Shown: one piece after another, positions 1 to 51,347 of the stretch
Numbering within the stretch: the first letter of the stretch is position 1
Layout: each line of letters starts with the position of its first letter
Translations under genes and position numbers: made by a program
NCBI GenBank assembly: GCA_020054095.1
Contig: JAGVMA010000076.1
Location: 1 to 51,347, forward strand
From: Bacteroidia bacterium
GTDB taxonomy: Bacteria > Bacteroidota > Bacteroidia > JADZBD01
Reading direction: 5' to 3'
Length of the DNA stretch: 51,347 nucleotides
Notes under the pieces: generated by a model
Told to the model about the DNA's origin: nothing
Database searches by the model: none
Seen by the model: only the letters and a program-made list of their open reading frames with translations

Positions 1-53
1 AATTAAGAGTAAATAAAAATAAGTAGAGATTAGTTACTATAAAATAGTTTTAC

Positions 54-103
54 AAAAAGCCCCGTGTTCCTTCCTAAAGTTATGGATGACACGGGGCTTT
101 TTT
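54..103 (+). terminator. Rho-independent terminator of the gene upstream of the window
   Basis: A perfect 14-bp inverted repeat (54-67 with 89-102, core GCCCCGTGT/ACACGGGGC) surrounds a 21-nt loop and runs into a T tract. It precedes the ssb promoter, so it most likely ends a gene lying left of the window and separates it from ssb. Confidence 0.85.
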
Positions 104-119
104 AGTAATAGCTTTTTTT

Positions 120-127
120 TATCTTTG
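120..127 (+). promoter_or_regulatory. Bacteroidota -7 element for ssb
   Basis: TATCTTTG fits the TAnnTTTG -7 consensus of Bacteroidota housekeeping sigma factor. It sits 25 nt before the ssb ATG and just after the upstream terminator. No clear -33 TTG is visible at the expected distance. Confidence 0.55.
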
Positions 128-152
128 TTTTAATCATCAATAAGTAAAAAAC

Positions 153-569
153 ATGGGCGTAGGTGTAAACAAAGTAATATTAATAGGCAACTTAGGTAAA
201 GACCCCGAAGTGCGCCACCTCGATGGAGGCGCTACAGTAGCCAACTTCCCGATAGCAACTACCGAAACCTACAAAGACAGTGCAGGCAACCGCAAAGAAC
301 AAACCGAATGGCATAACATAGTGCTTTGGCGCAGCTTGGCCGAAGTAGCCGAAAAATATTTACGAAAAGGAACTCAAATATATTTAGAAGGCAAACTGCG
401 CACCCGCAGTTGGGACGATAAAGAAGGCAACAAACGCTACACCACCGAAGTAGTAGGCGAAACTTTTACCATCCTTAGTAAAAAACCTGCCGATACAAAT
501 AACACATCGGGTAACAGCCAAACCAATACCACCACCGATGCCGGAGACAGTGGCGATTTACCATTTTAA
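153..569 (+). CDS. ssb: Single-stranded DNA-binding protein
   Basis: This 138-residue protein coats single-stranded DNA during replication, repair and recombination. The OB fold occupies about residues 5-110 and opens with [16 protein letters not shown], the usual SSB start. The middle holds the EWHNIVLW strand and the YLRKG(T)[13 protein letters not shown] block. A low-complexity Asn/Thr linker follows. The chain ends GDSGDLPF, the acidic C-terminal tip that binds partner proteins. The ATG at 153 is the only start that keeps the first OB strand. The gene is followed 15 bp later by gldE, an order typical of Bacteroidota genomes. Identification is secure from the motifs. Confidence 0.96.
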
Positions 570-584
570 AAACGCAAACCAGCT

Positions 585-1907
585 TTGGATCCCGACCCTT
601 TAAGTTACACTTTACTCCAATTAATTTTTACCGTAAAACCTTTTACCATGGGCAGCGGCATTGCACTCGCCATAATGCTCATTTTGCTTATTCTATCGGC
701 ATTGGTTGCCGCATCCGAAGTTGCTTTTTTTTCGCTCAAGCCTGCCGATATTGAATACCTGCAAGAAAACGAATCGCGCACTAATCGTGTTATTTTACAA
801 TTGCTCGAAAAACCAAAACGCCTGCTCGCTACACAACTTATTGCCATTAATTTTTTAAACATAGGTGTAGTAGTCATTTCTGAAATGGTGATGCACGAGC
901 AGTTCGATTTCTCTGACCGACCACTGCTTGGCTTTATGATACAAGTAGTAGTAGTTACGTTTTTAATATTGCTGGTGGCCGAAGTGGTGCCCAAAGTGTA
1001 TGCAAATAATCACGCTATTTCCACTGCATCGCTCATGGCATATCCCACTGTATTAATAGATAAACTATTGTGGCCTGTAAGTTCGTTGCTTATGGTTAGC
1101 ACTAATTTTATTGATAAGCGAATTAAAAAACGTGGCGTTAGTATTTCGGTTGAAGAATTATCGCACGCACTTGAGATTACCGATGACCCCGACACTACCG
1201 AAACCGAAAAAAAATTGCTCAAAGGCATTGTGCAGTTCGGCAACATGGATGTGAAACAGATAATGAAACAGCGGCTCGATGTAATTGCATTTGAGTACAA
1301 CACTAACTTCACCACACTTATTGAAAAAATTGTGAACTCCGGTTTTTCGCGCGTGCCTGTTTACAACCAATCGTTAGATAAAATTGCAGGCATACTTTAC
1401 ATCAAAGATTTATTACCACACCTTGATAAAAGCTCTGATTTTAAGTGGCAAGAACTTTTGCGCGAACCATTTTTTGTCCCCGAAAATAAAATGATTGATG
1501 ATTTGCTCCGCGAATTTCAAAGCAAAAAAATTCACCTTGCCGTGGTGGTTGATGAGTACGGAGGCACATCAGGCATAGTAACATTAGAAGATATTATTGA
1601 AGAAATTGTGGGCGAAATTAACGATGAGTTTGATGACGATGATTTGGTTTATTCTAAACTTGATGAGTACAACTATGTATTTGAAGGCAAAATATCGCTA
1701 AACGATTTAAGCCGAATTGTTGAAGTGGAAAGCGATGAATTTGAAAGCACCGGAGATGCCGATACCCTTGCCGGATTTATTTTAGAACAAACCGGAAAAA
1801 TTCCCGTAAAAGGCGAAAAAATAAAATTTCACGATTATGTGTTCACCATCGAATCGTCTGACAACAGAAAAATAAAACGCGTAAAAATTACATTGCCCAA
1901 TGATTAA
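585..1907 (+). CDS. gldE: Gliding motility-associated protein GldE (CNNM/CorC family)
   Basis: This is an inner-membrane protein of the hemolysin-C/CorC family, linked genetically in Flavobacterium to the gliding/T9SS lipoprotein GldD. About residues 20-190 form the DUF21 (CNNM) region with several membrane segments, for example around 22-45, 95-120 and 150-170. Two CBS repeats span about 205-330 (SGFSRVPVYN, VVVDEYGGTSGIVTLEDIIEEIVGEI). A CorC/HlyC transporter-associated domain covers about 345-435. The frame opens at a TTG codon (585) encoding MDPDP, a beginning I associate with GldE proteins. An ATG at 648 would remove 21 residues. The stop overlaps the gldD start by 8 bp, so the two are translationally coupled. 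Confidence 0.92.
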   Translation: MDPDPLSYTLLQLIFTVKPFTMGSGIALAIMLILLILSALVAASEVAFFSLKPADIEYLQENESRTNRVILQLLEKPKRLLATQLIAINFLNIGVVVISEMVMHEQFDFSDRPLLGFMIQVVVVTFLILLVAEVVPKVYANNHAISTASLMAYPTVLIDKLLWPVSSLLMVSTNFIDKRIKKRGVSISVEELSHALEITDDPDTTETEKKLLKGIVQFGNMDVKQIMKQRLDVIAFEYNTNFTTLIEKIVNSGFSRVPVYNQSLDKIAGILYIKDLLPHLDKSSDFKWQELLREPFFVPENKMIDDLLREFQSKKIHLAVVVDEYGGTSGIVTLEDIIEEIVGEINDEFDDDDLVYSKLDEYNYVFEGKISLNDLSRIVEVESDEFESTGDADTLAGFILEQTGKIPVKGEKIKFHDYVFTIESSDNRKIKRVKITLPND

Positions 1908-2481
1908 CAACCGAACAGTATTTTTTTTCCTTCTTCTTTCCTTCTTCGCATCATGCTCCGGTGACGAAACTGTAACACACAATCCGCGCGGCTATTTTCG
2001 TATCGATTTGCCCGAAAAAAAATATGTTCAATACCAAAACGATAGCTTCCCTTACTCGTTCCAATACCCTTCTTATGCCACCATTGAACCCTACAAAGGC
2101 AAGATAAACGAAAAATATTTTTTAAACATTAATTTTAATAAACTAAAAGCCAAGCTGCACCTTAGCTATAAAACGGTGAACAATAATTTACCCCAATTTT
2201 TAGAAGAAAGCCGTGGCATGGCAATGCAGCACCAGGTAAAAGCAAGCGCCTTAAAAGAAAACTTAGTTATAAACCTTAACTCAAAAGTATATGGCCTCAT
2301 TTACGAATTAGGCGGCAACACCGCATCATCACTCCAGTTTTATATCACCGATAGCACCAAAAATTTTATGCGCGGAGCACTCTATTTTTTCGCCCACCCT
2401 AATGCCGATTCCGTTGCACCCGTTTACGATTTCATCCGTACCGATATTTACCATATCATCGAAACTTTTAAGTGGGAGTAA
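1900..2481 (+). CDS. gldD: Gliding motility lipoprotein GldD
   Basis: This 193-residue lipoprotein is required for gliding and type IX secretion in Flavobacterium. The signal peptide (residues 1-18) ends in a lipobox with Cys19 (FFASCSG). The mature part begins with the family-typical NPRGYFRIDLPEKKYVQY and later has FPYSFQYPSYA, both characteristic of GldD. The length matches the family (about 185-195 residues). It overlaps the end of gldE by 8 bp, and the pair gldE-gldD after ssb is a conserved order. A 7-bp inverted repeat (2489-2495 with 2509-2515) lies just after the stop but lacks a T run, so it is only a weak terminator candidate. Confidence 0.95.
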   Translation: MINNRTVFFFLLLSFFASCSGDETVTHNPRGYFRIDLPEKKYVQYQNDSFPYSFQYPSYATIEPYKGKINEKYFLNINFNKLKAKLHLSYKTVNNNLPQFLEESRGMAMQHQVKASALKENLVINLNSKVYGLIYELGGNTASSLQFYITDSTKNFMRGALYFFAHPNADSVAPVYDFIRTDIYHIIETFKWE

Positions 2482-2582
2482 AGGAGTGTAGCTGTGTGAA
2501 ATATCATAACAGCTAAGCTAAAACAAAGATGGTAAAAAGCAAAAAATATATACCTAAAGATTTGGTGGAAAAATTGATCTTT

Positions 2583-2777
2583 TTAAGCCCTTGTAATGGC
2601 GTTAAAAGCATCTGTAATTTCTTTGCTATACATATTTCCGAAAGTGGAGAGGCACCATGCATAAAGCAACAGGCGCTCATCGGGTTTTATCCATTTCATG
2701 GCTTTGCTCAGCTCTTTTTTAAAAAGAAATTTATCAAAACTTACTTTTTGTAATATTTGCTTACTTAGTTCAAACAT
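2583..2777 (-). CDS. Conserved small Bacteroidota protein, function unknown
   Basis: A 64-residue protein begins MFELSKQILQKVSFDKFLFKK and continues with a WIKPDERLLLYAWCL segment. I recognise this as a small family seen in other Bacteroidota, without a known role. No signal peptide or membrane segment is visible, so it is probably cytoplasmic and helical. The ATG at 2777 was chosen over one 20 codons earlier because AGGAGG lies 5 nt before it, an unusually strong Shine-Dalgarno site for this phylum. The longer frame would add an unrelated leader. It stands alone between convergent or divergent neighbours. Confidence 0.75.
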   Translation of the reverse strand: MFELSKQILQKVSFDKFLFKKELSKAMKWIKPDERLLLYAWCLSTFGNMYSKEITDAFNAITRA

Positions 2778-2806
2778 TTTTACCTCCTGTTTTTTTAATA
2801 GCATAA

Positions 2807-2837
2807 CGAATGTAGTAAAATGAGCGTGCAAGCACAA
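2807..2837 (-). promoter_or_regulatory. Candidate promoter of the small conserved protein
   Basis: On the minus strand a -7-like TACATTCG (2807-2814) is preceded, after 20 nt, by a -33 TTG (2835-2837). TACATTCG differs from TAnnTTTG at one position. It lies 29 nt before the ATG at 2777, and the intervening leader carries the AGGAGG site. Confidence 0.4.
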
Positions 2838-2908
2838 TAAATATTCTCTAAAAAAATGTTAAATGTTAATAACTAAAATGTAAAATCTTAGTAATCGGGT
2901 ATTTAAAA

Positions 2909-3478
2909 TTATTCTTGCCAGCGGAATGTTTCTTGCTCAAGTCCGCATAAATCAACGATGCGGCTAACCACGGTGGTGGCAAATTGCTCAATGGTTGTTG
3001 GTTTGCTGTAAAATGATGGACTAGCCGGGCAAATTATCCCTCCGGCTTCGGTTACGGTTTTCATGTTATTAATATGAATGAGCGAAAGTGGAGTATCGCG
3101 TGTAACTAAAATTAATTTTCTGCGCTCTTTTAATATTACATCGGCAGTGCGTGTAGTTAAATCATTTGATACGCCCGATGCGATACGCGCCAATGTGCCC
3201 ATGCTGCATGGGCAAATTATCATTGTATTATATTTTGCCGAGCCGCTTGCAAATGGCGCATTAAAATCGTTTTTGTGATATAGTTGAAAGGGTATTTTCT
3301 CAAAATCGCGGTTGCCTAATTCTACTTGCCACACTTCTTTAGCATTATCGCTCATTACTAATGCCACTTGCTCAATTTGTGGTGAGAGCGATTGTAATTT
3401 TTCGAGCAACAGCTTTGCATAAATAGCACCGCTTGCACCGGTAATCGCCACTACTATTTTATGTTTATTCTGTTTCAT
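2909..3478 (-). CDS. ubiX: UbiX family flavin prenyltransferase
   Basis: The enzyme joins dimethylallyl phosphate to reduced FMN to make prenyl-FMN, the cofactor of UbiD-type decarboxylases. Seen: the N-terminal VVAITGASGAIYA flavin-binding loop (GASG at residues 14-17), CPCSMGTLARIASGVSNDL, the ADVILKERRKLILVTRDTPLS stretch and GGIICPASPSFYS, all hallmarks of UbiX. The length of 189 residues is normal. An ATG at 3490 would add four residues. Both starts overlap the end of the outer-membrane protein gene (stop at 3465), which indicates translational coupling. No ubiD is in the window, so the partner decarboxylase must lie elsewhere. Confidence 0.93.
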   Translation of the reverse strand: MKQNKHKIVVAITGASGAIYAKLLLEKLQSLSPQIEQVALVMSDNAKEVWQVELGNRDFEKIPFQLYHKNDFNAPFASGSAKYNTMIICPCSMGTLARIASGVSNDLTTRTADVILKERRKLILVTRDTPLSLIHINNMKTVTEAGGIICPASPSFYSKPTTIEQFATTVVSRIVDLCGLEQETFRWQE

Positions 3479-4091
3479 CGGTTTTGCCAAAAGTATAACG
3501 TATCATAAAAGTAAGCACATTGTTAGATGCGCCAAAGTTTAAGCGGTTAATGTTTATGGTTCCGCTGGCGTGTGGTCGCACAGGTATTGCCGAATAAGAA
3601 AAGCGCCAAATAATTTGTAGCTTTTCAGATGCGTTGTAACCAATGCCGGCATGAAAAGGTACTTCGTATTTTTTAAAAGGCTTTATTCCGGTTATGGGTA
3701 AATTGTTTGCTTCTTCATATACTTTAAACAAAACACCAAAGCCGGTGCCGGTTTCAAACGATAATCCTTTTTTGTATTTGTAACGGATAATGAGCGGGAC
3801 TTCTACATATTGTAGTCGCAAAAAATATTGATTAGGAAAATTAGTTTGCGGATTTTTGCGCGCCCCTTTTTCAGAATATAAAATACCAAACTCCCATTGC
3901 CACTTGGTGCTAATATCGTTATTGAGGTAAATACCGCCATATATGCCCGCTTTGTTGTAGCCGGCATAACTATCGCCATCAAATTGTGTTGCATTAATGC
4001 CCACGCACAAGCCGGCTTTAAATTTTTTTTGAGCAATTGCTGCATCGGTTAATGCAACTAAAACAAGCAGAAGAAAAATATTATTTTTCAC
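3465..4091 (-). CDS. PorT-like outer membrane beta-barrel protein
   Basis: This 208-residue protein has a signal peptide (about residues 1-20, ending AIAQ) followed by short amphipathic strands with alternating aromatic residues, as in the outer-membrane beta-barrel (PorT-like) family of Bacteroidota. Examples are WQWEFGILYSEKG, FLRLQYVEVPLIIRYKY and the closing strand FMIRYTFGK. A GTG at 4091 is preferred because it begins directly with a normal signal peptide and lies 7 bp after the dxs stop. Earlier ATGs would put 38 or fewer non-signal residues inside dxs. Substrate or partner is unknown. It sits between dxs and ubiX in one transcription unit. Confidence 0.72.
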   Translation of the reverse strand: MKNNIFLLLVLVALTDAAIAQKKFKAGLCVGINATQFDGDSYAGYNKAGIYGGIYLNNDISTKWQWEFGILYSEKGARKNPQTNFPNQYFLRLQYVEVPLIIRYKYKKGLSFETGTGFGVLFKVYEEANNLPITGIKPFKKYEVPFHAGIGYNASEKLQIIWRFSYSAIPVRPHASGTININRLNFGASNNVLTFMIRYTFGKTDETE

Positions 4092-4098
4092 AGTAAAA

Positions 4099-6030
4099 CT
4101 AAGCTGATAGTACTTTCTTCTTAAAGCGGAGCAACTTGCGTACTTCTTCGGCAATTGCTTTTTCATCGTAACCACATTCGGCATACAGTTCGGGTTGTTC
4201 GCCATGTTCTATTACACTATCGGGCATACCGAGGCGTTTTACTTGTGCACTATAATTATTATCGGCCATAAATTCTAATACAGCACTGCCCATGCCGCCA
4301 ATAATGCAGCCATCTTCAACGGTAATAATTTTTGTATGCGTTTTAAAAACTTCGTGTAATAAAACTTCGTCAATCGGTTTTGCAAAACGCATATCGTAAT
4401 GAGCTGCGCTTATGCCTTCTTTCTCTAATTCCTTTATTGCTTTAGTTACTATATTACCTATGTGTCCGATAGATAGTATCGCCAAATCATCGCCTGTTTT
4501 TATTTTTCGTCCCTTTCCAATTTCAATTTTCTGAAACGGGGTTTTCCATTCTGTCATTACCCCATTGCCGCGCGGGTAACGAATAGAGAAAGGCGATTTT
4601 ACTTCATCTAATTGAGCGGTGTACATGAGATTTCGGAGTTCTTCCTCGTTCATAGGAGCGCTTACAATCATATTTGGTATGCACCTGAAATAAGCTAAAT
4701 CGTAAGCGCCATGATGTGTAGGTCCATCAGCACCTGCAAGGCCGCCTCTGTCTAAACAAAAAACAACTTTTAGGTTTTGTATTGCAACATCGTGCACCAC
4801 CTGATCGTAAGCACGTTGCATAAACGATGAGTAAATATTGCAAAACGGAACAATCCCTTGCGTGGCAAGTCCGGCCGAAAAAGTAACAGCATGTTGCTCG
4901 GCAATGCCCACATCAAACGCACGTTGCGGCATTTTTTCCATCATAAATGTGAGTGAACAGCCGGTGGGCATAGCAGGAGTTACGCCCATTATTTTTTCGT
5001 TCATTTCGGCAAGTTCCACAATGGTGTGGCCAAAAACATCTTGGTATTTTGGTGGTTGTGGTTCTTTCGGAACTATTTTAATTATCTCGCCCGTATCTTT
5101 ATTAAATAAGCCAGGGGCGTGCCACACGGTTTGGTTTCCTTCTTCCGAAAATTTAAAACCTTTTCCTTTTTGGGTGAGTACGTGTAAAATTTTTGGTCCG
5201 GGAATATCTTTTAAATCGGCTAATATTTTTGTTACTCTGTCCACATCGTGCCCATCTACAGGGCCAAAATAGCGGAACTTTAGCGATTCAAACAAATTAC
5301 TTTGTTTCAGCAACGATGTTTTTACAGCGTTTTCAATCTTTGAAGCAATCTCTTGTGCATTGGGTCCAAATTTTGAAATTTTTCCGAGCAAGCGCCACAC
5401 TTCATCTTTTACTTTATTATACGTGTGCGATGTGGTAATATCGGTTAAGTATTCTTTTAAAGCGCCCACATTGGGGTCAATGCTCATGCAATTATCATTA
5501 AGCACTACCAGCAAATTAGCATTGGCAATGCCGGCATGGTTAAGTGCCTCGAATGCCATACCGGCTGTCATCGCACCATCGCCTATAACGGCTATTACAT
5601 TTCTGTTTTTTTCTTTTTTGTATTTGCTGGCTACTGCCATGCCCAGCGCTGTGGAGATGGATGTGGACGAGTGTCCCACACCCATTGTGTCATATTCACT
5701 TTCGCTCCTTTTCGGGAAACCGCTTATGCCTTTGTATTTACGATTGGTATGGAAATTTTTTCTGCGACCGGTTAATATCTTATGCCCATAAGCTTGGTGC
5801 CCCACATCCCACACTAATTGGTCGTGCGGAGTGTTAAACACATAATGTAATGCAACTGTGAGTTCTACCACGCCAAGTGATGCGCCAAAGTGTCCGCCTT
5901 TTTGTGATACCACATCAATAATATATTGCCTTAATTCTTTGCAAACTTGCGGCAGTTGTTCTGCCTGTAGTTTCCGCAAATCATCCGGATACTCAATTTT
6001 ACTTAATAGGTCGCCTGCGTTAAATTGCAT
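4099..6030 (-). CDS. dxs: 1-deoxy-D-xylulose-5-phosphate synthase
   Basis: This enzyme catalyses the first step of the MEP isoprenoid pathway, condensing pyruvate with glyceraldehyde 3-phosphate using thiamine diphosphate. The 643 residues match the family length. Seen: the N-terminal GGHFGASLGVVELTVALH block, the thiamine-binding motif GDGAMTAG (150-157), VDGHD, the IAEQHAVTFSAGLA segment around residue 380 carrying the catalytic Glu, and GGLAGADGPTHHG. The C-terminal transketolase domain ends with the usual GYDEKAIAEEV stretch. It is the first gene of a run that continues with the barrel protein and ubiX. Isoprenoid supply for quinones and for polyprenyl-phosphate sugar carriers would depend on it. 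Confidence 0.97.
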   Translation of the reverse strand: MQFNAGDLLSKIEYPDDLRKLQAEQLPQVCKELRQYIIDVVSQKGGHFGASLGVVELTVALHYVFNTPHDQLVWDVGHQAYGHKILTGRRKNFHTNRKYKGISGFPKRSESEYDTMGVGHSSTSISTALGMAVASKYKKEKNRNVIAVIGDGAMTAGMAFEALNHAGIANANLLVVLNDNCMSIDPNVGALKEYLTDITTSHTYNKVKDEVWRLLGKISKFGPNAQEIASKIENAVKTSLLKQSNLFESLKFRYFGPVDGHDVDRVTKILADLKDIPGPKILHVLTQKGKGFKFSEEGNQTVWHAPGLFNKDTGEIIKIVPKEPQPPKYQDVFGHTIVELAEMNEKIMGVTPAMPTGCSLTFMMEKMPQRAFDVGIAEQHAVTFSAGLATQGIVPFCNIYSSFMQRAYDQVVHDVAIQNLKVVFCLDRGGLAGADGPTHHGAYDLAYFRCIPNMIVSAPMNEEELRNLMYTAQLDEVKSPFSIRYPRGNGVMTEWKTPFQKIEIGKGRKIKTGDDLAILSIGHIGNIVTKAIKELEKEGISAAHYDMRFAKPIDEVLLHEVFKTHTKIITVEDGCIIGGMGSAVLEFMADNNYSAQVKRLGMPDSVIEHGEQPELYAECGYDEKAIAEEVRKLLRFKKKVLSA

Positions 6031-6125
6031 GTAAAAAATCTTATGCGAAGTTAATTAAATTACGCTAATGAAGGATGAACGGATTGGCGGGCAATAAATT
6101 GAGCGTTTAACAGAAATTAACAAAA

Positions 6126-6989
6126 CTATTTCTTTACAAATCGTTGCGAATTGTAAAAACCGCTGCCCGTTATTTCAATTAAATAAATACCCGCGTGTAA
6201 TGCTGATACATCAAAAGCGGTAGCATTGCCATAAGCTATTGAATTGGTTTTGCTGATTAATTCGCCTACGGAATTATAAATGCTCACAACAATTTTTTCG
6301 TTCAAGAAATCGCGAAAGCTGATGTTTATTTTTTCATTTACCGGATTGGGAAATACAATAAAATTATTTTCATAATTGTTTTCGGCTACACCCGTGCAGC
6401 TATTCCACAATGTATCGTAAGCGGTGCTCACGCAAGTTAAAATATCGGTAGTGGTAACACTATAAATGCCGGGCTGTGTTACTTGTATGGTTGCAGTGGT
6501 ATCGCCAGTGGACCACGAGTAAGAAACAGCAGGGTTAACGGCAAAAAGCGTAACGGTATCGCCAGGGCATATATAATTGCTTGGTGGCACTTGTGTAATT
6601 TGGTTTAGCAGTGGCGATTGGGTAATTATTACAGTATTTGGGCTTGCGCTTCCGGTATCCACAGGGTTACTTGCAATTACGCGTATGCGATATAAAAAAC
6701 TAAAATTGGTGTTTTGCGGAATGGTAGCGAAAATTACACCACTTGTAAACCAAGTAATATTCCCAATGTTAACGGGATTAGAAAATTGCCCAAACATATC
6801 TGATAACTGCGCTGTAAACACATTTCCGAAATTATAATTACCACCCGTTACCGTGAATGGAACCACCACCGTGCCACCGGCACATGTAGATAGTTGCAAA
6901 ACACTATCAGTAGTTAAAGTGGGCTGAGCAAATGTGTAAGTCGTTAACGTAATTAATAGTACAGTAAATATTTTTTTAAGCATTAACAT
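6126..6989 (-). CDS. Secreted protein with Ig-like region and T9SS type A sorting domain
   Basis: This 287-residue cargo protein of the type IX secretion system has a signal peptide (about 1-21, TYTFAQ). The middle resembles the PKD/Ig-like repeats of Bacteroidota surface proteins (ICPGDTVTLFA, VSYSWSTGDTTATIQVTQPG, around 130-190). The C-terminal sorting domain covers about 207-287, with FPNPVNEKINISF, VSIYNSVGELI and AGIYLIEITG, and it ends in a basic strand RFVKK. An alternative ATG lies two codons inside. No enzymatic domain is recognised, so a structural or adhesive role at the cell surface is likely but unproven. Confidence 0.85.
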   Translation of the reverse strand: MLMLKKIFTVLLITLTTYTFAQPTLTTDSVLQLSTCAGGTVVVPFTVTGGNYNFGNVFTAQLSDMFGQFSNPVNIGNITWFTSGVIFATIPQNTNFSFLYRIRVIASNPVDTGSASPNTVIITQSPLLNQITQVPPSNYICPGDTVTLFAVNPAVSYSWSTGDTTATIQVTQPGIYSVTTTDILTCVSTAYDTLWNSCTGVAENNYENNFIVFPNPVNEKINISFRDFLNEKIVVSIYNSVGELISKTNSIAYGNATAFDVSALHAGIYLIEITGSGFYNSQRFVKK

Positions 6990-7082
6990 GGGGTAATTAT
7001 TTTGTGTGGCTAAAATATGCTAATTAAGTTGATACACAATATCTTGAATAAAAAATCGTTAGTCATTGTTCGGTAAAAAAAC

Positions 7083-7090
7083 TATTTTTG
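7083..7090 (+). promoter_or_regulatory. Candidate -7 element for the GT2 gene
   Basis: TATTTTTG matches TAnnTTTG and lies 8 nt before the preferred ATG at 7099, implying a very short leader. No convincing -33 TTG is seen at 19-21 nt spacing. Confidence 0.35.
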
Positions 7091-7098
7091 ATGCCCTT

Positions 7099-7833
7099 AT
7101 GGAGATTAAAAAATTATCAATTGTAATACCGGCTTATAACGAAGCCAAAACCATACACCTTATTTTAAATAAAGTGTTGGCGGTTAAATTACATAACGAT
7201 ATTGAGAAGGAAATTATCATTGTAAACGATTGCTCAAAAGACAATACAAAAGAAGTAGTTGAAAAATACATTGCCGAACATCAGGGTAGCAATATTCGTT
7301 TATTTAATCAGGAATACAACCAAGGCAAAGGTGCTGCGCTGCACAAAGGCATTTCATTAGCAACAGGCGAATACTTGGTAATACAAGATGCCGATTTAGA
7401 ATACGACCCTGCCGAATACAATATTTTATTAAAACCCGTAATTGATGGATTTGCCGATGTGGTTTACGGTTCCAGGTTTATGGGAGGCAAGCCACACCGC
7501 ATTTTATTTTTCTGGCACACTATAGGCAATAAATTTTTAACTCGCTTATCTAACATGTTTACCAATTTGAATTTAACCGACATGGAAACGTGCTACAAAT
7601 TATTTAAAACCGAAATAGTACAAAAGTTAAAACTGAAAGAAAAGCGTTTTGGTTTTGAGCCCGAAGTTACCTCGCGAATTTCGCGCGTACCCAATATTCG
7701 TATTTATGAAGTAGGCATATCTTATTACGGCCGCACTTACGAAGAAGGAAAAAAAATTGGCTGGAAAGATGGCTTCAGAGCTATTTATTGCATTACCAAG
7801 TTTGGTATATTTGATCGTAAACCGTTTAAATAA
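7099..7833 (+). CDS. Family 2 glycosyltransferase, polyprenyl-phosphate sugar synthase type
   Basis: This 244-residue GT-A enzyme resembles dolichyl-phosphate mannose/glucose synthases. It probably loads a sugar from a nucleotide donor onto undecaprenyl phosphate at the inner face of the cytoplasmic membrane. Seen: the start [35 protein letters not shown], a DxD motif ([11 protein letters not shown], Asp97 and Asp99) and the acceptor-loop text YGSRFMGG. No C-terminal membrane pair is present, unlike GtrB-type relatives. The ATG at 7099 is preferred over a TTG at 7066. It heads a row of GT-C-like membrane proteins that could use its lipid-linked sugar as donor. The exact sugar is unknown. Confidence 0.88.
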
Positions 7834-7842
7834 TATTTCATA

Positions 7843-9477
7843 ATGGCCATATTTCCGAAATTGGAGAGTAGCGTACTTAAACTAATAAGGTACGAAAAAT
7901 GGCTTTTTGTCTCACTTATTGCGGTTCACCTTATACCACTATTTGCTCTTCCTTTCTTCCCCACTTTAGATGGTCCGGCTCACTTATATAATGCGAACCT
8001 GATTAATCACTTTTTATTTGGCGACCACAGTTTTCTTGAGCAGTATTTTTATTTAAATACTGAACCCGAACCTAATTGGATAGGGCATGCTATACTGTGT
8101 TGGATGAACGGAATGTTCCCTGTAAATGTGGCCGAGAAAGTAATACAAGCATTTTATATCATAATGCTTCCTATATCGTTTCGTTATGTCGTAAAATCGG
8201 TAAATCCCCATGCTGTTTTTGTTGAATATATTATTTTCCCATTTATCTATTCGTTTACATTTTATTTAGGTTTTTATAACTTCTCGATTGGTATTCCGGC
8301 TGTGTTTTTCACATTAGGATACTTTGTTAGACACCAAAATAATTTTAACGCAGTAAAATTTTTGTTTTTGTTTTTGCTGTTGCTTGCTGTTTATTTCAGC
8401 CATTTGTTTTTGTTCATCCTTATTGGCTTGTTAATTGCATTATTCATAATGTGGAATTTTATTTATGACAGTGTGCGCGAAAAAAAGATTTTTTGGTTTT
8501 CGTTTTTAAAAAAATCTGGTTTAGTTTTATTGGCAGCATTGCCCGGTATTTTACTTACGTTAAATTTCATTTCCAAGAAAGCTACATCAGCCCCGGGCGA
8601 TTATTTAGCCGCTGATGAATTAGTGAAATGGATAAAGCAGGTGAGGCCTGTTGTGGCATTGAGTTTTGAAGAAGAGGAACGATATACAGCAAAATTATTT
8701 TATCTGTTATTTTTTCTAACCATTGGCACATTGGCGGTTAAGTTTCTTCGCCTCAGGTTTTCGAGCGAAGAAAAGCATGTGGAAATTACGCATGACAAAA
8801 CCAGGTTAATGATTAATAGAAATGATGTGTGGGCATTGTCGTCAATTATTTTGCTTTTCTTGCTTTTTTATTTACCCGATACTTTTGCTAATGCAGGGTA
8901 TATATCCGTAAGGTGTTGCTTGTTTTTTTTCTTTGTGTGGATATTATGGCTGGCATCACAAAAAATTAACCGTTACGCTGGCATCTTTGTACTTGTTGTA
9001 TCATGTTGGGTAAGTTACAACTTGATGAAATATCACTTAAAAGTTTCAAAAAACCTCAGCAATGATGCAGTGGAAATTACAAGTGTTACACCGCACATTC
9101 AGCCAAACAACACATTACTACCTTTAAACTTTTCTGATAATTGGCTTCAAAGCCATCTTTCTAATTATTTAGGAGCCGAAAAAAAAATAGTAATTTTTGA
9201 AAATTATGAGGCGGCAAATAAATATTTTCCTGTGAGGTGGCAAGATAAAACTGAACCATATACAAGTATTGGAGGTTTTAGAAATAGGCTACCGTGTTTT
9301 CAATTATTAAAATATGAGCAAGATACTCCGGGAAAAATAAATTACATACTTACATGGAAAATGCCTGAAAACATAACAGATAGTTGTGCAATAAAAACTG
9401 TTAGAACCATAGATTCACTTTATACTAAAGTCTTTTCATCGCCTAATGGCGATGCGGTGCTGTATCAACGCAAATAA
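7843..9477 (+). CDS. Multi-pass membrane protein, GT-C-like glycosyltransferase candidate
   Basis: A 544-residue protein with roughly ten hydrophobic segments, the first at about 20-40. Directly after it comes FPTLDGPAHLYNA with Asp43 in the first periplasmic loop, the place where GT-C glycosyltransferases carry their catalytic acid. The middle is a run of long hydrophobic helices (FYLGFYNFSIGIPAVFF and others). The last 150 residues or so form a soluble domain. It starts 9 bp after the GT2 gene and ends 9 bp before the next GT-C-like gene, so the three form an operon. I recognise no named family. The glycosyltransferase call rests on topology, the loop aspartate and neighbours. Confidence 0.6.
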   Translation: MAIFPKLESSVLKLIRYEKWLFVSLIAVHLIPLFALPFFPTLDGPAHLYNANLINHFLFGDHSFLEQYFYLNTEPEPNWIGHAILCWMNGMFPVNVAEKVIQAFYIIMLPISFRYVVKSVNPHAVFVEYIIFPFIYSFTFYLGFYNFSIGIPAVFFTLGYFVRHQNNFNAVKFLFLFLLLLAVYFSHLFLFILIGLLIALFIMWNFIYDSVREKKIFWFSFLKKSGLVLLAALPGILLTLNFISKKATSAPGDYLAADELVKWIKQVRPVVALSFEEEERYTAKLFYLLFFLTIGTLAVKFLRLRFSSEEKHVEITHDKTRLMINRNDVWALSSIILLFLLFYLPDTFANAGYISVRCCLFFFFVWILWLASQKINRYAGIFVLVVSCWVSYNLMKYHLKVSKNLSNDAVEITSVTPHIQPNNTLLPLNFSDNWLQSHLSNYLGAEKKIVIFENYEAANKYFPVRWQDKTEPYTSIGGFRNRLPCFQLLKYEQDTPGKINYILTWKMPENITDSCAIKTVRTIDSLYTKVFSSPNGDAVLYQRK

Positions 9478-9486
9478 AAATCGCAA

Positions 9487-11307
9487 ATGCTTATTCGCAA
9501 TTATTTTAACAGCCGCTATTTTTTTATTACGGCAGTTATATTAATTATTGGCGTATCGGGCTGGGTTATTGTAACTGATAAGTGGGAAGGCGAGCGCTGG
9601 CGCGATAGCATTCAGCACGATGGAAAAGGATACTATGCATACTTGCCTGCTATTTTTATTTATGGCGATTTGCAATACGGTTTCGAAAAAGAAATTGCTG
9701 CAAAGTATAACCAAACCTATTACGAAAACGCTTACTGCAATATTATTGACAGTAAAAAATTAAACAAATATTATGGCGGCACAGCATTGCTGCTATTACC
9801 ATTTTTTCTGCTTGCTTGCTTGCTTAGTTATTTTTTGGGTTATGATGTAGATGGTTATTCCTATATCTTCCAATGCTCGGTGAGTGTGGCTGCTGTTTTC
9901 TATTTAGTGTTGGCAGTAATACTGTTACGCAAATTTTTGCGCCATTATTTTTCGGAGCAAACCACCGTGTTTACAATATTGTTTATTTATTTCGGTACTA
10001 ATTTGTTTTATTACACATTGTATGAATCCTACATGTCGCATGTATATAGTTTTTTTGCAGTAAGCGGTTTTTTGCTTTTTGCACACAAGGCAATACATCA
10101 GCCGGCAAAAAAATATTATTTATTGGCAGCTTTATTTTTTGGCATCATCGTTTTCATTCGTCCCATTAATGGATTAGTAGTATTGCTCTTGCCATTTTTG
10201 GCAGGCAATAAACTAGTGTTTAAAAACTTTTTTCAATCATTTATAAAAAATAAATCTGTTTTTTTGCTGAGCAACACTGTTGTATTTGCTTTTGTTTTTT
10301 TGCAATTGCTGCTTTACAAATTACAAGCGGGCAGTTTTATTGTTTACTCATATAGCAACGAGGGATTTAATTTTTTAGCTCCCGAAATAATGAATGTTTT
10401 GTTCAGTTACCGAAAAGGTTTTTTTGTTTACACACCATTAGCTTTTATTGCTTTGTTTGGTTTTTATAAATTGTTTTATAAAAATAAATTTCAGTTTTAT
10501 TGGCTATTGTTTTTTATGCTTTTGACTACCTATATTATTTCATCGTGGTGGATGTGGTTTTATGGCGGCACATTTGGTATGCGCCCGTTTATTGATTTTT
10601 ATCCGCTTTTTGCTTTTTTGTTGGCTGCGCTTATTTGCAATATTGCATCGGGCGCTACACGCGCGGTGGTTTTTGTGGCTATATGTTTCACGGTGTTATT
10701 AAACTTGGTGCAAACACACCAAAAAGACGAATCAATATTGCCTTACGATAGAATGACAAAACAAAAATTCTGGACCATTTTTATGGAAACAGATATTAAA
10801 TGGGCAGGTGCATTTGATAATTATAATTGGCACGAAGGCAAGCCACGCAAACAGATTTACGAAATGCACGATTTAGAAAATCCGTTAGATTCTTTCATCA
10901 TTTCTGAAAATACGATAGGTGGCGGTGCTGTTTTTTCAGGAAAAAAATCGAGTAAGATTGGCGATGGCGTACACAAAAGTTTTACTTATAGTCGTGTGCT
11001 AAATTTTTTACCCGATTCGGGTAACTGGTGCATACGCATTAATGCGCGCGTGTGGATGAATTCGTTAGAATCGGGTGCGGCAATGTGTATAGGAGTGGGC
11101 GATACAAACGGGGTGGTTTATCGCTGGTATAGTATGCCACTTGTGCGGCAAATACGTAACGAGCAAGTGTGGAGCAGTATTACCAATATTATGAGCATAT
11201 CGCGCGAATGGCGCAGTACCAAAGATGTACTTTTTATTTTCACCACTACCGATGATGATGTGCCGGTGTATATTGATGACTTGGAAGTGAAGTATCAATT
11301 GTATTGA
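9487..11307 (+). CDS. Multi-pass membrane protein with C-terminal sandwich domain, GT-C-like
   Basis: This 606-residue protein has an N-terminal membrane segment (about 10-30) followed by a loop with QHDGKGYYAYLPA (Asp45), a GT-C-like catalytic-loop layout. About ten membrane helices reach to about residue 415. The last 170 residues are soluble and end with a strand carrying YIDDLEV, like a small beta-sandwich or carbohydrate-binding module. It is paralogous to the broken gene at 12884-14720: both share the D...GYYLYLPA loop, YRKG.F(V/L)YTPL and SSW.WWY blocks, and the IDD ending. Its last 168 bp are duplicated at 12591-12758, on the far side of the fic gene. It probably transfers sugars on the outer face of the cytoplasmic membrane; this is inference. 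Confidence 0.65.
   Translation: MLIRNYFNSRYFFITAVILIIGVSGWVIVTDKWEGERWRDSIQHDGKGYYAYLPAIFIYGDLQYGFEKEIAAKYNQTYYENAYCNIIDSKKLNKYYGGTALLLLPFFLLACLLSYFLGYDVDGYSYIFQCSVSVAAVFYLVLAVILLRKFLRHYFSEQTTVFTILFIYFGTNLFYYTLYESYMSHVYSFFAVSGFLLFAHKAIHQPAKKYYLLAALFFGIIVFIRPINGLVVLLLPFLAGNKLVFKNFFQSFIKNKSVFLLSNTVVFAFVFLQLLLYKLQAGSFIVYSYSNEGFNFLAPEIMNVLFSYRKGFFVYTPLAFIALFGFYKLFYKNKFQFYWLLFFMLLTTYIISSWWMWFYGGTFGMRPFIDFYPLFAFLLAALICNIASGATRAVVFVAICFTVLLNLVQTHQKDESILPYDRMTKQKFWTIFMETDIKWAGAFDNYNWHEGKPRKQIYEMHDLENPLDSFIISENTIGGGAVFSGKKSSKIGDGVHKSFTYSRVLNFLPDSGNWCIRINARVWMNSLESGAAMCIGVGDTNGVVYRWYSMPLVRQIRNEQVWSSITNIMSISREWRSTKDVLFIFTTTDDDVPVYIDDLEVKYQLY
11140..11307 (+). repeat. 168-bp direct repeat, copy 1 (3' end of GT-C-like gene)
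   Basis: This stretch is the final 55 codons plus stop of the upstream membrane-protein gene. It recurs without gaps at 12591-12758, offset 1451 bp. By eye three substitutions separate the copies (165 of 168 identical), each A here and G in copy 2 or the reverse. Similarity stops sharply at the stop codon and just before CTTGTGCGGC. Confidence 0.92.
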
Positions 11308-11331
11308 CCCCCCAAAAAGCGTAGTTTAGCC

Positions 11332-11407
11332 CTAAAAGTAAAATAAGAATACCCTTATGTTACTTTCGTGGCTAAAAGTAAAATAAGCCGTTTTTTATTT
11401 TACTTTT
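11332..11407 (+). promoter_or_regulatory. Repeated AT-rich boxes upstream of fic, candidate operator
   Basis: CTAAAAGTAAAATAAG occurs at 11332-11347 and again at 11372-11387, exactly 40 bp apart. A 13-bp inverted copy of its core (TTATTTTACTTTT) is at 11395-11407. A -7-like TACTTTCG (11361-11368) lies between the two direct boxes and a perfect TACTTTTG (11401-11408) overlaps the inverted one. Boxes embedding promoter elements suggest binding by a repressor, possibly the winged-helix part of the Fic protein itself. Confidence 0.5.
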
Positions 11408-11412
11408 GTAAA

Positions 11413-12570
11413 ATGGATATAAAGGATTATAAATCAGGAGTTCATCTCACATCGCCAGAGGGGTATAAGTACTTTATGCCTGAAAAAGTAAATCATTCAT
11501 TTACATGGAATGATTCTAAATTAAATGAGCTATTAGAACAAGCATCATTAAAATTAGGAGAGTTAAATACTATTGCTCGTTTTGTTCCGGATGTGGATAT
11601 GTATATTAAGATGCACGTATACAAAGAGGCAGTGGTATCCAGTAGAATAGAGGGAACACAAACTCATATTGGTGAGGCACTGTTGAATATTAAAGACATA
11701 AATCCCGAGAACAGGAACGATTGGCAAGAGGTGAACAACTATGTGAATGCAATGAATCATTCATTAGATAGACTAAGCGCAATTCCGTTATCAAGTAAAT
11801 TATTGAAGGAAGCACACAAGCGTTTGATGCAAAGTGTTAGAGGCCAAAATAAAACACCGGGACATTTTAGAACCAGCCAAAACTGGATAGGCGGAGCAAG
11901 TATAACGGACGCGGTATTTATACCTCCTGTTCATTTTGAAGTAAATAGTTTAATGGGTGATTTAGAGCAGTTTCTTCATAATCAATATGCGGGAGTTCCA
12001 CATATAATAAAAGCAGCAATTACCCATTATCAATTTGAAACAATTCACCCCTTTTTGGATGGAAACGGACGCTTGGGCAGATTAATGGTAACAATTTATT
12101 TAGTAGAGAATAAAGTGTTAGATAAACCATTGCTTTATTTGTCTGATTTTTTTGAAAGAAACAAAGGATTGTATTATGACAACCTAACACTGGTCAGACA
12201 AAAAAATGATATGCGCCAGTGGTTGTTATTTTTTTTAGTTGCAATAAAAGAGACAGCAACTAAAGCGGTGGATACGTTGCAAAAAATAATTAAACTAAAA
12301 AATAGCACTGAAAAAAACGTAATATTTAACATGGGGCGAAAAATCAAAAGTGCGCAGTTGCTTTACGATTATTTGTTTTCCAACCCTATTGTAAGTTTAG
12401 CCGAAGCTTCACAAGCTTGCAGTTTATCTTCAAAGGCAACCGGTGATTTGATAAACGATTTTGTTAAGACAGGAATTTTGAAAGAAATTACAGGTTTTCA
12501 GCGCAATAGGTTATTTGCATACGATGTGTATTTGAATTTATTTGAGCCTGAAACAAGCCCCCGCCCCTAA
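11413..12570 (+). CDS. Fic family protein with C-terminal helix-turn-helix
   Basis: A 385-residue Fic enzyme, which usually transfers AMP from ATP to hydroxyl side chains of target proteins. The N-terminal Fic/DOC_N region contains the inhibitory helix motif SSRIEGT (Ser76, Glu80-Gly81), placing the regulator before the catalytic core as in class II Fic proteins. The core has HPFLDGNGRLGR beginning at His212, a complete active site. The C-terminal 60 residues resemble a winged helix (VSLAEASQACSLSSKATGDLINDFVKTGILKEI). The ATG at 11413 is preferred over a GTG at 11368, since the region before it holds repeated boxes and promoter-like elements. No antitoxin or partner gene is adjacent. The gene lies between two copies of the 3' end of the preceding gene, indicating a later insertion. 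Confidence 0.92.
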   Translation: MDIKDYKSGVHLTSPEGYKYFMPEKVNHSFTWNDSKLNELLEQASLKLGELNTIARFVPDVDMYIKMHVYKEAVVSSRIEGTQTHIGEALLNIKDINPENRNDWQEVNNYVNAMNHSLDRLSAIPLSSKLLKEAHKRLMQSVRGQNKTPGHFRTSQNWIGGASITDAVFIPPVHFEVNSLMGDLEQFLHNQYAGVPHIIKAAITHYQFETIHPFLDGNGRLGRLMVTIYLVENKVLDKPLLYLSDFFERNKGLYYDNLTLVRQKNDMRQWLLFFLVAIKETATKAVDTLQKIIKLKNSTEKNVIFNMGRKIKSAQLLYDYLFSNPIVSLAEASQACSLSSKATGDLINDFVKTGILKEITGFQRNRLFAYDVYLNLFEPETSPRP

Positions 12571-12590
12571 CCTCAATTCACCTAACGCCC

Positions 12591-12758
12591 CTTGTGCGGC
12601 AAATACGTAACGAGCAAGTGTGGAGCAGTGTTACCAATATTATGAGCATATCGCGCGAATGGCGCGGTACCAAAGATGTACTTTTTATTTTCACCACTAC
12701 CGATGATGATGTGCCGGTGTATATTGATGACTTGGAAGTGAAATATCAATTGTATTGA
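12591..12758 (+). repeat. 168-bp direct repeat, copy 2 (displaced gene end)
   Basis: This is a gap-free second copy of the last 168 bp of the GT-C-like gene at 9487-11307, here without the rest of the gene. It still encodes the 55-residue C-terminal segment and TGA stop in frame, but no start codon or upstream coding sequence is present, so it is a gene fragment. The 1451-bp period between copies contains only the fic gene and its control region. The rest of the gap between the fic stop and 12884 holds only this copy, a short AT-rich spacer and a promoter element. Confidence 0.92.
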
Positions 12759-12862
12759 AAATTTAAAGGGATTAAGTTAAAATTCAAAAGCGCAGCTTAA
12801 CCATCATTCCATTAATCGGAATTGAGAGAAATAACTCGGTAAAGCAATTCCCTATTTACTAT

Positions 12863-12870
12863 TATCTTTG
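12863..12870 (+). promoter_or_regulatory. -7 element before the broken GT-C-like gene
   Basis: TATCTTTG is identical to the ssb element and fits TAnnTTTG. It lies 13 nt before the ATG at 12884, so the broken gene still has an intact-looking promoter. Confidence 0.45.
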
Positions 12871-12883
12871 GCGCATAGCATTT

Positions 12884-14720
12884 ATGAAAAATAAATTATC
12901 GGCACTTGCATTACTAATAGTATTAGTCGCCATGTTCACCTGGAAAGGTGGCCGACTACACGATGATAAAGGCAAACTATATAACCCCATTGCCTGGGAT
13001 GTATTTGGTTATTATCTGTATTTGCCTGCTACTTTTATTTATGATGATGTGGCATTAGAAAATCGCGCTTGGCTCGATTCCGTTTATGCTAAATATAAAC
13101 CATCGCCATATCCTTATCAGCACACGGGCACCGAAACTAATAAGCGCGTTATAGTTTATCCAATGGGTTTATCGCGTGTTATGCGCCCGGATTTTTTTGG
13201 CGCACAGTTATAGTAAGCTCACAGGTGGCATTGCCGATGGCTATTCCACGCCTTATCAAATTGCATTATTTCTTTCCGCATTTATATTTACCATCATTGG
13301 CATTTTTCTTTTCCGAAAAATTTTACTTCATTTTTTTGATGATAAAATTACAGCCATCACCATTTTGCTGATTGGCTTAGGCACTAATTATTTTTTCCAA
13401 ACCGGGCTTGATGGCACCATGCCTCATAATTTTTTATTCACACTTAATTGCATCATTGTGCTGCTTACTATTAAATGGCATCAGTCGCAAAAAATAAAAT
13501 ATGCTTTTATGCTGGGGCTAATGCTGGCTGGGTAACAATATGTCGCCCCACCGAAATTTTGTGGATACTCGTTCCGCTGCTTTGGAATGTATATGATAAA
13601 CAATCGCTACTTGCAAAATTCCAATTACTAAAAAGTAAAATATCACACCTTGTCCTTTTAATTTTTGCAATGGTGGCCATTGGTAGTTTGCAAATGATTT
13701 ATTGGAAATATTGCACAGGCCATTGGTTTGCCTATAATCATTACGAAAAACCTACCTTCCTCGACCCTTATACTTTATTGTTTTTATTCAGCTATAAAAA
13801 AGGTTGGTTGCTTTACACACCATTAATGATAGTTGCCATTCTTGGTTTTTACTTTTTATACAAACAAAACAAAAAAATATTTTTTGCAGCATTTTTTTTT
13901 CGTGCTTAATATTTACACACTTTCGAGTTGGGAATGTTGGTGGTATTCGGTTACTTACAGCCAGCGCCCGCTAGTAGAAATGTATCAGCTATTGGCACTG
14001 CCCTTAGCTTGCACAGTGGCATGGGCATTAACAAGTAGATTAAAATCGGTGATTGTTTTTTCGGCACTCACACTGTTATGCACATTAAATATTTTTCAGA
14101 TATGGCAATTTATGCAAGGCATAATTGATGGCGAACGCATGACCAAAACGTATTACTGGCGTGTGTTTTTAAAAACCACCGCCACCGATGAAGACCGACA
14201 ATATTTAGAAGTATCCTATACCAATGATTGGCCCGAATATTTTAATGACAAAAAAAATAATTACACCCGAAAAGAAGTACTCAACTTAAACTTTGAAAAA
14301 GCAACTGATAAAAACATAACTGACACTATAGGTTACGAAAGCAATAAATGCTTGATGCTTAATAGCGAATTTGCTTTTTCGCCATCGTATAGTCAGGAAT
14401 ATAAAAATATATCAGAAAAAAAACACATCTGGGTGCGTGCCACTGCTAAAGTTTTCCCGATTACCGACCCTAAAGAAAGCAACGCATCATTAGTATTATC
14501 GTTTAACAGCAAAGGCCGAATGTATAAATATAAAGCTACAGACATTTACGAATCGGGCTTTAAACCCGGCCAATGGAATACAATTACGGTTGATTACATG
14601 TCGCCTTACGTGCGCCATGGCTACGATAAATTGGACATTTATTTTTGGAACATGGGCAGCGGCATCATTTTGATAGACGATTTTAAAGCCGAAATTTTTG
14701 AACCTATTGTGGAATATTAA
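12884..14720 (+). pseudogene. Broken GT-C-like membrane protein gene (three homopolymer frameshifts)
   Basis: Four overlapping frames (12884-13213, 13176-13535, 13475-13909, 13833-14720) read end to end as one protein of about 611 residues, paralogous to 9487-11307. The shifts fall at T7 (13192-13198, needs T8), GGG (13530-13532, needs GGGG) and T9 (13892-13900, needs T8). Repairing each restores smooth text: FFLAHSYSKLTGG, LAGVTICRPTE and FFFVLNIYTLSSW. The repaired protein has the AWDVFGYYLYLPA loop, many membrane helices and a soluble C-terminal domain ending IDDFKAE. Real decay is favoured by the cluster of three lesions in one gene. Homopolymer sequencing error is the main alternative, since the coding text between the shifts is well preserved. 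Confidence 0.8.
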
Positions 14721-14769
14721 TTACTTTTATTTTAGATGCTTATTTAATAATTAATTTGTAAAAGATTTC

Positions 14770-16161
14770 ATGAAAAATTTTATATCTAAACTAAACTATC
14801 ATAATGCGATTGCAATATTAGCAGGTGCTTTATTGCTTTGCTACTTGGCATTTTTAAACACGTACCCGCTTGTGTATTTTGATAGTGGAACCTACATTGA
14901 TTCCGGGTTCAAAAATTTTTTCCCCATTGATCGTCCTGTTTTTTATGGTTGGTTTATTAGGCATATCAGCATGTGTGTATCGCTTTGGTTTGTTGTTTTT
15001 TTGCAAGGTATTATTTGCTCGTATTTAATTTTCAGAACCATAAAAGCCCTCACAGGAAGTACGGGACTTTACATAAAATTTTTTAGCATCATAGCGGTAC
15101 TTGTATTATGTTCGGCTGTATCGCAAAAAGTGAGCATACTTACTCCCGATATTTTTACACCATTTGTTTTTATGTCAATTCTCGTTTTGGTAATTGACGA
15201 TGAACTTAAAAAAATAGAAAAAATTTCAATTTCAGTCATTCTCTTTTATTCTATCATTGTGCACAATTCTCACGCCTATATTTTAATTTTATTTTTTCTT
15301 ATTGCATTCTTATTGTGTGTTTTCAAAAAGCAAAATTTATTTAAGATAACGTATAAAAAAGCACTTATTATTTTTGCCATTTTTATTTCTGCGCTAATTA
15401 CAGTACCCACTACCAATTATTTTTTATCGGGTCATTTCAAGTTTTCGCGCGGTGGCACTGTGTTTTTAATGGGCAAATTAATAGCTAATGGTATTGTGGA
15501 GGATTATTTAAAAGACAATTGCGGGAAACATAATTTTACATTATGTCCTTATAAGGATGGACAGTTAAGGCACCTCGATTTTTTATGGGATTGGCAAAGA
15601 AGCCCACTTTATAAAACAGGAGGCTGGGATGCCAATGAGTTAGAGTACAGTTACATGATAAATGATATGCTTACTAGTCCAAAATATTTAAACTTATTTT
15701 TAATTAATTCGTTTCAGCAATCAATTGCGCAGTTTTTTAATTATGCTATCATCGTGTCGGAAGAAAATCCCGAGCAATTATATGAAAGTTCTCCTTACTT
15801 TAATTTGAAAATGCACTTGCCGCACGAGCTCAATAATTTTATCGCATCATCTCAAAATCGTAAACTATTAAACTATACCTATTTAAATAAACGACATGAA
15901 CTCCTCATGATTTTTTGTTTTGCAGCATCTGGTTTAATTTTTTTAGTAAAACAGATAAGAGCTTCGGTTTCAAATAAATTAAAATCTGCAATAGCGTTGC
16001 TATATTTATTTTTAATTGCAAACGCCACCGTGTGCGCCACCGTATCGTTTATAGTTCCCCGTTACCAAAATAGAATATCGTGGCTGCTAATTTTACTCAT
16101 TCTTCTCGTAATATTTGAATTGCCGTTTTTCAAAAAATATTATAGTAAAGTAGATTGCTAA
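14770..16161 (+). CDS. Multi-pass membrane protein, GT-C-like candidate
   Basis: A 463-residue protein with about eleven hydrophobic segments. After the first helix (about 12-31) the loop reads YPLVYFDSGTYID (Asp38), again the position of the GT-C catalytic acid. Segments such as VSILTPDIFTPFVFMSILVLV and ALITVPTTNYFLSG follow. Residues 220-310 form a larger extracytoplasmic loop with conserved-looking Trp and Tyr, and the chain ends on a helix plus a short basic tail. It starts 49 bp after the broken paralog. I do not recognise a named family. The call rests on topology and neighbourhood. Confidence 0.6.
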   Translation: MKNFISKLNYHNAIAILAGALLLCYLAFLNTYPLVYFDSGTYIDSGFKNFFPIDRPVFYGWFIRHISMCVSLWFVVFLQGIICSYLIFRTIKALTGSTGLYIKFFSIIAVLVLCSAVSQKVSILTPDIFTPFVFMSILVLVIDDELKKIEKISISVILFYSIIVHNSHAYILILFFLIAFLLCVFKKQNLFKITYKKALIIFAIFISALITVPTTNYFLSGHFKFSRGGTVFLMGKLIANGIVEDYLKDNCGKHNFTLCPYKDGQLRHLDFLWDWQRSPLYKTGGWDANELEYSYMINDMLTSPKYLNLFLINSFQQSIAQFFNYAIIVSEENPEQLYESSPYFNLKMHLPHELNNFIASSQNRKLLNYTYLNKRHELLMIFCFAASGLIFLVKQIRASVSNKLKSAIALLYLFLIANATVCATVSFIVPRYQNRISWLLILLILLVIFELPFFKKYYSKVDC

Positions 16162-16207
16162 TTGTGAGATTATTAATTTAGCTAAACGTGAGAAATAAAC
16201 CAAATAT

Positions 16208-17635
16208 TTACTTTTTCCTGAAAACATAAATTTCAAAATCGTAATTATTAAGTGTTTTAAAAGGAACAGAAGGGGTAAGCTTTTTTAGCAAATCAAATTC
16301 CGGATTGTTCAGCAACGCATTTAAATCTATGCCGAGTTCATTCGGGCCAAAATGCCCATCCCAAATTATAACTGCGCCTTTCGTAATTTTTCCCTTCTCC
16401 ACATCGCTATTAAATCGCCAAGGGTTTTTTCTTTGTTCTGCAAATGGATCAATGTTGGCAGTAATGGAGAAGTATGGTAGCAAGTAATAATAATCTACAG
16501 CATTAAAATTTTGTTGCACATACCACTCGCCCGCGTCTTTTGTAAGTAGTTGTTCGGCTTCAAGTCTATACGGGAAATGTTTTTCGCGAAACGGAACGAC
16601 AAGAATTAATATTGTTATACTCAACAGAACACTTGTTTTTAGTAGTATAAAATTTCCGAAAACATCACTAATTTTATTTACCGCCACTAGCGCAAGGTAT
16701 GCTGCGCAGGGCATAACGGCAGCTATTACACGGATGAGCCCCAGCGAACCATAAATACCCTGCCACCAAAAAATGCTGTGTGCTATAAAGTACACCGCAA
16801 AACTGCCTGCTATCAAAAATAATTCTTCGGGGATGAGATAAACAGTAAGTATTTTTTTTCGCCAAGCACTAATGGCGTTAAATTTTACAATAACCACACC
16901 TATTGCAAAAAGCCAAAACAATACAATGCCCCAAATATTTTTTAATGCCGAAATAAAATGGAGCAAACTACCGTGCCCATATATATCGGCACCACCACGG
17001 TAAGGGTTTTGCGAAAACTGCCATAAGAAATCGCCAAGTGCTATCCAACCTATAAGCGCATATACTAACCAGCCGAAAGCAAGTAACGGAATTGCAAAAT
17101 ATTTTTTTCGGATTAAAAGCAGCAGTCCAAATAGTGGTAGAATTAAATAACCTTCGCTACGTACAAATGGCAGAAACGAAATGAGCAAAACAGCGGTGTT
17201 AAATTTCTTTTCGGTGAAAAGAAAAATGGATGCTACCAGCACCAAACCAAAGCAGGGTTCGGTGAGGCCACTATTAACCACCGCAAAATACACAGGCGAA
17301 AAGAAAACAAAAACAGGTAAAAGCCAAATGTGCTTTAATTTTGTTTTAGAGCAAATGCGATACAGAAAATAACTTGTGGCTGCTCCGCACAATACATTAA
17401 ACAGTGCAATTCCTTTGGTTCCAAATTGTGCAAATGGAGAACTGAGTAAAATAAAAAACGGCTTGCCCCAATGATCGAGAAACAAATGCGGATGCTGCCA
17501 CGAGTAACGCGAAATTAAATAATGCTGCACAGCATCACTCATTTCGGAAAACACTTCGGCTGTAATAACTATATAAGCCATTACGGCAGTGGAAAGCAGC
17601 AAAGAGAAATAAAATTTATTTTTTTCGGTGAGCAT
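16208..17635 (-). CDS. Multi-pass membrane protein, GT39-like glycosyltransferase candidate
   Basis: A 475-residue protein on the opposite strand that closes the glycan block. The first loop holds EMSDAVQHYLISRYSWQHPHLFLDHWGKPFF-like text (acidic Asp34, then His-Pro-His and Asp-His), matching the layout of PMT/ArnT-type GT-C enzymes that use polyprenyl-phosphate sugars. About ten membrane helices follow, with a soluble tail from about residue 370. An ATG at 17635 was chosen. A TTG at 17665 would add ten residues and almost abut a REP-like hairpin. It converges with the preceding gene across 46 bp and is transcribed separately. Substrate unknown. Confidence 0.65.
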   Translation of the reverse strand: MLTEKNKFYFSLLLSTAVMAYIVITAEVFSEMSDAVQHYLISRYSWQHPHLFLDHWGKPFFILLSSPFAQFGTKGIALFNVLCGAATSYFLYRICSKTKLKHIWLLPVFVFFSPVYFAVVNSGLTEPCFGLVLVASIFLFTEKKFNTAVLLISFLPFVRSEGYLILPLFGLLLLIRKKYFAIPLLAFGWLVYALIGWIALGDFLWQFSQNPYRGGADIYGHGSLLHFISALKNIWGIVLFWLFAIGVVIVKFNAISAWRKKILTVYLIPEELFLIAGSFAVYFIAHSIFWWQGIYGSLGLIRVIAAVMPCAAYLALVAVNKISDVFGNFILLKTSVLLSITILILVVPFREKHFPYRLEAEQLLTKDAGEWYVQQNFNAVDYYYLLPYFSITANIDPFAEQRKNPWRFNSDVEKGKITKGAVIIWDGHFGPNELGIDLNALLNNPEFDLLKKLTPSVPFKTLNNYDFEIYVFRKK

Positions 17636-17666
17636 TTCGTGCTGTGAAGTTATTATTTTTTGCAAT

Positions 17667-17692
17667 CATACTTCGACAGGCTCGGTATGACA
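17667..17692 (+). repeat. REP-like hairpin R1
   Basis: CATAC...GTATG arms enclose the conserved core TTCGACAGGCTC. This short repeat type is common in Bacteroidota genomes. It is the inverted partner of R2, 39 nt downstream across a T-rich spacer. Confidence 0.8.
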
Positions 17693-17731
17693 ATTTGTTT
17701 TTAAAATTTTCACCATTTTTTTTTCTCTACT

Positions 17732-17758
17732 CTGTCACCCTGAGCCTGTCGAAGGGTG
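17732..17758 (-). repeat. REP-like hairpin R2 (inverted to R1, overlaps GIY-YIG gene end)
   Basis: CACCC...GGGTG arms enclose GAGCCTGTCGA, the reverse complement of the R1 core. It covers the last codons and TGA stop of the GIY-YIG gene, which therefore ends in the repeat-encoded residues HPSTGSG. Confidence 0.8.
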
Positions 17759-18058
17759 TTCTTTTGACTTGTTAATTTTATTCATAGATAGTTTTTGAAG
17801 CAAATCCCAATCTTGATTAATTAATGCCTTCTTCTTTTTTCTGCTCCATCCTTTTAGTTTTTTCTCGAAACTAATTGCGCTTTTTACATCAGTAAATTTT
17901 TCATGAAAGATAAGTTTTAATGGTCTTCTCTTGTAAGTATGGCAGCCGGTGTTTATCCCATTTTCGTGTTCTGTAAATCTTCGCTCAAGATTATTAGTTA
18001 CTCCCGTGTAAACGGTGTTATCTGAACACTCTAACATGTACACGTACATTACACTCAT
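17735..18058 (-). CDS. GIY-YIG superfamily nuclease
   Basis: A 107-residue single-domain nuclease of the UvrC/YhbQ-like GIY-YIG superfamily. Seen: VYMLECSDNTVYTGVTNNLERRFTEH, with Tyr and the TGVT loop as the YIG half of the motif, Arg-Arg in the following helix, and a Glu in FEKKLKGWSRKKKKALI as expected for the metal ligand. An ATG three codons inside (18049) gives the more typical start MYVYML. The last eight residues, EHPSTGSG, come from a REP-like repeat. The gene is flanked by inverted repeat pairs (R1/R2 and R3/R4), so it may be connected with their spread. No partner domain is present, and its role in the cell is unknown. Confidence 0.88.
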   Translation of the reverse strand: MSVMYVYMLECSDNTVYTGVTNNLERRFTEHENGINTGCHTYKRRPLKLIFHEKFTDVKSAISFEKKLKGWSRKKKKALINQDWDLLQKLSMNKINKSKEHPSTGSG

Positions 18059-18078
18059 TTATGGTTACCTTTTGTTAT

Positions 18079-18104
18079 CATGCTTCGACAAGCTCAGCAT
18101 GACA
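18079..18104 (+). repeat. REP-like hairpin R3
   Basis: CATGC...GCATG arms enclose TTCGACAAGCTC. Compared with R1 the arms changed on both sides so that pairing is kept. It forms an inverted pair with R4 across 23 T-rich bases. Confidence 0.8.
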
Positions 18105-18127
18105 TTTTTTTCATTCCATTTTCCATT

Positions 18128-18156
18128 CTGTCACCCCTGAGCTTGTCGAAGGGCAG
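18128..18156 (-). repeat. REP-like hairpin R4 (inverted to R3)
   Basis: CTGTCACCCC, then GAGCTTGTCGAA, then GGGCAG. It is the inverse-orientation copy paired with R3, mirroring the R1/R2 arrangement on the other side of the GIY-YIG gene. Confidence 0.75.
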
Positions 18157-18166
18157 ATTAAAACGT

Positions 18167-18192
18167 CATACTTCGACAGGCTCAGTATGACA
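18167..18192 (+). repeat. REP-like hairpin R5
   Basis: CATACT...AGTATG arms enclose TCGACAGGCTC, nearly identical to R1 (one base differs). It lies 4 bp past the 3' end of the thioesterase gene and could act as its terminator-like structure. Confidence 0.8.
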
Positions 18193-18196
18193 GTAG

Positions 18197-18709
18197 CTAT
18201 TTCACGAATAAAGCTTTCAACTCAGTAGCTTCTTCCGGGTTTAATTTACCGGCCAAAATCAAGCTTAATTGTTTTCTGCGTAATGCGCCATCGTATCTTT
18301 TCTTTTCTTCTTCTGTTTCGGCAATAACTGCCGGCACAGGCAATGGTGATCCATTTTGGTCAATGGCAACAAATGTGTAAATGGCTTCGTTGCACTTCAC
18401 TTTTTTTCCGGTAACATTATCTTCTACCCACACATCAATAAAAACTTCCATTGAAGTATTAAACGAGCGCGAAACTTTTGCTTCTAATGTTACAATGCTT
18501 GCATGGTTAATGGGCATGTTAAACGAAACATTGTTTACCGATGCGGTAACCACTACGCGTTTGCTGTGGCGGTGTGCCGATATGGATGCAACCATATCAA
18601 GCCATTGTAGCAGCATCCCCCCAAAAAGGTTTCCCAAAATATTTGTATCATTAGGTTGCACTATGTGTGTTTGAATAGTTAGTGACTCACTCGCTTTTTT
18701 CGGTTTCAT
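18197..18709 (-). CDS. Acyl-CoA thioesterase, hotdog fold (YciA/BFIT type)
   Basis: A 170-residue hotdog-fold enzyme that hydrolyses acyl-CoA thioesters in the cytoplasm. Seen: QPNDTNILGNLFGGMLLQWLDMVASISAHRH, where the Asn/Asp following GG.LL.W.D matches the catalytic region of YciA-like thioesterases, then the central strand VVTASVNNVSFNMPI and the second sheet VSRSFNTSMEVFIDVWVED. The C-terminal 40 residues (AETEEEKKRYDGALRRKQ) are the tail typical of this group. Chain-length preference cannot be read from the sequence. It stands alone, with a promoter-like element 23 nt before its ATG. Confidence 0.88.
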   Translation of the reverse strand: MKPKKASESLTIQTHIVQPNDTNILGNLFGGMLLQWLDMVASISAHRHSKRVVVTASVNNVSFNMPINHASIVTLEAKVSRSFNTSMEVFIDVWVEDNVTGKKVKCNEAIYTFVAIDQNGSPLPVPAVIAETEEEKKRYDGALRRKQLSLILAGKLNPEEATELKALFVK

Positions 18710-18731
18710 GATTTTTATTTTTTGTCAGCCC

Positions 18732-18739
18732 CAAAATTA
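18732..18739 (-). promoter_or_regulatory. -7 element for the thioesterase gene
   Basis: On the minus strand TAATTTTG fits TAnnTTTG and lies 22 nt before the ATG at 18709. No clear -33 TTG is present. The remaining bases up to 18907 show nothing else recognisable. Confidence 0.45.
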
Positions 18740-18907
18740 GCAATAATACCGCTTGTAGTTATTTTACAGCCACACCTGCTGTTAAATTATTGGCGGTATT
18801 TACCAATTGCAATGCCCCATCCTCACACATAAATAAAAATTAGCGTAACCTAATTTTCATTTATAAAGTGGTATAACTAATCAATAAAATAGCAGATATT
18901 CGCACAC

Positions 18908-19465
18908 ATGTTTCACAATGTATTAGCACTACACATTATATTTATTGTAACATGGTTTGCTGGTTTGTTTTACATGCCGCGCTTGTTTATTTATCATATC
19001 GAAGCAAACGATAAACCGGATATTGAAAAACAAATTTTACAGAAACAATTTAAAATAATGGAAAAACGATTGTGGTATGGCATCACATGGCCATCCATGA
19101 TAATTACACTTATACTTGGCCCTTGGCTAATGCTTATGAATTTTACTCATTACATAAGCCAGCCATATTTTATTTTGAAATTATTTTTTGTGGCAGGTTT
19201 ATTATTTTATCATTTGCGAACACATGTAATTTTTTTACAGTTGCAAAATGATGTTATAAAACACAGTTCGATGAAAATGCGTGTGTGGAACGAAATAGCC
19301 ACTGTTTTTTTAGTGGCTATTGTTTTTTTAATTGTACTAAAATCGAATACCGATTTTGTGTGGGCGCTGCTTGGATTCATTGTTTTTTCGGCAGCTATTT
19401 TTTTAGCAGTGTATCTTTACAAGAGAAGCCGCAAGGGTGAGGAAAACAAAAATGCCCCGAATTGA
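18908..19465 (+). CDS. hemJ: HemJ-type protoporphyrinogen IX oxidase (CopD/UPF0093 family)
   Basis: A 185-residue membrane protein with four to five helices. The N-terminus ALHIIFIVTWFAGLFYMPRLFIYH is the HemJ signature, with His9 and Arg25. The WPSMIITLILGPWLM helix and a Lys-containing segment (PYFILKLFFVAGLLFYH) complete the pattern. HemJ oxidises protoporphyrinogen IX to protoporphyrin IX in heme synthesis, passing electrons to the respiratory chain. A C-terminal helix and a charged tail (YKRSRKGEENK) extend it beyond the shortest homologs. It converges on the bacilliredoxin gene, with a shared hairpin overlapping the stop codon. Confidence 0.85.
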   Translation: MFHNVLALHIIFIVTWFAGLFYMPRLFIYHIEANDKPDIEKQILQKQFKIMEKRLWYGITWPSMIITLILGPWLMLMNFTHYISQPYFILKLFFVAGLLFYHLRTHVIFLQLQNDVIKHSSMKMRVWNEIATVFLVAIVFLIVLKSNTDFVWALLGFIVFSAAIFLAVYLYKRSRKGEENKNAPN

Positions 19466-19478
19466 TTTCGAGGCATTT
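19450..19478. terminator. Candidate bidirectional terminator between hemJ and the bacilliredoxin gene
   Basis: AAATGCC-C-CGA pairs with TCG-A-GGCATTT around a 7-nt loop, with one internal mismatch. The left arm lies in the last hemJ codons. A T-rich stretch follows about 13 nt downstream on the plus strand. It sits between two convergent genes. Confidence 0.55.
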
Positions 19479-19501
19479 AATGAAATTTACTTTTTTATTT
19501 C

Positions 19502-19912
19502 TTAACAAAACTGTTCAAAAGCCATTTTCAAATTTTCGGCAATCATCTCGGCACTGCGCCCTTCAATGTGATGACGCTCAATAAAGTGTACCAACTTACC
19601 ATCTTTAAACAAACCAATAGCAGGCGATGAAGGAGGGTAAGGAACAAAGTGCTTACGAGCTTCCACTACTGCTTCGGTATCAAAACCTGCAAAAACAGTA
19701 GTTAGTTTAGCTGGCTTTTTATTTCCGCTTAGCGCTAATTTAATTCCGGGGCGAGCAGCACCTGCTGCACAACCGCAAACCGAGTTTACTACTACTAAAA
19801 CAGTACCTGCGCTGTTAATGGCAGCGGTTACTTTATCGGGTGTTGTTAAATCCTCAAAACCTACGGTTAAGAGTTCTTGTTTCATTGGTTTTACAATTGC
19901 TTCGGGATACAT
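19502..19912 (-). CDS. BrxA/BrxB family bacilliredoxin
   Basis: This 136-residue protein of the YphP/YqiW family has a thioredoxin-like fold and takes part in thiol redox control (in Bacillus, removal of bacillithiol from proteins). Seen: MYPEAIVKPM at the start, the CGC active site (VNSVCGCAAG, Cys46 and Cys48), RPGIKLAL, and the C-terminal HFIERHHIEGRSAEMIAENL. The family length is matched. It ends FEQFC, giving a third Cys at the C-terminus. Whether this organism makes bacillithiol cannot be told from this window. A -7 element lies 39 nt before the ATG. Confidence 0.93.
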   Translation of the reverse strand: MYPEAIVKPMKQELLTVGFEDLTTPDKVTAAINSAGTVLVVVNSVCGCAAGAARPGIKLALSGNKKPAKLTTVFAGFDTEAVVEARKHFVPYPPSSPAIGLFKDGKLVHFIERHHIEGRSAEMIAENLKMAFEQFC

Positions 19913-19951
19913 ATTTATAGTTTTTTAGTTGTTAGTTTTAAATGGTTGTAA

Positions 19952-19959
19952 CAAATGTA
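19952..19959 (-). promoter_or_regulatory. -7 element for the bacilliredoxin gene
   Basis: TACATTTG on the minus strand matches TAnnTTTG and leaves a leader of about 35 nt to the ATG at 19912. No convincing -33 element was found. Confidence 0.45.
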
Positions 19960-20065
19960 CTAATTAATACTACCCGTTTTGCACTCCGTTTAAATAGCAG
20001 TAAAGCCGCCCGAAATTAGCATTTGCCCCATAAAATAAAATATGTTTTTATACCGCTGAGTTGTT

Positions 20066-20073
20066 TAGATTTG
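20066..20073 (+). promoter_or_regulatory. -7 element for the M16 peptidase gene
   Basis: TAGATTTG matches TAnnTTTG and lies 20 nt before the preferred ATG at 20094. This supports that ATG over a TTG at 20061, which would lie inside the promoter. Confidence 0.5.
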
Positions 20074-20093
20074 CAAATATAAAATTGAAAAAA

Positions 20094-23042
20094 ATGAACA
20101 AAAATTTATCAGTTACAACTGTATTCGCAATTATAGCATCGGTGCTTTTTGCACAAGTAAAAAATAACCAGGGCACTGCCAAATTGGTAGAAAAAGTGGT
20201 AAAACAAAAAGATGAAATTGTAATTCCGTATGAAAAATATGTATTGCCCAATGGACTCACTTTAATTGTACATGAAGACCATTCCGATCCTATTTGCCAC
20301 ATTGAAGTAACTTATCATGTTGGTTCTAATCGCGAGCAAGTGGGTCGTTCGGGGTTTGCGCATTTTTTTGAGCACATGATGTTTCAGGGTTCAGATAATG
20401 TGGCCGATGAAGAGCATTTTAAAATTGTTACCGAATCGGGTGGTTCATTAAACGGTACCACCACAGTTGATCGCACTAATTATTTTGAAACATTACCATC
20501 TAATCAATTAGAAATAGGATTGTGGTTAGAGGCCGACAGAATGGGATTTTTATTGGATGCAGTTACACAACAAAAATTTGAAGTACAGCGCAAAACAGTA
20601 AAAAATGAGCGAGGGCAGAACTATGACAATCGCCCTTACGGGATGATTTTTGAAAAAACAGGCGAGGCACTTTATCCGGTGGGGCATCCTTATTCGTGGC
20701 CCACAATAGGATACATTGAAGATTTAAATCGAGTGGATGTAAACGATTTAAAAAAATTCTTTTTGCGTTGGTATGGCCCCAATAATGCAGTGGTGGTGGT
20801 TGCCGGAGATGTAAATCCTAAGCAAGTGGTATCGCTGGTAGAAAAATATTATGGCTCTATTCTTAAATGCCCCGAAGTAAAACCATTACCTAAAACCCCC
20901 GTTACTTTAGATAAAGATCGTTTCATTTCGTATGAAGATAATATTCGTTTCCCGATGCTGATGGTAAGTGTGCCTACTGTTCCTAACTTTCATCCGGACG
21001 AAGCACCGCTTGATATATTGGCAGATATTTTAGGCGGAAATAAAAGTTCTATTTTTTATCAAAATTTTGAGAAAACACAATTGGCTTTGCAGTCGAGTGT
21101 TAACCATCCCACTTCTGAGTTATCGGGGAGGATGCAATTTGTGATAGTATCATCACCTAAATTCAAATTAGCACAAATGGATTCGGTACTAAAAATATCG
21201 TTGCAGCAATTTGAAAAGCGCGGTGTTACCGATGAAGATTTGCAGAAGTACAAAATAAATTTTGAAAAAAACTTAGTGCAGTCGCTACAAAGCGTAGCCG
21301 GCAAGGCATCGCAGATTTCTCAATTTTGGTACTTAACACGCAATCCTAATTACATAAAAAAATATACCGAAGCATATAAAAAAGTAACCAAAGAAGATGT
21401 GTTGCGCGTGTATAATAAATATGTGAAAAGCAAAGCGGGCGTTTACCTCAGTGTTTATCCTAAAGGTAAACCCGAATACAAATTGAAAGAAGATAATTTT
21501 AAGTACACGCCAGTGGATGTTACAAAAGTGAAAGAAGGCGATGAGTATAAAAATTTGGTTTATAATAAAGCCAAAGATGATTTTGACAGAAGTAAGAAAC
21601 CAATGGCGGGAACAAATCCGGTGGTAAAAGTGCCCGATTACTGGATGCAAAGTTTTGGCAATGGATTAAAAATGATTGGTTCTTATACAGATGAAGTGCC
21701 AATGGTTACAATGCAAATCAGCATAGAGTGTGGCCATCGTTTTGAGCAAAAAGAAAAATCGGGAACAGCACAATTGCTGGCAAGTATCTTAAATGAATCA
21801 ACACAAAAATATACTTCGGAACAAATGAGCGAAGAGTTAGAGAAATTAGGCAGCGAAGTAGATATTAGTGCCGGCAATAACGAAATAACCATCACCATTA
21901 ACTGCCTGAAAAAAAATATTGACGCAACATTAAAATTAGTGAACGAGATAATGTTTGCACCAAAATTTGATGCAGAGGAATTTGAGCGCTCAAAAAATCA
22001 AATATTAGAAGGTATTGCAAACCAAGTAACACAAGCTGCTACAATGGCTAACAATACTTTTTTCAAATTACTTTATGGTAACGATCATATAATGTCTATC
22101 CCATCCATAGGAACAATGGAAACCGTAAAAGGGATTACGCTTGATGACGTTAAAATGTATTACAAGCAAAATTGGGTTCCTTCTATTTCATCGCTTGTGG
22201 TGGTGGGCGATGTTACCCAAGCCGATTTAATTCCTAAGCTAGTGTTTTTACAAAATTGGGCTGGCGATAAAGTAGTGCGCATGCCACAAGCACCATCGCC
22301 CAAAATTAATAAGACCAAAATATTTTTGGTTGATAAATCCAAAGCTCCGCAATCGGAAGTGCGCATGGGCTACTTACTCGATATGCCTTATGATGCTACT
22401 GGAGAGTTTTATCGTGCTACGTTAATGAATTACGTATTAGGTGGTGCATTTAACAGCCGTATTAATTTAAACTTACGTGAAGATAAAGGTTGGACGTATG
22501 GCTCAAACACATCTTTTAATTCGGGAAAATTTGCCGGACCATTTATGTTTAGTGCCGGTGTAATTGGCAATTCTACGGATAGCTCGATTGTGGAAACGAT
22601 AAAAGAAATGAAAGACTATGCGGGTGGTGGAATTAGCCCCGAGGAATTAATTTTCACAAAAAACTCAATAGGACAGCGTGATGCACTGCGTTACGAAACA
22701 CCGGGCCAAAAAGCAGCTTTTCTTAAACGCATATTAGATTACGGCTTAGAAAAAACTTTTGTAGAAGAGCAAAATAAAATTTTAGCAAACATGACTAAAG
22801 AAGAAATAGACGCACTTGCCAAAAAATATTTAGACGTAAATAGTATGGTGATAACCGTTACTGGCGATAAAGAAAAAATATTAGAGCCACTACAAAAATT
22901 AGGATACGAAGTAATAGTGCTCGACAGCGATGGCAACCCTGTTAAAAAAGAAGAACCAAAAGAAGAGATGAAGAAAGATGAATCGAAACCGAATTATGAA
23001 ATGAATAACAAAGACAAGAAAAAAGAGAAGAAGAAGAAGTAA
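20094..23042 (+). CDS. M16 family zinc metallopeptidase, two-domain, exported
   Basis: A 982-residue pitrilysin-type peptidase. The signal peptide spans about 1-20 (ASVLFAQ). The first M16 domain carries the inverted zinc motif HFFEH (His90, Glu93, His94), preceded by GSNREQVGRSGFA and followed by the distal Glu in KTVKNERGQNYD. The second M16 half (about 520-935) lacks HxxEH but keeps the family fold text (RINLNLREDKGWTYG, the R/Y site that helps bind substrate), as in other fused M16 proteins. It probably acts in the periplasm or at the outer membrane on peptides. The last 45 residues are highly charged (KKEEPKEEMKKDESK), an unusual low-complexity tail. Confidence 0.93.
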   Translation: MNKNLSVTTVFAIIASVLFAQVKNNQGTAKLVEKVVKQKDEIVIPYEKYVLPNGLTLIVHEDHSDPICHIEVTYHVGSNREQVGRSGFAHFFEHMMFQGSDNVADEEHFKIVTESGGSLNGTTTVDRTNYFETLPSNQLEIGLWLEADRMGFLLDAVTQQKFEVQRKTVKNERGQNYDNRPYGMIFEKTGEALYPVGHPYSWPTIGYIEDLNRVDVNDLKKFFLRWYGPNNAVVVVAGDVNPKQVVSLVEKYYGSILKCPEVKPLPKTPVTLDKDRFISYEDNIRFPMLMVSVPTVPNFHPDEAPLDILADILGGNKSSIFYQNFEKTQLALQSSVNHPTSELSGRMQFVIVSSPKFKLAQMDSVLKISLQQFEKRGVTDEDLQKYKINFEKNLVQSLQSVAGKASQISQFWYLTRNPNYIKKYTEAYKKVTKEDVLRVYNKYVKSKAGVYLSVYPKGKPEYKLKEDNFKYTPVDVTKVKEGDEYKNLVYNKAKDDFDRSKKPMAGTNPVVKVPDYWMQSFGNGLKMIGSYTDEVPMVTMQISIECGHRFEQKEKSGTAQLLASILNESTQKYTSEQMSEELEKLGSEVDISAGNNEITITINCLKKNIDATLKLVNEIMFAPKFDAEEFERSKNQILEGIANQVTQAATMANNTFFKLLYGNDHIMSIPSIGTMETVKGITLDDVKMYYKQNWVPSISSLVVVGDVTQADLIPKLVFLQNWAGDKVVRMPQAPSPKINKTKIFLVDKSKAPQSEVRMGYLLDMPYDATGEFYRATLMNYVLGGAFNSRINLNLREDKGWTYGSNTSFNSGKFAGPFMFSAGVIGNSTDSSIVETIKEMKDYAGGGISPEELIFTKNSIGQRDALRYETPGQKAAFLKRILDYGLEKTFVEEQNKILANMTKEEIDALAKKYLDVNSMVITVTGDKEKILEPLQKLGYEVIVLDSDGNPVKKEEPKEEMKKDESKPNYEMNNKDKKKEKKKK

Positions 23043-23066
23043 GATTTTTTAGCAACATCCTCAATT

Positions 23067-23105
23067 GATAAAGTCTGCAACAATAATGCAGACTTTATTT
23101 TTTAT
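23067..23105 (+). terminator. Terminator after the M16 peptidase gene
   Basis: ATAAAGTCTGC (23068-23078) pairs with GCAGACTTTAT (23088-23098) around a 9-nt loop and runs into TTTTTTATT. The right arm and T run also encode the last codons and stop of the convergent TerC gene. Confidence 0.8.
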
Positions 23106-23883
23106 TGCGAGCCGGAAAATTAAACAGCAACGAAGTAAGAAGCGGAATAAAAAATACACCCACAGTTATAAGCGAAATGGCAGTTTCTGCTCCATGCCCT
23201 TCGGTGTAAGTACATATTTTACTTTCCGGATACAATCCGCAAACGAAAGAAAGTACAAGCTTGCAGCCTAAAATGGCAATTACCACAAATGCCGATGTTT
23301 CTAAAAATGAAAATTTTTCCATCAGCTTTACAAAACCCTGAGTTACAAAACGCATGGCCAATATGCCAATAAAAACACCTATGCAAACAAGGCAAAGCGA
23401 GTAGGGCTTAGGATAGTTTTCTACGTAAGCTACGGCAGCAAATACATTGTCAATTGAAAATGCCAAATCCATTACTTCTACCAATGCCACGGTTGCCCAA
23501 AACTGTCCCAATAAACCAAAAGTGTATTTGTAAATTTTATTTTCTTTTTTATCTGCTTTCTCCTCTTCGTTAGTTTTACTTGCTTTTTTTCTGAAATAGG
23601 CAATCACTATCCACAAAAGATAAAGACCGCCCAATAATTTTAGCCAACTGATGGAAACTAAATAAGAAACAAAAACCAAACACAACCCTCTGAAAACATA
23701 AGCGCCAATAATACCATACTTTAAAGCTTTACTGCGTTCTTCTTTTGGCAAATCCATAACCATTGTTGCGAGTACGGCTGCGTTATCTACAGATAATAAA
23801 CTTTCTATCAGCAGCAAGTTTAAAATAATCATGCCAGCTGCACTTAAATCGGGACCTAAAATAGAGTGTAAAAAATCAATCAC
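23095..23883 (-). CDS. TerC family integral membrane protein
   Basis: This 262-residue protein with about seven to eight membrane helices belongs to the TerC/Alx family, linked to metal (manganese) export and tellurite resistance in other bacteria. Seen: LLIESLLSVDNAAVLATMVMDLP near the start and DLAFSIDNVFAAVAYV in the middle, the two Asp-Asn motifs of the family inside membrane helices. A charged loop (about 100-115, KKASKTNEEEKADKKE) separates the halves. It begins at a GTG that overlaps the TAG stop of the upstream gene by one base, so the two are co-translated. The ion handled here is unknown. Confidence 0.9.
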   Translation of the reverse strand: MIDFLHSILGPDLSAAGMIILNLLLIESLLSVDNAAVLATMVMDLPKEERSKALKYGIIGAYVFRGLCLVFVSYLVSISWLKLLGGLYLLWIVIAYFRKKASKTNEEEKADKKENKIYKYTFGLLGQFWATVALVEVMDLAFSIDNVFAAVAYVENYPKPYSLCLVCIGVFIGILAMRFVTQGFVKLMEKFSFLETSAFVVIAILGCKLVLSFVCGLYPESKICTYTEGHGAETAISLITVGVFFIPLLTSLLFNFPARNKK

Positions 23884-25376
23884 TAATCAAATTTTATTTT
23901 TTGTAGGAAGTAAACAATGCGTTTTCTATCTACTGATTTGTTTTCGAAGTTTTTAATTTTCTGACGGCCGTAACAAATAAAATAGTTATCGTACCAGTAT
24001 TGGCTTTCGGTTTCGCCCGTGTTTTTTACTTTATCGCCTTCCACATCGGTTTTTAAGTTCACTACTTCTTTTTCCACCACTTCCGATTTTGATACCAATA
24101 GCGATTTAATAATGTTTCCGGTACTGAAAAGTAGTTTTATCTCCTTGCCGGAAGTTGCTTTTCGGATATTGCGTATCACCGAAAAGGGTTTGTAAATAAG
24201 GAACATTTCAAAACAATGATCCCATTTTTTATTTCCCGTATTGTCAATTCCTAAAACAGTAGCATGTGAGTATTGCCAGCCATCAAACACTTGGCGGGTG
24301 GTCGTTTGTGGTCTGCCGTTTACATAAGTGGTAGTGGTTTCTGTGCGGTAGGTAGCAAAATACGATTCTGCAATAAGAATTAACTCACCATCTTGTTTAA
24401 AAATTGGATGTGTAATTACATTTGATTCAATTAAATCTTCGCTTCCCTTTTCCTTCTTCTTCACTACTTTCTTATTAATCTTATCTTGTTTCTTTTTCGA
24501 TAAAAAAGAGGTGAAGTTTTTTAAATCGCCAAAATTGTAATACTGAATAAATAGTTGCTCGTCATTTTTATATTCAGTAAGGTAAAGTCCATTTGCTATG
24601 TAATCTTTATCTACAGAGTAAGAGCCCGAGATATAAAAATCGGTTTTAGTAGTCCAGGTGACTGATGCAGAAACAAAGAATTTATTTATACCATTTTTAA
24701 ACACCACCGACTCTTTTGCTTTTTCGCCAGTTTCATCAAAAAAGCAAATATGAAATTCTTGCATGTCAATTTTTTTTCCGAAACGCACACTTACTGCAAA
24801 CAAACCCACCGAAGAAGATGGTTCAATATCTAATATCACTAATTTCTGCCCTAAGCCGGGTAAGCGCGCTAAGTTGGTTTGCCCGGTTTCGGCATTAATG
24901 GTTATAAGTGTCTGCTCGCGCTTAATGTATCCTTTTACAAATAAATTACCGTTTAGTTCTTTAAACTCCACGCCAATAAACTTGGGAGGAAATTTTCCGT
25001 TTGCAGTAGATGTGCTTCCGGTTATTACATCGTAAGTGCAAATGTGAAAAGCATATTTACTGCCTCTGAAAATAAAATATACTTTTTTGTTATCGGCAGA
25101 AACTACAAAGCCATTAAACGAATGTTTGTCAGGAATTACAAAAGAAGTTTCTTTTCTCTTCTCGAAATTTCCATTAAAGTGAGTTATCTGCCATTCATCA
25201 GGAGCACCTTTAATATTTACACGCCCGTGTGTTAATACTCCAAATTCTCCGAGCACACTGGTGTAGCCCAAGCCCTCTTCGTCCATTTCTATTTCTTTGC
25301 GTAATACTTGGCCTATCTGTGCAAATAAATTTAAAGCTGATAATGCCAAAGCAAATAAAACAATGTGTTTTTTCAT
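23883..25376 (-). CDS. Exported protein of unknown function
   Basis: A 497-residue protein with a signal peptide (1-19, ALNLFAQ) and no recognised domain. The body alternates short beta-rich segments (KKVYFIFRGSKYAFHICTYD, LVILDIEPSSSVGLFAVSVRFG), suggesting a beta-propeller-like or sandwich fold. A lysine-rich insert (KKKQDKINKKVVKKKEKG) lies near residue 310. The ATG at 25376 is chosen since the upstream 51 codons of the open frame carry no signal peptide. A -7-like TACTTTCG lies at 25390-25397. It is coupled to terC by a one-base overlap, so a shared envelope role is possible but unproven. Confidence 0.7.
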   Translation of the reverse strand: MKKHIVLFALALSALNLFAQIGQVLRKEIEMDEEGLGYTSVLGEFGVLTHGRVNIKGAPDEWQITHFNGNFEKRKETSFVIPDKHSFNGFVVSADNKKVYFIFRGSKYAFHICTYDVITGSTSTANGKFPPKFIGVEFKELNGNLFVKGYIKREQTLITINAETGQTNLARLPGLGQKLVILDIEPSSSVGLFAVSVRFGKKIDMQEFHICFFDETGEKAKESVVFKNGINKFFVSASVTWTTKTDFYISGSYSVDKDYIANGLYLTEYKNDEQLFIQYYNFGDLKNFTSFLSKKKQDKINKKVVKKKEKGSEDLIESNVITHPIFKQDGELILIAESYFATYRTETTTTYVNGRPQTTTRQVFDGWQYSHATVLGIDNTGNKKWDHCFEMFLIYKPFSVIRNIRKATSGKEIKLLFSTGNIIKSLLVSKSEVVEKEVVNLKTDVEGDKVKNTGETESQYWYDNYFICYGRQKIKNFENKSVDRKRIVYFLQKIKFD

Positions 25377-25460
25377 TCGTTTCTTTTCGCGAAAGTACAA
25401 ATAATGATTTGATGCCACCGAAATAGTTTTGTAAGTTTGAGAATACCTCATCTCCATCAA

Positions 25461-25717
25461 ATGAAAAACAATTACGCTTTGTATTTGCTTATTGCATACC
25501 CATTTTTTGCCACAGCGCAGCTTGCGCATGTGTAACGCTCTTTCAAAACTATCCCAGCCCAGTACAACGCTTTATCATCACCGATTTGCTTGGTAAAATA
25601 GTAGCTGTGCCAATCAGTGCACAAAAATATACTGTGGGCACTCATCAAATTGCCATCAATACGCAATTGCTAAACCTAACTAATAGTATTTACTATTACA
25701 CACTAAGCACTGCTTAA
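25461..25717 (+). pseudogene. Relic of a T9SS cargo gene (signal peptide plus broken sorting domain)
   Basis: An ATG at 25461 opens MKNNYALYLLIAYPFFATAQ, a good signal peptide, which stops after 25 codons (TAA). One frame over, the following bases read LFQNYPSPVQ, then RFIITDLLGKIV and, after a gap, TNSIYYYTLSTA and a stop. That is the pattern of a type A sorting domain (NYPNP, DLLGK, GIYFYTL) with part of its first half missing. The body of the protein is absent. The 25377-25768 interval thus holds a deletion relic between two minus-strand genes, and nothing else recognisable. Confidence 0.65.
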
Positions 25718-25768
25718 TCAAGCGACACAAAGAAAATGCTGATACAGCAATAAATATTAGCTTGAGTT

Positions 25769-28700
25769 TTATCTTGTTCGTGTTATGTATTTTAATTGGG
25801 TGTTGCCATTGATGGTTATCCTTAACAAATAAATATTGTCGGCACCAAATTGATTAAGGGTAAACTGATGTTTGCCAGCACCTAAGTTCCCGTTTTGAGC
25901 ATTACTTATTTTTTCGCCTATTATATTATATAGCTCAATATTCACGAATGATGGCGTTTCAATTTGAAAAGAGATGTTGACTAAATCACTAAATGGATTT
26001 GGGAAAACCGAAATTGTATTTAGTACAGTTTCGCTCGCATCTGCACCCACTGTGAAAAAAGGATATTGACTTGACATAGTAGTGCAACCATTAATATCTA
26101 TTATCATTACGGAATACATGCCGTTTGCCGTTACAATATAATTTTGATTAGTAGCTCCATTAATTATAACATTGTTAAAATACCATTGATATGCAGCGGC
26201 AGCGGTTGAAATTAATGTATCTAAATTTTGGCTTATTGTTGGTTGTTGTGGAATAGCATTTACGGTTACCTGAATGGCACTACTTGTGTCAATACATCCG
26301 GCAGCGGTATTGGTTAATTTTAGTGCATAATTTCCGCTGGTGTAAACAAGCAGCGTGGGCGTGGTACCAAATGGAACATTGGTATTGTTTTTTATCCATT
26401 GATATGCTAATCCGTTTTGTGTGCTGTTGTAATTCAGATTAACGGAGCCGCCTTGGCAAAAAGAAGTATTACCCGATGCGGTAATAGAAGTAGATTGAAT
26501 GCACTCATCTACTCTGTAAACTGTAAGTGTACTACTCACTTCATTCGCCAAAATAAGATAGCTATTTCCGTCAGGGCTTTCGGTGTTAGGTATAAAAATA
26601 ATTCCTTCCGCTCCTCTGTCGGGGCCATTAGATGTGGTAGAGCGATTGTTATAATAACCAACATACACAGGCAAATTAGGATTAGTAATATTATATATCA
26701 TCACACCGCCAACTCTTTCTAATGCAACAAATGCATAAGTTTTGCCGTTAATTGTTGCAGTTGTAATTCCCTCAGGCTCTGGACCTTTATCATCGCTTCT
26801 GTTTTTAGCTGTAAGCGAACTGCCGTTACTTGCATTAAAAATTGTACTGAAAGTGGGATGAGTAGAAGTAATCTGCTCTAAATCGCTGCTACTATCATAA
26901 ATCATATTAGCGTTACTTGCATTTAATATGCTGAACGAGCGACCACCATAAGCGTAAATCATATCAAAGTCGCCATCGTTATCAGTATCACCAAGTTTAT
27001 TGGTTGCTTTTAATTTGCCCAATGCAAAATTACTTTTCATGGTAACTGCGTACGGAAATGCAATGGTATCTAAATTCATTCCGCTTACCGAAATTTCTTC
27101 GTTAAAACCCGAATAAGCACGAGCATCGCCTTCGTTTGCAATGAGTAAATAAATTTGGTTTCCGGAACTGAACTGTGCCACAGCATCTGGCAAATACATA
27201 GATTTTATGGGCCAGTTGGCAATATTTATTCCCGATGTTACATCCGATGCATCAATGCCATTTCCCATCGTGTTTAAATCTTTGTAACCAATGGGCAAAA
27301 TGCTTATAACCTGATTGGTTATTAAATTAAGTTTGGCAATTGCATTGTTTTCTTGAAGCGTAACCCAAGCCAAGCTGTCGTTATCAGAAATAGTAATGTA
27401 CTCCGGCTCAAAATCTTTTGCGCTGTTGTTCAACGGGCCATAAATTCTTATGCCTTGCGAGCGCAATGTGTTTTCTTGACCGTTAAACGATGTAAAAGTT
27501 ATATGCTGTACATTGTTTTGCGTTAAATTTTGAACACCTCCGCTTATATCAATCACACTTATCGAGCCATCCGGATCATTAGTATAGGCGCTGTTCGCTT
27601 CACCTTCGTTGCACGTGTAAACTTTATTTCCGCTATGATTAAAAGCAATCATATCGGGCATTATACCCACTTTTACTTGTTTTATAAAAATGCCATTAGC
27701 ATCAAAAAAAACCACATAACCCGAGTCTTGAGGATTAGTGCCATTTTCAATAGCGCACGCTACAATACCATTTTTCGCTGCCACACTGTTTATGTTTCCG
27801 TATGCAGAAATGTTTATTGAGTTAGTTAAAAATAGACTTGATGGATTACTGAAATCTACAATATCGAGTTTTGCACCAATGCTATTGGCAATGTATAATT
27901 TAGTACTCGTGGAATCGAAAACTACAATTTCTGCCGAGTTGGTACCTGCTGTTCCGTTTGAGAAACTCCCAACAAGGGTAAGTAATAAATCGTTGTTGGG
28001 CTGAGGTGTTAAACGGTCGTTATCTCTTATGTATAATATAAACTGATTAGTACCTGTAACTATTGCATTGGTCATGTTTGATAGTTTTACCACAATGTAT
28101 TCGTCAGATTCCGCTAATACATCATCGTTAATTTGCACGGTAATGTTTTGCGATCCGTTTACATTTGGCGCAAATGCAATTCTTGAACTGGCGAAAGTAT
28201 AATCACTAATAGCAGTTGCGTTAGAGAGGCCTGTGGTTGTTACATATACTATTGAACTATCAACATTAGCATTAGTAATATTTAGCTGAATGTTAAACAC
28301 GTTACTGTTTTCAGCAACCGAAGCATGTGTGCCTGCAAAGCTTACATTGGCGGGTGGTGGTGGCGGAATAATTATCACCCTTCCGGTTAGTGTAACATTA
28401 TCAAATCGCCAAGTGCCGGCAGTAGCAACTGCGGTTACATTATTTGCTTGCCTGAACTGACCTGTAACATCGTAAAAAGCGGCCATAAGGCGCACTCCAA
28501 AATTTGGGTTATCATTCACTGATGGGATTGTAGAAAAATTTATTCTTCGTCTGCTCCATGAGTCAGATACGTTTGTGCCTAACGGATCAGCCGCATCTAT
28601 TCGTCCGTTATCAATTGCGCCTCTGCCTACACAAGCATTAATATAAGTCAAACTCGTAACATCTAAGTTTATCCAATTTGTTCCATCGATAGTGTATTGC

Positions 28701-29044
28701 ACCCGCACAGTTCGTGTTCCTGAATTTGAAATACGATGATCGTACTCAAATACAATGCTATCATAACCTAAAGTAGAGAACATAAACTGTACACCACTCG
28801 ATTCATTTACAGTTCCCGGATTGGCAGAGCCAATTTGCCAAGCGCCTGTTCCGGTTTGCTGCACACACCCTGTTACTGAACCGGTAGATGATGCAGCACC
28901 TGACATACTGCCAATAATTGTATTTGTACCATTTCCGGTTGACGGAATTGTAATCGAAGTTTCAAAATTCCATTGGGAGATAACTGTTTGAGCATTAATT
29001 ATTGACACACTTGCCAATGCAAGAAAAAGTAATTTGATTTTCAT
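25769..29044 (-). CDS. T9SS cargo protein with Calx-beta and choice-of-anchor I regions
   Basis: A 1091-residue secreted surface protein. In order: signal peptide (1-18, SIINAQ); a lamin/jelly-roll-like N-terminal region to about 225; a Calx-beta-like domain (about 235-345, with AENSNVFNIQL and DDVLAESDEYIVVKL); a long propeller-like choice-of-anchor I region (about 355-860, with EIVVFDSTSTKLYIAN, YTCNEGEAN, VTLQENNAIAKLNL and DRGAEGIIFIP); Ig-like repeats (about 865-1000); and the C-terminal sorting domain (about 1010-1091, FPNPFSDLVNISF, IELYNIIGEKI). Choice-of-anchor I proteins resemble alkaline-phosphatase-like surface proteins; no catalytic site is assigned here. The ATG at 29044 is preferred over one seven codons upstream. 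Confidence 0.88.
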   Translation of the reverse strand: MKIKLLFLALASVSIINAQTVISQWNFETSITIPSTGNGTNTIIGSMSGAASSTGSVTGCVQQTGTGAWQIGSANPGTVNESSGVQFMFSTLGYDSIVFEYDHRISNSGTRTVRVQYTIDGTNWINLDVTSLTYINACVGRGAIDNGRIDAADPLGTNVSDSWSRRRINFSTIPSVNDNPNFGVRLMAAFYDVTGQFRQANNVTAVATAGTWRFDNVTLTGRVIIIPPPPPANVSFAGTHASVAENSNVFNIQLNITNANVDSSIVYVTTTGLSNATAISDYTFASSRIAFAPNVNGSQNITVQINDDVLAESDEYIVVKLSNMTNAIVTGTNQFILYIRDNDRLTPQPNNDLLLTLVGSFSNGTAGTNSAEIVVFDSTSTKLYIANSIGAKLDIVDFSNPSSLFLTNSINISAYGNINSVAAKNGIVACAIENGTNPQDSGYVVFFDANGIFIKQVKVGIMPDMIAFNHSGNKVYTCNEGEANSAYTNDPDGSISVIDISGGVQNLTQNNVQHITFTSFNGQENTLRSQGIRIYGPLNNSAKDFEPEYITISDNDSLAWVTLQENNAIAKLNLITNQVISILPIGYKDLNTMGNGIDASDVTSGINIANWPIKSMYLPDAVAQFSSGNQIYLLIANEGDARAYSGFNEEISVSGMNLDTIAFPYAVTMKSNFALGKLKATNKLGDTDNDGDFDMIYAYGGRSFSILNASNANMIYDSSSDLEQITSTHPTFSTIFNASNGSSLTAKNRSDDKGPEPEGITTATINGKTYAFVALERVGGVMIYNITNPNLPVYVGYYNNRSTTSNGPDRGAEGIIFIPNTESPDGNSYLILANEVSSTLTVYRVDECIQSTSITASGNTSFCQGGSVNLNYNSTQNGLAYQWIKNNTNVPFGTTPTLLVYTSGNYALKLTNTAAGCIDTSSAIQVTVNAIPQQPTISQNLDTLISTAAAAYQWYFNNVIINGATNQNYIVTANGMYSVMIIDINGCTTMSSQYPFFTVGADASETVLNTISVFPNPFSDLVNISFQIETPSFVNIELYNIIGEKISNAQNGNLGAGKHQFTLNQFGADNIYLLRITINGNTQLKYITRTR

Positions 29045-29246
29045 AGTATAGTTTTTGTGCCGCAAAAGTGAGTAACTTAAGTTATTTTAAAAGAACAAGA
29101 AGGTTAATTGATTGTTTTAAAATATCTGAACCCCTCACCCGTACATTACCATTTTTGATTTTACATCACTAAAATGTGAAGTCAATGTAAGTTTATGATG
29201 AATCTCTGTCTGCAGCATCTGTAAAAAAATAAGCACCTTTGCCACC

Positions 29247-30125
29247 GTGCAAAGCAAAACCATATCGCCACTAAGCTGGCTTATTTTTATTTCGCTCTCG
29301 TTGGTTTGGGGCTCCTCGTTTATTTTAATGAAATTAGCGATGCCCGGCATGAGTGCAAACCAGGTGGGAGCATTGCGAATAGTAATTGCATTTTTATTTG
29401 TTTTGCCACTTGCTTTTTGGCACATCAGGCGCGAGCACATAAAGCTAATTCCTGCTTTTTTAGGGATGGGCATGTTTGGCAACCTAATACCTTCCTTTTT
29501 ATTTACCAATTCCGAAACAGAAGTAAGCAGCTCGTTGGCCGGAATGTTAAATTCATTAACGCCACTTTTCACAATTGTGCTTGGAGTTTTGTTTTTTGGT
29601 GTAAAAACCCGGTGGATAAATGCCGTGGGTATAGGCATAGGTTTTTTGGGCGCTGCGGGGCTTGCCGTTTCCGGAGATAAAGATGAAATATCAGCAAATC
29701 TTACTTATGGCTTATTAATTGTAGCTGCCACTTTTTGTTATGGGCTAAGCGTTAATATTATTCGTAAATACCTTTCGGGAGTAAATGCCATAACTGCTAC
29801 CGTGTGGGCGCTTTGTTTAACCGGTCCATTGGCTACAGCATATCTGCTCAGTACCAATTTTTTAACACAATTAAAAACAAACGAAGCCACATTGCCTGCT
29901 GTGGGCTACACAGCTATTCTCGGCATTTTGAGTACAGCCCTGTCAGTAATCGTGTTTAATATTTTAATCAGAAATACCTCGGCATTGTTTGCCTCATCGG
30001 TTACCTATATAATACCCATAGTGGCTATGTTTATAGGTATCTTTAATAACGAAACCATTGTGTGGCAGCATTTTTTATTTGTAGCCGTAATATTAACCGG
30101 TGTTTGGCTGGTGAATAAAAAATGA
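29247..30125 (+). CDS. EamA/DMT family transporter
   Basis: A 292-residue inner-membrane protein with ten hydrophobic helices in two EamA repeats. The first opens SWLIFISLSLVWGSSFILMKLAM, the typical DMT start, and ends near residue 140. The second covers about 150-290 (GLLIVAATFCYGLSVNIIRKYL). It probably exports a small metabolite; the substrate cannot be inferred. The start is GTG at 29247, since no ATG precedes the first helix. A -7-like CACCTTTG sits 5 nt before it, suggesting a very short leader. It runs into the rplU region but is separated by a promoter-like stretch. Confidence 0.88.
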   Translation: MQSKTISPLSWLIFISLSLVWGSSFILMKLAMPGMSANQVGALRIVIAFLFVLPLAFWHIRREHIKLIPAFLGMGMFGNLIPSFLFTNSETEVSSSLAGMLNSLTPLFTIVLGVLFFGVKTRWINAVGIGIGFLGAAGLAVSGDKDEISANLTYGLLIVAATFCYGLSVNIIRKYLSGVNAITATVWALCLTGPLATAYLLSTNFLTQLKTNEATLPAVGYTAILGILSTALSVIVFNILIRNTSALFASSVTYIIPIVAMFIGIFNNETIVWQHFLFVAVILTGVWLVNKK

Positions 30126-30132
30126 AGAATTT

Positions 30133-30183
30133 TTGGTAATTCGGCAGGTTTTGTTAATTTCGCTGCCCCTAAATGAATTAGGG
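30133..30183 (+). promoter_or_regulatory. Candidate promoter and leader hairpin of rplU-rpmA
   Basis: TTGG at 30133-30136 and TAATTTCG at 30155-30162 (one mismatch to TAnnTTTG) are 18 nt apart. The following leader contains a 6-bp hairpin, CCCTAA (30167-30172) with TTAGGG (30178-30183), loop ATGAA. Ribosomal protein leaders often hold control structures, so this may be one. Confidence 0.4.
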
Positions 30184-30212
30184 ATAAAACAAACCAATAA
30201 AAACCCTATAAA

Positions 30213-30677
30213 ATGTACGCAATAGTAGATATAGCCGGGCAGCAGTTCAAAGTTCAAAAGAACGCAAGAGTGTATGTACACCGCCTTGAAGCTAAAGAAG
30301 GGGAAAAAGTAGAATTCAACCAGGTATTGCTTATCGAAAACGAAGGCAAAATACAGGTTGGAGCCCCAGTAATTGACGGTGCTCGCGTAGCGGCAACCGT
30401 TTTAAATCACCTTAAAGGTGATAAAGTATTAGTGTTTAAAAAGAAACGCAGAAAAGGTTTTAAACGCATGAATGGTCATCGCCAATATCTTACTCAAATT
30501 CTGGTTCAAGGAATTTTAGCGAAAGGCGAAACTTTGAAAGAAGAGGCAGCTCCGGTTAAAAAAACCAAAAAAGCTGAAGCTACTGCCGAAGCGAAAGAAG
30601 CAAAAACTAAAGCGGTGAAAAAAGCACCTGTTAAAAAAGCGGCTGCTAAAAAAACCACTAAAAAATCAGAAGAATAA
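30213..30677 (+). CDS. rplU: 50S ribosomal protein L21
   Basis: This large-subunit protein binds 23S rRNA. Residues 1-103 are a standard L21: MYAIVDIAGQQFKVQ at the start, then KVEFNQVLLIENEGKIQVGAP and KKKRRKGFKRMNGHRQ, the conserved basic stretch. The remaining about 50 residues are an Ala/Lys-rich tail (AEATAEAKEAKTKAVKKAPVK) resembling histone H1 tails, longer than in Escherichia coli (103 residues in total). Such tails are seen on L21 of other Bacteroidota. rpmA follows after 21 bp, the usual order. Confidence 0.97.
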   Translation: MYAIVDIAGQQFKVQKNARVYVHRLEAKEGEKVEFNQVLLIENEGKIQVGAPVIDGARVAATVLNHLKGDKVLVFKKKRRKGFKRMNGHRQYLTQILVQGILAKGETLKEEAAPVKKTKKAEATAEAKEAKTKAVKKAPVKKAAAKKTTKKSEE

Positions 30678-30698
30678 TAATTTTAAAAACTTACAAAA

Positions 30699-30962
30699 AT
30701 GGCACATAAAAAAGGTGAAGGTAAGGTAAAGAACGGTCGCGAATCGCACAGCAAACGCTTGGGCGTTAAAATTTATGGCGGTCAGTCAGCTATTGCAGGC
30801 AACATTATTGTTCGTCAGCGTGGCACTAAGCACTATCCGGGCGAAAACGTGGGCATGGGTAAAGACCATACCTTGTTTGCATTAACAGATGGAACAGTTG
30901 TTTTCAAGAAAAAGAAAAACAATCGCTCCTTCGTATCGGTATTACCAGCTGCTAAAGCGTAA
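30699..30962 (+). CDS. rpmA: 50S ribosomal protein L27
   Basis: An 87-residue large-subunit protein whose N-terminus reaches the peptidyl transferase centre. Seen: [29 protein letters not shown], and [24 protein letters not shown], all diagnostic for L27. The start AHKK means no N-terminal cleavage extension is present, unlike in Firmicutes. It is co-transcribed with rplU and followed by a strong terminator. Confidence 0.98.
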
Positions 30963-30984
30963 ACCCGAGAGCAACACAAAATTT

Positions 30985-31019
30985 AATCTCCTGATTTACG
31001 TTAAAATCAGGAGATTTTT
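30985..31019 (+). terminator. Terminator after rplU-rpmA
   Basis: AATCTCCTGATTT (30985-30997) pairs with AAATCAGGAGATT (31004-31016) around a 6-nt loop and continues into a T tract. It ends the ribosomal operon 22 bp after the rpmA stop. Confidence 0.9.
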
Positions 31020-31043
31020 AATTTTTATATAGTAACAATATTT

Positions 31044-32315
31044 ATGATACAAATACAATACATACGAGATAATAAAGCAGAAGCAATAAGCCGGCTTGCG
31101 GTTAAAAATTTTAATGCAGCCGAATTGGTAGAACAAATTTTAGCCATAGATATTGCCAAGCGCAAAACACAACAAGAATCGGAAGCACTAAGTGCCGAGG
31201 CCAATGGTGTTGCAAAGCAAGTGGGCGATTTAATGAAACAAGGCAAAAAAACCGAAGCCGAAGAATTTAAAAGCAAAAGTGCAGCATTAAAAGAAAAAGC
31301 AAAAACACTTGACGAGTTATTAAAGCAAGAAGATGAAAAACTCTTCAACTTGCTTGTGCTGTTGCCAAATTTGCCAAGTGCAAAAGTGCCAAAAGGCAAA
31401 ACTCCGGCTGATAACGAAAAAATACACGAAGAAGGAACAATTCCGCAATTAGCTGCAAATGCAAAACCGCATTGGGAACTTACTGCCCAATACGATATTA
31501 TTGATTTTGAACTCGGAGTGAAACTTACTGGTGCAGGCTTCCCTGTTTATAAAGGCAAAGGCGCAAGGTTACAACGTGCACTCATTAATTATTTTTTAGA
31601 TAAAGCCACTGCGGTAGGTTACAAAGAAATTCAGCCGCCCATTATGATTAATCGTGATTCGGGATTTGGTACCGGCCAATTGCCCGATAAAGACGGGCAA
31701 ATGTATCATGTTACGGTTGATGATTTATTTTTGATACCTACAGCGGAGGTTCCAATCACAAATATTTACCGCGATGTGATTTTAAAATCAGAACAATTGC
31801 CAATAAAAAATTGTGGTTACACGCCTTGCTTTCGCAGAGAAGCAGGTAGTTACGGAAAAGATGTGCGCGGACTTAACCGCCTGCACCAGTTCGATAAAGT
31901 GGAAATTGTTCAGGTAACACATCCCGAAAAATCGTACGAAACATTAGAACAAATGCGCGAATATGTAGCCACACTTGTTCGTGATTTAGGATTGCCTTTT
32001 CGTGTACTTCGCCTTTGTGGTGGCGATATGAGTTTCGCATCGGCACTCACTTACGATTTTGAAGTTTATTCAGCCGCACAACAAAAATGGTTAGAGATAA
32101 GTTCAGTTTCAAATTTTGAAACATTCCAAAGCAACAGATTAAAATTGCGTTTCCGTGATGAAAACGGAAAACCACAACCGGCACATACCCTTAACGGAAG
32201 CGCGCTTGCATTTCCGCGCATTATGGCCGCCATGCTCGAAAATAATCAAACAGAAAAAGGAATAAAAATTCCGGCAGCATTAGTGCCTTACACCGGTTTT
32301 GAATGGATTGACTAA
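31044..32315 (+). CDS. serS: Serine--tRNA ligase
   Basis: This class II aminoacyl-tRNA synthetase charges tRNA-Ser. It has 423 residues. The N-terminal long coiled-coil arm (about 25-100, rich in Lys, Glu and Ala) grips the tRNA. The catalytic domain has the TAEVP(I)TNIYRD motif 1 region, motif 2 FRREAGSYGKDVRGLNRLHQF, and motif 3 near the end, here NGSALAFPRIMAAMLENNQ. The order and spacing are normal. Its stop overlaps the ATG of the next gene (TAATG), starting a chain of overlapping genes that runs towards rsmA. Confidence 0.97.
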   Translation: MIQIQYIRDNKAEAISRLAVKNFNAAELVEQILAIDIAKRKTQQESEALSAEANGVAKQVGDLMKQGKKTEAEEFKSKSAALKEKAKTLDELLKQEDEKLFNLLVLLPNLPSAKVPKGKTPADNEKIHEEGTIPQLAANAKPHWELTAQYDIIDFELGVKLTGAGFPVYKGKGARLQRALINYFLDKATAVGYKEIQPPIMINRDSGFGTGQLPDKDGQMYHVTVDDLFLIPTAEVPITNIYRDVILKSEQLPIKNCGYTPCFRREAGSYGKDVRGLNRLHQFDKVEIVQVTHPEKSYETLEQMREYVATLVRDLGLPFRVLRLCGGDMSFASALTYDFEVYSAAQQKWLEISSVSNFETFQSNRLKLRFRDENGKPQPAHTLNGSALAFPRIMAAMLENNQTEKGIKIPAALVPYTGFEWID

Positions 32316-32890
32316 TGCGAAATAAAAAAAATACTCCCGCTGTTTTTTTTCTCGCCATAGCGCTGTTTTTTTTCGCTTGCTATAATCCCGATAAGTACAA
32401 GCAGCAAATTAACAGGCTGCAACAATGTTTAACTACAATTCATCAAACCGATTCGTTATCTAAGATACAAAACACAGATAGTTTAAATTCAATTATAAAA
32501 TCCGAAACCGAAAAATTACTTACCGTTATTGATACCATTTTACCCGACACGGTAGCGCAAAGTAGTTTGGTTGATAAAATACTTTTGTTTGATTCAGTTC
32601 CGCAGTATTACAACCGGCTGAACGATACCTTAGCATATTATACTGCTAAACTTCAAGAATCAGCAAAAACAATAAATCAGCTTATCAATGATTTGCAAAA
32701 GCAGTTAATTGAAGAACCGGATGCCAACAAGTTTACCGATACCGAAACCGCAACAGTTGATAATATCGTAAAATCAATAAGCATAGTTTTGCAAAATAAG
32801 GATGATACATTTAAACTTTTTGAACTATTGCAAATCGAACTGAAAAATGAATTAAATTTATTATCGGCAATAAACCAGCGTACTAAATGA
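32315..32890 (+). CDS. Putative lipoprotein of unknown function
   Basis: A 191-residue protein with a hydrophobic signal segment (9-21) and a lipobox Cys22 (FFFACYNPDKYK). The mature part is largely helical and polar, with many Gln, Asn, Asp and Leu residues (YKQQINRLQQCLTTIHQTDSL, YYTAKLQESAKTINQLINDL), so a coiled-coil or helical bundle is likely. No family is recognised. It overlaps serS by one base and the TPR gene by four (ATGA), so it is translated with them. An envelope role with the TPR protein is a reasonable guess only. Confidence 0.7.
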   Translation: MRNKKNTPAVFFLAIALFFFACYNPDKYKQQINRLQQCLTTIHQTDSLSKIQNTDSLNSIIKSETEKLLTVIDTILPDTVAQSSLVDKILLFDSVPQYYNRLNDTLAYYTAKLQESAKTINQLINDLQKQLIEEPDANKFTDTETATVDNIVKSISIVLQNKDDTFKLFELLQIELKNELNLLSAINQRTK

Positions 32891-34704
32891 AGCACGGCAT
32901 CTGTTTTATTTTTTCTCTTTTATTCTCTTCAGTTTTGTGTGCTCAAAACCCAACTACCGATGAGCAATTAGCTGCGCAGTATTATCAAAATAAAGAATAC
33001 GCCAAAGCGGTGGTTTATTACGAAAAGCTTTACGACAAAAAACCAATTGAATTATATTACAACTACTATCTATCGTGCCTGCTTGAGTTGAAAGAATACA
33101 AGGACGCTGAAAAGATGGTGAAGAAGCACATCAAAAAAACAAACGAAGAGTTAAAATTTTATGTTGACTTGGGGGTGATTTACGCTTCGGGCGGAGACGA
33201 AAATAAATGCAAAGCAGAGTGGGACGGAGCAATAAAAAAGCTGAAAGAAAACCAGCAGCAAATTTTTGATTTAGCTAATCAGTTTCTGAAAATAAAACAA
33301 TACGATTATGCATTGGCTACTTATGAAAAAGGAGAAAAGCTAATTAAAACGTATCCGTTTAATTTTGAAATTGCTAATGTATATATGCTGAAAGGCGATG
33401 TGCAGAGAATGATAGAAAAACTGCTTGATGTGTTAGCTATATCTGATGCTTATTTAGATGGAGTGCAAAATACATTGCAACCAAATTTTGGAACAGATGC
33501 CGATGCGAAGAAAAATGAAATAATACGAACAGAACTTTTAAAGCGAATACAGAAATATCCGGATAAAAATGTTTTTTCAGAATTATTAGTTTGGATGCTT
33601 TTGCAGCAGCGCGATTTTGATGCGGCACTTACACAAGTAAAAGCATTAGACAAGCGAAACAAAGAAGATGGCTACCGAGTTTTTAACTTAGGAAAAATTT
33701 GTGCCTCAAACGAAAATTACGATGTGGCCGCTAAATGCTTTCAGTATTTAATTGCAAAAGGAAATAACTATGGCTACTACATTGATTCGCGGATGGAATT
33801 ATTGAATGTGATGTATAAAAAAATCACTTCGCAAAATAGTTACACTGCGCAAGAGCTTACCACTCTCGAAAAAGATTATGAATCAACCATTAATGAGTTG
33901 GGAAGATTTTCCTCAACTGTAACCATCATTAAAGACTTAGCACATTTGCAGGCATTCTATTTGCACAAAACAGACGAAGCTTTAAAATTATTGGATGATG
34001 CACTTGAACTTCCGGGGATATCCGAAACACTTTTGGCGCAATGTAAATTAGAACGCGGTGATATTTTACTCATGATGGGCGAAGTGTGGGAATCTTCCAT
34101 CACTTATTCGCAAGTGGAGAAAGCATTTAAAAATGATATTATAGGACAAGAGGCAAAATATCGTAACGCAAAACTATCGTATTTCATAGCCGATTTTAAA
34201 TGGGCGCAGGCGCAACTGGATGTGCTAAAAGGGGCCACCACTAAATTAATTGCTAACGATGCAATGGATTTATCACTTATGATAAGCGATAACTTGGCAA
34301 TTGACACTAACCCCGAACCACTTGCTATTTTTGCACGAGCGGATTTACTCGAATTTCAAAACAAAGATTCTTTGGCAGGAATTACACTCGATTCGTTAGA
34401 AAAAAATTACCCCGGCCATTCGCTTTCCGATGACATTTTATATAAACGCTATTCAATTAATTATAAAAAGAAAAAGTACAGCGAATGTGCACTTTATTTA
34501 GAAAGCATTATTCATAATCACGATGACGACTTGTTGGGCGATGACGCAACCTTTAAACTTGCCGAATTATACGAGTATAAATTGAACGACAAAGAAAAAG
34601 CAAAAGAGTTTTATCAGCAATTAATTACTAAGCATCCCGATAGTTTATATACAGTTGAAGCTCGCAAGCGTTTCAGAAAATTGAGAGGCGATACCGTAAA
34701 TTAA
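32887..34704 (+). CDS. Exported tetratricopeptide-repeat protein
   Basis: A 605-residue protein with a signal peptide (1-18, SSVLCAQ). TPR-like helical pairs fill nearly the whole chain: AAQYYQNKEYAKAVVYYEKLYDKKP at the start, ALATYEKGEKLIKTYP near 150, AKFFQ-type repeats in the middle, and a closing AKEFYQQLITKHPDSLYTVEARKRF near 580. The last repeats resemble those of BamD/YbgF-type periplasmic proteins. It probably acts as a periplasmic scaffold. It sits in the tight serS-lipoprotein-TPR-DUF4286-rsmA run, an arrangement I associate with Bacteroidota. Partners are unknown. Confidence 0.85.
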   Translation: MKHGICFIFSLLFSSVLCAQNPTTDEQLAAQYYQNKEYAKAVVYYEKLYDKKPIELYYNYYLSCLLELKEYKDAEKMVKKHIKKTNEELKFYVDLGVIYASGGDENKCKAEWDGAIKKLKENQQQIFDLANQFLKIKQYDYALATYEKGEKLIKTYPFNFEIANVYMLKGDVQRMIEKLLDVLAISDAYLDGVQNTLQPNFGTDADAKKNEIIRTELLKRIQKYPDKNVFSELLVWMLLQQRDFDAALTQVKALDKRNKEDGYRVFNLGKICASNENYDVAAKCFQYLIAKGNNYGYYIDSRMELLNVMYKKITSQNSYTAQELTTLEKDYESTINELGRFSSTVTIIKDLAHLQAFYLHKTDEALKLLDDALELPGISETLLAQCKLERGDILLMMGEVWESSITYSQVEKAFKNDIIGQEAKYRNAKLSYFIADFKWAQAQLDVLKGATTKLIANDAMDLSLMISDNLAIDTNPEPLAIFARADLLEFQNKDSLAGITLDSLEKNYPGHSLSDDILYKRYSINYKKKKYSECALYLESIIHNHDDDLLGDDATFKLAELYEYKLNDKEKAKEFYQQLITKHPDSLYTVEARKRFRKLRGDTVN

Positions 34705-34711
34705 TTTAATT

Positions 34712-35020
34712 ATGGCCAAGATAATATACAATGTAACCGTAAATGTTGACGATGAAATTCATACCGAGTGGCTCGATTGGATGATAAAAATACATATTCC
34801 GGATGTGATGCAAACGGGATATTTTTTGGAAAATAAAATTTGCAAAATTTTAGTTGACGAACAACAAGGCACTTCTTATTCCATACAGTATTTGTGTGCA
34901 AATATGAATGACTTAATGGAATACCAAAAAAACGAGGCTCCCCGGTTACAAAAAGAAGTAAGCGATAAGTATAAAGATAAATTTGTTGCGTTTCGCACGT
35001 TGCTTGAAGTTATTGAATGA
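34712..35020 (+). CDS. DUF4286 family protein
   Basis: This 102-residue cytoplasmic protein of a Bacteroidota family has no assigned role. Seen: YNVTVNVDDEIHTEWLDWM at the start, HIPDVMQTGYF, and the closing KYKDKFVAFRTLLEVIE, together with a ferredoxin-like alternation of strands and helices. The length matches the family. It overlaps the rsmA start by 4 bp (ATGA). Consistent placement beside rsmA suggests a ribosome- or RNA-related context, but this is only positional evidence. Confidence 0.85.
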   Translation: MAKIIYNVTVNVDDEIHTEWLDWMIKIHIPDVMQTGYFLENKICKILVDEQQGTSYSIQYLCANMNDLMEYQKNEAPRLQKEVSDKYKDKFVAFRTLLEVIE

Positions 35021-35787
35021 GTAAAGTAACCCCTAAAAAACATTTAGGCCAACATTTTTTAAATGATGAAGGTATTGCAGAGCAAACAGCCAATGCACTA
35101 ATAAATACACATCAATGTAAACATGTTTTGGAGATTGGTCCCGGCATGGGTATGCTATCAAAGTATTTGCTTCAAAATAAAAACTTTATTACATCGGTGG
35201 TTGAAATTGATAACGAATCGGTGCAGTATTTGAAAAAAAATTACCCGAATCTAACGATAATTGAAGATGATTTTTTAAAACTCGATTTGGAAAAAATTAC
35301 AGCGACCGAAAAAATGGCTGTGATAGGAAATTTCCCTTACAACATTTCTTCACAAATATTATTTAAGGTTTTAGAAAACAAAAATAAAATTTCGGAATTG
35401 GTGGGTATGTTTCAAAAGGAGGTAGCCGAGCGCGTAGCTTCAAAACATGGTAATAAAACGTATGGAATACTTAGTGTATTGCTGCAAGCATTCTATAGCA
35501 TTGATTACCTGTTTACAGTAAACGAAAATGTTTTTACGCCACCACCCAAAGTCAAATCGGCTGTTATTCGTTTAACAAGAAACAATATTGAAAACTTGGG
35601 ATGTGATGAAGTGGTGTTTAAAAAAGTGGTGAAAGCCGGATTTAATCAGCGCAGAAAAACATTGCGTAATGCCTTGCGTGCTCAATTTGGAAAAGGAGAA
35701 TGGGAAACGCGAGCAAGCAAATTTTTAGATAAACGAGCAGAACAGCTATCCGTTGCGGAATTTGTGGAGCTTACTAATTGCATTTAG
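35017..35787 (+). CDS. rsmA: 16S rRNA (adenine1518-N6/adenine1519-N6) dimethyltransferase
   Basis: The enzyme dimethylates two adjacent adenosines in the 3' hairpin of 16S rRNA during small-subunit maturation, using S-adenosylmethionine. It has 256 residues. Seen: KKHLGQHFLNDEGIAEQ at the start, the SAM-binding VLEIGPGMGMLSKYLL, the acidic VVEIDNES end of strand 2, and the catalytic NFPY motif (GNFPYNISSQILFK). VFTPPPKVKSAVIRL and FNQRRKTLRNAL follow. It ends directly against the convergent lipoprotein gene, with no spacer (35787/35788). Confidence 0.97.
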   Translation: MSKVTPKKHLGQHFLNDEGIAEQTANALINTHQCKHVLEIGPGMGMLSKYLLQNKNFITSVVEIDNESVQYLKKNYPNLTIIEDDFLKLDLEKITATEKMAVIGNFPYNISSQILFKVLENKNKISELVGMFQKEVAERVASKHGNKTYGILSVLLQAFYSIDYLFTVNENVFTPPPKVKSAVIRLTRNNIENLGCDEVVFKKVVKAGFNQRRKTLRNALRAQFGKGEWETRASKFLDKRAEQLSVAEFVELTNCI

Positions 35788-36213
35788 TTATTCTAATGCT
35801 TTTGTTAGTTTATCGTATTCGCCAATATCAATGGGGATAACCGATACAACTTGCCCCTTGTTAGTTTTTATAATCGTTAAATTTGATAGTCCTAAATTTA
35901 TTTTGTCAATGTCCCCTTTTTTATCAAAATGCCATTTGCCAATACTTGATAAATTGGCTGGGAAATAAATGGATGTGTTTGATACAATGAATGTATACGT
36001 TTTGTTTTTATCTAAATTGTCGGCAATGTTACCAATTAAGTCTTGAACACAACCTTTGCATGCAAGTTTTGGAAACACAATATAGATGTTAGAGTTTTCA
36101 GGGATTTCAAGGTGGTGGGTTGTTTCAAGATATTTTTTAAATATAATTGTTTCTTTACTTTCGTTTTTACATGAAAGTAATAGTAGTAAGAAAACAAATA
36201 TTTTAAATCTCAT
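35788..36213 (-). CDS. Small lipoprotein with a CxxC pair
   Basis: A 141-residue protein with a short signal segment and a lipobox (LLLLSCKNES, Cys15). After VFPKLA comes CKGC (Cys52, Cys55), a CxxC pair placed after a beta strand as in thioredoxin-like folds. The rest alternates strands and helices (YTFIVSNTSIYF, LTIIKTNKGQVVSVIP). A reduced thioredoxin-like or metal-binding fold is possible, but I do not recognise the family. It overlaps the upstream gene by 4 bp (ATGA). The pair may work together at the outer or inner membrane. Confidence 0.65.
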   Translation of the reverse strand: MRFKIFVFLLLLLSCKNESKETIIFKKYLETTHHLEIPENSNIYIVFPKLACKGCVQDLIGNIADNLDKNKTYTFIVSNTSIYFPANLSSIGKWHFDKKGDIDKINLGLSNLTIIKTNKGQVVSVIPIDIGEYDKLTKALE

Positions 36214-37388
36214 TGACTTTTAAAGTTAAGACTATACTCTGTGAATGAAAAAACGCTGGTATCGGTCGCTATATTTGGAATGGCTATTCCATTTTTTGTA
36301 GGAATGACGTCAATCCCATTTTTTCTACTATCAAACTCTAATTCGCCTAATTTGTTTAGCTCGCTATCAAATATAATTAAAGACCAATTGCGTTTGTCGT
36401 TAATTTCTGTTTCGTCAGAAGTTAAGTATTTTGAATGATGTAGGTAAATGCGATAATATAATTTTTTGTACTTATCATAAATCGTTTTATAATATTTCCC
36501 TTCTGTCATATAGTATTCCATCACGTAATTAAAATCCGTATATCTGTTTTCATCAAATTCTTTAGCAGCAACGTAATAATTACTTTTTATAGCAGCTGAT
36601 TTAATTAGGTTTTCGCCCTGATATAAATAAACCGTATCGTTAAATGCAAACGATATTACAACTTCGCCATTTTCACTTAATGCATATATTGGGTGGTAAT
36701 CATAATAACAATTCCCCGATCTATAGTTATGTGGGAAATTATATGGCTGAATTTTTCCCACATCACTTTCAATATTTAATACCATATAGCTAGGAGTATT
36801 GAAATATTTTTTTCTTTCATCAAGCGTTCGCACAGGCGCATCTGTTCCGATTGACAGCATGTGAATACTATTTTTATGATAGGTTAATGGAGCACAGGGC
36901 ATATATTGTAGAGCAAAAGACTTTACATCAGCGCCTTTTATATTTCTGACATTAGTCACTTTAATTACATCCCCCATTTGGTTAATCATATAAATAGCAT
37001 TAATGCCGTTTGCAACAATAAAAATACTGTCTCCATTATTAAAACAATAATTAATATCCTTTGCTATATTTAGTTGAGGTAATGTATTTTTTAACAATGA
37101 GTCTATTGGAGATAGATTTATTTTATAAATAGTTGTATCGCTGAAAATATCGTAAACAACTATTTCCTTCTCTTCTACATCAATATATGACAAACACATT
37201 CGTTCATCTTTAGTTAATAAGTGATGTGCTCTGTAATTGGAAATTTTTTCTGCTATAGAATTACTAAATTTTGTAGCTCTTATAGGCTCTAATTTTATTG
37301 ATTTTACATCATACGTGCTGCATGCGTAAAAAAGTATTGATATGAAAAATACAGATTTAAGTCTGAAAATTATTTGCTTTTCTATCAT
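36210..37388 (-). CDS. Lipoprotein, DUF4221/beta-propeller-like
   Basis: A 392-residue protein with a signal segment (11-22) and a lipobox Cys23 (LFYACSTYD). The body has recurring beta-rich units of the form IYMINQMGDVIKV, GEVVISFAFNDTVYLY and SLIIFDSELNKLGELEF, which suggest a six-bladed propeller. The layout resembles DUF4221 and related propeller lipoproteins of Bacteroidota; the family assignment is tentative. It is followed by an overlapping small CxxC lipoprotein and preceded by two small Cys-containing exported frames, all on one strand. No promoter element was identified in the 47 bp before it. Confidence 0.62.
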   Translation of the reverse strand: MIEKQIIFRLKSVFFISILFYACSTYDVKSIKLEPIRATKFSNSIAEKISNYRAHHLLTKDERMCLSYIDVEEKEIVVYDIFSDTTIYKINLSPIDSLLKNTLPQLNIAKDINYCFNNGDSIFIVANGINAIYMINQMGDVIKVTNVRNIKGADVKSFALQYMPCAPLTYHKNSIHMLSIGTDAPVRTLDERKKYFNTPSYMVLNIESDVGKIQPYNFPHNYRSGNCYYDYHPIYALSENGEVVISFAFNDTVYLYQGENLIKSAAIKSNYYVAAKEFDENRYTDFNYVMEYYMTEGKYYKTIYDKYKKLYYRIYLHHSKYLTSDETEINDKRNWSLIIFDSELNKLGELEFDSRKNGIDVIPTKNGIAIPNIATDTSVFSFTEYSLNFKSQ

Positions 37389-37435
37389 TTGATTTTACAT
37401 AAAATCACAGAGTAATAATACTCTCTGATTAAAAT

Positions 37436-37726
37436 TTAATTCATTTCAGATGCAAATATCACATCTTTTTCTGGGTCAGTTCCTGGTACATAACCTATAT
37501 ATATAGTTTGGCCACTAACACTGGTAACTTTTGTCAAAGTAATATTGCCACTCTTTAATCCAGTTAGAACATTTTGCATACTTTCTTCTCTGAGATTAGG
37601 AAACACAGCGTTCCACTTGTTGCTTGATGTAAAAAACGACTGAACTTCGCTTGCTCCCTGTAATATAGCATAATTTAATTCATTCATTACACCTATTGCG
37701 TTGCTTTGAGTTTTGCTACAACTCAC
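37436..37726 (-). CDS. Small protein, possibly second half of an amber-split gene
   Basis: The open frame begins at GTG directly after the TAG of the upstream small frame and stays in the same reading frame, so the two may be one gene. Read alone it is 96 residues. An ATG at 37687 would give 83. It starts VSCSKTQSNAIGVMNELNY and contains FFTSSNKWNAVFPNLREE and a strand-rich end. No signal peptide of its own and no known family are visible. A 14-bp direct repeat, CACCTATTGCGTTG, occurs at 37690-37703 and 37724-37737 and spans the junction. Confidence 0.4.
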   Translation of the reverse strand: MSCSKTQSNAIGVMNELNYAILQGASEVQSFFTSSNKWNAVFPNLREESMQNVLTGLKSGNITLTKVTSVSGQTIYIGYVPGTDPEKDVIFASEMN

Positions 37727-37918
37727 CTATTGCGTTGGACACGTAATGTCTTTGCCCCCACTTCCATTTATAACCACGCTTAGTTGACAGCAGTTATTTA
37801 CTTTTAGTGTTTCTTTAAATGTAATACCTATTCCATCGTTATTCATGTTGGATGTATTGTCTGTGGGGTTGTTAATCTCTTTTGTGCAGCTAAATACAGT
37901 CATAAGCACAATTGACAT
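37727..37918 (-). CDS. Small exported Cys-containing protein, possibly first half of an amber-split gene
   Basis: A 63-residue frame starting MSIVLMTVFSCTKEI, a short lipoprotein-like signal with Cys11. The end carries further Cys residues (VNNCCQLSVV and DITCPTQ) before the TAG. The in-frame codons just before the ATG would encode KTKSIKKLTFI, the basic part of a normal signal peptide, yet no ATG, GTG or TTG is there; a TAA stop comes first. Either the original start was lost or a rare start is used. Function unknown. It may be a remnant, a peptide precursor or part of a readthrough protein. Confidence 0.4.
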   Translation of the reverse strand: MSIVLMTVFSCTKEINNPTDNTSNMNNDGIGITFKETLKVNNCCQLSVVINGSGGKDITCPTQ

Positions 37919-38047
37919 AATAAATGTTAGTTTTTTTATGGATTTTGTTTTTTAGGTTTATAGTTTATGATTTTATTTTTCAAATATGTAAAACGTATGT
38001 ATTACATAATTACATATTCTTCTTTCGGTTAAACCTTTACAAGGTCT

Positions 38048-38320
38048 ATGACCGACAAGGATTTTTTAGTTTCTATAGGGGAAAAAATAAGACAGATTAG
38101 GGAAGGTAAATCAATTTCTCAAATTGAACTTGCTTCTATAATCGGAATGGATAACTCTAATTTGAATGTTATTGAAAACGGAAAATCTAATCCTCAAATA
38201 CTTACTTATTTTAAAATATGTAACGGTCTGAATATTGAATTTAAAGATTTGTTTAGCGCGATAGATATTAAAAGCTTTAATGAACGAAAAAAAAATTATG
38301 TTCCAAGAAAGCACAAATAG
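38048..38320 (+). CDS. XRE family helix-turn-helix regulator
   Basis: A 90-residue DNA-binding protein. A Cro/CI-type helix-turn-helix covers about residues 8-68: IGEKIRQIREGKSISQIELA, IIGMDNSNLNVIENGKSNPQ and TYFKICNGLNIEFKDLF. The last 20 residues are basic (NERKKNYVPRKHK). It is divergent from the small exported frames at 37436-37918, with a 129-bp AT-rich gap between, so it may control them. The gap shows no clear palindrome to my eye. No metabolite-binding domain is attached. Confidence 0.85.
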   Translation: MTDKDFLVSIGEKIRQIREGKSISQIELASIIGMDNSNLNVIENGKSNPQILTYFKICNGLNIEFKDLFSAIDIKSFNERKKNYVPRKHK

Positions 38321-38328
38321 CAGTTATA

Positions 38329-39714
38329 TCACGGAAAAATAATTCCATCACAGTCATCGCAATTAGTGTACGGAATAGTGGCATTGTACTTTAAGTTTAT
38401 TGCTTTAATAAACTCATCGGCCATAATTGCGTATCCTTTTTGGTTAGGGTGAAAACCATCAAGCGAAAAAAATCCGCCACTCACAAACGTTGAATTAAAA
38501 TCTGCGCCATTGTATTTAATCCCTGATTTTACTTTTCTGAAAAATTGATTTACATCAACAAGCGCTAAACTATACTGCTGTGCTTTTTGAGTAATAATTG
38601 TATTGTAAGCCGTAATGGCGTTTTGTATAATTTGAATTTCTGTTGAGTCAATTACATACAAATCGGGCATTGGGGTAAATGCACCTAAAAAATCACACTT
38701 AACAGAATCGAGTGGCACGGTGAGTAAAATAAATTCTCCGGGTCCAAGTTTGCGATAATTCCCCGAACCATTCGGATATTCAATTACAAAACCATTTTTG
38801 CCTTCTTGAAAATTGAAAAGAAAACCTGTAAGCTGGTTTAATGAATCTGCTTTGTTTTGTGTTAATTCCAATGCGTTATAAGGAACTGTTGTGAAAAATG
38901 GCAATGTGTTTAAATCAGGAATTGTTGCAATTACACCTTTTGCGCCATTTGCAGTTAATCGTTCTATTAGCGAATCAATATATAAATTGAACAAACCACT
39001 TGAAGTAATATTTTGATTTTTTCCGCCAAAGCGAGCGTATTCATAAATGTCTTCCATGCCGGTGTATAAAGCAAAAAAACTTGCTTGTTGGGCTACTGCA
39101 TCATTTGTAATTGTAGATGCGCCTGAATTACTCGCAAAGCGCTGGTAAAACGGATTAGGATTTGTAACAGGCGAATATGGTGAACTTAAATTTACATCAA
39201 ACAGTTGTGAGATTTTTGCATACGGCACACTCAAATTTTGAAAACTATTTCCGGCAATGCTTTGCAAATAAATGCTTGCCTGATTATAGGCAAGCGTGTC
39301 TTTAATTGGTTTAAGTGCTGTTTCGCCTTTGCAATCGGTTTTATAACCCAGCATACTTGCCTGCACAAATTTCGATTCGTGTTTTTTACTGTTTAATCCT
39401 AATCCATCTTCATCAGGCATAAGTGGCTGGTTAAACGCTGTGCCGCCAACTAATTGAAACTGTTTTGCCAATAATGCGGGCAGCGAATTTTTTTGCCCTT
39501 TTTCAAAGAGTGCACCATTTTGGTAGCCGCTCAAATAATTTCCGCCTACGGCAATAAATTTATTAAAGTCGGCATCACCGGCAGTTGGTTCAGGATTTTT
39601 TAAATCGGGTTTACAGGAATTAAGTATAAAAAATAAAGTAGAAAGTATTATGTAGAATGTATGATGGAGAAAAAAATACTGGAGCGAAAATATTTTTCTC
39701 AATCGGCTATGCAT
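38329..39714 (-). CDS. SGNH/GDSL hydrolase-like lipoprotein
   Basis: A 461-residue protein with a hydrophobic leader and a lipobox Cys34 (FILNSCKPD). It resembles Bacteroidota SGNH-type esterase lipoproteins: block I region KFIAVGGNYLSGYQNGALF (53-71), then KNSLPALLAKQFQLVGG, a central FFALYTGMEDIYEYA, and block V near the end SLDGFHPNQKGYAIMADEF with the His. The block I nucleophile Ser of GDS/GNS is not in place (G57-G-N-Y60), so activity is doubtful or the nucleophile differs. The start overlaps the NifU-type gene by 8 bp. It is the third gene of an Mrp-NifU-SGNH unit. Confidence 0.8.
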   Translation of the reverse strand: MHSRLRKIFSLQYFFLHHTFYIILSTLFFILNSCKPDLKNPEPTAGDADFNKFIAVGGNYLSGYQNGALFEKGQKNSLPALLAKQFQLVGGTAFNQPLMPDEDGLGLNSKKHESKFVQASMLGYKTDCKGETALKPIKDTLAYNQASIYLQSIAGNSFQNLSVPYAKISQLFDVNLSSPYSPVTNPNPFYQRFASNSGASTITNDAVAQQASFFALYTGMEDIYEYARFGGKNQNITSSGLFNLYIDSLIERLTANGAKGVIATIPDLNTLPFFTTVPYNALELTQNKADSLNQLTGFLFNFQEGKNGFVIEYPNGSGNYRKLGPGEFILLTVPLDSVKCDFLGAFTPMPDLYVIDSTEIQIIQNAITAYNTIITQKAQQYSLALVDVNQFFRKVKSGIKYNGADFNSTFVSGGFFSLDGFHPNQKGYAIMADEFIKAINLKYNATIPYTNCDDCDGIIFP

Positions 39715-39964
39715 TGTGTGCCACTGTGTTAATTGCTTCTACCGTGTTTATTTCCGGAACAGCACGTTTAATGGTTTCTTCAATTCCGGCTTTCATTGTC
39801 ATCATGCTCATGGAGCAAGTTCGGCATGCGCCAAGCAATTCTAATTTCACATCGTTTTCAACTGTGATTTCGAGCAATTGAACATTACCGCCATCTTGTT
39901 GTAAAAACGGGCGTATTTGCTCTAGTGCTTGTTCTACTCTTTCTGTTAATGGATGATTAGTCAT
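39707..39964 (-). CDS. NifU C-terminal domain Fe-S scaffold protein
   Basis: An 85-residue protein consisting only of the NfuA/NifU C-terminal domain, which holds a transient Fe-S cluster for delivery to apoproteins. Seen: VEQALEQIRPFLQQDGGNVQLLEI, ACRTCSMSMMTMKAGIE with the CxxC pair (Cys47 and Cys50), and VPEINTVEAI at the end. The length is normal for the stand-alone domain. It lies 19 bp after mrp and overlaps the SGNH gene, so it is co-transcribed with the Mrp-type Fe-S carrier, a functionally consistent pair. Confidence 0.94.
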   Translation of the reverse strand: MTNHPLTERVEQALEQIRPFLQQDGGNVQLLEITVENDVKLELLGACRTCSMSMMTMKAGIEETIKRAVPEINTVEAINTVAHNA

Positions 39965-39983
39965 AAATCAAAAATATAATTTT

Positions 39984-41060
39984 TTACGAAACGGGCTCTA
40001 AGTTTGAATTTGCAATAGCTACCTGCTGCGCCACTTTTTGCGCTAATGTATTAAATGCAAGTGATTGCACAGTGTTATCTTGCAATGCTACAGGCCTGCC
40101 GGCATCACCGGCCTCGCGTATGCTTTGCACAATAGGTATTTGCCCCAGCAGCGGAATGTTAAACTCATCGGCCAAGTTTTTAGCACCATCTTTCCCGAAA
40201 ATATAATACTTGTTATTCGGCAGTTCTTCAGGAGTAAACCAAGCCATGTTTTCAACTATGCCAATGATGTTCACATTAATTTTATCCATTTTAAACATGC
40301 CAATAGCTTTGCGTGCATCGGCAAGTGCCACATCTTGCGGGGTGCTTACTATTACTGCTCCACTAAGCGGAACTGCTGTTACTAATGTAAGATGTATATC
40401 GCCCGTGCCCGGAGGCAAATCTATAATCATATAATCGAGTTCGCCCCAATCACTGTCTTGAATTAACTGTGTGAGTGCTCGCGTAGCCATTGGTCCGCGC
40501 CAAGCCACAGCTTGGTTAGTTTCGGCAAAAAAACCTATCGACATAATTTTAACGCCATAGTTTTCTACCGGAATCATTTTATTTACTCCATCAATTTTTC
40601 GCATGCCCGGCTTTTCGTTAATGATGTTAAACATGATAGGAGCTGATGGCCCGTAAATATCAGCATCAACCAAGCCCACTTTTGCACCTTGCTTTGCCAA
40701 AGCCGCTGCAAGGTTACTTGCTATGGTAGATTTGCCAACACCGCCCTTGCCCGATGCTACTGCAATAATATTTTTAATGTTGGCATAATTTGCTTTGCCT
40801 GTATTGGCAGCAGTAACTCGTGCACTCATGGTTACATTCACAATTGCTTCTTTATCCACAAAATGTAAAACAGCATTTACACAGGCTTTGTGTATCATTT
40901 CTTTCATGGGACAGGCGGGAGTGGTAAGCTCCACAGTAAACGAAACATTTTTGCTTTCCACTTTCAAATCTTTTATCATGCCAAGTGTAACCAAATCTTT
41001 TTTCAAATCCGGATCATCTACATTGCGCAAGGCATCTATAACTTTTTCTTCGGTAATCAT
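39984..41060 (-). CDS. Mrp/ApbC family iron-sulfur cluster carrier ATPase
   Basis: A 358-residue P-loop ATPase that helps load Fe-S clusters. The N-terminal MIP18/DUF59 domain spans about 1-85, with TTPACPMKEMIHKAC. The ATPase has the deviant Walker A GKGGVGKST (104-112), VGLVDADIYGPS, and DYMIIDLPPGTGDIHLT. The CxxC that E. coli-type Mrp carries near residue 280 is absent: the equivalent region reads ENMAWFTPEELPNNKYYIFG. I recall the same replacement in other Bacteroidota Mrp proteins. It is the first gene of the operon with the NifU-type scaffold. Confidence 0.92.
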   Translation of the reverse strand: MITEEKVIDALRNVDDPDLKKDLVTLGMIKDLKVESKNVSFTVELTTPACPMKEMIHKACVNAVLHFVDKEAIVNVTMSARVTAANTGKANYANIKNIIAVASGKGGVGKSTIASNLAAALAKQGAKVGLVDADIYGPSAPIMFNIINEKPGMRKIDGVNKMIPVENYGVKIMSIGFFAETNQAVAWRGPMATRALTQLIQDSDWGELDYMIIDLPPGTGDIHLTLVTAVPLSGAVIVSTPQDVALADARKAIGMFKMDKINVNIIGIVENMAWFTPEELPNNKYYIFGKDGAKNLADEFNIPLLGQIPIVQSIREAGDAGRPVALQDNTVQSLAFNTLAQKVAQQVAIANSNLEPVS

Positions 41061-41100
41061 ATTGTAAATTTAAGTAATAAGTAAGTATAGTTTAACAAGT

Positions 41101-41442
41101 TTAATCAATCTTCAATTCCAATGCCGGATCCCAAAAAAGTTTTTTAAAATCCACCACTACATCTTTTTTCACTTTTATTTTTTCTTTTTCTAAAAGTTCT
41201 TGCATAAGTGTAGGCGATGCAAAATGATGTTTGCCGGTTAACATTCCGTTTCGGTTTACTACCCTGTGTGCAGGCACTTTGGGTTTTTGGCTGTGGGCTG
41301 CATTCATGGCCCAGCCCACCATGCGCGATGAGCGCTTTGCGCCCAGATAATTTGCAATAGCACCATAAGATGTAATACGCCCCTTTGGCACAAGGCGAAC
41401 CACATCATACACATCTTTAAAAAAATCTTTATCAGTTGCCAT
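41101..41442 (-). CDS. Alkyltransferase-like protein (MGMT/Ogt DNA-binding domain)
   Basis: A 113-residue protein with only the methylguanine-DNA methyltransferase DNA-binding domain. Seen: VYDVVRLVPKGRITSYGAIA, GAKRSSRMVGWAMNAA with the helix-turn-helix and Arg finger region, and PAHRVVNRNGMLTGK. The catalytic Cys of PCHRV is replaced by Ala58, so it cannot accept alkyl groups. Such ATL proteins flag O6-alkylguanine for nucleotide excision repair in other organisms. The start overlaps the stop of the VOC gene by one base, making it the last gene of an SDR-VOC-ATL operon. Confidence 0.9.
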   Translation of the reverse strand: MATDKDFFKDVYDVVRLVPKGRITSYGAIANYLGAKRSSRMVGWAMNAAHSQKPKVPAHRVVNRNGMLTGKHHFASPTLMQELLEKEKIKVKKDVVVDFKKLFWDPALELKID

Positions 41443-42503
41443 TAATCTTTTACACGGCTCATGGCCATTGTTTTCAGCATCCAGTCGGGCAGTGGTTTTT
41501 GCGGATTACTGCGTTTGCGCAAATCTAAATACCAACCAATTTTTTTAAGAATGGGTATTTTTTTTGTTTCCACAAATTCTATCAATGTTCCATCCGGATC
41601 TTCGATATAAGTAAAATGACCGGCAGCTTCGCCCATTTCAAAACCTGCACCGCCATCGGCAGTAAAAGGATGCCCGTTAGTTTCGCAGTGTTTTTTTAAA
41701 GCAGCCATGTTGCTTATATCGTAACATAGATGAATAAAACCTAAATCGCCCCAAAAGCGGTTTTCAAATATTTTACGTGTGCTGCGGTCTAGCACTTGTA
41801 TCAATTCTATTTTACTTTCGCCAAGTAATTTTGAAAATGCTCCTGTTCGTGGTTTGCTGTGTGTGAGTAAAACTCTTCGGAAATTATTTTCGCCACCGGT
41901 CAGGTTTTTAAAATCAGCAAATTGGCCTTGCTTATCATACAGCACTTTATCGTATCCTAAAATGGTTGAATAAAACTTTATTGATTTATCCATATCGCTC
42001 ACGCCCATCATGCATCCGGCTGGACCGCCCGTAAGCTGCTTGCCGCTGCCAAACCAATCGGTAGCCGAAACGATTTCAAAAATATTTCCGTAAGGGTCTT
42101 CCAGAAAAAAATGCTCGTTTCCTGATGGGTCGCTTACTATATCGCTGAGCAATTTCACATTTTTCGATTTAAAAAAAGCAAATGATTTTTTTATGTCTAA
42201 TGATTTAACGCGTGTGCAAATATTCCCTAAATCGCCTAATTGTATTTTAAAATTTGCCGGCTGCGGAAGTCTTGATGTGTATTGCCATATTTCGAAACCA
42301 CCACCGCCACGCATGTTTATCGCTAAAATAGCGTGACGCATTTGCGGCTTGCCTCCCGTATATGGCAGCATAAGTGCGGCTTCTCCTGGTGCATCAAGCA
42401 CCGGAATATCGTTGCCGAAATGTTGCCTGTACCATTTAAATGCTTCGTGCACATTACTTACTCCTATGCCAATTTGTTGTATTCCTGCAATGCTGTAACT
42501 CAT
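41442..42503 (-). CDS. VOC family protein with two glyoxalase domains
   Basis: A 353-residue protein with two vicinal oxygen chelate domains. The first (about 3-140) starts IAGIQQIGIGVSNVHEAFKWYRQHFG and contains HFFLEDPYGNIFEIV. The second (about 150-330) contains GVSDMDKSIKFYSTILGYDKVLYD, FIHLCYDISNM and HFTYIEDPDGTLIEFVET, with His and Glu at positions expected for metal ligands. The substrate is unknown. A C-terminal basic tail (LDLRKRSNPQKPLPDWML) follows. It lies 5 bp after the SDR gene and overlaps the ATL gene, so the three are one unit. A role in detoxification or secondary metabolism is inference. Confidence 0.88.
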   Translation of the reverse strand: MSYSIAGIQQIGIGVSNVHEAFKWYRQHFGNDIPVLDAPGEAALMLPYTGGKPQMRHAILAINMRGGGGFEIWQYTSRLPQPANFKIQLGDLGNICTRVKSLDIKKSFAFFKSKNVKLLSDIVSDPSGNEHFFLEDPYGNIFEIVSATDWFGSGKQLTGGPAGCMMGVSDMDKSIKFYSTILGYDKVLYDKQGQFADFKNLTGGENNFRRVLLTHSKPRTGAFSKLLGESKIELIQVLDRSTRKIFENRFWGDLGFIHLCYDISNMAALKKHCETNGHPFTADGGAGFEMGEAAGHFTYIEDPDGTLIEFVETKKIPILKKIGWYLDLRKRSNPQKPLPDWMLKTMAMSRVKD

Positions 42504-42508
42504 GTTTG

Positions 42509-43309
42509 TTATTCAGGTTTTTGCTTTTTTATTTGCTTTGAAAAAATGCTTGGAAAAATTCGTTTCATCCATAATGCAAAACGCTCTTTGGCTTGCCCTA
42601 TGTAAATTTCTTCTTTCTCTTTTATTATGGCATTAATAATTTGTGTTGCACAGTCAGCCACAGTTATTCCCTTCGCTTGCGATTCGTCCATTTGCCCATG
42701 CTTAGTGCCATCGCCTTTTATTGCGTTAACCGATATATTGGTTTGTATTTTGCCCGGACAAATAATTAAAACACCAATTTTGTACTTTCCTACTTCCATC
42801 CGCATTGATTCGAAAAAACCATGCAATGCGTGTTTTGATGCCGAGTAAGCCGAGCGTAAGTAAAATCCAAATTTACCTGCAACCGAACTTATCACCACAA
42901 TTTGCCCGCTGTTTTGTTTTATCATCTCCGGTAAAACGGATTTGGTTAAGGCAACTGTTCCAAAAAAATTTACTTCCATTATTTTTCTGTCTATCGCTAT
43001 CGGTGTTTCGGTTGCTTGGCTTCGCTGGCTTATTCCGCCATTATTAATTAAAATATCTATTCGCCCAAATTTCTCAATTACCTTTTTAGTTTGTTCGCTA
43101 ACTTCTGTAGTATTACTTAAATCAAGCGGCAGTATTAAAATTCTTTCATCGCTTAGTTTGCATGAATTTTTTACGCGCATTAGTTCAGTTTCTGAGCGCG
43201 ATGAAAGCACAATTTTTGCACCTCGGGCAGCTAATTGTAATGCAAGTTGCTCGCCTATGCCCGATGATGCACCCGTTATCCACACTACTTTATTGCCAAT
43301 AATTTGCAT
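42509..43309 (-). CDS. Short-chain dehydrogenase/reductase
   Basis: A 266-residue NAD(P)-dependent oxidoreductase of the classical SDR type. Seen: the nucleotide-binding TGASSGIG (12-19), the basic SSRS after the second strand suggesting NADP, INNGG, the catalytic VISSVAG and AYSASKHALHGF (Ser, Tyr and Lys), and ICPGKIQTNIS. The C-terminus (QAKERFALWMKRIFPSIFSKQIKK) is amphipathic and basic, as in membrane-associated SDRs of the DHRS7 type. It opens the SDR-VOC-ATL operon. Its -7 element sits only 5 nt before the ATG. Substrate unknown. Confidence 0.92.
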   Translation of the reverse strand: MQIIGNKVVWITGASSGIGEQLALQLAARGAKIVLSSRSETELMRVKNSCKLSDERILILPLDLSNTTEVSEQTKKVIEKFGRIDILINNGGISQRSQATETPIAIDRKIMEVNFFGTVALTKSVLPEMIKQNSGQIVVISSVAGKFGFYLRSAYSASKHALHGFFESMRMEVGKYKIGVLIICPGKIQTNISVNAIKGDGTKHGQMDESQAKGITVADCATQIINAIIKEKEEIYIGQAKERFALWMKRIFPSIFSKQIKKQKPE

Positions 43310-43314
43310 AAGCG

Positions 43315-43322
43315 CAAATGTA
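43315..43322 (-). promoter_or_regulatory. -7 element for the SDR-VOC-ATL operon
   Basis: TACATTTG on the minus strand matches TAnnTTTG and leaves only 5 nt to the ATG at 43309. The transcript is thus likely leaderless or nearly so. It faces the divergent element at 43339-43346. Confidence 0.45.
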
Positions 43323-43338
43323 GTATTTATGATTTGAT

Positions 43339-43346
43339 TAGCTTTG
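43339..43346 (+). promoter_or_regulatory. -7 element for the DUF4296 gene
   Basis: TAGCTTTG matches TAnnTTTG, with 9 nt to the ATG at 43356. It shares the 46-bp divergent spacer with the SDR promoter. Confidence 0.45.
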
Positions 43347-43355
43347 CCGTTATAA

Positions 43356-43700
43356 ATGCAAAAAATCTTTTTTATATTTCTGGTAATGCTTTTAGCTGCT
43401 TGTGGTAGCAGCGAAACAAAAATTCCGGAAGGAGTAATTGAAAAAGACCGCTTGGTTAAAGTTTTAAAAGAAATTCACATCGAAGAAGCGAGACTAAACA
43501 GCGCCATGCTGCAAGGCGAAAATGTGAGCACTGATACGATTAGTTTTACCGAAGTTTTTAAAGCTAACAACATCACAAAATTGCAGTTCGACTGCAGTAT
43601 GAGTTTTTACACATCGCACCCCGAAATGCTCGACCTTATTTACGATGAGGTAATAAGTGAACTGAACAAAATGAAGGGTTTAGAGGAAGTGAAAAAGTAA
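43356..43700 (+). CDS. DUF4296 family lipoprotein
   Basis: A 114-residue lipoprotein with a signal peptide and lipobox LLAACGSS (Cys16). The mature part matches the DUF4296 pattern: PEGVIEKDRLVKVLKEIHIEEARLN, then FKANNITKLQFDCSMSFYTSHPEMLDLIYDEVISEL. It is helical. The family is found in Bacteroidota and has no assigned role. It stands alone, with its own promoter. A weak hairpin, AACCG (43703-43707) with CGGTT (43717-43721) followed by a short T run, may terminate it. The rest of the gap to 43842 shows nothing. Confidence 0.88.
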   Translation: MQKIFFIFLVMLLAACGSSETKIPEGVIEKDRLVKVLKEIHIEEARLNSAMLQGENVSTDTISFTEVFKANNITKLQFDCSMSFYTSHPEMLDLIYDEVISELNKMKGLEEVKK

Positions 43701-43842
43701 AAAACCGTCCCATTTTCGGTTAGTTTTTTAAGCAAAATTAGGTTTTGATTTCCCAATTCATAATAATCGCAGTTTATTGGTAACAACCACATTGGGGCAT
43801 TGTTGTAATCTTGTGCTGTTAATCCCCTGAATAATTAAATAA

Positions 43843-44646
43843 ATGCTCATTTTAGGATATTTATCGGCAATAGTAATAGGTATTTGTCTTGGTTTAGTAG
43901 GCGGTGGAGGTTCCATCCTTACCATTCCGGTATTGGTTTACCTTTTTAATTTTTCTCCAGAAATCGCAACCTCATACTCATTTTTTATAGTATGCGTTAC
44001 CTCGTTGGTTGGTTCTATCTGGTATGTGGAGCATAACTTAATTTGCTATAAATCGGTGGTATTGTTTGGCTTACCATCGCTCTTCATGGTTTATATTACT
44101 CGCAAATTTATTTTTCCGTCAATACCTGCCGATGTACATATTTTATTTATGAGTGTGCACAAAGATGTTTTCTTGATGCTCCTCTTTTCTTTGGTGATGA
44201 TAGGAGCAGCTTACACTATGATAAAACCCCCAAAATCTATCCGCCCCGATGATTATGTGAGCGACAAACGCTACAATTTTTTGCTCACACTTTTGGGAGG
44301 CATTTTGGTAGGATTTGTATCGGGATTATTAGCCACAGGAGGCGGATTCTTAATAATTCCGGCACTAATTATATTTTCGCGAATGGGCATGAAAATAGCC
44401 ATTGGCACTTCGCTAATGATTATAACAGCCAATACACTTATTGGTTTCTTAAGCGATTTGCATTTAGATATACCATTAAATTGGCCAATGCTAATTGGCT
44501 TCACACTTTTATCAGTTGCTGGAATATTGGCAGGCATGCAATTTTCAAAACGCGTAGAGGGTTATAAACTTAAACCCGCTTTTGGTTGGTTTATCCTGGC
44601 ATTAGCCACATTTATTATATCACAGTTTTTGGTAGTATCTTTGTAA
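43843..44646 (+). CDS. TauE/SafE family sulfite/organosulfonate exporter
   Basis: A 267-residue inner-membrane protein with about eight helices. Seen: LSAIVIGICLGLVGGGGSILTIPVLVYL at the start and GGILVGFVSGLLATGGGFLIIPALIIF in the second half, the duplicated glycine-rich repeat of the TauE/SafE (formerly DUF81) family. A charged cytoplasmic loop (about 125-145) divides the halves. Some members export sulfite or related sulfur compounds. The next gene encodes an MBL-rhodanese protein, so a sulfur role is well supported by context. A -7 element for that gene overlaps its last codons. Confidence 0.9.
   Translation: MLILGYLSAIVIGICLGLVGGGGSILTIPVLVYLFNFSPEIATSYSFFIVCVTSLVGSIWYVEHNLICYKSVVLFGLPSLFMVYITRKFIFPSIPADVHILFMSVHKDVFLMLLFSLVMIGAAYTMIKPPKSIRPDDYVSDKRYNFLLTLLGGILVGFVSGLLATGGGFLIIPALIIFSRMGMKIAIGTSLMIITANTLIGFLSDLHLDIPLNWPMLIGFTLLSVAGILAGMQFSKRVEGYKLKPAFGWFILALATFIISQFLVVSL
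44636..44643 (+). promoter_or_regulatory. -7 element for the MBL-rhodanese gene
   Basis: TATCTTTG lies within the last codons of the TauE gene and 26 nt before the ATG at 44670, the same sequence and spacing as at ssb. The MBL gene may therefore also be transcribed alone. Confidence 0.4.
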
Positions 44647-44669
44647 ATCACAATCAACTTTTTTGTTAA

Positions 44670-46049
44670 ATGATAATTGAACAACTATATACCAATTGCT
44701 TAGCAGAAGCGGCTTATTATATTGAATCGGAAGGCGAAGCAATTATAATTGACCCCATACGCGAAACAGAACCTTATATAGCTAAGCTTAACGAGCGAGG
44801 CACAAAATTGAAATATGTTTTAGAAACTCATTTTCATGCCGATTTTGTTTCAGGTCACATAGATTTAGCGGCAAAAACCGGAGCAAAAATAATTTTTGGC
44901 CCTATGGCCGAAACCAAATACAAAGTACACAATGCAAAAGATGGCGATGAACTTGAAGTTGGGAAATTAAAAATTAAAGTTTTGCATACGCCCGGCCACA
45001 CGCCTGAATCTACATGCTATCTGCTGCACGATGCAAACGGAAAACCGCATTGCATTTTCACAGGTGATACACTTTTTGTGGGTGATGTAGGCCGCCCCGA
45101 TTTGCTTGATGGAACAATGAGCAAAGAAGAGCTGGGGGTAATGATGTATAACTCGCTCACTAAAAAAATTAAAACATTGCCCGATGATGTAATTGTTTAC
45201 CCTGCGCACGGGCCGGGCTCAGCCTGCGGAAAAAACATCGGTAAAGAAACATGGAGCACAATAGGCGAGCAAAAAAAATCGAACTATGCTTTACAAGAAA
45301 TGACATGTGATGAATTTGTAGATAAAATAACAACCGGCCTTGCAGCACCACCACCTTACTTTTTCAAAGATGCTTTCATCAATAAAAACGGCTACCAAAA
45401 CATTGATGAGGTAATAAGCAATAACGCCAAAGCATTAGATGTAAATGAATTTAAAAAACAATTATCTGCCGGAGCGTTTATTTTAGATACTCGTGTTGCC
45501 GATGATTTTGAAAAAGCATTTATATCCGGTTCGTTAAACATTGGGCTTAACGGGCAATTTGCAGTTTGGGTAGGCACTTTGGTTGATATAACCAAGCCAC
45601 TTTTGCTTATTACAGCCGATGGAAAAGAAAACGAAACAGTTTTAAGATTAGCCCGTGTGGGTTACGAAAACGTGAAAGGATATTTGAAGGGCGGCATTAG
45701 CAGTTGGGTTGCCGATGGCAATAAAACAGACACCGTAACATCAATTACAGCCCAAGAAGTAGAAAGCAATTTCGGGAAAATGCCCGTTTTAGATGTTCGT
45801 AAAACAAGTGAATTTGACAATGGTCATGTTAAAAATGCAATACACATTCCGCTTTGTGATTTAGAAAAAAAATTAGATAAAATTGACAAATCAAAAACCT
45901 ATATAATGCACTGTGCCGGAGGCTACCGTTCCATGATGGCTGCATCAATATTAAAAGCACGCGGCTACACTAATTTTGTTAATGTTTATGGCGGCTATGC
46001 CAAAATAAAAGAAACAAAAATGCCCGTTGAGCTTCCTGTAACAGCTTAA
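44670..46049 (+). CDS. MBL-fold hydrolase with two rhodanese domains (persulfide dioxygenase type)
   Basis: A 459-residue protein. Residues 1-250 form a metallo-beta-lactamase domain with THFHADFVSGH (His54, His56, Asp58, His63), TPGHTPEST and FTGDTLFVGDVGRPD, the ETHE1/persulfide dioxygenase layout. Two rhodanese domains follow. The first (about 255-360, LDTRVADDFEKAFISGSLNIG) has LITADGKE where the active-site Cys loop should be, so it is inactive. The second (about 365-455) has LDVRKTSEFDNGHVKNAIHIP and the catalytic CAGGYRS loop. It probably handles glutathione- or protein-persulfide and passes sulfur. The TauE neighbour could export the sulfite formed. Confidence 0.92.
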   Translation: MIIEQLYTNCLAEAAYYIESEGEAIIIDPIRETEPYIAKLNERGTKLKYVLETHFHADFVSGHIDLAAKTGAKIIFGPMAETKYKVHNAKDGDELEVGKLKIKVLHTPGHTPESTCYLLHDANGKPHCIFTGDTLFVGDVGRPDLLDGTMSKEELGVMMYNSLTKKIKTLPDDVIVYPAHGPGSACGKNIGKETWSTIGEQKKSNYALQEMTCDEFVDKITTGLAAPPPYFFKDAFINKNGYQNIDEVISNNAKALDVNEFKKQLSAGAFILDTRVADDFEKAFISGSLNIGLNGQFAVWVGTLVDITKPLLLITADGKENETVLRLARVGYENVKGYLKGGISSWVADGNKTDTVTSITAQEVESNFGKMPVLDVRKTSEFDNGHVKNAIHIPLCDLEKKLDKIDKSKTYIMHCAGGYRSMMAASILKARGYTNFVNVYGGYAKIKETKMPVELPVTA

Positions 46050-46134
46050 TTTTTTCGCCTATTTTTTATGTTTCTGTGCGTAATTAGTTCGGTTTTTATA
46101 GCCGTAAATTGTTAATTTTATGGCGAATTAAAAA

Positions 46135-47205
46135 ATGAAAATAGACAAACACATAAGCACCCTTTTATATAATTACGATTGCGTAATTGTGCCTGAACTG
46201 GGTGGTTTTGTTTGCAACTATAAACCGGCTCAAATTCATCCGGTTCAGCATTTATTAAGCCCACCACAAAAAAATGTGGTGTTTAACGGCAATCTAAAAA
46301 ACAACGATGGACTGCTTATCAATCAAGTTTCGGTAGAAGAAGGCAAAACCTATAACGATGCACAAATTATTGTGCAGCAATATGTGCAACAAACCATTGC
46401 GCAACTTGGTAAAGGCGAAAAAGTAGAAGTTAACGAAGTGGGTACTTTGCATTACGATGCCGAGCAAAACATTCAATTTTTACCCGAAGAAAAAACCAAT
46501 TTTTTATTAAACTCATTCGGGCTGGATAAAATTACATCGCCAGCTATTAAACGCGATGGCCATGTAAAACGATTAGAAAAAGAATTTAAAGACCGAGTAA
46601 TACCACTGGAGAAAAACACAAAAGGCAAACGCAAAATATATGTGCGAAGAATGGTAGCACTTGCATTACTTGCTCCCATCATTTTTGCTGCCGTGTGGAT
46701 TCCTGTTCGTACTGATTTTTTATACACCGGAAATATATCATCGCTTAACCCATTTGCTGCCAAAGAACTTGCAAAATACAAGCATGCAGATAAACCGGTT
46801 GCAGTTTACGAACACACTATTTTAAATACCGTAAAAACCAATTACAACGAAATAAAAACTGTAAAACTTACCGAAAACGCTACGCACAGTATTGTAATAA
46901 AACCCGAGGAGAAAACTATTGCTCCAGCAGATAACACGAGCGTGAAAACGGAGGAACTTCCGGTAACGGTGAAATCTACACCAGGCACTTACTATATTAT
47001 TGGCGGCTGTTTTGAAGTGTATGACAATGCAACGCGCTTTGCCGAAACGCTTCGCAGCAAAGGATACAGCGCTGCAATTATTGATAAAAGCTTGGGCCGA
47101 TTGCACCCTGTGGCTTATAGCACACACAGCACTAAAGAAGAGGCGCTTGCGGAACTTGCTAAAGTGCGCACGCAAGACAGCAATGCGTGGTTGCTTACAT
47201 ATTAA
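46135..47205 (+). CDS. HU-CCDC81 and SPOR domain protein
   Basis: A 356-residue membrane protein. The N-terminus has two HU/CCDC81-like domains (about 1-60 and 60-135): MKIDKHISTLLYNYDCVIVPELGGFVCNYKPA-type text and GKGEKVEVNEVGTLHYDAEQNIQFLPEE. A single membrane helix lies near 172-192 (MVALALLAPIIFAAVWIPV). The C-terminal SPOR domain (about 280-356, YYIIGGCFEVYDNATRFAETL) binds denuded peptidoglycan. The layout places the HU part in the cytoplasm and SPOR in the periplasm, a bridge from DNA-like or protein binding to the division site. This architecture is known in Bacteroidota. Confidence 0.9.
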   Translation: MKIDKHISTLLYNYDCVIVPELGGFVCNYKPAQIHPVQHLLSPPQKNVVFNGNLKNNDGLLINQVSVEEGKTYNDAQIIVQQYVQQTIAQLGKGEKVEVNEVGTLHYDAEQNIQFLPEEKTNFLLNSFGLDKITSPAIKRDGHVKRLEKEFKDRVIPLEKNTKGKRKIYVRRMVALALLAPIIFAAVWIPVRTDFLYTGNISSLNPFAAKELAKYKHADKPVAVYEHTILNTVKTNYNEIKTVKLTENATHSIVIKPEEKTIAPADNTSVKTEELPVTVKSTPGTYYIIGGCFEVYDNATRFAETLRSKGYSAAIIDKSLGRLHPVAYSTHSTKEEALAELAKVRTQDSNAWLLTY

Positions 47206-47222
47206 TTAATTTATTAAATTTG
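47191..47222 (+). promoter_or_regulatory. Promoter before the small basic protein / SDH protease pair
   Basis: A -33 TTG at 47191-47193 (inside the SPOR gene's end) and a -7 TAAATTTG at 47215-47222 are 21 nt apart. The ATG at 47242 is 19 nt downstream. The fit to the Bacteroidota consensus is good. Confidence 0.5.
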
Positions 47223-47241
47223 GTCAATACGTTAAAAGACT

Positions 47242-47451
47242 ATGAAAGGGAAAAAAAACAAAAAATTAAAGACAGATTTTGTTACGGAACATAAAAAAAT
47301 TATGTCGTCTTTTAAATTTGGAAAATCAAATAATCAATTTTATAATATTCAATGGCAAGGAGCCAATGACGCCTTTACTAAATTTTCGCTTTACAGCGAA
47401 ACCCCCAATAGCATATCGTCTACCGATTCTCTTACTTCAAGTTTCATTTAA
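47242..47451 (+). CDS. Small basic protein of unknown function
   Basis: A 69-residue protein starting MKGKKNKKLKTDFVTEHKKIM, with a Lys-rich first half and a Ser/Thr-rich second half (FSLYSETPNSISSTDSLTSSF). No signal peptide, membrane segment or family is recognised. It has its own promoter-like sequence and ends 3 bp before the SDH protease start, so the two are likely one transcript. A role as partner or substrate of the protease is possible. The alternative is that it is only a leader frame. Confidence 0.5.
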   Translation: MKGKKNKKLKTDFVTEHKKIMSSFKFGKSNNQFYNIQWQGANDAFTKFSLYSETPNSISSTDSLTSSFI

Positions 47452-47454
47452 TAC

Positions 47455-48363
47455 ATGCCTAATTGGAAGGAAGTTTTAGAGGAAATTCAAATAGCTGCTC
47501 AAAAAGGAGATAAATCGCCCTTAGATACTGTAAGGAGAAAATATTTAAAAAAAATTTACGAAAACACTGGCAGAAATGTTATAGCATATTATTCCGGTTG
47601 GCTTCACAGAGGAAATGCAATTGATGTTATAATTAATGATAAAGACAAGTCTGCATTTATGCTAAATATCCATAAGTTGGATAGGGCAAAGGGTTTGGAT
47701 TTAATACTACATACACCCGGAGGGGATTTGGCAGCGGCAGAAAGTATTGTTGATTACCTGCATGCTATGTTTGGTAAAAATATTAGAGCGATTATTCCCC
47801 AAATCTCTATGTCGGCAGGAACTATGTTTGCGCTTTCTTGTAGACAAATAATAATGGGAAAGCAATCAAATTTAGGTCCCATAGACCCACAGATGGGCGG
47901 TGTGGCCTGCCAAGCGGTGCTTGATGAATTTGAACAAGCCAAAGAAGATATTAGAAAAAATCCACAGTCCGCTGCATTATGGCAAACTATTATAAGTAAG
48001 TATCACCCTACCTTTCTTGGATCGTGTAAGAACTCAATCGATTGGTCTGAAAAACTTGTAGAAGAGTGGCTAAAACGAAACATGTGCGATGGTAACGGTG
48101 GGTTGGCAAAAAAAATACTTAAAGAGTTTAGTGATCACAAAATAAATAAGTCTCACGCAAGGCATATTTCAAGAAACAAATGTAAAGAGATGGGTGTAAG
48201 TATTATTGATATGGAAGCAGATAATCATCTTCAAGACTTAATATTAACAGTTCACCATTCATTTATGCATACATTTTCTCACACTACGGTTACAAAAATT
48301 GTCGAAAATCATGTTGATGCTGCATATATTGAGAAACTTCCAGTAGCGATTTCACAAAAGTAA
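47455..48363 (+). CDS. SDH-type Clp-fold serine protease
   Basis: A 302-residue protein of the ClpP/SppA-like serine proteinase group (SDH family, related to the archaeal/bacterial DUF114 type). Seen: LDLILHTPGGDLAAAESIVDYL with the oxyanion HTPGGD (86-91), the nucleophile region PQISMSAGTMFALSC (Ser120), and GPIDPQMGG with Asp144. A helical C-terminal part (about 165-300) follows. No signal peptide or membrane helix is visible, so it is likely cytoplasmic. It sits directly behind a small basic gene, and a shared function is suspected. The substrate is unknown. Confidence 0.85.
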   Translation: MPNWKEVLEEIQIAAQKGDKSPLDTVRRKYLKKIYENTGRNVIAYYSGWLHRGNAIDVIINDKDKSAFMLNIHKLDRAKGLDLILHTPGGDLAAAESIVDYLHAMFGKNIRAIIPQISMSAGTMFALSCRQIIMGKQSNLGPIDPQMGGVACQAVLDEFEQAKEDIRKNPQSAALWQTIISKYHPTFLGSCKNSIDWSEKLVEEWLKRNMCDGNGGLAKKILKEFSDHKINKSHARHISRNKCKEMGVSIIDMEADNHLQDLILTVHHSFMHTFSHTTVTKIVENHVDAAYIEKLPVAISQK

Positions 48364-48372
48364 ATTTTACTA

Positions 48373-48963
48373 ATGTTTTCAGGAATTATAGAAATACAAG
48401 GAAAAGTGGTGGCTCTTAAAAATGAGCAAAAAAATTTACACATTACCATAAATTCAGCTTTTACTTCACAATTAAAAATTGACCAAAGCATTGCGCACAA
48501 TGGAGTGTGCCTAACTGTGGTAGATATAAATGGCAAAAACTATACGGTAACCGCCATAAACGAAACACTGCAAAAAACCAATTTAGGCAAACTAAAAAAA
48601 GGCGATTTGGTTAATTTAGAACGCTGCATGAAAATTGGCGACAGAATAGATGGCCACATTGTGCAGGGTCATGTGGATTGCACTGCAGTTTGTAAAAAAA
48701 TAACTGACCAAAAAGGCAGTTGGCTTTTTGAATTTGAAACCGATAAAAAAAATAAAGACGCACAACTGCTCACTGTTGCAAAAGGAGCAATTTGCGTTAA
48801 TGGCGTTTCGCTCACCATCGTTAATGTGAGTGGCAATAAATTTTCGGTGGCTATTATACCTTACACTTACAAACACACTAATTTTTCTGAAATAAAAAAA
48901 GGCAACATCGTAAATATTGAGTTTGATGTGATAGGCAAATACGTGATAAATTACTTGAAGTAA
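48373..48963 (+). CDS. ribE: Riboflavin synthase
   Basis: This trimeric enzyme dismutates two 6,7-dimethyl-8-ribityllumazines to riboflavin. It has 196 residues with two homologous barrels. The first starts MFSGIIEIQGKVVALK and includes DQSIAHNGVCLTVVDI. The second begins near residue 95 with IDGHIVQGHVDCTAV and includes AKGAICVNGVSLTIVNV. Both carry the GV(C/S)LT motif. It starts 9 bp after the SDH protease gene. No FMN riboswitch is visible before it; the short gap leaves no room for one. Confidence 0.96.
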   Translation: MFSGIIEIQGKVVALKNEQKNLHITINSAFTSQLKIDQSIAHNGVCLTVVDINGKNYTVTAINETLQKTNLGKLKKGDLVNLERCMKIGDRIDGHIVQGHVDCTAVCKKITDQKGSWLFEFETDKKNKDAQLLTVAKGAICVNGVSLTIVNVSGNKFSVAIIPYTYKHTNFSEIKKGNIVNIEFDVIGKYVINYLK

Positions 48964-48982
48964 GTTGCGTTTATTATCGGTC

Positions 48983-49012
48983 TTGTGCTTCAGAAAAAAT
49001 TAGGTAAGTTTG
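48983..49012 (+). promoter_or_regulatory. Promoter of the 301-residue lipoprotein gene
   Basis: A -33 TTG (48983-48985) and a -7 TAAGTTTG (49005-49012) are 19 nt apart, a textbook Bacteroidota arrangement. The ATG at 49032 lies 19 nt downstream. Confidence 0.65.
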
Positions 49013-49031
49013 ACCTGCAAAAAAAACTGCT

Positions 49032-49937
49032 ATGATTATTAAAAATACACTCACAAAAACGGCTTTACTACTAACACTTCCTGCTACATTGCTTTTCACA
49101 AGCTGCGGTTCTGATGCTACAGATGAAACATCAAACGGAGACGATACAACTAATACAAATAATCCGGAAGAAAATAAAACTGTACAAAATGTTTTTTATT
49201 CCATTCCATCGCCTGTAGAGTTGGGCACTTTAATTCAGCAAGCAGGTGCATCTTACGATGCAGGGTTACTAAACCCTATTGAAAATAAATCAAAATATTC
49301 ATCCATCACCAAAAAAGCACTTAACATGGGTGTTTATGGTGCCGATTTATCTATCACCAGTATATTTGATCAAACTCAAGAATCAATATTTTATTTGAAA
49401 TGTGCCTCGGCACTATCCGAAGCACTTGGCATTACCGGTGCATTTGATAATAATACAGTATCGCGCATGGAAGCAAATAAAGGCAACCGCGATTCATTAT
49501 TAGGCATCATCACCGATTCGTATTACGAAACAGATGATTTTTTAAAAGAAAACGGACGAGCAAATGTATCGGCACTTATTATTGCAGGCGGCTGGATAGA
49601 GGCACTCTACATTGGCACACAAATGGGAAAAAACACGAATAGCGATGCGATTAAAACTCGTATTGCCGAACTAAAAGGTTCGCTCGAAAATTTAATTGGT
49701 CTTTTAACATTGTATAAAGGTCAGGAAGGAATTGACCCGCTACTCGAAAAAATTAATGGGTTAAAAACTGTTTACGATGGAATAGGAAAATCGGGCGGAA
49801 CTGCTGATGTAAAAACTGATGAAAAAAACAAAGTAACTACCATTGGCGGAAAAGATAAAATGAGCATCACTCCAGAGCAATTTGATGCACTTTTAACTAA
49901 AACTGCCGAAATCAGGAACGAAATCATAAAACCTTAG
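49032..49937 (+). CDS. Putative lipoprotein of unknown function
   Basis: A 301-residue protein with a signal peptide and lipobox LFTSCGSD (Cys25), then an acidic Asn/Thr-rich linker (about 26-60). The rest is helical (FYSIPSPVELGTLIQQAGASYD, ITKKALNMGVYGADLSITSIFDQ, LIIAGGWIEALYIGTQMG, GSLENLIGLLTLYKGQ). I recall similar proteins in other Bacteroidota but no name or role. It has its own strong-looking promoter. An outer-membrane or periplasmic location is expected from the lipobox. Confidence 0.78.
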   Translation: MIIKNTLTKTALLLTLPATLLFTSCGSDATDETSNGDDTTNTNNPEENKTVQNVFYSIPSPVELGTLIQQAGASYDAGLLNPIENKSKYSSITKKALNMGVYGADLSITSIFDQTQESIFYLKCASALSEALGITGAFDNNTVSRMEANKGNRDSLLGIITDSYYETDDFLKENGRANVSALIIAGGWIEALYIGTQMGKNTNSDAIKTRIAELKGSLENLIGLLTLYKGQEGIDPLLEKINGLKTVYDGIGKSGGTADVKTDEKNKVTTIGGKDKMSITPEQFDALLTKTAEIRNEIIKP

Positions 49938-49982
49938 TCGCTGAATAACAGCGAATTACAGTTTGCACTAAATTATTGGTAC

Positions 49983-49990
49983 TAATTTTG
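49983..49990 (+). promoter_or_regulatory. -7 element for the 150-residue secreted protein gene
   Basis: TAATTTTG fits TAnnTTTG. A TTTG at 49962-49965 could be the -33 box, though its 17-nt spacing is short. The ATG lies 56 nt downstream at 50047. Confidence 0.45.
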
Positions 49991-50046
49991 CAACTTATTT
50001 ATCAACATTATCGTTTAAGGTGTTAATATAACAACTACCCCTCATC

Positions 50047-50499
50047 ATGAAAAAATTTACCCTCACATTAACTATTCTTGCTGTACTTAATATTTCGTTA
50101 AACGCTTACGGCCAATGCAAAGGATTTGTAAAAAAATCGTGCATACCAAAGTTAAGTCCGTTTTTATTTAACGGACAATTAAATGCAACACAGCTGGCGG
50201 CAGGTGCAAGTGCAGAAACGCAAATGACTTTTTATTCAGGACAAACTTACCGAGTATTGGTTTGTGGTCAATCGGTATTAGGCACATTACGTTTTAAAGT
50301 AAAAGACGCATCGGGGAATTTAATTTTTGATAGCGAAGCGCATAACCAAACCGATGTGTGGGACTTTAAATCAGAGTCAACACAACAAGTTACAATCGAA
50401 GTTATTGTTCCGCCCAATACATCCGATAATAAAATTGTACCTACCGGTTGTGTTGGTATTTTGGTTGGCTTTAAACAAGCCGAAAGCACTACAAAGTAA
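50047..50499 (+). CDS. Exported protein of unknown function
   Basis: A 150-residue protein with a signal peptide (1-22, LNAYGQ). The mature part is beta-rich: FNGQLNATQLAAGASAETQMTF-type text, YRVLVCGQSVLGTLRFKVKD, DVWDFKSESTQQVTIEVIVPP and GCVGILVGFKQ. This suggests a small jelly-roll or sandwich, like bacterial pre-peptidase or C2-like modules. Five Cys residues could form disulfides. No lipobox and no T9SS sorting domain are present, so it is probably periplasmic. Family not recognised. Confidence 0.72.
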   Translation: MKKFTLTLTILAVLNISLNAYGQCKGFVKKSCIPKLSPFLFNGQLNATQLAAGASAETQMTFYSGQTYRVLVCGQSVLGTLRFKVKDASGNLIFDSEAHNQTDVWDFKSESTQQVTIEVIVPPNTSDNKIVPTGCVGILVGFKQAESTTK

Positions 50500-50510
50500 T
50501 TTTACGAGAA

Positions 50511-51038
50511 TTATTTTTTGTAAAAAAGTAGTGTGATTTTCCCCTGCTTGTATTCCGTACTTTCATCAGCAAGTTCAATAGTTGTGCCGTCTTTTAGTTT
50601 CCATATTGCGTACCCAAAAGAATCTTCGGTGTTGCCATACGTTTCATTAAAGTAAGTTTTAAAATTTTCGAATAAAGTGTGTGCGGTTGTTTTTTCTGTG
50701 AAATAGCCATCAAAACGGATGTCGGCTAATTTTTTTTTATCATTAAAATTGTATTCAATAGAATATAATTCTCCCGAATCGTTTTTCAATTCGTAAAACA
50801 AATAATCAGTTTCTTCTTGCGATGGCTGAAGAGGAATTTCGTTTTCGTGAACCGGATATAAATCATCGCCCAAATTATTTCCTCTGAACAAAGCATTTTC
50901 CGATTTCATAATCTCGGCAAACTTACTGCCATAATCACTTAGCTTTTTAGCACGATTGCATGATAAAAAAATTAAGCATAAGACTAAAGAGTGAAGGTAA
51001 TATTTTTTCAAAGTCAACTTGTTGACAAAGCTAAGCAT
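50511..51038 (-). CDS. Putative lipoprotein of unknown function
   Basis: A 175-residue protein with a hydrophobic leader and lipobox LIFLSCNRAKK (Cys27). A TTG at 51011 would give a shorter start just before LKKYYLHS. The mature part is mixed strand and helix (YLFYELKNDSGELYSIEYNFNDKKKLADIRF, FKTYFNETYGNTEDSFGYAIWKL, GKITLLFYKK), a pattern seen in small periplasmic proteins of Bacteroidota. No family is recognised. It converges with the secreted-protein gene across 11 bp, where a weak hairpin (TTTTAC 50500-50505 with GTAAAA 50520-50525) lies. Confidence 0.68.
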   Translation of the reverse strand: MLSFVNKLTLKKYYLHSLVLCLIFLSCNRAKKLSDYGSKFAEIMKSENALFRGNNLGDDLYPVHENEIPLQPSQEETDYLFYELKNDSGELYSIEYNFNDKKKLADIRFDGYFTEKTTAHTLFENFKTYFNETYGNTEDSFGYAIWKLKDGTTIELADESTEYKQGKITLLFYKK

Positions 51039-51069
51039 TTTTAGTTTTCACCGCCATTGCGACAGTTTT

Positions 51070-51092
51070 CATTCTGAGCTTGTCGAGGTATG
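51070..51092 (-). repeat. REP-like hairpin R6 (isolated, degenerate)
   Basis: CATTCTGAGCTTGTCGAGGTATG resembles R2/R4 in orientation. Its arms are imperfect compared with R1-R5. It stands alone between two genes in the 51039-51165 gap. Confidence 0.6.
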
Positions 51093-51165
51093 GCAGGTTA
51101 CATTAATCATTAGATTCTTCACTTCGCCACGCATAAGTTTTGCTTATTCAGAATACAAAAGAACA

Positions 51166-51347
51166 TTATTGTTTTATAAATTTAACCGCAGCGCGGTGGT
51201 AATTATTTTTTAGTTCAATCATGTAAATGCCTTGCGGAAATGCAGAGGTATCAACTTCTGTTTTTTCGGCAATATAATCTTCTTGTTTGCGATAAATTTC
51301 TTTACCTGTTAAATCATAAATAATCAGCTCTGTGTTTTGCAAGTAAA
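51166..51347 (-). CDS. Partial T9SS cargo protein (C-terminal sorting domain only)
   Basis: The last 59 codons of a minus-strand gene whose start lies beyond the window. The reading is LQNTELIIYDLTGKEIYRKQ, then VDTSAFPQGIYMIEL, and it ends with the basic strand AAVKFIKQ before TAA. This is the type A sorting domain of T9SS cargo proteins (ITDLTGK and GIY). The nature of the secreted body cannot be seen. Confidence 0.85.
   Translation of the reverse strand, partial: YLQNTELIIYDLTGKEIYRKQEDYIAEKTEVDTSAFPQGIYMIELKNNYHRAAVKFIKQ

Follow-up and report, generated by a model that had tools for sequence, protein, structure and literature searches.

The fic locus

The window (by which we mean the whole 51-kb stretch of DNA that was analyzed) encodes on its forward strand an intact GT-C-like membrane protein of 606 amino acids, at 9487–11307 in the list of open reading frames (ORFs). 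This protein has no match in Pfam, and its homologs in G001, G010, and other genomes are 34–40% identical to it. The last 172 bp of this host gene (copy A, 11136–11307), which end exactly at its TGA stop codon, recur on the same strand as a remnant of the gene end (copy B, 12587–12758). The repeat is direct and ungapped, with 97.7% identity over its 172 nt (E = 1e-79). It is the sole repeat within the window at E ≤ 1e-6, and there is no third occurrence elsewhere in the 3.17-Mb, 87-contig genome. The first-pass annotation of this DNA had put the duplicated 3' end at 168 bp; the duplication is real and slightly longer. The two copies differ at four sites, of which three fall inside those 168 bp: in copy B, two are nonsynonymous (I to V and S to G) and one is synonymous.

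The copies are separated by a unit of 1279 bp (11308–12586, forward strand), which contains one operator-like inverted repeat and one fic ORF. The ORF list has no transposase or integrase in this interval. The annotation had described the unit in just these terms, as a Fic gene with its control region and without a transposase or integrase, and we agree.

We predict that fic encodes a SoFic-type protein adenylyltransferase (AMPylase) for anti-phage defense. The ORF list begins the gene at 11368, which is probably too early: because homologs begin at the equivalent of MDIKDYKSG, we place the start at the ATG at 11413, so that fic would extend from 11413 to 12570 on the forward strand. The protein has the Pfam domains Fic_N and Fic with HPFx[D/E]GNGRxxR, and it contains the motif HPFLDGNGRLGR. 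It matches the SoFic profile from PADLOC at 374 bits (E = 2e-112), and the solved structures in the PDB that are related to it are SoFic adenylyltransferases. Its score against the SoFic equivalog from NCBIfam is 166 bits, which is under the cut-off of 550 bits. Among 110 homologs, the catalytic motif is retained in 105 and an N-terminal motif of the inhibitory type is found in 108. No other Fic-domain gene was detected in this genome.

SoFic is reported to be a toxic AMPylase that acts by abortive infection (PMC12249575). The window's protein resembles the known SoFic defense proteins in its combination of Fic_N and Fic, its length (about 385 amino acids), and its catalytic and inhibitory motifs. 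One difference is that the SoFic-type gene of E. coli has an antitoxin gene, AS1, downstream; in the window, just 16 bp separate the stop codon of fic from copy B, so there is no room for AS1. The operator-like inverted repeat (11334–11407, no strand assigned), which was identified as a self-match, has TAAAAGTAAAATAAG arms that are 82% complementary. Palindromic regions like this one also precede fic in homologous loci. We infer that fic is autoregulated, and the inverted repeat is probably the site.

Beyond copy B is a second GT-C-like gene (12884–14720, forward strand), recognized from the ORF list and by homology, that is split into several frames. Across the homologous stretch there are two TGA, one TAG, and four TAA codons, so this gene is either decaying or carrying sequencing errors. 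In relatives that lack fic at this place, the second GT-C-like gene adjoins the host gene. We sought the window's own empty site in relatives from the same family and class. In G001 and G010, the two GT-C-like genes are adjacent without fic, yet they are just 28–40% identical to those in the window, which makes for a weak empty site.

Horizontal movement of the fic unit

The closest homolog of the window's Fic protein (71% amino acid identity) is from G342, which belongs to another family, and it lies in an unrelated context. In G001, which is from the same family as the window, the Fic protein is just 45% identical and branches far away in the tree. These relationships support the suggestion in the first-pass annotation that this is a mobile cassette. 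More broadly, phyla are intermingled in a tree built from 106 proteins, where the label Bacteroidota has to change 9 times or more on branches with good support. This mixing of phyla is not by itself proof of transfer, because bins can hold foreign contigs.

The extent of the moving unit is indicated by L144 and L145, which are from two species of one genus. Their DNA is 90% identical, and this similarity is limited to the fic match plus 98 bp on its upstream side and 31 bp on its downstream side; outside this segment, the surroundings differ. Since the identity is confined to fic and its operator, it is these two together that move as a unit. For a strain-level comparison within E. coli, we searched DNA with a gammaproteobacterial homolog and with a homolog from a Citrobacter plasmid, and there was no match. 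A search of phages for the Fic protein gave distant matches only.

In some loci, part of another gene follows fic. The first 130 bp or so after fic in L069, L083, and L103 include a remnant of the start of hsdM, and the corresponding part of L141 includes a remnant of the start of a serine recombinase gene. The rest of each gene is missing, as if the remnant had been brought along from a donor site.

Duplicated sequences at other fic loci

We screened 115 fic loci from many phyla for direct repeats between the two flanks. They were picked as nearest relatives rather than as a random sample, and most of them are from metagenome-assembled genomes (MAGs). We applied a fixed rule (600 bp per side, blastn E ≤ 1e-5), under which 93 loci could be counted, and fic was flanked by a direct repeat in 22 of them, as compared to 4 of 108 other ORFs in the same loci (Fisher p = 3e-5). 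Under the same rule, pairs of flanks taken from different loci gave a repeat in 1 of 300 cases. In the large loci, 1 of 428 shifted windows of gene size was flanked, versus 7 of 43 for fic.

We then considered by eye which of these repeats are duplications of host sequence. This was so for 14 of the 22 flanked loci, which represent 13 independent sites, including the window (L147 and L148 share one site, which was counted once). Another duplication is at L146, whose flanks are too short for the fixed rule, for a total of about 14 sites. Not included are multi-copy or intergenic repeats (L068, L080, L131, and L153), repeats of the operator (L058, L120, and L152), and a weak repeat of 36 bp (L121). 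The curated count remains higher for fic than for the other ORFs (p = 0.006); without the window, it is 13 of 92.

The duplicated sequence is different at each site. For example, it is the end of lepA, pyrC, mutS, or Type I hsdM; at other sites it is the end of a gene for a Type ISP restriction enzyme, the end of a convergent YCII gene, or the start of a gene for UDP-ManNAc dehydrogenase. So fic is indeed found beside other duplicated gene ends, as the first-pass annotation had proposed to check, and these genes are unrelated to each other. The length of the duplication varies as well. It is 43–158 bp at the other fic sites, or 43–172 bp across the curated sites when the window is included, and the curated units are 1245–1587 bp long. 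In L142, the inserted unit supplies the stop codon of the host ORF; the gene in question is present in 39 congeners, which have no synteny downstream of it and so provide no proof of an empty site.

At 71 of the 93 fic loci, we detected no duplication. The repeats at old insertions may have decayed since. Also, no flanking repeat was found in 11 plasmid copies from a more distant subfamily (35–41% identity).

For two of these sites, relatives show what the locus looks like with a single gene end and no fic. First, two members of genus g5, G119 and G180, have fic behind lepA, with 43–45 bp repeated. In G050, which is from the same genus, the stop codon of lepA is followed directly by TTTTTTTCACCACTAAGGGCAC, which is what is found after copy B in G119 and G180. 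Second, in genus g114, L163 repeats 84 bp of pyrC around fic, while G425 has one pyrC end that is collinear with copy B of L163 and with the sequence beyond. Empty sites of this kind are what the annotation had proposed to look for at the window, and the ones at lepA and pyrC support its view that the host gene end was duplicated upon insertion. It had also suggested a relative as the source of the second copy, and this is not supported at the one site where the single copy of a relative allowed a comparison: copies A and B of L163 differ from each other at 3 of 84 sites, but copy A differs from G425 at 10 sites and copy B at 9. The two copies are closest to each other, which is what local duplication of the target would give.

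How fic may insert

We think it likely that a unit of about 1.28 kb with fic was acquired horizontally and was inserted just past the stop codon of the GT-C-like gene, and that 172 bp of the target were duplicated in the process. It appears that fic moves although its unit encodes no known enzyme for mobility. A dedicated transposase seems unlikely, given that the repeats vary in length and the units share no end sequences. The two strands of the target would probably be broken some 40–170 bp apart, the fic unit would be joined into the opened gap, and repair synthesis would fill in, and so duplicate, the interval between the breaks. A duplication that spans a gene end would leave one copy that keeps the host gene functional, and such insertions would survive for this reason. 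This could also explain why gene ends predominate among the targets, as a gene would tolerate a duplication across its own end.

The first-pass annotation had raised the possibility that the cassette spreads by homologous recombination. Because the targets are unrelated genes, homology cannot choose the new sites, and we do not find support for this route to new sites. On the other hand, once the unit lies between direct repeats, homologous recombination could lead to its loss, its amplification, or its exchange among close relatives.

The chief rival to local duplication of the target is a Campbell-type integration, in which circular or one-ended DNA that carries fic along with a homologous gene end from a relative recombines with the end of the host gene, so that one of the copies is foreign. 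This is the form that the annotation's idea takes if homologous recombination is the route. We consider this rather unlikely, even though there is some evidence for it. The copies in the window differ at four sites; the remnants of hsdM and of the recombinase gene imply that parts of flanking genes can travel with fic; and in six loci there is a copy of the operator on both sides of fic. But two of the three differences within the 168 bp are nonsynonymous changes in the remnant copy, which fits relaxed constraint. Furthermore, the similarity of the L163 copies to each other rather than to their congener is not what a foreign copy would give, and with targets that have no relation to each other, homology cannot account for the first entry at any of them.

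The loci with operator-like regions both before and after fic (E < 1e-10) are L058, L114, L118, L120, L146, and L152. We considered whether operator copies are general terminal repeats that act as the ends for mobility, and we rejected this idea, as they are clear in these six loci only. Recombination between two copies of the operator could remove fic, with a single operator remaining as the scar.

It is less probable still that the gene end was duplicated in tandem first, with fic arriving later between the copies, or that a tandem duplication of greater length was cut down to this form. Such duplications are frequent in bacteria, and they would produce the same arrangement of copy A, fic, and copy B. 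However, this would take two events at every one of the roughly 14 independent sites, with fic always exactly between the copies, and the empty relatives at the lepA and pyrC sites have a single gene end instead of a tandem one.

It seems very improbable to us that the unit is integrated site-specifically by a tyrosine or serine integrase supplied in trans, for which the gene end would be the attachment site. Integrative elements often rebuild the gene end that they enter and leave direct repeats. When they rebuild the 3' end of a tRNA or another gene, the repeat of the gene end keeps the host gene whole, as it does here, and in L139 there are serine recombinase genes that adjoin fic. Unlike these elements, however, the fic unit has no integrase between the copies, no fixed site, and repeats of variable length, and the duplicated sequences differ from site to site without a common core that we could see by eye. 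Finally, although the genome is in 87 contigs and the comparison loci are mostly MAGs, a chimeric contig or other assembly artifact is hardly credible, as the copies in the window are not identical and the same lepA site has both copies in two species (G119 and G180) that were assembled separately.

Relationship to known insertions

Insertion with long target duplication is known from work of the Kobayashi laboratory (Nobusato 2000; Furuta 2010; as cited in PMC1643837, PMC3031569, and PMC3874152) on restriction-modification genes of Helicobacter pylori, in which the target repeats are variable and on the order of 100 bp. These insertions resemble those of fic in having no mobility enzyme, long and variable target repeats, and empty sites in related genomes. 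The difference is that they involve restriction-modification genes in two strains of H. pylori, whereas we have a solitary Fic AMPylase in many phyla. As first described, what is inserted is a restriction-modification system, and here it is fic; we treat gene content as outside the definition of the insertion event. We file the insertion signature as one that is already known from restriction-modification genes, and its gene content (a SoFic-type fic) as new. Among the papers that were searched, none links insertion with long target duplication to Fic or SoFic, which is weak evidence of absence.

A recurring scar, in the form of 40–170 bp of duplicated target along with empty sites in relatives, turns the movement of solitary defense genes that have no mobility enzyme into a trait that can be counted. 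The scar also puts insertions in order of time, flags single genes of unknown function that are mobile, and defines what is required of any enzyme that might be proposed. And it extends the pattern of restriction-modification genes to a predicted anti-phage gene that AMPylates, across many phyla.

Other single genes with similar scars

The four control ORFs that were flanked by repeats encode a RhuM protein, two large AlbA_2 proteins, and one AAA/DUF4143 protein. Similar scars at these genes imply that the process is not specific to Fic. Like fic, the RhuM, large AlbA_2, and AAA/DUF4143 genes are inserted in restriction loci as single genes, several with duplicated flanks. In contrast to fic, their proteins are unrelated to Fic and the duplications were rarer in the samples that we tested: in a separate sample that was curated less closely than the fic loci, there were flanking repeats at 5 of 27 RhuM genes and at 1 of 29 AlbA_2 genes, the one being of the large type. 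We tentatively suggest, as a possibility that we would not yet bet on, that bacteria have an unrecognized route without a transposase by which single defense genes (SoFic, RhuM, large AlbA_2, AAA/DUF4143, and restriction genes) are spliced in where functional genes end, the target being left intact by a long staggered duplication, and that this is a main way that solitary defense genes disperse between phyla.

In L121 and L122, a sequence that reads like the beginning of a nifJ-type gene (MAKEKKFMTCDG) recurs before and after fic. L122 (around 4700–6200 and 8411) has this sequence once more, 2.3 kb downstream, and in these loci other single genes (ORF6N-like) lie between the MAKEKKFMTCDG copies. 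Insertions may have stacked up here at a single hot spot. L236 and L262 show this type of scar at other gene families, with a large AlbA_2 gene between 121-bp copies of what we read as the 3' end of an ABC transporter gene, and a RhuM gene between 75-bp copies of what we read as the start of hsdR. Also, L061 has a restriction locus (1751–8565) with AlbA_2, hsdM, fic, hsdS, and RhuM genes, in which three of the genes of the inserted type each have direct repeats around them.
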